Assembly (NCBI GenBank): GCA_016223045.1
Contig: JACRPT010000116.1
Location: 1 to 36,302 of the forward strand
Direction: 5' to 3'
Source of the DNA: Candidatus Eiseniibacteriota bacterium
GTDB taxonomy: Bacteria > Eisenbacteria > RBG-16-71-46
Length of the DNA: 36,302 nt
The notes beneath the pieces were generated by a model. The model saw only the letters and a list, made by a program, of their open reading frames with translations, ran no database searches and was not told the DNA's origin. Shown in pieces: positions 1 through 36,302 of the stretch (positions within the stretch are counted from its first letter, which is position 1; each line of letters starts with the position of its first letter). Both the position numbers and the translations under genes were made by a program.

Positions 1-61
1 GTCGCCCTGTCGTTCTTCGCGAAAGGTTCCCAGGGCCGAACCGCGATGGTACCTTGGCCGC

Positions 62-727
62 GTGGCTTGCCCTCCTGAGGAAGGCGTCATCCGGTTCGAG
101 GTCGAGCACGAGACCCGGCCGCTCGAAGAGCGCACGTTCGGCGAGACGGTCAGAACCCTGGCCGCCTGGCGCGAAGTGCTCGCACGCTTGGGGCTCATCG
201 GCCGGGACCCCGGGCGCTACGAGGGCTATGGCTACGGGAACGTGAGCGCCCGCGTCGGCCCCATGGGCGACGTGGGCCGCGGACAGCGGCGGTTCCTGGT
301 CACCGGCACGCAGACCGGCGGGCGCGCCGACGTGACCCTCGCCGACTTCTGCCTGGTCGAGCGCTACGACATCGTTCGCAACCGGGTGGCGAGCTGCGGG
401 CTGGTCCCGCCCTCCTCGGAGTCGCTGACGCACGCGGCGATCTACGACATCGCCCCCGCGGCGCGCGTGGTGCTGCACGGCCACGCGCCCGAGATCTGGA
501 GGAGCGCGCGCGCGCTGGGCCTCCCGGTCAGCCGTCCCGAGGCGCGGAACGGCACGCCGGCGATGGCGCACGAGGTGCAGCGCCTCTACCGCGAGTCCAC
601 GCTGTCCGCCACCGGGATCCTCGCCATGGGCGGGCACGAGGACGGCGTGATCGCCTTCGGAAGCAGCGCCGGCGAGGCGGGCCAGATCCTGGTGCGCCAC
701 CTGGCGCGCGCCCTGGAGCTGGCGTGA
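62..727 (+). CDS. class II aldolase/adducin-family protein (possible methionine-salvage or DHAP-shunt enzyme)
   Basis: A 221-residue protein with the class II aldolase/adducin fold. Visible marks are a glycine-rich phosphate-loop segment (GYGNVSAR, about residue 57), an SSESLTHAAIYD segment carrying the usual acidic residue, an HGHA pair expected to bind the divalent metal, and a later GGHEDGVIAFG supplying a third metal His. Family members are MtnB (methylthioribulose-1-phosphate dehydratase), fuculose- or rhamnulose-type aldolases and the Ald2 aldolase of the DHAP shunt. The mtnA gene lies 100 bp downstream on the same strand, which favours a methylthioribulose-1-phosphate dehydratase or aldolase role; this is inferred from context. 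The start is uncertain: GTG at 62 is taken, but the frame is open to the left edge of the window and the true start may lie outside it. Confidence 0.8.
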   Translation: MACPPEEGVIRFEVEHETRPLEERTFGETVRTLAAWREVLARLGLIGRDPGRYEGYGYGNVSARVGPMGDVGRGQRRFLVTGTQTGGRADVTLADFCLVERYDIVRNRVASCGLVPPSSESLTHAAIYDIAPAARVVLHGHAPEIWRSARALGLPVSRPEARNGTPAMAHEVQRLYRESTLSATGILAMGGHEDGVIAFGSSAGEAGQILVRHLARALELA

Positions 728-827
728 AAGTCCGCGAGCGCACTCGGGACGGCCTCCGGCGCACGGCTGCTCGCATGCCCCGGCATTGCGGGCGCGCGGA
801 GGATGGTGCCGGGACCGGGGAGCCGGC

Positions 828-1901
828 GTGAAGGTCCGCGGACAGGACATGCGCGTGGTGTGGTGGAGCGACGACGGCATCCACTACATTGACCAGCGGG
901 CGCTCCCGATGCGCGTCGAGATCGGGGTGGCGCGCGATGTCGAAGAGGTGGCGCGCGCCATCGAGGTGATGGCGGTGCGCGGCGCGCCCCTGATCGGCGT
1001 GTTCGCGGCGTACGGGTTCGCGCTGGCCGCGCGGCGGGGCGCGGCGCTCGATGCCGCCTATGCGCGGCTCTCGGGCACGCGCCCGACCGCGCTCAACCTG
1101 TGGTCCGGGCTCGACGCCGTGCGTGCGGCAGCGCCCAACCCGTGTGTGATGCTGGCCGCCGCGCGGGCCTACGACGACGCCGGCATCGCGGCGGCCGAGG
1201 CCATCGGCACGCACGGGCTCACGCTGTTCCGCCACGGCACCCGCGTGCTCACCCATTGCAACGCCGGCTGGCTGGCAGTCCAGGACTGGGGCACCGCGCT
1301 CGCGCCGGTCTACAAGGCGGCGCGCGCCGGCCTCGAGCCGTTCGTCTACGTGAGCGAGACGCGGCCGCGGCTCCAGGGCGCCCGCCTCACCGCGTGGGAG
1401 CTGCGAGAGGAGGGCGTGGCGCACGTGGTGATCGCCGACAGCGCGGCGGCGCACCTGATCCAGCGCGGCCAGGTGGACCTGGTGCTGACCGGAGCCGACC
1501 GCGTGGCCGCGAACGGGGATGCCGCGAACAAGATCGGCACCTACTCGCGGGCGCTGGCCGCGAGCGCGCACGGCGTGCCGTTCTACGTCGCCGCGCCGCT
1601 CAGCACGATAGACCGCGCGATCACTACCGGCGCGGAGATCCCGATCGAGGAGCGGCCGGAAGACGAGGTGCTGACGGTGGAGGGCGTGGACGACTCGGGC
1701 GCGCTGGTGCGCGTGCGCGTGACGCCCGCGGGCACGAAGGCGCTCAATCCCGCCTTCGACGTCACACCCCACCGGCTCATCACCGGCATCGTCACCGAGG
1801 TCGGCATCGTACCCGCCAGTGACCGGGGGATCGCCGAGGCATTCCGGCGCGCGGCGGATGCGACCCGACCCGGGGGCCGCGGCGGCGCGACGCGCGGGTG
1901 A
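828..1901 (+). CDS. mtnA: S-methyl-5-thioribose-1-phosphate isomerase
   Basis: Converts 5-methylthioribose-1-phosphate to 5-methylthioribulose-1-phosphate in methionine salvage; 5'-deoxyribose-phosphate variants are handled in the DHAP shunt. The length of about 357 residues is normal. Signatures seen in order are VRGAPLIGVFAAYG, GTRPTALNLWSGLDAV, VLTHCNAG with the catalytic Cys near residue 144, YVSETRPRLQGARLTAWEL, LVLTGADRVAANGDAANKIG with the catalytic Asp near residue 224, and the C-terminal NPAFDVTPHRLITGIVTE. GTG at 828 gives an N-terminus (MKVRGQDMRVVWW) that matches the family; a longer frame from a TTG at 786 is open but adds unmatched residues. The gene probably forms an operon with the class II aldolase gene upstream. 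Confidence 0.95.
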   Translation: MKVRGQDMRVVWWSDDGIHYIDQRALPMRVEIGVARDVEEVARAIEVMAVRGAPLIGVFAAYGFALAARRGAALDAAYARLSGTRPTALNLWSGLDAVRAAAPNPCVMLAAARAYDDAGIAAAEAIGTHGLTLFRHGTRVLTHCNAGWLAVQDWGTALAPVYKAARAGLEPFVYVSETRPRLQGARLTAWELREEGVAHVVIADSAAAHLIQRGQVDLVLTGADRVAANGDAANKIGTYSRALAASAHGVPFYVAAPLSTIDRAITTGAEIPIEERPEDEVLTVEGVDDSGALVRVRVTPAGTKALNPAFDVTPHRLITGIVTEVGIVPASDRGIAEAFRRAADATRPGGRGGATRG

Positions 1902-1918
1902 GGAGCGGGCAGGCTCGC

Positions 1919-1972
1919 AGCCGGTAGACCGGCACGGGCGGCTATCGCGCCGGCGCTCCACGGCACCCGTGC
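1919..1972. terminator. possible hairpin region between convergent genes
   Basis: The space between mtnA and the convergent propeller gene holds GCCGGT-AG-ACCGGC (1919-1932) and an inverted repeat GCACGGG (1932-1938) / CCCGTGC (1966-1972). There is no T-run, so intrinsic termination is only a guess from position. Confidence 0.25.
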
Positions 1973-2019
1973 GACCGCGAGCCTCTGACCCCCGAGACAC
2001 TGGCCGTGCGGCGAACCCG

Positions 2020-4446
2020 CTATCGGGTCACCACGAGCTTCAGCCGCGCGCTCGCCTCACCCGTCTCGAGGCTGCACAGGTAGATGCCGTGCCCCAGGCC
2101 CGACACCGGGAACGATGCGTGGTGTTCCCCGGCCGGAAGCCGCGCCCGGTCGAGGAGCGTGCGCACCGCGCGACCCTGCAGGTCGAACACTCGCAGCGTG
2201 ACGGTCCCGGCGCGCGCGAGCCGGAAGCGCAGCGTGGCCTCGCGCAAGACCGGGTTGGGCGCGCCGCGCAGCTCGAGCGCATCGGGGAGCCGCGCCGGCG
2301 GCCCGACGCCGACCACGCTAGGGTCCACGATCGCCACGACGTAGCTGTTGGGCTGCCACGAGATGTTGTAGAAGGAGCCGCCCGCGAAGATGGTGTTGCC
2401 CGATGCCAGCAGGGTCTTCACGCTGCCCGCCGCGGCCGGGTCCCACGTGGTGGCCAGCGCGGTGGTGACATCCAGCGACGCGATGTAGTAGCGCACGGCC
2501 GCCCCCGAGTTGAGGTTGGTGAAGTCCCCGCCCAGGTAGAGGGTCGCGCCGTTCACGCCCAGCGCCTGCACGGCGGCGTTCAAGAACGGGTTCCAGTTCG
2601 ACACGGTCCCGGCCGCGTCGATCTGCGCGAGATAGAAGATGGACTTGGCCCCGATCTGGGTGAAGCTCCCGCCCGCGTAGATCATGGATCCGCTCCGCGC
2701 GAGCGCCGTCACGGCGTTGTTCGCGTTCGGGTTCCAGGTCGTGGCGAGGCCGGTGGAGTCGAGCCGGGCGAGCCGGTTGCGCGCCTGGCCGCCGATGCTG
2801 GTGAAGTTGCCGCCGGCGATCACCACGTCCCCGTCCGGCAGCAGGGCGCTCACGACGCCGTTGGGAGCGGGATTCCAGCTCGTGGCGAGACCCGTGCCCG
2901 TGTCGAGCCGTGCGAGCCGGCTGCGGGCCTGGCCGCCGATGCTGGTGAAGTTGCCGGCCGCGTAGATCGCGGGCGCCTGGGCGGCGAGCAGCGTCACCGC
3001 GTTGTCGGCGTCGGGATTCCACGCCGTGAGCGCGCCGCTCGCGACATCGAAGGCGGCAATGCGCCGGCGGGTCTGCCCTGCGACCGTCGTGAAGTCGCCG
3101 CCCACGTAGAGCGCCGCCCCGGAGACGGCGAGAGCCAGCACGTTGCCGTTGGGATTCGGATCCCACGAGGTGGCCGCCCCGGTGGCGAGGTCGAGTGCGG
3201 CCAGCTTGTTGCGCTTCACCACGCCGACGCTGGAGAACGCGCCGCCCGCGACCAGGACCCCGCCGCCCGGCGCCAGCGTGTAGACGAAGGAGTTCGCACC
3301 TGGATTCCACGCGGTCGCCGTCCCGGTCGCGGCGTCCACGGCGGCGATGTAGCGGCGCGTCTGACCGCCGACCGAGAAGAAGCTCCCGCCGAGATAGACC
3401 GTGCCGCCGGCGACCGTGACCGCGTAGACGAAACTGTCGGCGTTGGGATTCCACGAGGTGGTTCCGCCGAAGGTGCTGTTGAGCGCCGCGATCCGGTTGC
3501 GTGACGAGCCGCCGATGCCCGTGAAGTCGCCGCCCGCGTAGATGGTGGACCCGCTGATTGCCAGCGCGCGCACCAAGCCGTTGGCATTGGGGTTCCACGA
3601 GCTGGCCAGGGCGGTGGTCACGCTCACGGCGCCGGCGGAGTTGCGGAGCTGGCCGCCGAGGCTCGAGAACTGGCCGCCGACGTAGAGCGTCGAGTCCGAG
3701 AGGAGCAGGGCGTGGACGAAACTGTTGGCCGCAGGATTCCAGGGGGTCGCCGCGCCGGTCGCGACGTCGAGCGCCGCCAGGGAATTGCGGGCGAGGCCGC
3801 CGATGGTCCCGAACTCGCCGCCGGCGAAGAGCGTGCTGCCGTTCAGCGCCAGCGCCCGCACGCGGCCGCTGGCGTTGGGATTCCATGCGGTCGCGGCGCC
3901 GGAGACGGCGTCGAGCGCGGCGATGCGGTTGCGCGACGAGCCGCCGATGGAAGTGAAGTCGCCCCCGGCGTAGAGGGTCGTCCCGCTCCGCAGGAGAGCG
4001 CGCACCGCGCCATTCGCCCCCGGATTCCACGACGGATCCGTGCTGCCGTCGGACAGGATGTGGGCGAGGTTCTGGCGGACCACGCCACCCGAGAGCTGGA
4101 ACTGGCCGCCGATGAACCAGCCGCCCGCCCCGTCCGGGACGGCCGCGTAGACACCGCCTGAGGCAACGACAGTGACCTTCGCGTAGGGTGCGACCGGGCT
4201 GCCCGTGGCGAGGTCTATGGCCGCGAACGCGCCGGACGCCGGTCCGACGTAGTCGAAGTTGCCGCCGATGTAGAGCGTGTCGCCGGACCTGGCGAGGGCC
4301 AGCACGCTGTTGTTCGCCACCCAGAGCTCCGGGTGGATGGTCTCGATCGCGGTCGCACGGCCGGCGAGCAGCATGGCCGCCGCCCAGAGGCAGGCCAGGC
4401 TGAGACCGGTCGCCCGGCCGGCGCCGATACGCCAGGACTTGTGCAC
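2020..4446 (-). CDS. secreted 14-repeat beta-propeller protein with C-terminal sorting domain
   Basis: About 808 residues, exported and probably displayed on the cell surface. GTG at 4446 is chosen because GGAGG lies just upstream and a signal peptide follows (positive VHKSWRIGAGRATG, then a hydrophobic stretch to about residue 34). The body is 14 copies of a 40-50-residue unit of the form LYAGGDFTSIGGxxRNRIAALD...ATxWNPNANGxVxAL, each with a GG-D/N/S/Q-F turn. These resemble the delta-60-like / DUF5122 repeats and are expected to form beta-propeller blades, so 14 units would make two seven-bladed propellers. The last 85 or so residues (LRGAPNPVLREATLRF to the GIYLCSLE turn) match a FlgD-like / type-IX-like C-terminal sorting domain. 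The ligand is unknown. It is transcribed alone, convergent with mtnA. Confidence 0.85.
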   Translation of the reverse strand: MHKSWRIGAGRATGLSLACLWAAAMLLAGRATAIETIHPELWVANNSVLALARSGDTLYIGGNFDYVGPASGAFAAIDLATGSPVAPYAKVTVVASGGVYAAVPDGAGGWFIGGQFQLSGGVVRQNLAHILSDGSTDPSWNPGANGAVRALLRSGTTLYAGGDFTSIGGSSRNRIAALDAVSGAATAWNPNASGRVRALALNGSTLFAGGEFGTIGGLARNSLAALDVATGAATPWNPAANSFVHALLLSDSTLYVGGQFSSLGGQLRNSAGAVSVTTALASSWNPNANGLVRALAISGSTIYAGGDFTGIGGSSRNRIAALNSTFGGTTSWNPNADSFVYAVTVAGGTVYLGGSFFSVGGQTRRYIAAVDAATGTATAWNPGANSFVYTLAPGGGVLVAGGAFSSVGVVKRNKLAALDLATGAATSWDPNPNGNVLALAVSGAALYVGGDFTTVAGQTRRRIAAFDVASGALTAWNPDADNAVTLLAAQAPAIYAAGNFTSIGGQARSRLARLDTGTGLATSWNPAPNGVVSALLPDGDVVIAGGNFTSIGGQARNRLARLDSTGLATTWNPNANNAVTALARSGSMIYAGGSFTQIGAKSIFYLAQIDAAGTVSNWNPFLNAAVQALGVNGATLYLGGDFTNLNSGAAVRYYIASLDVTTALATTWDPAAAGSVKTLLASGNTIFAGGSFYNISWQPNSYVVAIVDPSVVGVGPPARLPDALELRGAPNPVLREATLRFRLARAGTVTLRVFDLQGRAVRTLLDRARLPAGEHHASFPVSGLGHGIYLCSLETGEASARLKLVVTR

Positions 4447-4578
4447 GGGAGGTCCCTCCGACAGGTCACGGGATGCGGTGCCTTCTGGAGTATGGAACGC
4501 AGGATCCCGGAGGCAGGGGACAGCGCCCGGATTCTGCGGGTGCTCCGGAAGCTCCCGCAAGCGTGAGGTGGCATGGGT

Positions 4579-4584
4579 TAGAAT
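4579..4584 (+). promoter_or_regulatory. candidate minus-10 element TAGAAT
   Basis: TAGAAT fits the TATAAT consensus at five of six positions and lies 45 bp before the nucleotidyltransferase start. No convincing minus-35 is seen at 16-18 bp. The predicted transcript would begin near 4591 and include the GGAGG at 4614-4618. Confidence 0.4.
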
Positions 4585-4628
4585 CCCCGGGTCTGTTCGA
4601 CGCATCGGAGACCGGAGGTCTGAAGCGC

Positions 4629-5144
4629 ATGGAACGGCGCAGCATCGAGGCCATCGTGGACGCCCTGAACCGGGCTGGGGTTCGCTACCTCGTGGTCGGC
4701 GGGCTCGCGGTCGTCGTACATGGGTTCGTACGGTTCACGGCTGACGTCGATCTCGTGTTGGACCCGGAGCGGGATTCAATGCGACGCGCGATCGACGCGC
4801 TGTCGGGGCTCGGCTATCGCCCTCGCGCACCCGTTGCGCTCGGCGACTTCGCCGACCCGGAGAAGCGCCGAGCGTGGATTCGTGAGAAGGGTCTCACGGT
4901 GTTCTCGGTGTTCAGCCGCGAGCATCCAGCGACGGAGATCGACCTGTTCGTGGAGATCCCGTTCGACTTCGCGCGCGTGTACGCGAGTGCCGCACGCTTC
5001 GAAGTTGCGCCTGGGATCGCGGCCACGTTCGTCAGCCTCGCCGACCTGATCGAGATGAAGCGCAAGGCAGGGCGACCCCAGGATCTCCAGGATGTCGCCG
5101 AGCTCGAGTCGCGGCTGGAGTCGAAAGGAGACCCCGATGAGTGA
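4629..5144 (+). CDS. MNT-fold nucleotidyltransferase, DUF6036/AbiEii-like
   Basis: A 171-residue protein with the minimal nucleotidyltransferase signature: YLVVGGLAVVVHGFVRFT followed by ADVDLVLD, giving the GG motif, the D-x-D metal pair and the conserved Arg. A later EIDLFVEIPFDF supplies the third acidic strand, and a C-terminal LADLIEMKRKAGRPQDLQDV helix is typical of DUF6036 and AbiEii-type proteins. The start is ATG at 4629, with GGAGG at 4614-4618. It overlaps the next small gene by 8 bp, so the two are translationally coupled. Such pairs resemble toxin-antitoxin or MNT-partner modules; which substrate is nucleotidylated is unknown. The proposed antidote or partner relationship is inferred. 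Confidence 0.8.
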   Translation: MERRSIEAIVDALNRAGVRYLVVGGLAVVVHGFVRFTADVDLVLDPERDSMRRAIDALSGLGYRPRAPVALGDFADPEKRRAWIREKGLTVFSVFSREHPATEIDLFVEIPFDFARVYASAARFEVAPGIAATFVSLADLIEMKRKAGRPQDLQDVAELESRLESKGDPDE

Positions 5145-5340
5145 CGCGGACCCCCGCGAGGAGTTGCTCTGGGAATCAGGCTGGGAGGGTCACTCGCGTG
5201 CCCAGCGGCGGCGTCTCGCGCGGCTGCCGCTCGCCGAGAAGCTGCTCTGGCTCGAGGAAGCGCACCGGGTCATCCTGCGGCTTCAGGGGAATCGGCCGCG
5301 GGCGGACGACGGCACCTCTTCGACAGGACCCGCCGAATGA
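5137..5340 (+). CDS. small partner protein of the nucleotidyltransferase
   Basis: A 67-residue protein that starts inside the end of the nucleotidyltransferase gene (ATG at 5137, 8-bp overlap). AAAGGAG lies about 6 bp upstream, within the preceding coding sequence. The sequence is acidic at its N-terminus (SDADPREELLWESGWEG), followed by a basic patch (AQRRRLARLPLAEKLLW) and an LWLEEAHRVILRLQ amphipathic helix. Short proteins ending in a W-L-E-E helix are common directly after DUF6036 nucleotidyltransferases. No enzymatic motif is visible. It could be an antitoxin, adaptor or specificity subunit; this rests on neighbourhood only. Confidence 0.7.
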   Translation: MSDADPREELLWESGWEGHSRAQRRRLARLPLAEKLLWLEEAHRVILRLQGNRPRADDGTSSTGPAE

Positions 5341-5442
5341 CCGGCTGCCCCGCTCCTCGGGCCCGGTGAAGGCCACCAGCGCCCGGCGCCGACGCCCGAT
5401 TCGCCCGGCACCCACCCGTCCACCCTCGAGGCAGGAGGCCTC

Positions 5443-5511
5443 ATGAAACGGATCGTCTCGACCCTGGCCCTCCCGGCGCTCACGAGGTGCTCCCGATGCG
5501 TCCGACCCTGA
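5443..5511 (+). CDS. 22-codon leader or truncated signal-peptide ORF
   Basis: ATG at 5443 is preceded by GCAGGAGGCCTC, the best ribosome-binding site in this part of the window. The frame encodes MKRIVSTLALPALTRC and a few more residues, then stops at 5509-5511, inside the start of the MttB-family gene (5496). The first 14 residues look like the beginning of a signal peptide that breaks off. It is either the remnant of a deleted secreted-protein gene or a leader peptide that couples translation into the MttB gene. It is too short to judge by composition. Confidence 0.35.
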   Translation: MKRIVSTLALPALTRCSRCVRP

Positions 5512-6956
5512 GGCTGCTCGACGGCGCGCTGATCGAGCGCATCCTCGCCGAGGCGCGCGACCTGCTGGACGCCCTCGGCGTGGAGGTCCACAACCCGGAC
5601 CTGCTGGAGGCGCTCGCCGGGCACGGCGCCCGCGTGGACCGCGGCACGTCGCGCGCGCACCTGGGCGGAGCGCTGGTGGACCGCGCCCTGGCCACCGCGC
5701 CGCGCGAGTTCCGGCTCCACGACGTGCTCGGGCGCGAGACCCATCACTTCGGCGCCGGGCGCGTCTCCTTCACGCCGGGCTCGTCCGCGATCCACATCCT
5801 CGACGGCGAGACCGGGAAGATCCGCGAGCCGCTGACGGCCGACTACGTCCGCTACGTCAAGGTCGTGAGCGGCCTCACTCACATCGCCTCGCAGAGCACG
5901 GCGTTCGTCCCGGCCGACGTCCCGAGCCGCGTGTCCGACTCGTACCGCCTGTTCCTGAGCCTGCTCTATGGCGAGAAGCCCGTGGTCACGGGCGCCTTCA
6001 CCATCGAGGCGTTCGAGATCATGAAGGACCTGCAGCTCGCCGTGCGCGGCACTGCGGAGGCCCTGAGCGAACAGCCGCTGACCATCTTCTCGTGCTGCCC
6101 GACCGCGCCGCTCAAGTGGAGCGACGTCACCAGCCAGAACGTCGTGGACTGCGCGCGCTGGGGCATCCCGGTCGAGTTCATCTCCATGCCGCTCGCTGGC
6201 TTCATGTCGCCCGTCACTCTGGTGGGCTCGCTGGTCCAGCACGCCGCGGAGACGCTGAGCGGGCTGGTCATCAGCCAGGTCACCCGGCCGGGCGCCCCGG
6301 TGCTGTGGGGCGGCTCGCCCGCCATCTTCGACATCCGCTACGAGACCACGCCGATGGGCGCCATCGAGACCATGATGATGGACTGCGCCTACAGCGAGAT
6401 CGGGCACGCGCTGGGCCTGCCCACGCAGGCCTACATCGCGCTCTCCGACGCCAAGGCGCTGGACGCGCAGGCCGGTCTCGAAACCGGGATCGGCGCCACG
6501 CTCGCCGCGCTCTCGGGCATCGACAGCGTGTCGGGGCCCGGCATGCTCGACTTCGAATCCTGCCAGAGCCTGGAGAAGCTGGTGGTGGACGACGCGATCT
6601 GCGCCATGACGCAGCGCCTGACGCGGGGCATCGAGCCCCGGGATGATTTCCCGGCGCGCCCGCTGTTCGAGGAGCTGCTGCGCGAGAAGCACCTGCTGAT
6701 CGCCCGGCACACGCGCCGCCACCTGCGCGACGAGATCGCCTTCCCGGGTCCCGTGATCGACCGGGCCAACCAGGCGCGCTGGCTGGAGGAGGGCGGCCTG
6801 ACGCTCGGTCAGCGCGCCCGGCGCGAGGTGGCGCGGCTCATCGAGGCCTGGCAGCCGCCGCGGCTCGGCGACGACGTCAAGCGCGAGCTCATCCGGCGCA
6901 TGGAGTCCGAGGCGCGGCGCCACGGCATGGACGCGCTGCCGGAGCGCGCCGAATGA
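5496..6956 (+). CDS. MttB-superfamily corrinoid methyltransferase (non-pyrrolysine type)
   Basis: About 486 residues of the trimethylamine methyltransferase family (COG5598-like). Members transfer a methyl group from a quaternary or tertiary amine such as glycine betaine, carnitine, proline betaine or trimethylamine to the cobalt of a partner corrinoid protein. Family-like segments include FTPGSSAIHILDGETGKIREPL near residue 90, a central TIFSCCPTAPLKWSDV, VLWGGSPAIFDIRYETTPMGAIE and EIGHALGLPTQAYIALSDAK. The frame has no internal TAG, so this is a pyrrolysine-free paralogue whose substrate is probably a quaternary amine; the exact substrate cannot be read from sequence. ATG at 5496 with GAGG nine bases upstream is preferred over GTG at 5487. 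It overlaps the next gene by ATGA. Confidence 0.88.
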   Translation: MRPTLRLLDGALIERILAEARDLLDALGVEVHNPDLLEALAGHGARVDRGTSRAHLGGALVDRALATAPREFRLHDVLGRETHHFGAGRVSFTPGSSAIHILDGETGKIREPLTADYVRYVKVVSGLTHIASQSTAFVPADVPSRVSDSYRLFLSLLYGEKPVVTGAFTIEAFEIMKDLQLAVRGTAEALSEQPLTIFSCCPTAPLKWSDVTSQNVVDCARWGIPVEFISMPLAGFMSPVTLVGSLVQHAAETLSGLVISQVTRPGAPVLWGGSPAIFDIRYETTPMGAIETMMMDCAYSEIGHALGLPTQAYIALSDAKALDAQAGLETGIGATLAALSGIDSVSGPGMLDFESCQSLEKLVVDDAICAMTQRLTRGIEPRDDFPARPLFEELLREKHLLIARHTRRHLRDEIAFPGPVIDRANQARWLEEGGLTLGQRARREVARLIEAWQPPRLGDDVKRELIRRMESEARRHGMDALPERAE

Positions 6957-7660
6957 GAGAGCGGGTCAGGTGGACCGCGGCCGACTCGGTCCCCGAGCGC
7001 GCGGAGGTCCTGAGCCTGCAGGGCATGCCGCCCGGGGCCGGCGTGCCGCCGCGCATCGCGGCGCTCCACGATGCGGCGCTCGCCGCCTATTTGGAGGCCG
7101 CCGAGCCGCGCGCCATCGTCGGCGAGATCTCGCGCGAGGAGTTCGCCGAGGTCTACCGCGGCGCGGGACGCAACGCCGCCGCGACGCCGCTCGAGGCCGT
7201 GTTCCCCCGGGCGGACCGCCTCGCGCTCTTCACGGCCACCGTCGGTCGCGGGCTCACGGAGCGCATCCGCGATCTGTTCGAGCGGAACGAGCCGGCGCTG
7301 GCCGCCATGCTCGACTCGGTCGCCTCGGCCGCGGCCGACCGCCTCGCCACGCTGCTCGGGCCGCGCTACCTGGCGATGGCCGGCGACGCCGGCGCGAACG
7401 GGGCGCGCGTGCTGGCGTACAGTCCCGGCTACTGCGGCTGGCACGTGAGCGGCCAGCGCGCGCTGTTCGCGTTCCTGGAGCCCGGGGAGATCGGCGTCAC
7501 ACTCAATCCGAGTTGCCTGATGGAGCCGCTCAAGTCGGTCTCGGGCGTGCTGGTCGCCGGTCCGGCCGGGATCCATCGGTTCGCTCCGGCATTCCCGTTC
7601 TGCGCGGAGTGCCGGGAGAAGCCGTGCCGCGAGCGGATCGCGGCGCTGTCGGGATCGTGA
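6953..7660 (+). CDS. MetH reactivation-domain-like protein with C-terminal Cys motif
   Basis: A 235-residue protein resembling the AdoMet-binding activation domain of B12-dependent methionine synthase. It has AYSPGYCGWHVSGQRALFAF (residues 155-174), matching the PGY loop of MetH, then IGVTLNPSCLMEPLKSVSG (180-198), matching the strand with the conserved M-x-P-x-x-S-V-S-G. In MetH this domain reductively methylates cob(II)alamin that has become oxidised. The last 20 residues carry C217-x2-C220-x4-C225, absent from MetH, which could hold a metal or Fe-S centre for electron delivery. It starts on ATGA overlapping the MttB-family stop and lies just before the corrinoid carrier gene, so its client is probably that carrier (inferred). 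Confidence 0.85.
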   Translation: MRERVRWTAADSVPERAEVLSLQGMPPGAGVPPRIAALHDAALAAYLEAAEPRAIVGEISREEFAEVYRGAGRNAAATPLEAVFPRADRLALFTATVGRGLTERIRDLFERNEPALAAMLDSVASAAADRLATLLGPRYLAMAGDAGANGARVLAYSPGYCGWHVSGQRALFAFLEPGEIGVTLNPSCLMEPLKSVSGVLVAGPAGIHRFAPAFPFCAECREKPCRERIAALSGS

Positions 7661-7673
7661 GGTGGGAGGAGCC

Positions 7674-8315
7674 ATGAACATCCTGTCCGAGATCGGCGAG
7701 AGCCTTCAGCGGGGCGAGGACGACCGGGTTGGCGCGCTGGTGCGCCAGGCCCTCGAGCAGCGGTGCGAGCCGCATCGGATCCTCAACGAGGGCCTGATCG
7801 CCGGCATGGACGTGGTCGGCGAGCAGTTCCGCCTGCGCGAGATCTTCCTGCCCGACGTGCTGCTCGCGGCGCGCGCGATGTACACCGGGCTCGACCTGCT
7901 GAGGCCGCTGCTCGCGCGCGACGGCGTGCCCACGGCCGGCCGGGTGGTGCTCGGCTCGGTGCACGGCGACCTGCACGACATCGGCAAGAACCTGGTGAGC
8001 ATCATGCTCAAGGGCGCCGGGTTCGACGTGATGGACCTCGGGAACGACGTGCCGGCCGAGAGGTTCGTGGACGCCGCCCGGGAGCATGGCGCGTCGGTCA
8101 TCGGACTCTCCGCGCTGCTCACCACCACCATGCCGGTGATGAAGGAGGTCGTGGAGCTGGTGCGGGCGCGCGGCCTCGCCGGCCGGGTCAGGGTGATCGT
8201 CGGCGGTGCGCCCGTCTCGGAAGCCTGGGCGCGCGAGATCGGCGCCGATGCCCACGGCTACGACGCCGCGAACGCCGTCGAGCGCGTGCGCGCGCTGGTC
8301 GCGGCGAGGGGCTGA
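7674..8315 (+). CDS. methyl-accepting corrinoid protein (MtbC/MttC/MtgC-like)
   Basis: A 213-residue methyl carrier. The first 85 or so residues form the helical cap domain (LPDVLLAARAMYTGLDLL), and the rest is the Rossmann-like cobalamin-binding domain. The key motif GDLHDIGKNLV carries D99-x-H101-x2-G104; H101 is the expected lower axial cobalt ligand. It is followed by SALLTTTMPVMKEVV and VIVGGAPV as in the MtxC and MetH B12 domains. ATG at 7674 follows GGGAGGAGCC. It would accept a methyl group from the MttB-family protein and pass it on. A Hcy-type acceptor gene follows 114 bp downstream. Confidence 0.93.
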   Translation: MNILSEIGESLQRGEDDRVGALVRQALEQRCEPHRILNEGLIAGMDVVGEQFRLREIFLPDVLLAARAMYTGLDLLRPLLARDGVPTAGRVVLGSVHGDLHDIGKNLVSIMLKGAGFDVMDLGNDVPAERFVDAAREHGASVIGLSALLTTTMPVMKEVVELVRARGLAGRVRVIVGGAPVSEAWAREIGADAHGYDAANAVERVRALVAARG

Positions 8316-8397
8316 GGGCGTGCCGGGCGCCGGGCGGCTGCCGTACCCCGCTGCTGTACGCGGCGGGAGGGACGCACCTCGCACCGGGGAGCAGCAC

Positions 8398-8421
8398 AAG
8401 GGTCCGCGCTCCGGCGCGGAC
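8398..8421 (+). promoter_or_regulatory. perfect hairpin between an AAGGG and the homocysteine methyltransferase start
   Basis: GTCCGCGC (8402-8409), TCCG loop, GCGCGGAC (8414-8421): a perfect 8-bp stem with a 4-nt loop, directly after AAGGG (8398-8402) and 8 nt before ATG 8430. No other ribosome-binding site is near. Folding would bring AAGGG to a normal distance from the ATG, so the stem may help set translation. There is no T-run, so it is unlikely to be a terminator. Confidence 0.4.
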
Positions 8422-8429
8422 AGCCGCGC

Positions 8430-9308
8430 ATGATCGCGCTGCTCGAACGCCTGCGCTCCGGTGAGGTCCTGGTCGGCGACGGCGCGCTGGGGACGCTGCT
8501 GATGACGCGCGGGCTTCGGCCCGGCGCGGCCCCGGAAGCCCTCAACCTGTCGCATCCCGAGACGCTCGAGGAGATCGCGCGGCTCTACCTCGAAGCCGGC
8601 GCCGATCTCGTCACCACCAACAGCTTCGGCGGCTCGCCCGCGCGGCTGCGCCGCTACGGGCTGGAGGACCGCACCGAGGAGATCAATCGCGCGGCCGTCC
8701 TGGCGGTGCGTCGGGCCGTGGGGGACCGTGCGTACGTGTCCGCATCCATCGGCTCCAGCGGCCACCTGCTCAAGCCCTACGGCGACGGCGATCCCGGTGA
8801 GATCGCCGCCGGGTACGAGCGGCAGATCCGCGCGCTCGCCGCGGCCGGTGCCGACCTCGTCTGCATCGAGACCATGACCGACCTGGCCGAGGCGGTGCTG
8901 GCGGTGCGGGCGGCGCGCGCGGTCGCGCCCGCCCTTCCCGTGATGGCGACCATGACCTTCGAGCGGACGCGGCGCGGGTTCTTCACGGTGATGGGCGCTT
9001 CCATCGAGCAGGCCGTGCACGGCCTCACCGAAGCCGGCGCCGACATCCTGGGCTCGAACTGCGGCAACGGCAGCGCGGTGATGGGCGAGATCGCGCGCGA
9101 GTTCCGCGCGCGCACGGACCGGCCCATCGCGATCCAGCCCAACGCCGGTCTGCCCGAGCCGCGCGGCGGTACGATCGTCTATCCCGAGACACCGGAGTTC
9201 ATGGCGGAGAACGCGAAGGCGCTGGTGAAGCTGGGCGTCGCCATCGTCGGCGGCTGCTGCGGCACCACGCCGGAGCACGTGCGGGCGCTGCGGGACGCGG
9301 TGGGGTAG
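8430..9308 (+). CDS. homocysteine S-methyltransferase domain protein (MetH N-terminal module as a separate gene)
   Basis: A 292-residue Zn-dependent homocysteine methyltransferase barrel (Pfam S-methyl_trans type). Seen are the GDGALGTLLMTRGL start, ADLVTTNSFGGSPARLR, EINRAAV, CIETMTDLAEA and the zinc ligands C211 (GSNCGNG) and C276-C277 (GGCCGTTPEH). In MetH this domain binds homocysteine and accepts the cobalt-bound methyl group to form methionine. Here it is free-standing, as in MtnA/BHMT/MmuM relatives, but its position after a corrinoid carrier and activation protein suggests it takes methyl from that carrier. Alternatives are an SMM- or betaine-homocysteine methyltransferase acting alone. 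The gene ends in TAG. Confidence 0.9.
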   Translation: MIALLERLRSGEVLVGDGALGTLLMTRGLRPGAAPEALNLSHPETLEEIARLYLEAGADLVTTNSFGGSPARLRRYGLEDRTEEINRAAVLAVRRAVGDRAYVSASIGSSGHLLKPYGDGDPGEIAAGYERQIRALAAAGADLVCIETMTDLAEAVLAVRAARAVAPALPVMATMTFERTRRGFFTVMGASIEQAVHGLTEAGADILGSNCGNGSAVMGEIAREFRARTDRPIAIQPNAGLPEPRGGTIVYPETPEFMAENAKALVKLGVAIVGGCCGTTPEHVRALRDAVG

Positions 9309-9413
9309 AGGTGCCAGGCGCGGGGAACGGCTGATCGCCCGGCCCCCTTCCTCGTGGCGCGCCGCTTCTCGAGGCGGTCATCGGGTGAAACCTGCGCCCG
9401 CCACAGCCGGGTC

Positions 9414-9419
9414 TAATCT
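9414..9419 (+). promoter_or_regulatory. candidate minus-10 element TAATCT
   Basis: TAATCT lies in the 219-bp space before the secreted DUF4350-like gene. It fits the TA-N3-T pattern seen at other starts in this window. The minus-35 is not clear. The rest of the 9309-9527 gap shows no ORF worth reporting. Confidence 0.25.
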
Positions 9420-9527
9420 CCGGATCGGCGGGCGACGGCGAGACGCGCCGGAGCGTCCCCGATCCCACGCCGGGGGCGCTCGTCCATCCCTTCCACGAAG
9501 CGACGCCGGGACACGAAAGGACCATGC

Positions 9528-10538
9528 ATGCGCTCGTCCTCGAACCGCAGGGCCGTCCTCATCACCTCCGCGGCGGCCGGTCTCGCCGCGCTCGTCGCTC
9601 TCACGGTGCTCTGGCCGGCCGCGCCCGCCGCGGCTCAGCAGGTGGCCGACTCGACGTTCCTTCCCGTCGTCGGCGCGCCGGCCTACGCGGCCGGCGAGGG
9701 CCCGCTGGTGCAGCTCGACGAGGCCCACCACAACTTCCACACCGCCTCGGGCCGGTTCCTCCCGTTCGCGCGGCTGCTCGAGCGCGACGGCTACCGGGTC
9801 GAACCGCAGCGCGAGCGATTCACGCGCGCGGCGCTGGCGCGCACGCGCGTGCTCGTGGTCTCGAATGCGCTCGCCGACGACGGCGACTGGGTGCTGCCGG
9901 CGCGGCCCGCGTTCACCGCCGACGAGGTCGCCGCGGTGCGCGACTGGGTGAATGACGGCGGGTCGCTGCTGCTCATCGCGGACCACATGCCCTTCCCCGG
10001 ACACGCCCAGGCGCTGGCCGCTGCGCTCGGCGTGGCGTTCCAGGATGGCTTCGCGCTCGACGCCGACGCCAACGACCGCCTCGGGCGCTTCCGCCGCGTG
10101 AACGGCTCGCTCGCCACGCATCCGGTGACGCAGGGTCGCGATGCCTCCGAGCGTGTGGATTCGGTGCGCACGTTCACCGGGCAGGCGTTCCGATTACTCC
10201 ACGGCGGCACGCCGCTGCTGGTGTTCGACTCGACCTGCGTGGTCTGGCTGCCACAGGAGGCATGGCAGTTCGGGCGGCTCACGCCGCATGTGCCGGGTGA
10301 GGGCATGGTGCAGGGCGCGCTGCTCGAGCTCGGCCGCGGGCGGGTGGCGGTCTTTGGTGAGGCGGCGATGTTCTCTGCGCAGCGCTCGGGGCCCAACCGC
10401 AACCCGAGCGGGATGAACGCGCCGGGTGCCGAGCGGAACGGGCAGTTCGTCCTCAATCTGATGCACTGGCTCACGCGACTGCCCGGCCTGGAGCCAGAGA
10501 CCGGCGGGACGCGGCCGAGGCCGCGCGGCGGGCGCTGA
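9528..10538 (+). CDS. secreted protein with a GATase-like/DUF4350-type domain
   Basis: 336 residues. An N-terminal signal peptide (basic SSNRRA, hydrophobic stretch to about residue 31, then a PAAPAAAQ cleavage region) sends it out of the cytoplasm. The mature part has a class I glutamine-amidotransferase-like flavodoxin fold: LVQLDEAHHNFHT, RVLVVSNALADDG, TADEVAAVRDWVNDGGSLLL and GHAQALAAALGV, as in DUF4350 and related hydrolase-like domains. No catalytic Cys triad is apparent, so it may bind rather than cleave. GAAAGG lies seven bases before ATG 9528. The C-terminus is Pro/Arg/Gly-rich. The role is unknown. Confidence 0.7.
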   Translation: MRSSSNRRAVLITSAAAGLAALVALTVLWPAAPAAAQQVADSTFLPVVGAPAYAAGEGPLVQLDEAHHNFHTASGRFLPFARLLERDGYRVEPQRERFTRAALARTRVLVVSNALADDGDWVLPARPAFTADEVAAVRDWVNDGGSLLLIADHMPFPGHAQALAAALGVAFQDGFALDADANDRLGRFRRVNGSLATHPVTQGRDASERVDSVRTFTGQAFRLLHGGTPLLVFDSTCVVWLPQEAWQFGRLTPHVPGEGMVQGALLELGRGRVAVFGEAAMFSAQRSGPNRNPSGMNAPGAERNGQFVLNLMHWLTRLPGLEPETGGTRPRPRGGR

Positions 10539-10614
10539 CGCCCGGCGCGCGGTCGCCGGTGATCGTGGGTGAAGGGCCTGCAGCAGGGGCTCGGCACGCG
10601 GCGCGAGTGTCTCG

Positions 10615-10643
10615 TTGCGGTCCGCCAGCGCGGGCGGCACAAT
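10615..10643 (+). promoter_or_regulatory. candidate sigma-70-type promoter, TTGCGG - 17 bp - CACAAT
   Basis: TTGCGG (10615-10620) and CACAAT (10638-10643) are exactly 17 bp apart. Transcription would start near 10650, giving a leader of about 58 nt before ATG 10708. Confidence 0.4.
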
Positions 10644-10707
10644 CGTGCACGTGCCGCGGCTGACCCGGCCTCCCGCCGTCCGGTCCGCGGTCGAGGTGCC
10701 AACGTTC

Positions 10708-11904
10708 ATGCTCCGCTTCGCTCGCCCAGGGCTTGCGTTTCTCGTCGTGCTGATGGTCTCCGCGCCCGCACCGGGCGGCGCCGCACACGCAACGCCGCGC
10801 GTCCCCGCCGCCCGCGCGACGCCGCGCGCTCCCGCCGTGCAGGCGGCGGCCGGCTACGGCTCGGCGCTGCCCCGCTTCGCGCTGTTCGGCTGGGTGAGCC
10901 CGCCGCGCGAGTCCACGACCGCGGGGCGCTACGCCGAGCTGGCCGCCACCGGGTTCAACGTGACGGTGCTCGCGTGGGAGGACGCGGGGACCGCCGCGGA
11001 GAACCTGGTGCGGCTCGACCTCACGCGCCCGCTGGGACTCAGGAATCTGCTCCTCGACAACGACCTCGACAGCGTCTCGACGTCGAACCCGGCCTCGCTC
11101 GCGCTCGCCGACACCATCGTGGCCCGCTACAAGGACGATCCGGCCTTCCTCGGCTACTACCTGGGCGACGAACCGCCGGCCAGCTACTTCCCGCGGCTGG
11201 GCGAGTGGTTCGACATCCTGCGCGAGCGTGATCCGGTCCATCCAGCCTGGAACAGCCTGGGCGCGCGCGGAGCCTTCGCCACGCCCGCCGACTTCCGGGC
11301 GTACGTCGAGCAGTACGTGGCCGCGACGCACCCCGCGGTGCTCTGCAACAACCAGTACGATTTCCAGGTCACCGGCGACGCGCACTTCCTCACCGAGAAC
11401 GTGGCGACGCTCGGCTCGGTCGCGCGGGCGAACGACGTGCCGTTCTGGGGTGTCGTCCTGCTGGTCGAGCACTGGATCTACCGCCATGTCACCGAGGGCA
11501 TGCTGCGCTGGCAGGTCGCGCAGTGGCTCGCCGGGGGCGCCCACGGCATCGGCTACTTCACCTACTGGACGCCCGCGCCGCTTCCCGGCTACGGCTGGGG
11601 GCCCGCGATGATCGAATGGGGCACGGGTGCGCGCACGCCCTACTACGACATGGTGACGGCGCTGAACGCGCGCCTGGCGCCGCTCGGCGACACCCTCGCG
11701 GGGCTGCGCTGGCTCGCGACCGAGCACGCCGGCTCGGTGCCGCCCGGCGGCGTGCCCTTCGTCCCCGACACGCTGCTCCTGGCGGTCGCCGGCCGGGCGA
11801 CGCTGGGCCGCTTCGCCGACTCGATGGATGTGCCGTACGTCTTCGTTGCCAATGCCGACTCGCTCTCGCCGCAGATGGTGTCCCTCACGCTCGCGGACGG
11901 ATAG
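10708..11904 (+). CDS. secreted glycoside-hydrolase-like TIM-barrel protein, ended early by an in-frame TAG
   Basis: 398 residues to the TAG at 11902-11904. The start at ATG 10708 has GAGG 11 bases upstream and is followed by a signal peptide (MLRFARPGLAFLVVLMVS). An earlier in-frame TTG at 10615 adds residues with no signal character. The mature part is barrel-like: FALFGWVSPP, GRYAELAATGFNVTVL, then DDPAFLGYYLGDEPPASYF, where the G-D-E-P motif is typical of glycoside-hydrolase-like barrels and supplies a likely acidic catalyst. WGVVLLVEHWIYRHVTEG, GIGYFTYWTPAP and a closing beta-domain follow. The same frame continues past the TAG as clear coding sequence to 12330, so the intended protein is about 540 residues long. 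Confidence 0.75.
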   Translation: MLRFARPGLAFLVVLMVSAPAPGGAAHATPRVPAARATPRAPAVQAAAGYGSALPRFALFGWVSPPRESTTAGRYAELAATGFNVTVLAWEDAGTAAENLVRLDLTRPLGLRNLLLDNDLDSVSTSNPASLALADTIVARYKDDPAFLGYYLGDEPPASYFPRLGEWFDILRERDPVHPAWNSLGARGAFATPADFRAYVEQYVAATHPAVLCNNQYDFQVTGDAHFLTENVATLGSVARANDVPFWGVVLLVEHWIYRHVTEGMLRWQVAQWLAGGAHGIGYFTYWTPAPLPGYGWGPAMIEWGTGARTPYYDMVTALNARLAPLGDTLAGLRWLATEHAGSVPPGGVPFVPDTLLLAVAGRATLGRFADSMDVPYVFVANADSLSPQMVSLTLADG

Positions 11905-12330
11905 CGAGCGTCGCGGCTGCGCGACGACGGCACGGCGTGGGACTCGCTCGCGGTGGATTCGAGTGGCGTGGTGGCGTTCGCGCTCGATCCTGGCGACTTC
12001 GTGCTGCTGCGGCTCGCGGCCCCGGCGAACCCGGCGTGGGTGCAACCGCCGGCGAGCAGTGCGGGTCCCGGCCTCCGGGTCGCGCCCAATCCCGCGACCG
12101 GCCTCGTCCGATTCGACGTGGCCGGCGTGACCGGCGTCGCGCGGCTCGAGGTGCTCGATCTTGCCGGCCGCGCCGTCTGGTCGCGCGCGCTCCCGCCGGG
12201 CACGCGAGCGGCGACGTGGAGCGGTGAGCGCGCCGGCGCGGGTCGCGCCGGTTCCGGCATCTACTTCGTCAGGCTGCGGGACGCGCGCGGCGCCGTCGTG
12301 CGCCGCATCGCGTGGCTGGGCGGGCGCTGA
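11905..12330 (+). pseudogene. C-terminal part of the preceding gene after an in-frame TAG: end of the beta-domain plus sorting domain
   Basis: This segment is in the same frame as the preceding CDS. Translation gives RASRLRDDGTAWDSLAVDSS, VVAFALDPGDFVLLRLAAP, then VAPNPATGLVRFDV and GSGIYFVRLRDARG, a FlgD-like / type-IX-like sorting domain like that of the propeller protein. It ends at TGA 12328-12330. Coding character is continuous across the TAG and no frame change is needed. If the TAG is real and not read through, the secreted enzyme lacks its tail. Alternatives are a sequencing error, a recent nonsense mutation or amber suppression. An internal GTG at 11953 could start a separate 125-codon ORF, but this is less likely. 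Confidence 0.75.
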
Positions 12331-12435
12331 GGTCGCCGCGGAGCGGGGGGCGGAGCACGAGCTCGATGCAGCGATCGGCGCGGCCGAGGTCCCCTGGCGG
12401 GTGGTGGTCGGTCGGAAGGGGCGCGGGAGGTTGCC

Positions 12436-12465
12436 TTGTTGTCTCGCGGTCGCCGATGCTACCTT
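12436..12465 (+). promoter_or_regulatory. candidate tRNA promoter, minus-10 TACCTT
   Basis: TACCTT (12460-12465), preceded by TGC, lies 12 bp before the tRNA 5' end. A weak minus-35 TTGTTG (12436-12441) is 18 bp upstream. Transcription would begin near 12472. Confidence 0.4.
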
Positions 12466-12477
12466 CCGTCCCCCCGA

Positions 12478-12552
12478 GGCGGCATAGCCAAGTGGTAAGG
12501 CGAGGGTCTGCAAAACCCTTATTCCCCGGTTCGAATCCGGGTGCCGCCTCCA
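12478..12552 (+). tRNA. tRNA-Cys (anticodon GCA)
   Basis: A complete cloverleaf. The acceptor GGCGGCA pairs with TGCCGCC (12542-12548). The anticodon stem AGGGT/ACCCT closes a CTGCAAA loop with GCA at 12510-12512. The T stem CCCGG/CCGGG closes TTCGAAT. The discriminator is T12549, followed by an encoded CCA (12550-12552). Confidence 0.97.
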
Positions 12553-12995
12553 ACCCTCCATGCCGATGCGCTGCGACCCCGGCGGGCGAACGCCGAGCCG
12601 GCGCCTCGCGCTCCTGCTGCCGCAGCCTGACCCGACGCGAAGCTGCGGCACGGCCGCGGCTCGCCCGAGCTGAGCGCCGGCCTTGCTCCGCCGCCGCCAC
12701 CGCGGCCACCGGCACGGCCATTGCGTTCCCCCAGGCGGGACTCCCGGCATCATGCTGTGGGTCTGGAGTGTGCCCCCATGCCGCGCAATCACTTGAAGAG
12801 CTTCCCCACCGCCATGCTCAGGCGGGGGATGGCCCATTTCCATCCGGTCGTGTGGCCGGGCGGCCGCTGTCCGTCCGACTCGACCGCGCCGGAGGATCGG
12901 CCCGGCGCGGCGCCGGACCCCGCCCGGGGATCCTGCCCCGACGCCGCGGCCCCGGGTGAGGCTGCGCCACAGAGCCACCGCCGGGAGCCGGCCGC
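12553..12995. other. 443-bp stretch without a recognisable gene
   Basis: No convincing coding frame is visible. It holds a 9-bp perfect inverted repeat TGCCGCAGC (12618-12626) / GCTGCGGCA (12642-12650), which may end the tRNA transcript. A second hairpin is CCCCACCGCC (804-813 of the 12 kb block) with GGCGGGGG at 12821-12828, with a 7-nt loop and one bulge. Neither has a T-run. No promoter was identified for the flippase gene that follows. Confidence 0.5.
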
Positions 12996-14657
12996 TTGAG
13001 CCTCTCCCGCGCCGTCGCCCGCGGCACCACGCAGCTCCTCGGCGGGCTGCTGGCCGCGAAGGCGATGGACTTCGCGCTCTACCTGGTCCTCGCGCGCCGG
13101 CTCGGGGTCGAGGAGTTCGGGCGCTACATGTTCGCGTTCTCCTTCACGCTGCTCTTCAACATCGTGGCGGACGTGGGGCTCTCGACGGTGTTCACGCGCG
13201 AGGCCTCGCGCGCGCCCGAGCGCATCCGCGTGCTGCTTGGCGACACGCTGGTCCTGAAGCTCGCGCTCGGCGCCATCACGATCGCAGCGACGGCGGCGGT
13301 CTCGATCGCCACGGGCGCGCCGGCGCGCACGATCCTTCTCGTCGGCCTGTTCACGCTCGCGATGCTGATGAACTCGTCCTCGCTGCTCTTCGAGGGGCTG
13401 CTCAAGTCCGCGGGCCGCGCTGGCATCGCCGGGCTCTCGCTGGTGGCGCAGAGCGCGACGGCGCTCGCGGTCGGCCTGGCGCTGGTGCTGGGCGGCGCGG
13501 GCGCGCTGGGCGGCGCTTGTGCCTACGCGGCGGCAGCGTTCGTGCACGTCGCCGCCGCTGCGTTCGCCTCGCGCGGTCTGTGGCGCGCGGACCGGGCGCG
13601 AGCGACCGTCCGGGGCAACACATCCGCGCGAAACACGACGTCCGCGCGGAGCACGACGTCCGCGCGGGGCACCGTGGCCTCGCGCGGCACCATGCCCGCG
13701 TCGCGCACCGCGCCCGCACCGGGCACGGCCCGCGCATCGCGCACTGCGGCGGCGTCGCGCGTCCCCGGCTCCGCCTGGGCCCGACGCCTCGCCCTCCTCC
13801 GCGAGTCCGCTCCGCTCGCCATCTCGGGCGTGTTCATCGCGCTCTACTTCCGCGTGGACTCGGTGATGCTCCACGCCATCCAGGGCGAGCGGGCGGTGGG
13901 GCTCTACGGCGGCATCTACCGCTTCTTCGAAGGTTTCGTGCTGCTCTCGGCGGCCTACCGCTCGGTGCTGTTCCCGGTGATGGCGCGCGCGGCAGACGGG
14001 CCACGCGAGGCGCTCGGCGTGCTGTGCAGGAAGTCGCTCCGGCTGCACCTGATCTTCACCGTCGGCGTGGCGACGTTCTTCAGCTTCGAGGCGCGGCCGA
14101 TCATCACGCTGGTGCTGGGCGAGGCCTACGCGGCGGCGGCGCCCGGGCTCACCGTGCTGATCTGGGCGCTGCCGGGCGCCTACATGGCGGACACGCTGCT
14201 CCACCTGCTGACGGCGCAGCGGCGGCAGTCGGACGGCGCGCGCGTCGCGGTCGTGGTCGCGCTCTTCAACCTGGGCCTGAATGCGGTGCTCATCCCGCGG
14301 TTCTCCTTCGTGGGTGCTTCGGCGGCCACGGTGGCGAGCGAGGCGCTGTGCTTCGTGCTGCTCTTCGCGGCGTTCCGGCGCGGCGTTCCGGCGGTCGGCC
14401 TGGCGCGCACGGCGTGGCGGCCGCTCGCGGCGGGGGCGGTGCTGGCTGGCGTGCTGGCCCTGGCTCTGCCGCGGCTTCCGGGCGGGCCGGCGGCCCTGCC
14501 GCTGGCGGGCGCGGTGGCCCTGGGCGCCTACGCGACGGCGCTCGCGTTGCTGAAGGCGTTCGGGCGCGAGGACTGGGAGGTGGCCTTGGCCCTGCTGCCC
14601 GCCCGGCTGCGCCGGCGCCCGGCCGCAACCCCGCCGCGCCCTGCATCTTCGCCGTAA
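12996..14657 (+). CDS. polysaccharide/oligosaccharide flippase (Wzx/MATE-like, MVF superfamily)
   Basis: A 553-residue multispan membrane protein of the polysaccharide biosynthesis family that moves lipid-linked glycans across the inner membrane. The N-terminus ([37 protein letters not shown]) is typical, and about 12-14 hydrophobic segments follow. [20 protein letters not shown] and [20 protein letters not shown] correspond to the conserved seventh and eighth spans. The start is TTG 12996 with GGGAG about eight bases upstream. Residues 208-255, in the central cytoplasmic loop, are an odd insertion of six-residue repeats (T-T-S-A-R-S type) encoded by an 18-bp tandem repeat. A GT2 glycosyltransferase at 22.6 kb could act in the same glycan pathway, but is not adjacent. 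Confidence 0.85.
13599..13760 (+). repeat. degenerate 18-bp tandem repeat inside the flippase gene
   Basis: Nine 18-bp units in frame. The clearest are 13635-13652 and 13653-13670 (ACGACGTCCGCGCGGAGC and ACGACGTCCGCGCGGGGC). Flanking units at 13617, 13671, 13689, 13707, 13725 and 13743 keep an AC start and a CGCGC/GGC end but have diverged. Each unit encodes six residues. Confidence 0.8.
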
Positions 14658-14757
14658 AGCCCCCGTCCGGCCGCGCCGATACCCGTCGAGAGAACTGTCA
14701 CTCATAGGGCGCGCAAGGACGCCCGCTCGTTTCCACCTCGACCCCCTCCGAGGCCGA

Positions 14758-17367
14758 ATGAAGGATCATCCGATCGGAGTCCCGGGCGCACACGGCGGCT
14801 CACACCTCGTCCCGATCGGGCTGCGCGAGCTGCTCGACGCGGCCCCCGACGTGGTGTGCTGCTGCGACGCCGACGGCCGCCTGCTGTGGCTGAACCCCGC
14901 CTTCGAGACCCTCACGGGCCGCGAGGCCGCGGGGCAGATCGGCCGCCACTTCTCCGCGCTCATCGCTGTCGAGGACCGCGGTCGTGTGCTGCGCGCGACG
15001 CTGCGCCAGCGCCGTCGCCGCACGCCGGTCACCGAGGTGGCGCTCGCGCTGGCGGGCGCGGAGGGCCGCACGGTGAACGTGCGCGCACGCGTGCGCCTGC
15101 TCGAGCGCGCCGACGGCGGGCAGGTGTTCGTGGCGGTGGCGCGCGAAGCGGCGCCGGCGGCGGAACCGGCGTTGCCCCACGGTCGCGCTCCGGAGACCGC
15201 CCTCGAGCGCCAGGTCCATGAGCTGACCGGGCAGGTGGAGGAGGCGCGCGGGCTGGCCCAGGCCAAGGCCGACTTCCTCTCCACCATGAGCCATGAGATC
15301 CGCACGCCGATGAACGGCATCATGGGGATGAGCCACCTGCTGCTCGAGACCGAGCTGGACCGCGATCAGCGCGCGATGGTGGAGGTGATGCAGAACTCGA
15401 GCCGCATGCTGCTGGCGCTGGTCAACGACACGCTCGACTTCTCCAAGATCGAGTCGGGCCGGCTCGAGCTGGAGCACATCGACTTCGACCTGCGCGTGGC
15501 GGTCTCCGAGATCGTGGCGTTGCTGGCGCCGACCGCGAACGAGAAGGGCCTGGACATGGAATGCAGGGTGAGCCACGAGGTGCCCTCGCGCCTCAGGGGC
15601 GACCCCGGCCGGCTGCGCCAGGTGCTGCTGAACCTGGCGAGCAACGCCATCAAGTTCACCGAGAAGGGCGGCGTGACGGTCTCGATCGAGCGCCTGAGCG
15701 AGGACGACCAGCACGTCTCCCTGCGCCTCGCGGTGAGCGACACCGGCATCGGCATCACCGAAGAGCAGAGGGCAAGGCTGTTCGAGGCTTACCGCCAGGC
15801 GGACGCCTCGACCTCGCGCAAGTACGGCGGCACCGGGCTCGGGCTGGCAATCTCGCGCAAGCTGGTGGGTCTGATGGGCGGCGAGGTGGGGGTGGAGAGC
15901 GAGCCGGGCGCGGGCAGCACGTTCTGGTTCAATGTCGGATTGGAGAAGCAGCCGCGCGAGCAGACGCCGGCGCGGCCCCCGGACGTCGAGCTGCAGGGCG
16001 CGCCCGTGCTGGTGGTGGACCCCTCGAGCGTGGCGCGCCGGCTGCTGTGCGAGCAGCTCGCGAGCTGGGGCTGTCGTGTCGGCGAGGCCGCGGACGCGGA
16101 GCAGGCGATGGAGCAGCTGTGCGCCGCGGCGACCGCCGGGAAGCCCTACCGCATCGCGATCATCGAGCGCGAGCTGGGCGCACCGAACGGCGAGGAGCTG
16201 GGCGCCGCGGTGCGCAACCGCGAGCAGCTCGCCGCGACGCTCATGGTGCTGGTGACGACCGTCGGCCGGCGCGGCGACGCGGTCCGCGCCCGGGAGCGCG
16301 GGTTCTCGGCCTACCTGCTCAAGCCCTTCGACTGGGAGGACCTCACGGCGGCGCTCGTCGAGGTGCTGCACGGCGGCGACGCGGCGCCGGAGCAGGAGTC
16401 GCCGTCGCTGGTCACGCGCCACTCGCTCGCCGAGGCCCGCCGCGGCCGGGTGCGCGCGCTGCTGGTCGAGGACAGCGCCGTGAACCAGCTGGTCGCTCAG
16501 TGGACGCTGCACCGTCTCGGCTACACGCTCGACATGGCCACGACCGGCGCGGAAGCGCTCGAAGCGTGCGCGAAGCAGGCCTACGACCTGGTGCTCATGG
16601 ACCTGCATCTGCCCGACATGGACGGCTTCGAGCTGACGGCGGAGCTGCGGGCCCGCGACGGCGATGCGCGCCATACGCCGATCGTGGCGATGACGGGAAG
16701 CGCGCTCCCCGGCGACCGCGAGAAGTGCCTGGCGGCGGGGATGGACGACTACCTCACCAAGCCGGTGGACCTGGGGCTGCTGTGCCAGGTGGTGGAGCAC
16801 TGGACCGCGGGAGTGTCGGGCGAAGCGCCCGGACCGCGCGCGGGAGCCGAGTCGGAGACGGCGCCGGCCGCGTCGGGTCAGGCGACCGGGTCCGCGGGGA
16901 CGGAGACCGGCGACGTGGCGGCGGCCGCGCCCGCCCCGACGCCCGACCTGCTCTCGGAGGCCGACGTGCTCCCGATTCAGGCGGGCGCGCCCGAGCCGGG
17001 CCCGGAGGACGGACCGCAGCCGGCGCTCGACGTGGAGCGGCTCGAGGAGATGTGCATGGGCGTCCCGGCGCTGCGCGACTCGCTCCTCAACACCTTCCTG
17101 GGCGAGGTGCGCCCGCGCCTGGATCGGCTGGGCGAGGCGGTCGCGGCGCTGGACGCCAGGCGCGTCGAGTTCGAGGCGCACGGCCTCAAGGGCATGTCGG
17201 CCACGGTCGGCGCGCTCCCGAGCGCCGAGGTGTTCCTCCAGCTCGAGGAGCTGGGGCGCGAGGGTGACCTCGCCGGCGCGGGCCCGCTGATGAAGCGCGC
17301 GCTGCTCGAGGTGGCACGCGCCGAGCGCTTCGTCAGTGGCATGGAGCGCGACCTGCTGGCGGCGTAG
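14758..17367 (+). CDS. cytoplasmic hybrid histidine kinase, PAS-HisKA-HATPase-REC-REC-Hpt
   Basis: 869 residues with no membrane segment. A PAS domain (about 22-130) is followed by a linker helix, then HisKA with the phosphorylated H179 ([13 protein letters not shown]). The HATPase has an N box ([11 protein letters not shown]), G1 (SDTGIGI) and G2 ([13 protein letters not shown]). The first receiver (416-537) is degenerate: the phospho-acceptor position is E470 (IAIIERELG), although K522 (LLKPF) is kept. The second receiver (566-680) is complete, with E571-D572, D615 ([13 protein letters not shown]) and K668. A Pro/Ala-rich linker leads to an Hpt domain with H808 ([13 protein letters not shown]). 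The order supports an H179-D615-H808 relay to an unlinked response regulator. ATG 14758 has only a weak GAGG upstream. No partner regulator gene is adjacent. Confidence 0.93.
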
Positions 17368-17478
17368 CGCGCACATCGGCTGTGCTGAGGTCGCGCGCGC
17401 CGAGCATTCCATCGGCGGCATGGAGCGCGACCTGCCCGCGGCGTAGCGCGCGCATCGGCTGTGCTAAGGTGCGCGGCG
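17321..17478 (+). repeat. 79-bp imperfect tandem duplication across the kinase/MFS junction
   Basis: Copy 1 is 17321-17399 and copy 2 is 17400-17478. Both contain GGCATGGAGCGCGACCTG, a GCGGCGTAGCGCGC block and an ATCGGCTGTGCT block. I count about 15 mismatches in 79. Copy 1 holds the last codons and stop of the kinase gene. Copy 2 is untranslated and supplies the leader of the MFS gene. Confidence 0.85.
17465..17470 (+). promoter_or_regulatory. candidate minus-10 TAAGGT (or ribosome-binding site) 8 nt before the MFS start
   Basis: TGC-TAAGGT ends eight bases before ATG 17479, the same arrangement as other possible leaderless starts here. AAGG could instead be a ribosome-binding site. The equivalent place in copy 1 of the duplication reads TGAGGT. 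Confidence 0.3.
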
Positions 17479-18666
17479 ATGCGCTCCTTCCTCACCCCGC
17501 GGCTGGCGCTGCTGGCGCTCGCGCACTTCACCATCGATTCCTACTCCAGCTTCCTCTCGCCGCTGCTGCCGCTGCTGGTGACGAAGCTGGACCTGAGCCT
17601 CACGCTGGTGGGCGCGCTGGTGGCGCTGTCGTCGGTCTCCTCCTCGTTCGCGCAGCCGCTGTTCGGTTGGCTCTCGGACCGGCTCCACCGACCGTGGTTC
17701 GTGGCGCTCGGGCCGCTGGTGGCGGCGGTGTTCCTGAGCGCGATCGGGCTCGCGCCCACGTTCCAGGCGCTGGTCGCGCTGCTGATGCTGGGTGGCATGG
17801 GGGTCGCCGCGTTCCACCCGCAGGCCGCAGTGCTGGCCGGCGAGTCTCCGGAGCGCCGCGGGCTGGCGATGTCGTTCTTCATCACCGGCGGCACGCTGGG
17901 CTTCGCGCTCGGCCCGCTGTTCGCCGTGGCGGTGGTCGGCGCCTTCGGCCTCGAGCGCACCTGGGTCGCGCTGCTGCCCGGCGTCGCCATCTGCGTCGTC
18001 CTGCTCGCGATGTTCGGGCGGCTCCACCGGCAGGCGCGCGAGCGCGGGCCGCGCCCTGCGCTGCGCGAGCTCAGGCCGGTGGTGCGGCCGCTCACGCTCC
18101 TCTACCTGGTGGTGGTGTGCCGCTCGGCGGTCTCCTACGGTTTCATGACCTTCCTGCCGCTGCGGCTGCACGACCATCACTTCCCGGTGACGGTGGGCGG
18201 TGCGGTGCTCACCGCGTACCTCGGCCTGGGCGCGCTTGGCGGTTTCTTCGGCGGCTGGCTCGCCGACCGCTGGGGCGGGCGGCGCGTCGTGGTGCGGTCC
18301 TTCGTCGGCGCGATCCCGCTGTTCTTCGCGTTCCTGGTGCTGCCCGACGTGCCGGGCATCGTGTGCCTGGTGGTCGGCAGCTTCATCCTGCAGGGCTCGC
18401 TGCCGGTCAACGTGGTGCTCGGCCAGGAGCTGTCGCCACGGCATTCCTCGACCATCTCGAGCCTGCTGATGGGCGCGGCGTGGGGCGTGGGGGCGCTCTT
18501 GATCGGCCCGATCGGCGCGCTCGCCGACCACCTCGGGCTGGCCGCGGCGCTGGCGTGCCTGACCGGGCTGCTGGTGATCGGCCTGTTCTGTGCGATCGGG
18601 CTGCCCTCACCCGGCCACGCGCCGCGCCTGGTGGACCCGATGGCGCCTGGCGGTGTGGGGGAGTAG
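17479..18666 (+). CDS. MFS transporter of the fosmidomycin-resistance (Fsr-like) group
   Basis: 395 residues with 12 predicted membrane spans. The N-terminal LALAHFTIDSYSSFLSPLLP is characteristic of the Fsr group. The MFS loop 2-3 motif appears as GWLSDRLHRPWF, with its second-half copy GGWLADRWGGRRVVV, and AAFHPQAAVLAGE and GQELSPRHSSTISSLLMGAAW are further group-like segments. It would be a proton-driven drug or metabolite exporter; the substrate is not readable. ATG 17479 is preferred over an in-frame TTG at 17461. Its leader is the second copy of a tandem duplication that starts in the kinase gene. Confidence 0.88.
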   Translation: MRSFLTPRLALLALAHFTIDSYSSFLSPLLPLLVTKLDLSLTLVGALVALSSVSSSFAQPLFGWLSDRLHRPWFVALGPLVAAVFLSAIGLAPTFQALVALLMLGGMGVAAFHPQAAVLAGESPERRGLAMSFFITGGTLGFALGPLFAVAVVGAFGLERTWVALLPGVAICVVLLAMFGRLHRQARERGPRPALRELRPVVRPLTLLYLVVVCRSAVSYGFMTFLPLRLHDHHFPVTVGGAVLTAYLGLGALGGFFGGWLADRWGGRRVVVRSFVGAIPLFFAFLVLPDVPGIVCLVVGSFILQGSLPVNVVLGQELSPRHSSTISSLLMGAAWGVGALLIGPIGALADHLGLAAALACLTGLLVIGLFCAIGLPSPGHAPRLVDPMAPGGVGE

Positions 18667-18836
18667 GCGGGAGCCGCGATCCCGGGCCGGAGCGCGCCGC
18701 GCCGCCGGCCGCGCGGTGGCGATGACGTGGCCGTTTGCTCGGCGCCGGCCGCGGGCCGGCGCGACCACACCGCGGTCCCCGCGACACGGCGGGGCGCAGG
18801 CATCCTCGAGCGGGCGCGGGCCCCGGCGCTTGCCGC

Positions 18837-18865
18837 TTGCGCTCCGGCGCCCGGCGCGGTTTCAT
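18837..18865 (+). promoter_or_regulatory. candidate promoter of the gnd-zwf-pgl operon, TTGCGC - 17 bp - TTTCAT
   Basis: TTGCGC (18837-18842) and TTTCAT (18860-18865) are 17 bp apart. A start near 18872 leaves a 25-nt leader holding AAAGGAG (18885-18891). Confidence 0.4.
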
Positions 18866-18896
18866 GCGGGCGCACCCCACCCGCAAAGGAGCGCAC

Positions 18897-19793
18897 ATGG
18901 ATCTCGGGATCGTCGGACTCGGCCGCATGGGCTTCAACATGACGCTGCGCCTGCTCCAGGGCGGGCACCGCGTGGTGGCGCACAATCGCTCCGCGCCCCG
19001 GGTGGACGAGGCCAGGGCGCGTGGCGCGGTGCCGGCCTACACGCTGGCCGAGCTGGTCGCGGCGCTCGAACCGCCGCGCGTGGTGTGGACGATGGTCCCG
19101 GCCGGCGCCCCGGTGGACGAGGCGATCGAGGCGCTGGTGCCGCGGCTCGCGCGCGGCGACCTGTTCGTGGACGGCGGCAACTCGAACTACCACGACTCCA
19201 AGCGCCGCGCCGAACGCCTGAAGGGCGCGGGCCTCGAGTTCGTGGACGCCGGCGTCTCGGGCGGGATCTGGGGGCTCGAGGTCGGCTACTGCACCATGCT
19301 GGGCGGCGAGCCCGCCTCGATCGCCCGCCTGAAGCCCGCGCTCGACACGCTGGCGCCGCCCGAGGGCTGGCTCCACGCCGGGCCGGCGGGCGCCGGGCAC
19401 TTCGCCAAGATGGTGCACAACGGCATCGAGTACGGGCTGATGCAGGCCTACGGCGAGGGTTTCGAGCTGCTCCAGGCGAGCGAGTACCCCTACGACCTGG
19501 CCAGGCTCGCGCACCTGTGGAACCGCGGCAGCGTGGTGCGCTCGTGGCTGCTGGAGCTGGCCGAGCGCGCGTTCGCGCAGGACCCGGGGCTCGAGCAGAT
19601 CCGCGGCTGGGTCGAGGACTCGGGGGAGGGGCGCTGGACCATCCTCGAAGCCATAGACCGCAGCGTGCCGACGCCGGTGCTGGCGCTGGCGCTGCTGTCG
19701 CGCTTCCGCTCGCGCCAGGACGACTCCTTCCGCGACAAGGTCATCGCCGCCCTGCGCGCCCAGTTCGGCGGCCACGCGGTGAAGGGAAGATAG
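18897..19793 (+). CDS. gnd: 6-phosphogluconate dehydrogenase, decarboxylating (short, probably NAD-type)
   Basis: 298 residues, the length of the short GndA/YqeC-like form rather than the 470-residue NADP form. The Rossmann motif GIVGLGRMGFNM opens the protein. VDGGNSNYHDSKRR, FVDAGVSGGIWGLE (substrate binding) and GHFAKMVHNGIEYGLMQAYG (with the catalytic Lys) follow. It converts 6-phosphogluconate to ribulose-5-phosphate and CO2. ATG 18897 lies five bases after AAAGGAG. It is first in an operon with zwf and pgl, all within a few bases of each other, so the entire oxidative branch is co-transcribed. Confidence 0.95.
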   Translation: MDLGIVGLGRMGFNMTLRLLQGGHRVVAHNRSAPRVDEARARGAVPAYTLAELVAALEPPRVVWTMVPAGAPVDEAIEALVPRLARGDLFVDGGNSNYHDSKRRAERLKGAGLEFVDAGVSGGIWGLEVGYCTMLGGEPASIARLKPALDTLAPPEGWLHAGPAGAGHFAKMVHNGIEYGLMQAYGEGFELLQASEYPYDLARLAHLWNRGSVVRSWLLELAERAFAQDPGLEQIRGWVEDSGEGRWTILEAIDRSVPTPVLALALLSRFRSRQDDSFRDKVIAALRAQFGGHAVKGR

Positions 19794-19794
19794 C

Positions 19795-21309
<1,515 letters not shown>

Positions 21310-21329
21310 GGCCCGCTGCCGGAGCGACC

Positions 21330-22031
21330 ATGGCCGTGCACATCCTCGACTCGACCGAAGCGCTGGCGAGCGCCGCGGCCGAGCGCGTGGCGTCCGCCGC
21401 GACCCGGGCCACGGCAGCGGGCGGGAACTTCGACCTGGCGCTGTCGGGGGGCCGCACGCCGCGCGGGCTCTACCGCGAGCTGGTGCTCGGACGCTACGCG
21501 GCGAGCATCGCCTGGCCCCGCGTCCACCTGTGGTTCGCGGACGAGCGCGCCGTGCCACCCGACGATCCCCGCAGCAACTGGCGGCTGGTGCGCGAGACGC
21601 TGGCGCAGCGCGCGGGGCTGACGCCCGCCCAGGTGCACCGCATGCGCGGCGAGGACGCGGACCTGGAACGCGCGGCCGCCGACTACGAGGCGATCCTGCC
21701 GGCGTCGCTCGACCTGGTGGTGCTGGGCGTGGGGGAGGACGGACACGTGGCCTCGATCTTCCCGGGCGCGCCGCCGGGCGGCGAGGGCAGGCCACGCGTG
21801 ATGGCGGTGTTCGACGCACCGAAGCCGCCGGCCCGGCGCCTGACGCTCACCGCGCGCGCCCTGCGCGAGGCGCGCGCCGTGATCGTGCTGGCCAGCGGGT
21901 CCGAGAAGGCCGAAGCGGTGCGCCGCGCGCTCGAGGAGCCGGGGGATGCCGCTGAGGTCCCGGCGCGGCTGGTGCGCGAGCGCGACTGGTTCCTCGACCG
22001 CGAGGCGGCCGCGGCGCTCGGGCGGGGTTGA
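21330..22031 (+). CDS. pgl: 6-phosphogluconolactonase
   Basis: 233 residues of the glucosamine-6-phosphate isomerase/6-phosphogluconolactonase family, DevB type. LALSGGRTPRGLYREL, VHLWFADERAVPPDDPRSNW and LDLVVLGVGEDGHVASIFPG are the three family signatures. It hydrolyses 6-phosphogluconolactone, linking Zwf to Gnd. ATG 21330 follows GGAG by five bases. It is the third gene of the oxidative pentose-phosphate operon; no terminator with a T-run follows. Confidence 0.95.
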   Translation: MAVHILDSTEALASAAAERVASAATRATAAGGNFDLALSGGRTPRGLYRELVLGRYAASIAWPRVHLWFADERAVPPDDPRSNWRLVRETLAQRAGLTPAQVHRMRGEDADLERAAADYEAILPASLDLVVLGVGEDGHVASIFPGAPPGGEGRPRVMAVFDAPKPPARRLTLTARALREARAVIVLASGSEKAEAVRRALEEPGDAAEVPARLVRERDWFLDREAAAALGRG

Positions 22032-22060
22032 GCTCGAGCGCCGCCGCCGCCGCAGGCCGG

Positions 22061-22140
22061 GACGGGTGGGAGCCCGGAAGCCGGCGCGACCCGCGGCGGA
22101 GCGGGCGGGAACCCGGAAGTCCGGCGCGACCCGCAGCGAG
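22061..22140. repeat. two 40-bp imperfect tandem copies after pgl
   Basis: Copies at 22061-22100 and 22101-22140 share GGGNGGGANCCCGGAAG and CCGGCGCGACCCGC blocks, and differ at about seven positions plus a one-base shift. They lie between pgl and the convergent HTH gene, and no coding role is seen. Confidence 0.75.
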
Positions 22141-22164
22141 GCGGGCCGCGCCGGGGAGACGGCG

Positions 22165-22503
22165 CTAGACGCGCGTGCGGCGGGCGCGGCCGCCGAACAC
22201 GGAGTCGAGGTATGAGCTGACCTCGCTGCGCACGATCTCGGGGAGGATCTGGCGCACCTTGCTCTGCACCTCGCTGCGGACCTGGCTCGTGATGTCGCCG
22301 CCGGCCCGGCGCGCGACGCGCGCGGTGCCGCCGCGACGGTTGGCGACCCCAGTCTTCTTGCGCCACGAGTAGTAGGTGACCGGAGTGACGCCGTACTTCT
22401 TCTTCACCTGCGCGGCGGTGAGTCCGCCCTTCTGCGCGGCGGCGAGGATGCTCGCGCGCTTCTCCTCGGTGTATGTCTGACGCTTCTTGCGTGTCTTGGC
22501 CAC
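22165..22503 (-). CDS. stand-alone transposase-like HTH protein
   Basis: 112 residues. The first 60 are an IS3/IS911 OrfA-like helix-turn-helix: RQTYTEEKRASILAAAQKGG, LTAAQVKKKYGVTPVTYYSW, RKKTGV. The rest is a basic, Gly/Arg linker and an amphipathic helix (SEVQSKVRQILPEIVRSEV, then SYLDSVFG) suited to oligomerisation. No DDE-domain gene, terminal repeats or target duplication is seen nearby, so this is not a complete insertion sequence. It may be a domesticated DNA-binding protein. GTG 22503 follows GGAGG by four bases; a longer frame upstream has no such site. TTGACC lies at 22583-22578 on the same strand, but no good minus-10 goes with it. Confidence 0.7.
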   Translation of the reverse strand: MAKTRKKRQTYTEEKRASILAAAQKGGLTAAQVKKKYGVTPVTYYSWRKKTGVANRRGGTARVARRAGGDITSQVRSEVQSKVRQILPEIVRSEVSSYLDSVFGGRARRTRV

Positions 22504-22638
22504 GGAACCTCCGGAAAGAGAGTGCGAAACCGTGAGGGATCTTGAGACGCCGTCAATAGGCCACAGCCCCGGCTCCCGGTCAACATCCATCATGCATGTT
22601 TGACACACGCCTGATATCCGTGTCGTGCCAAGATCGGC

Positions 22639-23616
22639 TCAGGCCACGAATACGAAGTCCGTTCCTTCCGTCATACCGCAGGACGTGAGGGCATCGCGCC
22701 ACCGGTCCCGCGCGGGAACGGCGCCGAAGACCAGCACGCAGGGAGTGCGCAGCTCGCCCGGCGGCCCGGCGTGGCGCGAACGCGGCCAGGGCCTCCCGCG
22801 CTCGATCGCGTGCGGCTCGATTCCGCCCGCCCGCAGCACGCGCTTCCACACGGCCAGGCTCTGGCCGACGCCGATGAGTCCCGCGCCGCGGCAGCCGCGC
22901 AGCGGGCCGCGCTGGAGCGCCGCGAGCTTGAGGGCGAGGAAGCGCTCGCGGGCGTAGCGGGGGTCGCGCCGCGTGGAACTGCCCGGGTGCTGGCGCCAGC
23001 CGTAGAGGGTCTCGGGCAGCTTGGCGAAACGCGCCCCGGCCTCGAACAGCCGCAGCCACAGGTCGAGGTCCTCGGCCCAGCCGCGCTCGCGCCAGCCACG
23101 CACGCGGTCGAGCCACGCGCGGCGCACGAGCGCGGTGCCGTGGGCGAGCGGGCTGTCGATCAGTGCCTCGCGCCGCATCGCGTCGTGGTCCAAGAGCGCG
23201 TTGTGCCAGTGCATCCAGCGCGCGAGTCCCACGGTCACCGCGCGCGCCGGGAACATGCGCAGGCGGCAGCCGACCACGCCCGCGCGCGGGTGGCCAGCGA
23301 GGAACGCGTGCTGGAGCCGGAAGCGCTCGCGGTGGGAGAGATCGTCCGCGTCGTGCCGGGCGACGAACGCGCCGCGCGCGAGCGCGAGCGCGGTGTTGAG
23401 TGCGGCCGGAAGCCCGCGCGGCGGCGTGTGGATCACCGTGAGGCGCGGCTCGCGCGCGGCGGCGCGGTCGAGCGCCTCGCCCGAGCCGTCGCGCGAGCCG
23501 TCGTCCACCGCGATCACCTCGAAGTCCCGGAAGGTCTGCCGCCACAGCGAGTGGAGCGACGAGGCGAGCCATGGCTCCGCGTCGCGCACCGGGAGCAGCA
23601 CCGAGAGCGAGGGCAT
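22639..23616 (-). CDS. family 2 glycosyltransferase with a C-terminal extension
   Basis: 325 residues. The GT-A core opens with SLSVLLPVRDAEPWLASSLH and continues VIAVDDGSRDGS, ARHDADDLSHRERF (the metal-binding D-A-D) and RGWAEDLDLWLRLFEAGARF (the acceptor E-D). The protein should transfer a sugar from a nucleotide donor during surface glycan synthesis. About 80 extra residues at the C-terminus (from GAGLIGVGQSLAVWKRVL to EGTDFVFVA) include an LRTPCVLVFGAVPARD strand-turn that could be a small Rossmann-like accessory domain. ATG 23616 matches the family start; ATG 23643 is possible, and neither has a good ribosome-binding site. Confidence 0.88.
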   Translation of the reverse strand: MPSLSVLLPVRDAEPWLASSLHSLWRQTFRDFEVIAVDDGSRDGSGEALDRAAAREPRLTVIHTPPRGLPAALNTALALARGAFVARHDADDLSHRERFRLQHAFLAGHPRAGVVGCRLRMFPARAVTVGLARWMHWHNALLDHDAMRREALIDSPLAHGTALVRRAWLDRVRGWRERGWAEDLDLWLRLFEAGARFAKLPETLYGWRQHPGSSTRRDPRYARERFLALKLAALQRGPLRGCRGAGLIGVGQSLAVWKRVLRAGGIEPHAIERGRPWPRSRHAGPPGELRTPCVLVFGAVPARDRWRDALTSCGMTEGTDFVFVA

Positions 23617-23772
23617 GCGCGGAGGGTAGCCCGGGCCATCCACCGACCGCCACTGTGAACGCGGCCGGGGGCGCGGGCGGGCGCCCGCCGGAGCGGAGGA
23701 GTGGCCGCCCCGCTGGGGCTCGAGCGGTCCGGGCTCGGCGGTCCGGGCTCCCGGGCCGGTCCACCTCGTCTG

Positions 23773-23779
23773 CTATCCT
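23773..23779 (+). promoter_or_regulatory. candidate minus-10 TATCCT next to the ndh start
   Basis: TGC-TATCCT ends about 7 nt before ATG 23786. There is no ribosome-binding site between them, so the transcript is probably leaderless. The minus-35 is not recognisable. Confidence 0.45.
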
Positions 23780-23785
23780 GCGCCA

Positions 23786-25156
23786 ATGGGCGGCAGGAAG
23801 CTCCTGGTGCTGGGCGGCGGGTTCGGCGGGCTCGAAGTGGCGCGTGCGATCGGGCGCTCGCGCGCGGCGCGAGCGACCTGGGACACGCTGCTGGTGGACA
23901 AGGAGAACTTCTTCCAGTTCAACCCGCTGCTGCCCGCCGTCGCGGTCGGCGCGGTCGAGACCCGGCACATCGTCTACCCGCTGCGCGACATGGCGAGCCA
24001 CCGCCACATCCGCTTCATCAAGAACAAGGCCATCGCCATAGATCTCGAGCGCCGTCGCGTGCGGCTCCACAACGACCTCGAGGAGCCGTTCGACACGCTG
24101 GTCATCGCGCTGGGCAGCGTCACCAACTACTACGGCATCCCCGGCGCCGAAGCGCACACCCGCCCGTTCAAGACCATCGCCGATGCGATGCTGCTGCGGG
24201 CACGCGTGGTCGAGCTGTTCGAGATGGCCGAACAGGCCGGGACCGACGCGCAGCGCCGGCGGCTGCTTTCCTTCGTGATCGCGGGCGGCGGCGTCACCGG
24301 CGTCGAGGTCGCAGCCGAGCTGCTCGACATGGTGCGCGACACCCTGTTGCCGCGCTATCCGAGCATCCACGCCTCGCACGTCTCGGTCACCATCGTCGAG
24401 GCGGGCGAGCGCGTGGTGGGCACCGCGATCGCCTCCCATTCGCGCTACGTCCAGCGCTACCTGGAGAAGCGCGGCGTCCGCGTCATCCTCGACCGCAAGG
24501 TGACGCGCGTCGAAGAGAAGCGCGTCCACCTGGAGGACGGGCGCGCGCTCGAAGCCTTCACCATCACCTGGACCGCCGGGGTGCGTCCGCCCGACGTGGT
24601 GACGGCGCTGCCGCTCGCCCACGACCCGGACGGCCGCGTGCGGGTGGACGAGTGCCTGCGCGCGCTCGACCCGGACGGTAAGCCGCTCGAGCACGTGTTC
24701 GTCGTCGGCGACTGCGCCGCGCGCGAGCGCGGCGACGGCGCCCTGCACCCGATGCTGGCGCAGACCGCGATCAGGATGGGGAGCCACGTGGGAAGGAACC
24801 TGGTGCGCCAGGCCGGAGGGCGCGCCGCGCTGCCGTTCACGTTCCGCGAGACGGGTTACATCATCTCGCTGGGCAAGCACAGCTCGGTGGTCGAGCTGTT
24901 CGGCGTGCGCGTCGCCGGCAGGCTCGCCTGGCTGGCCTGGGCGTTCGCGTACCTCGTCAAGATGGTGGGGTTCCGCAAGCAGCTCGAGGTGGCGATCGAT
25001 CACCTCACGCACCTGGTGTTCACGCACGACTCCTCGCAGATCCTGGCGCGCCGCACGGTGCTCACGGACGCGGAGCTGAACCTCTCGCTCGGAACGCGGG
25101 AAGCGCCGCCCGCTGCGACCGAGGGCCCGCTGGCGCGCTCGGACCGAAGCTCCTAG
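23786..25156 (+). CDS. ndh: type II NADH dehydrogenase (NAD(P)/FAD-dependent oxidoreductase)
   Basis: 456 residues. The FAD motif KLLVLGGGFGGLEVAR is at the N-terminus, DKENFFQFNPLLPAV is typical of the NDH-2 group, FVIAGGGVTGVEVAAEL is the NADH-binding motif, and HVFVVGDCA closes the FAD site. A C-terminal stretch (GRLAWLAWAFAYLVKMVGF) is the amphipathic membrane anchor. It would pass electrons from NADH to quinone without pumping protons. No ribosome-binding site precedes ATG 23786, in keeping with a leaderless transcript. The stop TAG overlaps a TAGACT that may be the minus-10 of the next gene. Confidence 0.92.
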   Translation: MGGRKLLVLGGGFGGLEVARAIGRSRAARATWDTLLVDKENFFQFNPLLPAVAVGAVETRHIVYPLRDMASHRHIRFIKNKAIAIDLERRRVRLHNDLEEPFDTLVIALGSVTNYYGIPGAEAHTRPFKTIADAMLLRARVVELFEMAEQAGTDAQRRRLLSFVIAGGGVTGVEVAAELLDMVRDTLLPRYPSIHASHVSVTIVEAGERVVGTAIASHSRYVQRYLEKRGVRVILDRKVTRVEEKRVHLEDGRALEAFTITWTAGVRPPDVVTALPLAHDPDGRVRVDECLRALDPDGKPLEHVFVVGDCAARERGDGALHPMLAQTAIRMGSHVGRNLVRQAGGRAALPFTFRETGYIISLGKHSSVVELFGVRVAGRLAWLAWAFAYLVKMVGFRKQLEVAIDHLTHLVFTHDSSQILARRTVLTDAELNLSLGTREAPPAATEGPLARSDRSS

Positions 25157-25159
25157 ACT
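25154..25159 (+). promoter_or_regulatory. candidate minus-10 TAGACT for the OsmC-family gene
   Basis: TAGACT overlaps the ndh stop codon. It would start a transcript near 25166, 60 bp before the OsmC start. Confidence 0.3.
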
Positions 25160-25224
25160 GCGGGCCGAACGTCCCCACGCGAGCACGTCCGGGATCGGGC
25201 CGCGGCCGCGGCCATGGAGATGAC

Positions 25225-25680
25225 ATGAGCGAGACCCCCGCCGGCACTCCCACGCATACCACCAGCAGCGCACAGCTCACGCTCGAGACCGTCGCAGGCA
25301 CGGGCCTGCGCTTCGACGTCCGCATCGGCCGCTTCGGGATGACCCTCGACAGCGGTCCCGAGGCCCAGGCGCCGTCGCCGATCCAGGTGCTGCTCGCCGC
25401 CGCCGGCGGCTGCACCGCGATGGATGTGATCAGCATCCTGCGCAAGAAGCGCCAGCAGGTGACCGGCTATGAAGTGGTCGTCAACGCCGAGCGGCGCATG
25501 AACGAGCACCCGAAGCTCTATACCAAGATCGAGGTCGTGCACCGCGTGCGCGGGCGCGACATCAGCCCCGCGGCGGTCGAGGAGGCCGTCCGGCTCAGCG
25601 ACACGAAGTACTGCGCGGTGCACGCCATGCTCGAGCACGGAGTGCCCCTCACCAGCCGCTACGAGATCGTTCCGGAGTGA
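25225..25680 (+). CDS. OsmC/Ohr-family protein (YhfA-like)
   Basis: 151 residues. The two redox cysteines of the family are present: one in LAAAGGCTAMDVISIL (about residue 64), the other in TKYCAVHAML (about residue 132). The intervening sequence (VTGYEVVVNAERRMNEHP, then FTKIEVVHRV-like) follows the OsmC beta-sheet. These proteins reduce organic hydroperoxides, or in the YhfA group act on unknown thiol substrates; the GGCTAMD form is nearer to YhfA. ATG 25225 has GGAGATGAC upstream. The fumarase gene follows 73 bp later on the same strand. Confidence 0.92.
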   Translation: MSETPAGTPTHTTSSAQLTLETVAGTGLRFDVRIGRFGMTLDSGPEAQAPSPIQVLLAAAGGCTAMDVISILRKKRQQVTGYEVVVNAERRMNEHPKLYTKIEVVHRVRGRDISPAAVEEAVRLSDTKYCAVHAMLEHGVPLTSRYEIVPE

Positions 25681-25753
25681 CGTGCGCGGGCGGCGGCCTT
25701 CCGCGCCGCACGGCCCGCCACGCGCCCGGGAGCGCAACGCCAGGAGCGAGCGC

Positions 25754-27154
25754 ATGACCGAGTATCGAACCGAGAAGGACAGCCTGGGCGAGATGAAGGT
25801 GCCGGCCGACGCCCTCTACGGCGCGCAGACCCAGCGCGCGGTCGAGAACTTCCCCGTCTCCGGCGAGCCCATGCCGGCCGAGTTCATCCACGCGCTGGGG
25901 CTCGTCAAGGTGGCGGCCGCGCGCGTCAACGCCGCGCTCGGGCTGCTGGATGCGAAGGTGGCGGCCGCGATCGAGCAGGCCGCGCGCGAGGTGGCGGAGG
26001 GGAAGTGGGATTCCCAGTTCCCCATTGATGTGTTCCAGACCGGGAGCGGCACCAGCTCGAACATGAACGCGAACGAGGTGGTGGCGCACCGCGCGAGCGA
26101 GATCCTGGGCGCCAGGGTGCACCCCAACGACCAGGTCAACCTCGGCCAGAGCAGCAACGATGTCATCCCGGCGGTCTTGCACCTCTCGGCCGTGCTCGAG
26201 ATCGAGCGCAAGCTCCTGCCCGCGCTCGAGCACCTGCACGGTGTGCTGGCCGGTAAGGCGCGCGCCTGGGACCACATCATCAAGACCGGGCGCACGCACC
26301 TGATGGACGCCACGCCGATCCGGCTCGGGCAGGAATTCTCGGGCTACGCGTCGCAGGTCGAGCACGCCATCGCCCGCGTGCAGGCCGTGCTGCCCGACCT
26401 CAGGGAGCTGGCGATCGGCGGCACCGCGGTCGGCACCGGGCTGAACACCCATCCCGAGTTCGGCCGCCGCATGGCCGCCGAGCTGTCGAAGCTCACCGGC
26501 ACCACGCTGGTCGAGGCCAGGGACCACTTCGAGGCGCAGGGCGCGCAGGATGGCGCCGCATGGGCGAGCGGCGCCCTGAACAGCGTGGCCGCGAGCCTGA
26601 TGAAGATCGCGAACGACGTGCGGCTCATGAACTCGGGTCCGCGCTGCGGGCTCGGCGAGATCACGCTGCCGGCGATCCAGCCGGGCTCGAGCATCATGCC
26701 CGGCAAGGTGAACCCGGTGATCTGCGAGGCCGTGATCATGGCAGGCGCGCAGGTGATGGGCAACCACGTCGCGATCACGGTGGGTGCGCAGTGGGGCCAG
26801 CTCGACCTCAACACCATGCTGCCGATGATCGCCCGCAACCTGCTCGAGAGCGTGCAGCTCCTGGCGAGCGTGGCGCGCGTCTTCGCCGACAAGGCGCTGG
26901 CCGGCGCGGTGGCGAACGAGGAGACCTGCCGCGGCTACGTCGAGATCTCGCCCAGCATGGCGACTGCGCTCAATCCTCTGATCGGTTACGACAAGGCTGC
27001 CGAGATCGCCAAGCGCTCCTTCAAGGAGCGGCGCCCGGTGCGCGAGCTGGCGCGCGAGATGACGAAGCTCAGCCCCGAGCAGATCGACCACGCACTCGAC
27101 CCGCGGAGGCAGACCGAGCCGGGACTGGATACGGGCGGCGGCGCGGGAGGATGA
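25754..27154 (+). CDS. fumC: class II fumarate hydratase
   Basis: 466 residues. It shows all class II signatures: YGAQTQRAVENFPVSG, QTGSGTSSNMNANEVVAHRA, HPNDQVNLGQSSNDVIP, TGRTHLMDATPIRLGQEFSG with the catalytic His, and the fumarase/aspartase signature GSSIMPGKVNP. It hydrates fumarate to malate in the TCA cycle and needs no Fe-S cluster. Aspartase is a possible alternative, but the HPNDQVNLGQSSND segment and overall length favour fumarase. ATG 25754 lies seven bases after CAGGAG. The C-terminal 20 residues are Gly-rich and unlike the family. The stop overlaps the next gene start (ATGA). Confidence 0.95.
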   Translation: MTEYRTEKDSLGEMKVPADALYGAQTQRAVENFPVSGEPMPAEFIHALGLVKVAAARVNAALGLLDAKVAAAIEQAAREVAEGKWDSQFPIDVFQTGSGTSSNMNANEVVAHRASEILGARVHPNDQVNLGQSSNDVIPAVLHLSAVLEIERKLLPALEHLHGVLAGKARAWDHIIKTGRTHLMDATPIRLGQEFSGYASQVEHAIARVQAVLPDLRELAIGGTAVGTGLNTHPEFGRRMAAELSKLTGTTLVEARDHFEAQGAQDGAAWASGALNSVAASLMKIANDVRLMNSGPRCGLGEITLPAIQPGSSIMPGKVNPVICEAVIMAGAQVMGNHVAITVGAQWGQLDLNTMLPMIARNLLESVQLLASVARVFADKALAGAVANEETCRGYVEISPSMATALNPLIGYDKAAEIAKRSFKERRPVRELAREMTKLSPEQIDHALDPRRQTEPGLDTGGGAGG

Positions 27155-28248
27155 GCGGGGAAGAGGGTCACGGCCACAGGCGACAGTCCGCCGCCGCGTC
27201 GGACGAGGCGACGCGCCGGGCGGCACCCGGTGAAGCCGCAGGAGCCGCGGACGCCGCGACGGGGATCACATCGCTTATCCCGACCGATGATGAGATGGCC
27301 GCGCGCCTCGCCGACGCGCGCCGCCGCGTGGCCGGCATCGTCCACCGCACGCCCGTAGCGACCTCCCGCACGCTCGACGCGCTGACCGGCGCGCGCGTGC
27401 TCCTCAAGTGCGAGAACTTGCAGCGCACCGGCGCCTTCAAGTTCCGCGGCGCCTGGAACGCCATCTCGCGGTTGCCGCCCGCCCTGCGGAAGCGCGGCGT
27501 CATCGCCTACTCCTCGGGGAACCACGCGCAGGCCGTGGCGCTCACCGCGCGGCTCCTCGGTATTCCGGCGGTGATCGTGATGCCGAGCGCCGCGCCCGGT
27601 CCCAAGCTCGCCGCCACGCGCGGCTATGGCGCGGAGATCGTCTTCTACGACACGGCAGGAGAGGAGCGCGAGGCGCTGGCCGCGCGGCTGGCGCAGGAGC
27701 GCGGGCTCACGCTGGTCCCGCCCTTCGATCACCCGGACATCGTCGCCGGCCAGGGCACCGCGGCCGCCGAGCTGTTCGAGGAAGGCGGCCCCATGGACCT
27801 GCTGCTGGTGCCCGTGGGCGGCGGCGGGCTCATCTCGGGCTCGGCGCTCGCCGCCGATCTGATGTGCGGCGAGCGCTGCCGCGTGGTGGGCGTGGAGCCC
27901 GCGGCGGGAGACGACGCCTGCCAGTCGCTGGCGGCCGGTCGCATCGTCAGGATCGCGCCGCCCCAGACCATCGCCGACGGCGCGCGCACGCCCGCGCTCT
28001 CGCCGCTGACCTTCGAGATGATCCGGCGCCACGTGGACGCGATGACGAGCGTGCCGGACGCGGCGCTGATCGAGGCGATGCGCTTCGTGTGGGAGCGGAT
28101 GAAGCTGATCGTCGAGCCCACGGGAGTGCTCGGCCTCGCCGCGCTGATGAGCGGTCGGGTCGAGGCGCGTGGGAAGCGCGTCGGCGTCGTCCTCTCCGGC
28201 GGGAACGTGGAGCTGGAGAAGGTCGCCGGCTGGTTCGCGGGGGCCTGA
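27151..28248 (+). CDS. threonine/serine dehydratase, PLP-dependent
   Basis: 365 residues. The PLP Lys is in RTGAFKFRGAWNA, and the phosphate-binding loop is VGGGGLISG. SSGNHAQAVALTARLLGIPA and the C-terminal VVLSGGNVEL are also conserved. It has no ACT regulatory domain, so it is of the catabolic / threo-3-hydroxyaspartate ammonia-lyase type rather than the feedback-inhibited IlvA. It deaminates L-threonine to 2-oxobutanoate, or L-serine to pyruvate. The start at ATG 27151 overlaps the fumC stop by ATGA and gives 40 or so extra N-terminal residues without family similarity. ATG 27295 is a possible shorter start. Confidence 0.9.
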   Translation: MSGEEGHGHRRQSAAASDEATRRAAPGEAAGAADAATGITSLIPTDDEMAARLADARRRVAGIVHRTPVATSRTLDALTGARVLLKCENLQRTGAFKFRGAWNAISRLPPALRKRGVIAYSSGNHAQAVALTARLLGIPAVIVMPSAAPGPKLAATRGYGAEIVFYDTAGEEREALAARLAQERGLTLVPPFDHPDIVAGQGTAAAELFEEGGPMDLLLVPVGGGGLISGSALAADLMCGERCRVVGVEPAAGDDACQSLAAGRIVRIAPPQTIADGARTPALSPLTFEMIRRHVDAMTSVPDAALIEAMRFVWERMKLIVEPTGVLGLAALMSGRVEARGKRVGVVLSGGNVELEKVAGWFAGA

Positions 28249-28313
28249 GCGCCGCGGCGCGGGGCTCGGCGAAAGCGCACGCAGGGGAGTGGTTCGGGGG
28301 CGGGTGAGGGCCA

Positions 28314-28347
28314 GGAGCGCTGCTACGCGATGATGCACGCGCGCTCC
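28314..28347. terminator. possible bidirectional hairpin terminator between convergent genes
   Basis: GGAGCGC (28314-28320) pairs with GCGCTCC (28341-28347) over a 20-nt loop, followed by CTGTTT. It lies between the threonine dehydratase and the convergent antitoxin gene. A perfect palindrome GCGCCGCGGCGC lies at about 28250. Confidence 0.3.
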
Positions 28348-28370
28348 CTGTTTGGGAACCTCCGACTGCT

Positions 28371-28703
28371 TCACGCCGCGTCGCGCCGCCGCTTCCCGGC
28401 GATGGCCCGGGCGACCTGCGAGCGGCTCGCACCTGCGACGAGGAGCGCCTGGATCAACAAGTCCAGGGTCACCCCCGGGTCACCCGCTTCGATCTTGGCG
28501 ACGCGTGACTGGCTCGATTTCAGCCGCCTGGCGAGTTCGGTCTGCGACATCCGCCCCTTGCGCCGAACTCGCCGCAGGGAGTCGGTGAGCGCGATCCTCA
28601 TGTCAACGAGCGCCTCCTCTTCGGGAGTGAGGTGGAGGAACTCGGCGACCGTGCCGACCCGCCACCCGGCGGCCCCGAGACGCCTGCGCATTGCGGCGTT
28701 CAT
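28371..28703 (-). CDS. XRE-family antitoxin (HigA-like)
   Basis: 110 residues. The C-terminal 65 form a Cro/CI helix-turn-helix: RMSQTELARRLKSSQSRVAK, IEAGDPGVTLDLLIQALLVA. The N-terminal portion (AEFLHLTPEEEALVDMRIAL) is the segment usual in antitoxins paired with Gp49-like toxins. It should bind and neutralise the toxin encoded just upstream, and repress the shared promoter. The ATG overlaps the toxin stop (ATGA), so translation is coupled. Confidence 0.9.
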   Translation of the reverse strand: MNAAMRRRLGAAGWRVGTVAEFLHLTPEEEALVDMRIALTDSLRRVRRKGRMSQTELARRLKSSQSRVAKIEAGDPGVTLDLLIQALLVAGASRSQVARAIAGKRRRDAA

Positions 28704-29083
28704 GGTGTGTCCCCTCCTTGCTCAGAAACCATGTAGATGCCCAGGCGCCGACGGCATCCTTCGACGACGCGCCGCGGCGTGCAGGGGGTCTTCTTCAGAA
28801 CGACGTCGAGGACGACGATGGCTTTCTCCCCTGCGAAGTAGAAGAGCCGCCACTCACGGTCCTCGTCGCGGACGCGCAGCTCATGGCAGCGGCGACCGAT
28901 GGTCGGCATTGGCCGGCAGTGGGGCAGAGGAAGCTTGTCGCCCCGCTGCACGCGCTTGAGCAGTTCCCCGATCATCACTCGAGCCCGATGGGAGAACGGC
29001 GGGCTCTCGACCCTGCCGTGCAACCAGACGACGGGCTTCTCACGCCCGGGCAACGCGTCAACATCGTATGTCGCATCGGACAT
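28700..29083 (-). CDS. RelE/HigB-type toxin, phage Gp49-like
   Basis: 127 residues. PVVWLHGRVESPPFSHRARV, LKRVQRGDKLPLPHCRPMP, CHELRVRDEDREWRLFYFAG and AIVVLDVVLKKT follow the Gp49-like HigB pattern, with basic and aromatic residues typical of ribosome-dependent mRNA interferases. Toxin-first order and the 3-bp overlap with the XRE gene match HigBA. ATG 29083 has no clear ribosome-binding site. The immediate upstream DNA has inverted repeats that could be the HigA operator. Confidence 0.88.
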   Translation of the reverse strand: MSDATYDVDALPGREKPVVWLHGRVESPPFSHRARVMIGELLKRVQRGDKLPLPHCRPMPTIGRRCHELRVRDEDREWRLFYFAGEKAIVVLDVVLKKTPCTPRRVVEGCRRRLGIYMVSEQGGDTP

Positions 29084-29085
29084 AG

Positions 29086-29170
29086 CGTCAACGACGAAGG
29101 GGCGGGTGGCGGGGGCGGCACGTTGACGACGCTCACGGGCGCGATGAACAACCTCGCGCGAGATCTCGCG
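29086..29170 (-). promoter_or_regulatory. candidate operator region of the HigBA pair
   Basis: Inverted repeats CGTCAACG (29086-29093) and CGTTGACG (29121-29128) are spaced by 27 bp, the inner one three bases before the toxin ATG. A perfect 14-bp palindrome CGCGAGATCTCGCG is at 29157-29170. Binding by HigA is inferred from position. The remaining space to 29279 shows nothing else. Confidence 0.35.
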
Positions 29171-29279
29171 GCGGGTCGGGCGGGGGGCAAGGCAACTGCC
29201 GGCATGATACCCGCGCCGGCGCCCGGGTCAAAGCCCTCGGACGCGGCAGCCTGTCTGCTGCAGGTTCCGAGAGCCCGCC

Positions 29280-29445
29280 CTACAGCCCCGCCTTCCGGAT
29301 CGCCTCGCGCAGCACCTCTTCCTCGCGCACGCCCTGGAAGTAGGCCTCGATGACGCCGTCCTTGCCGATCGCGACCAGCGTCGGGATGGCGTCGGCCTTG
29401 TACTTCTCCGCGACCGCGCTCTTCGTGTCGAGCAGGATGGGGAAG
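29280..29445 (-). pseudogene. truncated copy of the 3' end of the tlpA-like gene
   Basis: Translates as ILLDTKSAVAEKYKADAIPT ... DGVIEAYFQGVREEEVLREA and ends at TAG 29280-29282. It matches the last 54 or so residues of the intact tlpA-like protein at 30442-31521. By eye 12 of 165 bases differ (about 93% identity), and ten of those changes alter the residue, as expected for relaxed selection. There is no start and no WCKPC motif. Similarity ends abruptly at about 29445. Confidence 0.9.
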
Positions 29446-29546
29446 CGGGTGTCTACTTCTCGCGGCCCGAGGCGCCGGGCGGCGTGCTTGCGCGAAAGCT
29501 GGTCAGTCTGGAGTGATTCCGGGCGCCGCGCGCGCCAGACCTTCCA

Positions 29547-30146
29547 TTACCCTCGGCGAGGCCGGTAGTCCCTCGGGTCCAGGCAGGCGTCGTAGGTCGC
29601 GTGCTCGATCGGGATCCAGTCGGTGTGATTGATGCCCCGGCGGTTCCGGGATCCCGGGCCGAGGGGGAAGGCACACGCGACCTTGATCCAGCGATCCTGC
29701 TGTCGGGCGATGCGCCGCACTTCGTCAGCGGCCTCTGCGAGGTCCTGATCCTGGCTGAAGACCAGCCCGACATCGTAGTGCCCGTCCCGTGCGTATCGCA
29801 CTACGTCGAGCGCGAGCCGGACGTCGATGCCCTTCTCCTGTGCGATTCGGGCTACGACGACGGAGGTGTCAGCAGGTCTGACCTCCTGAACGCGATACCT
29901 CAAGGGACGGGTAAACGTCCTGACGCCGTGGGCCCCGAGGTAGGCGACGCGGGCAGACCAGAAGTGGTTCCAGAAGGGGTCATCCGCCGGGTCGGGCATG
30001 CCCGTGTAGAACGAGACGAGTTCGAGCTCCCAGCCACACGTCAGGCAGACTGATCGGGCGAGGGCGACGGGGTCGAAGTTGGGGTAGCGATGGCCGAACG
30101 CCTCGCGTGCGGCGTGGAAGAGGTTCTGGCCGTCCACGAACGCCAT
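29547..30146 (-). CDS. NYN-domain (LabA/DUF88-like) nuclease-like protein
   Basis: 199 residues of the NYN/PIN-like fold. The N-terminal MAFVDGQNLFHAAREAFGH gives D5 and N8, EKGIDVRLALDVVRYARDGH gives D108 and D114, and GLVFSQDQDLAEAADEVRRI gives D133 and D135: the acidic cluster that binds metal for RNA cleavage in this family. The C-terminus (WIPIEHATYDACLDPRDYRP) is less conserved. ATG 30146 fits family starts; the frame is open to ATG 30233, but that part coincides with a dispersed repeat. The gene is flanked by two copies of the tlpA 3' end. RNA substrate and role are unknown; defence, RNA decay or toxin activity are all possible. Confidence 0.82.
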   Translation of the reverse strand: MAFVDGQNLFHAAREAFGHRYPNFDPVALARSVCLTCGWELELVSFYTGMPDPADDPFWNHFWSARVAYLGAHGVRTFTRPLRYRVQEVRPADTSVVVARIAQEKGIDVRLALDVVRYARDGHYDVGLVFSQDQDLAEAADEVRRIARQQDRWIKVACAFPLGPGSRNRRGINHTDWIPIEHATYDACLDPRDYRPRRG

Positions 30147-30197
30147 CGCTCGCTTGACCCCGGGCTCTCTCGGCAACGCGGCACTACCCAGGGGGCG

Positions 30198-30242
30198 GGA
30201 AGAGATAACCCCGCCGGAGGCCTCTCGGCGCATCCGACGGGG
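30198..30242. repeat. dispersed hairpin repeat, copy 1
   Basis: Shares GGAAGA, CCCGCCGGAGGCC, CGGC, ATCC and CGG blocks in the same order with 32920-32966 (about 37 of 46 positions). The core GCCGGAGG/CCTCTCGGC can pair. It lies in the leader of the NYN gene. Confidence 0.6.
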
Positions 30243-30260
30243 AGCACATGAACTGAAGGG

Positions 30261-30288
30261 ATGCTACCTCATCTCTCCGGTTCGTCAA
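30261..30288 (-). promoter_or_regulatory. promoter of the NYN gene, TTGACG - 16 bp - TAGCAT
   Basis: On the minus strand, TTGACG (30288-30283) and TAGCAT (30266-30261) are 16 bp apart, the best minus-35/minus-10 pair in the window. The predicted start is near 30254, which gives a leader of about 108 nt to ATG 30146, or 20 nt to ATG 30233. Confidence 0.55.
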
Positions 30289-30293
30289 GGCCT

Positions 30294-30424
30294 GACTTCT
30301 GAAGGGCGCAACCGTTTTCCAATCGCGCGGCGGGGCTTGCGGCTCCGAACTCGCCACAGGGCGGCGCAGGGTCTCCATGGATGGCCCCGACGGATTGGGA
30401 AGAAGTTGCGCCCCTTCTGAAGGT
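30294..30424. mobile_element. possible MITE-like element with about 31-bp imperfect terminal inverted repeats
   Basis: The left arm 30294-30324 and the reverse complement of the right arm 30392-30424 align as GAC-TTC-GAA-GGGCGCAAC...TT-CCAATC, with roughly 27 of 33 positions equal. CCTGA occurs at 30291-30295 and 30425-30429 and could be a target duplication. The internal 67 bp has no ORF. A large terminator-like stem behind the tlpA-like gene is the alternative. Confidence 0.45.
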
Positions 30425-30441
30425 CCTGAGCGCGCTTCCCC

Positions 30442-31521
30442 TTACAGCTCCGCCTTCCGGATCGCCTCGCGCAGCACATCTTCCTCGCGCACGCCCTGGA
30501 AGTAGGCCTTGATCATGCCGTCCCTGTCGATCACGACCAGCGTCGGGATGGCGTCGGCCTGGTACTTCTCCGCGACCTCGCTCCTGGTGTCGAGCAGGAT
30601 GGGGAAGGTGTAGCCGTTCTTCGCGATGAACGGCCGCACCTGGGTCGCGCTCTCACCGACGTTGACGCCGAGCACCACCAGGCCCTTCGCCTTGAGTTCG
30701 CTGTAGAGCTTCTGGATCCGCGGCATCTCGATGCGGCAGGGCTTGCACCAGGTGGCCCAGAAGTCGAGCACCACGATCCTGCCGCGATAGGCCGCGAGCG
30801 AGTGTGTGCGGCCCTTGAGGTCGGTGAGCGTGAAGTTGGGCGCCTTCTCACCCGTCAGGTCGGGCCGCGGCGGCTGCCCGGGCGCCTGGAAGTCCTCCAC
30901 CTCCTTCGCGCCGGCGGGCGGCGTGAATGCGAACAGCGAGTCGGGCAGGGCCTGGTCGGTGAGGCTGAGGCTGAAGGCGCTGATCTGCACCATCTCCATC
31001 GAGCGGCCGCCGCCCTGCATGCTCATGTTCGTGCTGTCGCGGAGCACCACGCTCCGCGACTGGTCGATCCACAGGGTGGTGGTGGCGCGCGCGGTGGTGT
31101 CGAAGGCCATGGCGCCGGGCGGCAGGTACTCGGCCCGCACCACCCAGCAGGGGACCTTCGCGTCGCCGACCCCGAACGCCTGCTCGCCCACCATCTCCGC
31201 GCTCCTGAGCCCCATGGTGGGCCTGAAGTAGCGCGCCAGCGGCGAGCCCTGCGGCGCGGCGCTCCCCACGCTGTCCTGGGGCGCGGGCAGCGCGGCCCTG
31301 CGGGTGTACTGGTTCGACTGCGCCGTCCAGATCGCGGTCTTTCGGCCGTCCGAGACCATTTGCATCCCCATCAGCGGGTGGCGCATCTCGGTGCGGCAGC
31401 CGCGGTAGGTCGCGCCGACCTGCTCGAGCAGCGCGCGCGCGTCGGTCACGCCGGCGGAGCGGACCGGGCCGGCGAGCAGGAGGACGGCGGACAGCGCGGC
31501 GAGCAGCGGCGACTTCGACAT
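30442..31521 (-). CDS. secreted TlpA-like thioredoxin with an N-terminal outer-membrane-carrier-like domain
   Basis: 359 residues. A signal peptide (MSKSPLLAALSAVLLLAGPV) directs export. Residues 25-205 form a LolA/DUF2092-like beta domain (YRGCRTEMRHPLMGMQM to SLFAFTPPAGAKEV). Residues 222-359 are a TlpA/AhpC-TSA thioredoxin, with GEKAPNFTLTDLKGRTHSL and the active site W258-C259-K260-P261-C262 (FWATWCKPC), then the cis-Pro in ADAIPTLVVIDRDG. It should reduce periplasmic disulfides. ATG 31521 follows AGGGA by about 12 bases. A second copy of its last 54 codons lies about 1.16 kb further on, beyond the NYN gene. Confidence 0.9.
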   Translation of the reverse strand: MSKSPLLAALSAVLLLAGPVRSAGVTDARALLEQVGATYRGCRTEMRHPLMGMQMVSDGRKTAIWTAQSNQYTRRAALPAPQDSVGSAAPQGSPLARYFRPTMGLRSAEMVGEQAFGVGDAKVPCWVVRAEYLPPGAMAFDTTARATTTLWIDQSRSVVLRDSTNMSMQGGGRSMEMVQISAFSLSLTDQALPDSLFAFTPPAGAKEVEDFQAPGQPPRPDLTGEKAPNFTLTDLKGRTHSLAAYRGRIVVLDFWATWCKPCRIEMPRIQKLYSELKAKGLVVLGVNVGESATQVRPFIAKNGYTFPILLDTRSEVAEKYQADAIPTLVVIDRDGMIKAYFQGVREEDVLREAIRKAEL

Positions 31522-31654
31522 GGGCTCGGTTCCCTTCGTGGTGGGTGTGGCGACCGGGGGCGCGACCGTGGCCGCGAAGCTTACCCCGCGCGCGGGGTTG
31601 CGGTCCAAGCGATGTCCAGAGGAGGTGAAGTGAGAGACGGTGCCACTCCCGGTC

Positions 31655-32842
31655 TCAACGCGCGGCCGGCTTCTCGATCTGCAGCGGGGCAGGTACCGGC
31701 TGTGCGGCCGGGCGCGTCGCCAGCATGAGCGGCACCGCCGGGTACGCCCAGGCGAGCCAGGCCAGCGCCCACAGCGCGCCGCTCGCGGCCAGCAGCGGCG
31801 TGGTCCGCGCGGGCGCGAACTCGGCGCCGAGGCGCGAGGCGAGCGCCAGCGCCAGCAGCGCCAGCGGCGGCACGCCCAGCACGCGCCGCTCCAGCGCGAG
31901 CGCGTGGCCGCCGTGGACCGTCACCACGCGGGTCGCGATCCCCATGGTGAGAAGCCCGAAGCCGGCGATGAAGACGATGTGCTCGCCGGCCAGCAGGTGC
32001 GACGGCCAGAGCGCGGTGAGCCACAGTCCGGCCAGCACGCCCCAGCCGGCCGACCACAGCACGTACGCGTGCAGCGCGCGGCGGCCGGGCCGGCGGTGGA
32101 GCTTCCACGCGAGGAAGAGCATCGGCGTCGCCGCCAGCGCGCGCAGCCAGGCGGCGAGCGCGCGGTGGAGCAGCCCCTCGGCTACGAACGAGGCGGCGAG
32201 CAGCAGCGCGACCGCGAGGTAGAACGCGCGGCGGCCGCGCCGCTCGTGCGGTGAGGCGATCCGCGGGAGCGAGAGCGGGTCGCGCACGCCGATGAAGGTC
32301 GGCACCAGCAGGCTGCCCACGCCGATGACGAGCGAGAGCACCATGCCGAGCGACACCAGCCTCAGCCCGAGGCCGGGCGCCGGCTCGTTCCACCAGCCGG
32401 CGGCCTGGCCCAGGAGCATCGCGCCGCCGGTGAGACCCTGGGCGAGGCCGAGCAGGATGAAGACGATCTCCTCGGGCGGGCCGCCGCGCCCCGGCGCCGA
32501 GCGGCGGCCGGAGGCCGTGATCAGCACCAGCACCGTGAGCAGGAAGCCGGCCTGCGCGATTGCCATCGCGCCGGCCGCGGCGCCGACGCCGAACAGCGCC
32601 ACGCCCGCGATCGCCAGCGCCAGCTCGGCAGGATGGAACCTCCCGCCGTGCGTGAGCCCGGAGAGCGCGGTCAGGACGAAGCCCGCGACGAAGCTCGTCT
32701 CGAAGCCCTGGATCATGAGCGCGCGATGCGCGGGCCCGGGGTAGGGGATCCAGCCGGCGGCGTGGATCGGCCACAGCAGCGCGCCGCAGAGGGCGCAGGC
32801 GACGCCGATGGGGAACAGCACGCGGTAGGGGTCGAGGCGCAT
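31655..32842 (-). CDS. NnrS-family membrane protein
   Basis: 395 residues from MRLDPYRVLFP (ATG 32842), with about 12 hydrophobic spans. It has the NnrS-like FPIGVACALCGALLWPIHAA, FETSFVAGFVLTALSGLTHG, LVPTFIGVRDPL and EHIVFIAGFGLLTMGIATRV, where the His and Gly pattern is that of the haem- and copper-containing NnrS proteins linked to nitric-oxide and nitrosative stress. A longer start at ATG 32890 would lie inside a palindrome and has no ribosome-binding site, so the shorter start is taken. Regulation by a factor binding that palindrome is possible. No denitrification genes are in the window. Confidence 0.85.
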   Translation of the reverse strand: MRLDPYRVLFPIGVACALCGALLWPIHAAGWIPYPGPAHRALMIQGFETSFVAGFVLTALSGLTHGGRFHPAELALAIAGVALFGVGAAAGAMAIAQAGFLLTVLVLITASGRRSAPGRGGPPEEIVFILLGLAQGLTGGAMLLGQAAGWWNEPAPGLGLRLVSLGMVLSLVIGVGSLLVPTFIGVRDPLSLPRIASPHERRGRRAFYLAVALLLAASFVAEGLLHRALAAWLRALAATPMLFLAWKLHRRPGRRALHAYVLWSAGWGVLAGLWLTALWPSHLLAGEHIVFIAGFGLLTMGIATRVVTVHGGHALALERRVLGVPPLALLALALASRLGAEFAPARTTPLLAASGALWALAWLAWAYPAVPLMLATRPAAQPVPAPLQIEKPAAR

Positions 32843-32871
32843 GGCGCGAGACTGCCGTGGCGCGACCGGCG

Positions 32872-32895
32872 GCGGTATGACGGCCGTCATGCCGC
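32872..32895. promoter_or_regulatory. 24-bp near-perfect palindrome upstream of nnrS, candidate operator
   Basis: The core ATGACGGCCGTCAT (32877-32890) is a perfect 14-bp palindrome. Both flanks extend it with GCGG/CCGC and a single mismatched pair. It is centred about 41 bp before ATG 32842, a usual operator position. The regulator is unknown. Confidence 0.45.
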
Positions 32896-32919
32896 GCGAC
32901 CGGCCTTCGTCAGGTCCTC

Positions 32920-32966
32920 GGAAGAACAGAATCCCGCCGGAGGCCCTTCGGCTGATCCAGCGGAGG
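32920..32966. repeat. dispersed hairpin repeat, copy 2
   Basis: This is the second copy of the repeat at 30198-30242, in the space between pgi and nnrS. The stem here reads GCCGGAGG/CCTTCGGC-like, so pairing is kept though some bases differ. Confidence 0.55.
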
Positions 32967-33089
32967 CAGATGCCACCACGCCGCCGCCGCTCGGTATCGG
33001 CAGGTCATCTGGTCGCGCGAGGGCGAACCCGAGCGGGCCATCGCCGGGGAGTCCGTCCCCAGAGGCAGCGGGTGCACCGGGCAGCGAAC

Positions 33090-34772
33090 TCACGCCCTCA
33101 CCGCCGCGCCGAGCCCCTCCACCAGCGCGTCGAGGCCGCGCTCGATCGCGGCGCCCAGGTGGATGCGCACCACGCGGCGGCCGCGGCGCGCCAGCACCTC
33201 GAAGTCGCCCGCGGCCTGCTCGCGGCGCAGCGCGCCGAAGCCGTACGGCTCGCCCGGGATCGCGACCTCGTCGCCCTCGTCGGCGGTGAGCTGCAGGAAC
33301 ACGCCGGTGGCGGGCCCGCCCTTGTGGAGCTGGCCGGTCGAGTGCAGGAAGCGCGGCCCGTAGCCGAGCGTGGTGGCGACGTGCGTGTACGCGCGCGCGG
33401 CGAGCCGCAGGCGCTGGAGGCGCTCGTGCACGGCGGGCGTGCGGCGCAGGTAGGCGAGCAGCGCGAAGTAGTCGCCGGGCCCGGCCAGCGCCAGCAGCGC
33501 GCCGGCCCAGCCGACCGGATCGGCCTTCGCGCGCGCCGCCAGGCGCTCGCGCACCGCGAGCGGCGCGTAGGCCGCGAGCCCATCGTCCTCGGCGACCGGC
33601 GTCTCGTCGGGGAAGCGGCCGTCGGCGAGGAAGCGCTCGAGCACCACCTGCGTCGCCTGCTTGGCCTCGGCGACGTTGGGCTCGTCGAAGGGGTCCACGC
33701 CCAGCACCGCGCCCGCGGCGGCGGTGGCGATCTCCCAGCGCAGGAACGCGCCGCCCAGCCCGGCGAGCCCGTCGAGCCGCTCGCGCAGCACCGGATGCCC
33801 GGCGTCGCGCAGCAGCTGGAGCGCGGGCGGCAGCGCGGGTGAGGGCGGGCCGGCGATGAGCTCGACGAACACGCGGTCCTCGCCGTACGCGCCCGGGGGC
33901 GCCGGCGGCTCCAGGTCCACCGGGACGATGCCGCGGCCGTCCTTGCCGGTGCTCTCGGCGACGAGCTGCTCGAGCCACGAGCCGAGCGCTTCGAGCCCGG
34001 GGCCGGGCACGAAGGTGAGCTTGTCGCGATGCTCGAGCGCGTACCCGCCGAGACGCGCGCCGAGCTGCACGGCGCCGCCCTCCACCGGCGCGGCGGGGCC
34101 GGAGCGCCGTGCCTCGGCGGCCGCACTGGCGAGCAGCGCGCGCAGGTCGGCGCCGATCAGGGCGGCGGGCACCAGGCCGAAGCAGGAGAGCGCGGAGTAG
34201 CGGCCGCCGATGTCGGCCGGGTTGAGGAAGGTGCGGCGGTAACCGCGCGTCGCGGCGAGCGCGGCGAGCGCGGTGCCGGGATCGGTGATGGCGACGAACG
34301 CGCGGCCCGCATCGTCGCCGCGCGCGGCGCGCACCCACTCGAAGAAGTGCTTCTCGAACGAGGCGACCTCGATGGTGCCGCCCGACTTCGAGGACACGAC
34401 GAACAGCGTGCGCGCCGGGTCGTGCGTGGCGCCGACCGCGCGCACCGCGGCGGGCGAGGTGTTGTCGAGCACGGTGAGCTCGAGGCGGCCGGGCCGGACG
34501 CCGAAGGTGGAGCGCAGGACCTCGGGGGCCAGGCTCGAGCCGCCCATGCCGAGCAGCACGGCGTGGGTGAAGCCCTCGGCCGCGACCTCCTCCGCGAACG
34601 CCTCGAGCCCCGCGACCTCGGGCGCCATGCGGGCGGGCAGGTCGAGCCAGCCCAGCCGGTTCGCCGCGACCGCGCGGTGCGCGGGGTCGGCGCTCCACAG
34701 CGTCGCGTCCTTCGCCCACAGGCGCGCGGTGAAGTCCGCGAGCTGCGCGGGCGCCCGCCAGTCGCGGCTCAC
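33090..34772 (-). CDS. pgi: glucose-6-phosphate isomerase
   Basis: 560 residues with the two SIS-like halves. VLLGMGGSSLAPEVLRSTFG and VVSSKSGGTIEVASFEKHFF are the sugar-phosphate sites, ITDPGTALAALAA and LNPADIGGRYSALSCFGL follow, and LGYGPRFLHSTGQLHKGGPA carries the conserved His near the C-terminus. It interconverts glucose-6-phosphate and fructose-6-phosphate. The family is closest to the Pgi part of fused Tal-Pgi proteins: N-terminal ARLWAKDATLW is a segment typical of that fusion. Here it is a separate gene starting at GTG 34772, 88 bp after the tal stop. It ties the gnd-zwf-pgl products back to glycolysis. Confidence 0.93.
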   Translation of the reverse strand: MSRDWRAPAQLADFTARLWAKDATLWSADPAHRAVAANRLGWLDLPARMAPEVAGLEAFAEEVAAEGFTHAVLLGMGGSSLAPEVLRSTFGVRPGRLELTVLDNTSPAAVRAVGATHDPARTLFVVSSKSGGTIEVASFEKHFFEWVRAARGDDAGRAFVAITDPGTALAALAATRGYRRTFLNPADIGGRYSALSCFGLVPAALIGADLRALLASAAAEARRSGPAAPVEGGAVQLGARLGGYALEHRDKLTFVPGPGLEALGSWLEQLVAESTGKDGRGIVPVDLEPPAPPGAYGEDRVFVELIAGPPSPALPPALQLLRDAGHPVLRERLDGLAGLGGAFLRWEIATAAAGAVLGVDPFDEPNVAEAKQATQVVLERFLADGRFPDETPVAEDDGLAAYAPLAVRERLAARAKADPVGWAGALLALAGPGDYFALLAYLRRTPAVHERLQRLRLAARAYTHVATTLGYGPRFLHSTGQLHKGGPATGVFLQLTADEGDEVAIPGEPYGFGALRREQAAGDFEVLARRGRRVVRIHLGAAIERGLDALVEGLGAAVRA

Positions 34773-34860
34773 CGTGGTCTCTGCGCGGGCCGCGCGGGCG
34801 CGTGACGGTTCGCGCCCGCGGCGGCCTGCACGGGGACCGCGCGGGTGCGCCAGCGGCGGC

Positions 34861-36003
34861 TCACCGGGGCTTCCCCGCCATCTGCGCGCGCTTCTGCTCG
34901 AGCGTGGCGAGCAGCGCGTCGAACGACTTCGCGAACGCCTTCACGCCCTCGTCCTCGAGCTGCCCGATCAGGTCGTCCACCGGCACGCCCAGCTCGGGCA
35001 GGCGGCGGAACAGGCCGCGCGCCCCCGCGAGGTCGCGCGTGATGGTGGTCTCGAGGCGGCCGTGCTCGTTGAACGCGGCCAGGGTCTGCGGCGGCATGGT
35101 GTTCACGGTGTCGCGCCCGATCAGCTCGTCCACGTAGAGGGTGTCGGGGTAGGCCTTGTTCTTGGTGCTGGTCGAAGCCCACAGCGGGCGCTGCCGGTTC
35201 GCGCCGCGCGCCGCGAGCGCCTTGAAGCGTTCCGCGCCGAACACCTCGAGGAAGCGCGCGTAGGCCAGCCGCGCGTTCGCCACCGCGGCCCGGCCGCGCA
35301 GCCGCTCCAGCGCGGCCAGCTCGCTCGAGCCGGCCGGCAGCGTGGCGATACGCTGCTCGATCGCGGCGTCCACCTTGGAATCCACGCGCGAGACGAAGAA
35401 CGAGGCCACCGAGTGGATGCCGGCCAGCTCGCGGCCCTGCGCCGCGCGCTGTTCGAGGCCGGAGAGGTACGCGTCCATCACCTGCTCGTAGCGCGCCAGT
35501 GAGAAGATGAGCGTGACGTTCACACAGATGCCCTCGGCGGTGAGCCGGGTGACGGCGGGGAGCCCGGCCGCGGTGGCCGGCACCTTGATCATGACGTTCC
35601 CCCGCGCCACCTCGCGGTGGAGCCGGCGCGCCTCCTCGATGGTGGCCGCGGTCTGGCCCGCCAGGTAGGGGCTCACCTCGATGCTGACGCGGCCGTCGAG
35701 GCCGCGCGTGCGCTCGTAGACCGGCCCCAGCAGGTCGCAGGCGGTCTGCACGTCCTCGATCGCCAGCGACTCGAAGAGCGCGCTGCCGGAGAGACCGCGC
35801 GCCAGCCGCGGCTCGATGGCGGCGTCGTAGTCGGCGCCCTGGCCTAGGGCCTGCTGGAAGATCGTGGGGTTCGACGTCACACCCACGACGCCCTGGTCGC
35901 GGACCTGCGCTTCGAACTGGCCGGAGTGGAGCTCGCGGCGGTGGATGTAGTCGAGCCAGACGCTCTGGCCGAGATCCTGGAGCTGCTGGGCACGACTGGG
36001 CAT
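34861..36003 (-). CDS. tal: transaldolase (Tal of the Tal-Pgi type)
   Basis: 380 residues. GVVGVTSNPTIFQQALG is the N-terminal signature, GNVMIKVPATAAGLPAV includes the Schiff-base Lys, and WASTSTKNKAYPDTLYVDEL and NTMPPQTLAAFNEHG are C-terminal marks of the long transaldolase form. It moves a three-carbon unit between sugar phosphates in the non-oxidative pentose-phosphate pathway. ATG 36003 follows GGAG by seven bases; the open frame continues upstream to 36300 without family similarity. The next gene is pgi, whose start context resembles the tal stop context. Confidence 0.94.
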   Translation of the reverse strand: MPSRAQQLQDLGQSVWLDYIHRRELHSGQFEAQVRDQGVVGVTSNPTIFQQALGQGADYDAAIEPRLARGLSGSALFESLAIEDVQTACDLLGPVYERTRGLDGRVSIEVSPYLAGQTAATIEEARRLHREVARGNVMIKVPATAAGLPAVTRLTAEGICVNVTLIFSLARYEQVMDAYLSGLEQRAAQGRELAGIHSVASFFVSRVDSKVDAAIEQRIATLPAGSSELAALERLRGRAAVANARLAYARFLEVFGAERFKALAARGANRQRPLWASTSTKNKAYPDTLYVDELIGRDTVNTMPPQTLAAFNEHGRLETTITRDLAGARGLFRRLPELGVPVDDLIGQLEDEGVKAFAKSFDALLATLEQKRAQMAGKPR

Positions 36004-36254
36004 GACGTCTCCATGGGATGGCGACACGATGCGCGCGGCGGCGGCGGACTCGGATGACGCACCGAGGATGCCTGCTGGAGGGTGGCGCGCGCAAGGCGCG
36101 AGCGTCCTGCGCGCGCCGGGTGGCCCGGCGTGGCGGTACCAAAGGCCCACCGGGGTTGCCTGCAGCAGTTTCGGAAGCCCCCTGAGCCCGCCGCGTTCTG
36201 AGCCCTGATTTCCGGGGGTTCGGCCGGTGGTGGCCGGTCGGCAGCGCGGGCTGC

Positions 36255-36302
36255 TATTTTCGCGCTCATGCAACGCCCTTGCTTTGTTTCGTTTCTGCAA
36301 CC
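36255..36302 (+). CDS. possible start of a further gene, cut by the window edge
   Basis: TGC-TATTTT (36255-36260) lies seven bases before ATG 36268, the same spacing as at the ndh start. Eleven codons (MQRPCFVSFLQ) are in the window before the edge. There is no ribosome-binding site. This rests on the promoter pattern only; the coding part would be 36268-36302. Confidence 0.25.

Follow-up and report, generated by a model that had tools for sequence, protein, structure and literature searches.

The window, by which we mean the whole 36,302-nucleotide stretch of DNA analysed here, carries four tightly packed genes at positions 5496-9308 of the plus strand; the coordinates and residue numbers of the original prediction proved correct, and family matches and motifs confirm the modules and the gene order it described. 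The first gene (5496..6956, +) encodes a methyltransferase of the MttB family (PF06253, COG5598; 486 aa, E=1.6e-68), whose ATG start was placed at 5496 because its relatives also begin with (M/V/L)RP. A stand-alone MetH-type activation (reactivation) protein follows (6953..7660, +; 235 aa; PF02965, E=5.6e-8, residues 87-205), its gene overlapping the MttB stop codon (ATGA). The third product is an MtgC-like corrinoid (cobalamin) carrier protein (7674..8315, +), matching PF02607 and PF02310 and bearing the motif D99-x-H101-x2-G104; its frame is open from a GTG at 7662, but the ATG at 7674, with AGGAG in front, is preferred, and H101 is numbered from it. The last gene (8430..9308, +) encodes a 292 aa homocysteine S-methyltransferase (HMT; PF02574, E=2.6e-65) with zinc ligands C211, C276 and C277. 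A GC3 of 93-96%, together with homologues in many phyla, excludes chance frames; a scan for promoters and terminators found none.

Features of the four proteins

The MttB-family protein matches PF06253 over its whole length (231 bits, residues 6-469), is the only PF06253 protein of the window's genome, and is likely to be the donor module. None of the four genes contains PF00809, and the view that an MttB-type protein takes the place of the folate module is upheld. Identity with the pyrrolysine MttB acting on trimethylamine is ruled out: the gene has no in-frame amber codon, Leu316 occupies the pyrrolysine position, and the score of 320 bits lies below the TIGR02369 cut-off of 525. Relatives in the PDB are 9yce, 2qne and 7xcl, while the structure model (pLDDT 65, below 50 in the catalytic half) is too poor for fold search or pocket reading. 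Judged by family, the methyl donor is probably an N-methyl compound. The original suggestion of a quaternary amine, for instance glycine betaine, is not supported by the sequence, though it may still hold: the four residues suggested to bind glycine betaine in DhMtgB, Y94, N199, R309 and H345 (PMC6855144), align to Ser96, Cys201, Gln311 and a gap, and none of them is kept. Identity to the rhizobial and roseobacter homologues is 27-30%.

In the activation protein, the PF02965 match spans only the C-terminal half of the activation domain. The predicted model (pLDDT 85) nevertheless matches MetH activation domains (1j6r, E=5e-12; 1msk, E=1.5e-8), and the protein is thus predicted to fold like them, the best match, 1j6r, being TM0269. 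It carries an SPGYCGW motif and a C-terminal C217-x2-C220-x4-C225 tail, which had been read as a built-in redox centre absent from MetH. The tail is real and invariant, but a nearly identical one (CxxCx5C) is found on the stand-alone activator of Ruminococcus albus, and it therefore probably characterizes stand-alone activators in general, not the four-gene system in particular. Its low confidence in the model (pLDDT about 50-57) precludes any judgement of metal geometry. C161, beside the SPGY motif, was weighed as a possible fourth ligand and rejected: it is invariant throughout the main clade, but this residue formed part of one of the search patterns, and it is absent from three divergent clusters (G026, G032, G034). 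At the Arg position of R-x3-G-Y, which we take to be the AdoMet motif and to correspond to R1134 of E. coli MetH, the window's protein has Ala, and Arg is found in 29 of the best 80 loci.

The zinc ligands Cys211/276/277 are invariant in seven aligned HMTs, as are many other positions. The cluster HMTs form a clade of their own, with SH-aLRT 99 for 21 cluster sequences, separate from MetH domains and from S. meliloti MtgE, which scores 161 bits against the window's HMT. The corrinoid protein groups with MtgC-type carriers (182 bits against S. meliloti MtgC, 99 against MetH), the B12 domains of MetH lying at the other side of the tree; the MttB-family comparison with S. meliloti gives 105 bits. 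The description of the cluster as a methionine synthase taken apart can thus be retained as to function but not as to descent, since the carrier is MtgC-like and the HMT falls in a separate clade; the modules do not derive from the MetH of the same genome.

Conservation and genomic context

Public genomes were searched with the activation protein alone as query, and the best 80 loci were examined. All four genes are found in 60 of them, 58 in the order MttB, activator, carrier, HMT and two more in a permuted order; the former also occurs in seven relatives. Median intergenic gaps along the public clusters are -1, 34.5 and 10 bp, and the four-gene loci are spread over about a dozen phylum-level lineages, mostly uncultured. 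This recurrence across lineages marks the four genes as a conserved unit, and the carrier and HMT, 58-85% identical across relatives and with intact motifs, are evidently under selection. A search of plasmid records with the activation protein gave no matches.

The acceptor side can differ between loci. At least eight loci contain MttB and activator, some also the carrier, with no HMT despite sufficient contig sequence downstream (L097, L108, L119, L120, L121, L133, L142, L150); L108, L120, L121, L142 and L150, as well as genome G026, have the MttB-activator pair without carrier or HMT. In a Gemmatimonadetes genome (L125) a pterin methyltransferase (PF00809) and MetF divergently adjoin the pair.

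Flanking genes point to no clear substrate: the commonest upstream family, PLP enzymes of Cys/Met metabolism, occurs in 4 of 102 cases, and the commonest downstream ones are sigma factors, MFS transporters, radical SAM proteins and amino-acid permeases. The window has genes resembling mtnB and mtnA 3.6 kb upstream of the cluster. A methionine-salvage link was considered; the nearest relative (G010) has neither gene in the stretch fetched around its cluster, and no such link is therefore claimed.

The window's genome encodes an intact MetH of 1199 aa, folate domain included; the use of such a protein in the same genome is what the original prediction had counted against itself. The cluster is therefore not the sole methionine synthase there, nor is the need for a second methionine route evident. 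The expected loss of full-length metH was found elsewhere: neither MetH nor MetE/core-MetE was detected in 13 other cluster genomes, although full-length MetH coexists with the cluster in 34 of the other 50. A FolP-type match without a MetH pterin domain characterizes 14 of these 50, and 11 of the 14 are also devoid of PF01717 proteins, including the single-contig chromosomes G045 (WOR-3, CP070686) and G070 (Gemmatimonadota, CP070716). G034 (100% complete) and G038 (89%) lack both MetH and MetE, and their sole PF02574 protein is the cluster HMT. Such absences are provisional, since most cluster genomes are MAGs. Apart from two partial weak matches, no MetX was detected in the 13 genomes, which gives no sign of a de novo homocysteine source in them; they could be recycling homocysteine, taking a different pathway or living as auxotrophs. 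As a marker, MetX is in fact uninformative, being absent even from the MetH-bearing genome of the window.

PF00809 proteins in the latter are just two, a FolP-like one (frame of 327 aa, E=3.6e-79) and MetH itself; the search revealed no stand-alone pterin methyltransferase other than FolP, MtgD is likewise absent, and no PF01717 protein was found. Among the other cluster genomes, only 2 of 50 have a stand-alone pterin protein scoring unlike FolP. The lack of a stand-alone pterin methyltransferase in the window's genome makes homocysteine the likely acceptor, in support of the original proposal.

Proposed pathway and alternative readings

We consider it probable that the products of the four genes act together, as separate proteins, in a single methionine synthase that depends on B12 but not on folate. 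Its MttB-family protein would demethylate a methylated compound and pass the methyl group to the corrinoid, in its Co(I) form, on the small B12 protein; the methylated carrier would then dock on the zinc HMT, where homocysteine would be converted to methionine; and cobalt accidentally oxidised to Co(II) would be restored through reductive methylation by the MetH-like activation protein. Families, catalytic motifs, conserved gene order, the activation-domain fold and the lack of a folate-side methyltransferase are observed; we infer every methyl-transfer step, the donor compound, the activator's dependence on AdoMet or on a metal centre, and the direction under physiological conditions. In some other lineages the cluster seems to be the only methionine synthase, while in the window's organism it would work beside an ordinary MetH. 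A bolder version, which we regard as speculative and rather unlikely, is that many uncultured phyla make methionine by this folate-free, four-protein corrinoid route, with some widespread methylated metabolite, but not glycine betaine, as donor and an activator that relies on an Fe-S or zinc centre on its Cys tail instead of the usual AdoMet site.

The function-assigned MttB homologues are demethylases (PMC8604678, PMC6855144, PMC12478193), and there is a modest chance that MttB and carrier strip methyl groups from osmolytes for energy or detoxification, homocysteine/methionine, or folate via another protein, being merely the sink, as with the MtgBCD systems of Ruegeria or Desulfitobacterium. 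The folate-type acceptor adjoining the pair in L125 fits such a role; however, genes for betaine transport and for the breakdown of dimethylglycine or sarcosine are not enriched in the flanks, a stand-alone pterin acceptor is missing from the window's genome, and the usual neighbour is an HMT. PF02574 takes in enzymes with other acceptors or donors, and the HMT clade is distinct; this leaves a small chance that a thiol (or selenol) other than homocysteine is methylated and that the operon yields another S-methyl compound, the more so as a second methionine synthase is redundant in the 34 genomes with MetH. Against this stand the invariance of the zinc ligands and of many other HMT positions, the partnership of MetH-type activation proteins with methionine synthases in known cases, and the 13 genomes with no other recognisable methionine synthase.

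Only a slim chance is given to the cluster being MtgBCE, the glycine-betaine/methionine system already known, in a further lineage. The S. meliloti scores reported above speak for it, whereas the low MttB identity, the changed glycine-betaine residues and a MetH-type activator without MtgD, where Ruegeria uses RamA/DUF1638 and needs MtgD, speak against it. It is very improbable that MttB passes methyl groups to the cell's own full-length MetH, carrier and HMT being a remnant or accessory: pairs without these two genes do exist, but where present both are well conserved, with intact motifs.

Methionine synthesis is usually held to depend on methyl-folate or, for core synthases, on central C1 carriers. 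If the four genes do form a methionine synthase, about a dozen lineages, most of them uncultured, would possess a folate-independent route in which a conserved operon couples an MttB-type demethylase directly to homocysteine. This would account for possible methionine production in genomes devoid of MetH and MetE, and would alter forecasts of which organisms are auxotrophic and how much B12 they need. The cluster also offers a compact means of identifying the substrate of a large unassigned MttB subfamily.

Comparison with known systems

No published description of the four-gene cluster was found in the literature searched, which included only a minority of subscription journals. MetH shares with it the HMT, B12 and activation functions, the zinc Cys3 and D-x-H-x2-G, but the cluster has no folate domain, and its modules are separate genes of other descent. 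A stand-alone activator beside the synthase is also found in Thermotoga maritima (TM0268/TM0269) and in the two-gene MetH of R. albus (L171), TM0269 being needed to reactivate TM0268 according to the title of a reference in PMC7857596; there, however, the partner synthase is one long chain (788 aa in R. albus) with no adjoining MttB, and TM0269, whose chain stops 10 residues past the aligned part, seems to lack the Cys tail. The core methionine synthases MesA-MesD are likewise folate-free, MesA-C taking the methyl group from a methyl-corrinoid protein (PMC7857596), but are MetE-like (PF01717), while the cluster HMT belongs to PF02574. Type 1 mlp gene clusters also have a dedicated corrinoid protein and methyltransferases, proposed to feed methionine salvage, yet these are of the UroD type, with a RACE activase and neither MttB nor MetH-type activator (PMC10418091).

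The Desulfitobacterium and Eubacterium systems (MtgBC/MtgA, MtpB, MtcB, MtyB) similarly rely on a non-pyrrolysine MttB protein methylating an MtgC/MtqC-type corrinoid protein; their acceptor is tetrahydrofolate, via a pterin methyltransferase, whereas the cluster has an HMT as neighbour. The closest known system is MtgBCDE of Ruegeria (PNAS 2025; PMC12478193), which, like the S. meliloti pSymB cluster (L169), has a separate MttB-type donor, an MtgC-type carrier and a PF02574 module. In Ruegeria pomeroyi MtgBCDE and the split methionine synthase of Phaeobacter inhibens, demethylation and methionine synthesis share one carrier; in Ruegeria neither job can be done without the pterin/folate module MtgD, RamA/DUF1638 carries out reactivation, and in systems of this type mtgE often does not adjoin mtgBCD (PMC12478193). 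The window's genome, in contrast, has no MtgD, RamA/DUF1638 is not found within the four-gene locus, the activator is of the MetH type, the MttB protein belongs to a distant subfamily with other pocket residues, and the four genes form one conserved operon. If the proposed reading holds, the cluster would be a version of the Ruegeria shared-carrier scheme minus its folate branch.

A conserved four-gene unit

The cluster lies in a 3.88 Mb genome, 97.6% complete, and its four genes, all on the forward strand, encode an MttB-family protein (5496-6956; PF06253, 1.6e-68), a MetH-type activation protein (6953-7660; PF02965, 5.6e-8, over residues 87-205 only), whose gene shares an ATGA overlap with the former, a corrinoid protein (7674-8315; PF02607, 4.9e-21, and PF02310, 8.2e-29) and a homocysteine methyltransferase, HMT (8430-9308; PF02574, 2.6e-65). 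The residue numbers originally assigned (H101 in the corrinoid protein, C211 and C276-277 in HMT, C217, C220 and C225 in the activation protein) are correct on re-reading of the sequence.

The same gene order, sought in other genomes, is kept in seven relatives of the same class, with identities of 60-91% for MttB, 38-74% for the activation protein, 58-85% for the corrinoid protein and 58-84% for HMT. Public genome contigs were then searched with the activation protein alone, and more than 560 relatives at least were listed; since loci were picked by this protein only, conservation of the other three genes is unbiased. Among the best 80 of these loci, 58 carry the four genes in the window order and two have activation protein and MttB exchanged, median intergenic gaps being -1, 34.5 and 10 bp. 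Records with complete clusters are labelled as Eisenbacteria, Acidobacteria, Cloacimonadota, WOR-3, Planctomycetota (Phycisphaerae), Neomarinimicrobiota, Gemmatimonadota, Zixibacteria, Fermentibacteria, Electryonea, Bacteroidetes, Armatimonadetes, TA06 and Aegiribacteria. Gene order differs in the more distant clusters of genomes G032 (corrinoid protein-HMT-activation protein-MttB) and G034. The four genes are one conserved unit.

Partial arrangements were also met. MttB and activation protein genes are adjacent, with neither of the other two nearby, in loci L108, L120, L121, L142 and L150 and in genome G026 (L038); in L092 (5968-7601) and L161 (5965-7556) the activation protein is directly followed by HMT, and neither MttB nor a corrinoid protein is seen on that part of the contig.

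Activation protein and methyl donor

The AlphaFold model of the activation protein (pLDDT 85, pTM 0.84) best matches the fold of T. maritima TM0269 (1j6r, E=5e-12), followed by E. coli, human and Thermus MetH. The C-x2-C-x4-C tail, originally proposed as a built-in redox centre, is present in the window, in all of the best 80 loci (more than 560 listed) and in the three divergent clusters (G026, G032, G034); a CxxCx5C (CSACNMKDVC) also ends the R. albus activator. Because the tail region is modelled at low confidence, metal binding is no more than a candidate feature. Such tails occur in some stand-alone activators and are apparently absent from another, TM0269, whose solved chain stops 10 residues past the aligned part. 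The arginine of the R-x3-G-Y motif contacts AdoMet in E. coli MetH; AdoMet use by the present protein is uncertain, because this position is alanine in the window and arginine in 29 of the best 80 loci (more than 560 listed).

The MttB protein, the only PF06253 protein of the genome, aligns Leu316 with the pyrrolysine position. Of the four proteins it varies least among relatives (mean column identity 80%), which suggests that one substrate is common to all. In DhMtgB, docking led to the proposal that Y94, N199, R309 and H345 bind glycine betaine (PMC6855144); in the window protein these residues align with Ser96, Cys201, Gln311 and a gap. At about 27-30% identity, these changes may be taken as a lead, not as proof. 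Genes flanking the cluster did not point to a particular substrate.

Upstream of the cluster lie methionine-salvage genes, for an aldolase-II-type protein weakly matching methylthioribulose-1-phosphate dehydratase, MtnB (62-727, +), and for S-methyl-5-thioribose-1-phosphate isomerase, MtnA (786-1901, +). In G010, the closest relative, neither was seen around the cluster. The window also encodes an 861-aa beta-propeller repeat protein (DUF5122; 2020-4605, -) whose C-terminus weakly matches a Por secretion sorting tail, a weak DUF6036 nucleotidyltransferase match just upstream of the cluster (4473-5144, +), after which comes a 101-aa ORF that matches no family, a hybrid histidine kinase (14758-17367, +) that combines a PAS domain, two receiver domains and an Hpt domain, and an NnrS-family protein (31655-32890, -).

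Methyl acceptor and other methionine synthases

The carrier might instead pass its methyl group to tetrahydrofolate. The genome holds only two PF00809 proteins, one scoring as FolP-type (327-aa frame, E=3.6e-79) and the other being the folate domain of MetH; no MtgD/MtgA-like protein that could make this transfer is found among these matches. Among 50 other cluster genomes, only G067 and G089 have a stand-alone pterin protein scoring unlike FolP. A folate-side neighbour occurs at one locus, L125 (Gemmatimonadetes), where a PF00809 pterin methyltransferase and MetF/MetV (1-1997, -) lie divergently beside MttB and activation protein; this may be a folate-linked version of that core, on a contig which ends before any HMT could show. 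In at least eight loci (L097, L108, L119, L120, L121, L133, L142, L150) HMT is absent despite downstream sequence. Homocysteine is thus probably the usual acceptor, though perhaps not a universal one.

Loss of full-length metH, also considered originally, does not hold in this genome, which encodes an intact 1199-aa MetH (PF02574, PF00809, PF02607, PF02310, PF02965) and a 631-aa HMT-MetF fusion; no MetE-like protein was found in it. It does hold in some others: a MetH-type pterin domain is present in 34 of the 50 other cluster genomes, two have no PF00809 match, and 14 have a FolP-type match but no MetH. PF01717 is also absent from 11 of these 14 (G043, G045, G057, G063, G064, G068, G070, G072, G075, G083, G086), G045 and G070 being single-contig chromosomes. 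In G034, which is 100% complete and has a divergent cluster, and in G038 (89%), neither MetH nor PF01717 is found either, and the cluster HMT is the sole PF02574 protein. The case that the cluster acts as a genuine methionine synthase rests mainly on these 13 genomes. It is limited in that most of them are MAGs and that MetX (TIGR01392), a marker for a homocysteine source, did not turn up in any of the 13, nor in the window genome.

Descent and comparison with known systems

As a statement of descent, "a methionine synthase taken apart" is not borne out. Among profiles, those of MtgC give the corrinoid protein its highest score (209 bits, against 141 for MetH), and phmmer gives 182 bits with S. 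meliloti MtgC, against 99 with the MetH of the window's own genome. In quick trees, with some long branches, cluster corrinoid proteins group with MtgC and at a distance from MetH B12 domains; cluster HMTs form one clade (SH-aLRT 99), close to those of the divergent clusters and of a Gemmatirosa plasmid, and separate from MetH domains, from HMT-MetF fusions and from S. meliloti MtgE. The system therefore looks put together from a demethylase pair, an HMT and an activator, rather than produced by splitting MetH.

On plasmid 1 of the cultivated Gemmatirosa kalamazoonensis (L172, 4992-5906 and upstream), a UroD-type protein, a corrinoid protein, a RACo-type activase, an uncharacterised 403-aa protein weakly matching the activation protein and an HMT lie in a row; this may be a system built on the same principle but fed by a different donor module.

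The evidence for conservation of the cluster is good; its function we infer from sequence, by which it is predicted to work like MetH minus folate, while falling outside MetH for want of a folate module and by its different descent. MesA-D (PMC7857596) and the mlp clusters (PMC10418091) differ from it as well. Among described systems, MtgBCDE of Ruegeria pomeroyi comes nearest: there a homocysteine module likewise shares one carrier with an MttB-type donor, and the pterin module is essential for both (PMC12478193); the window cluster, in contrast, has no pterin module and an activator of a different kind and, with no MtgD and a distant MttB, stands outside that system.
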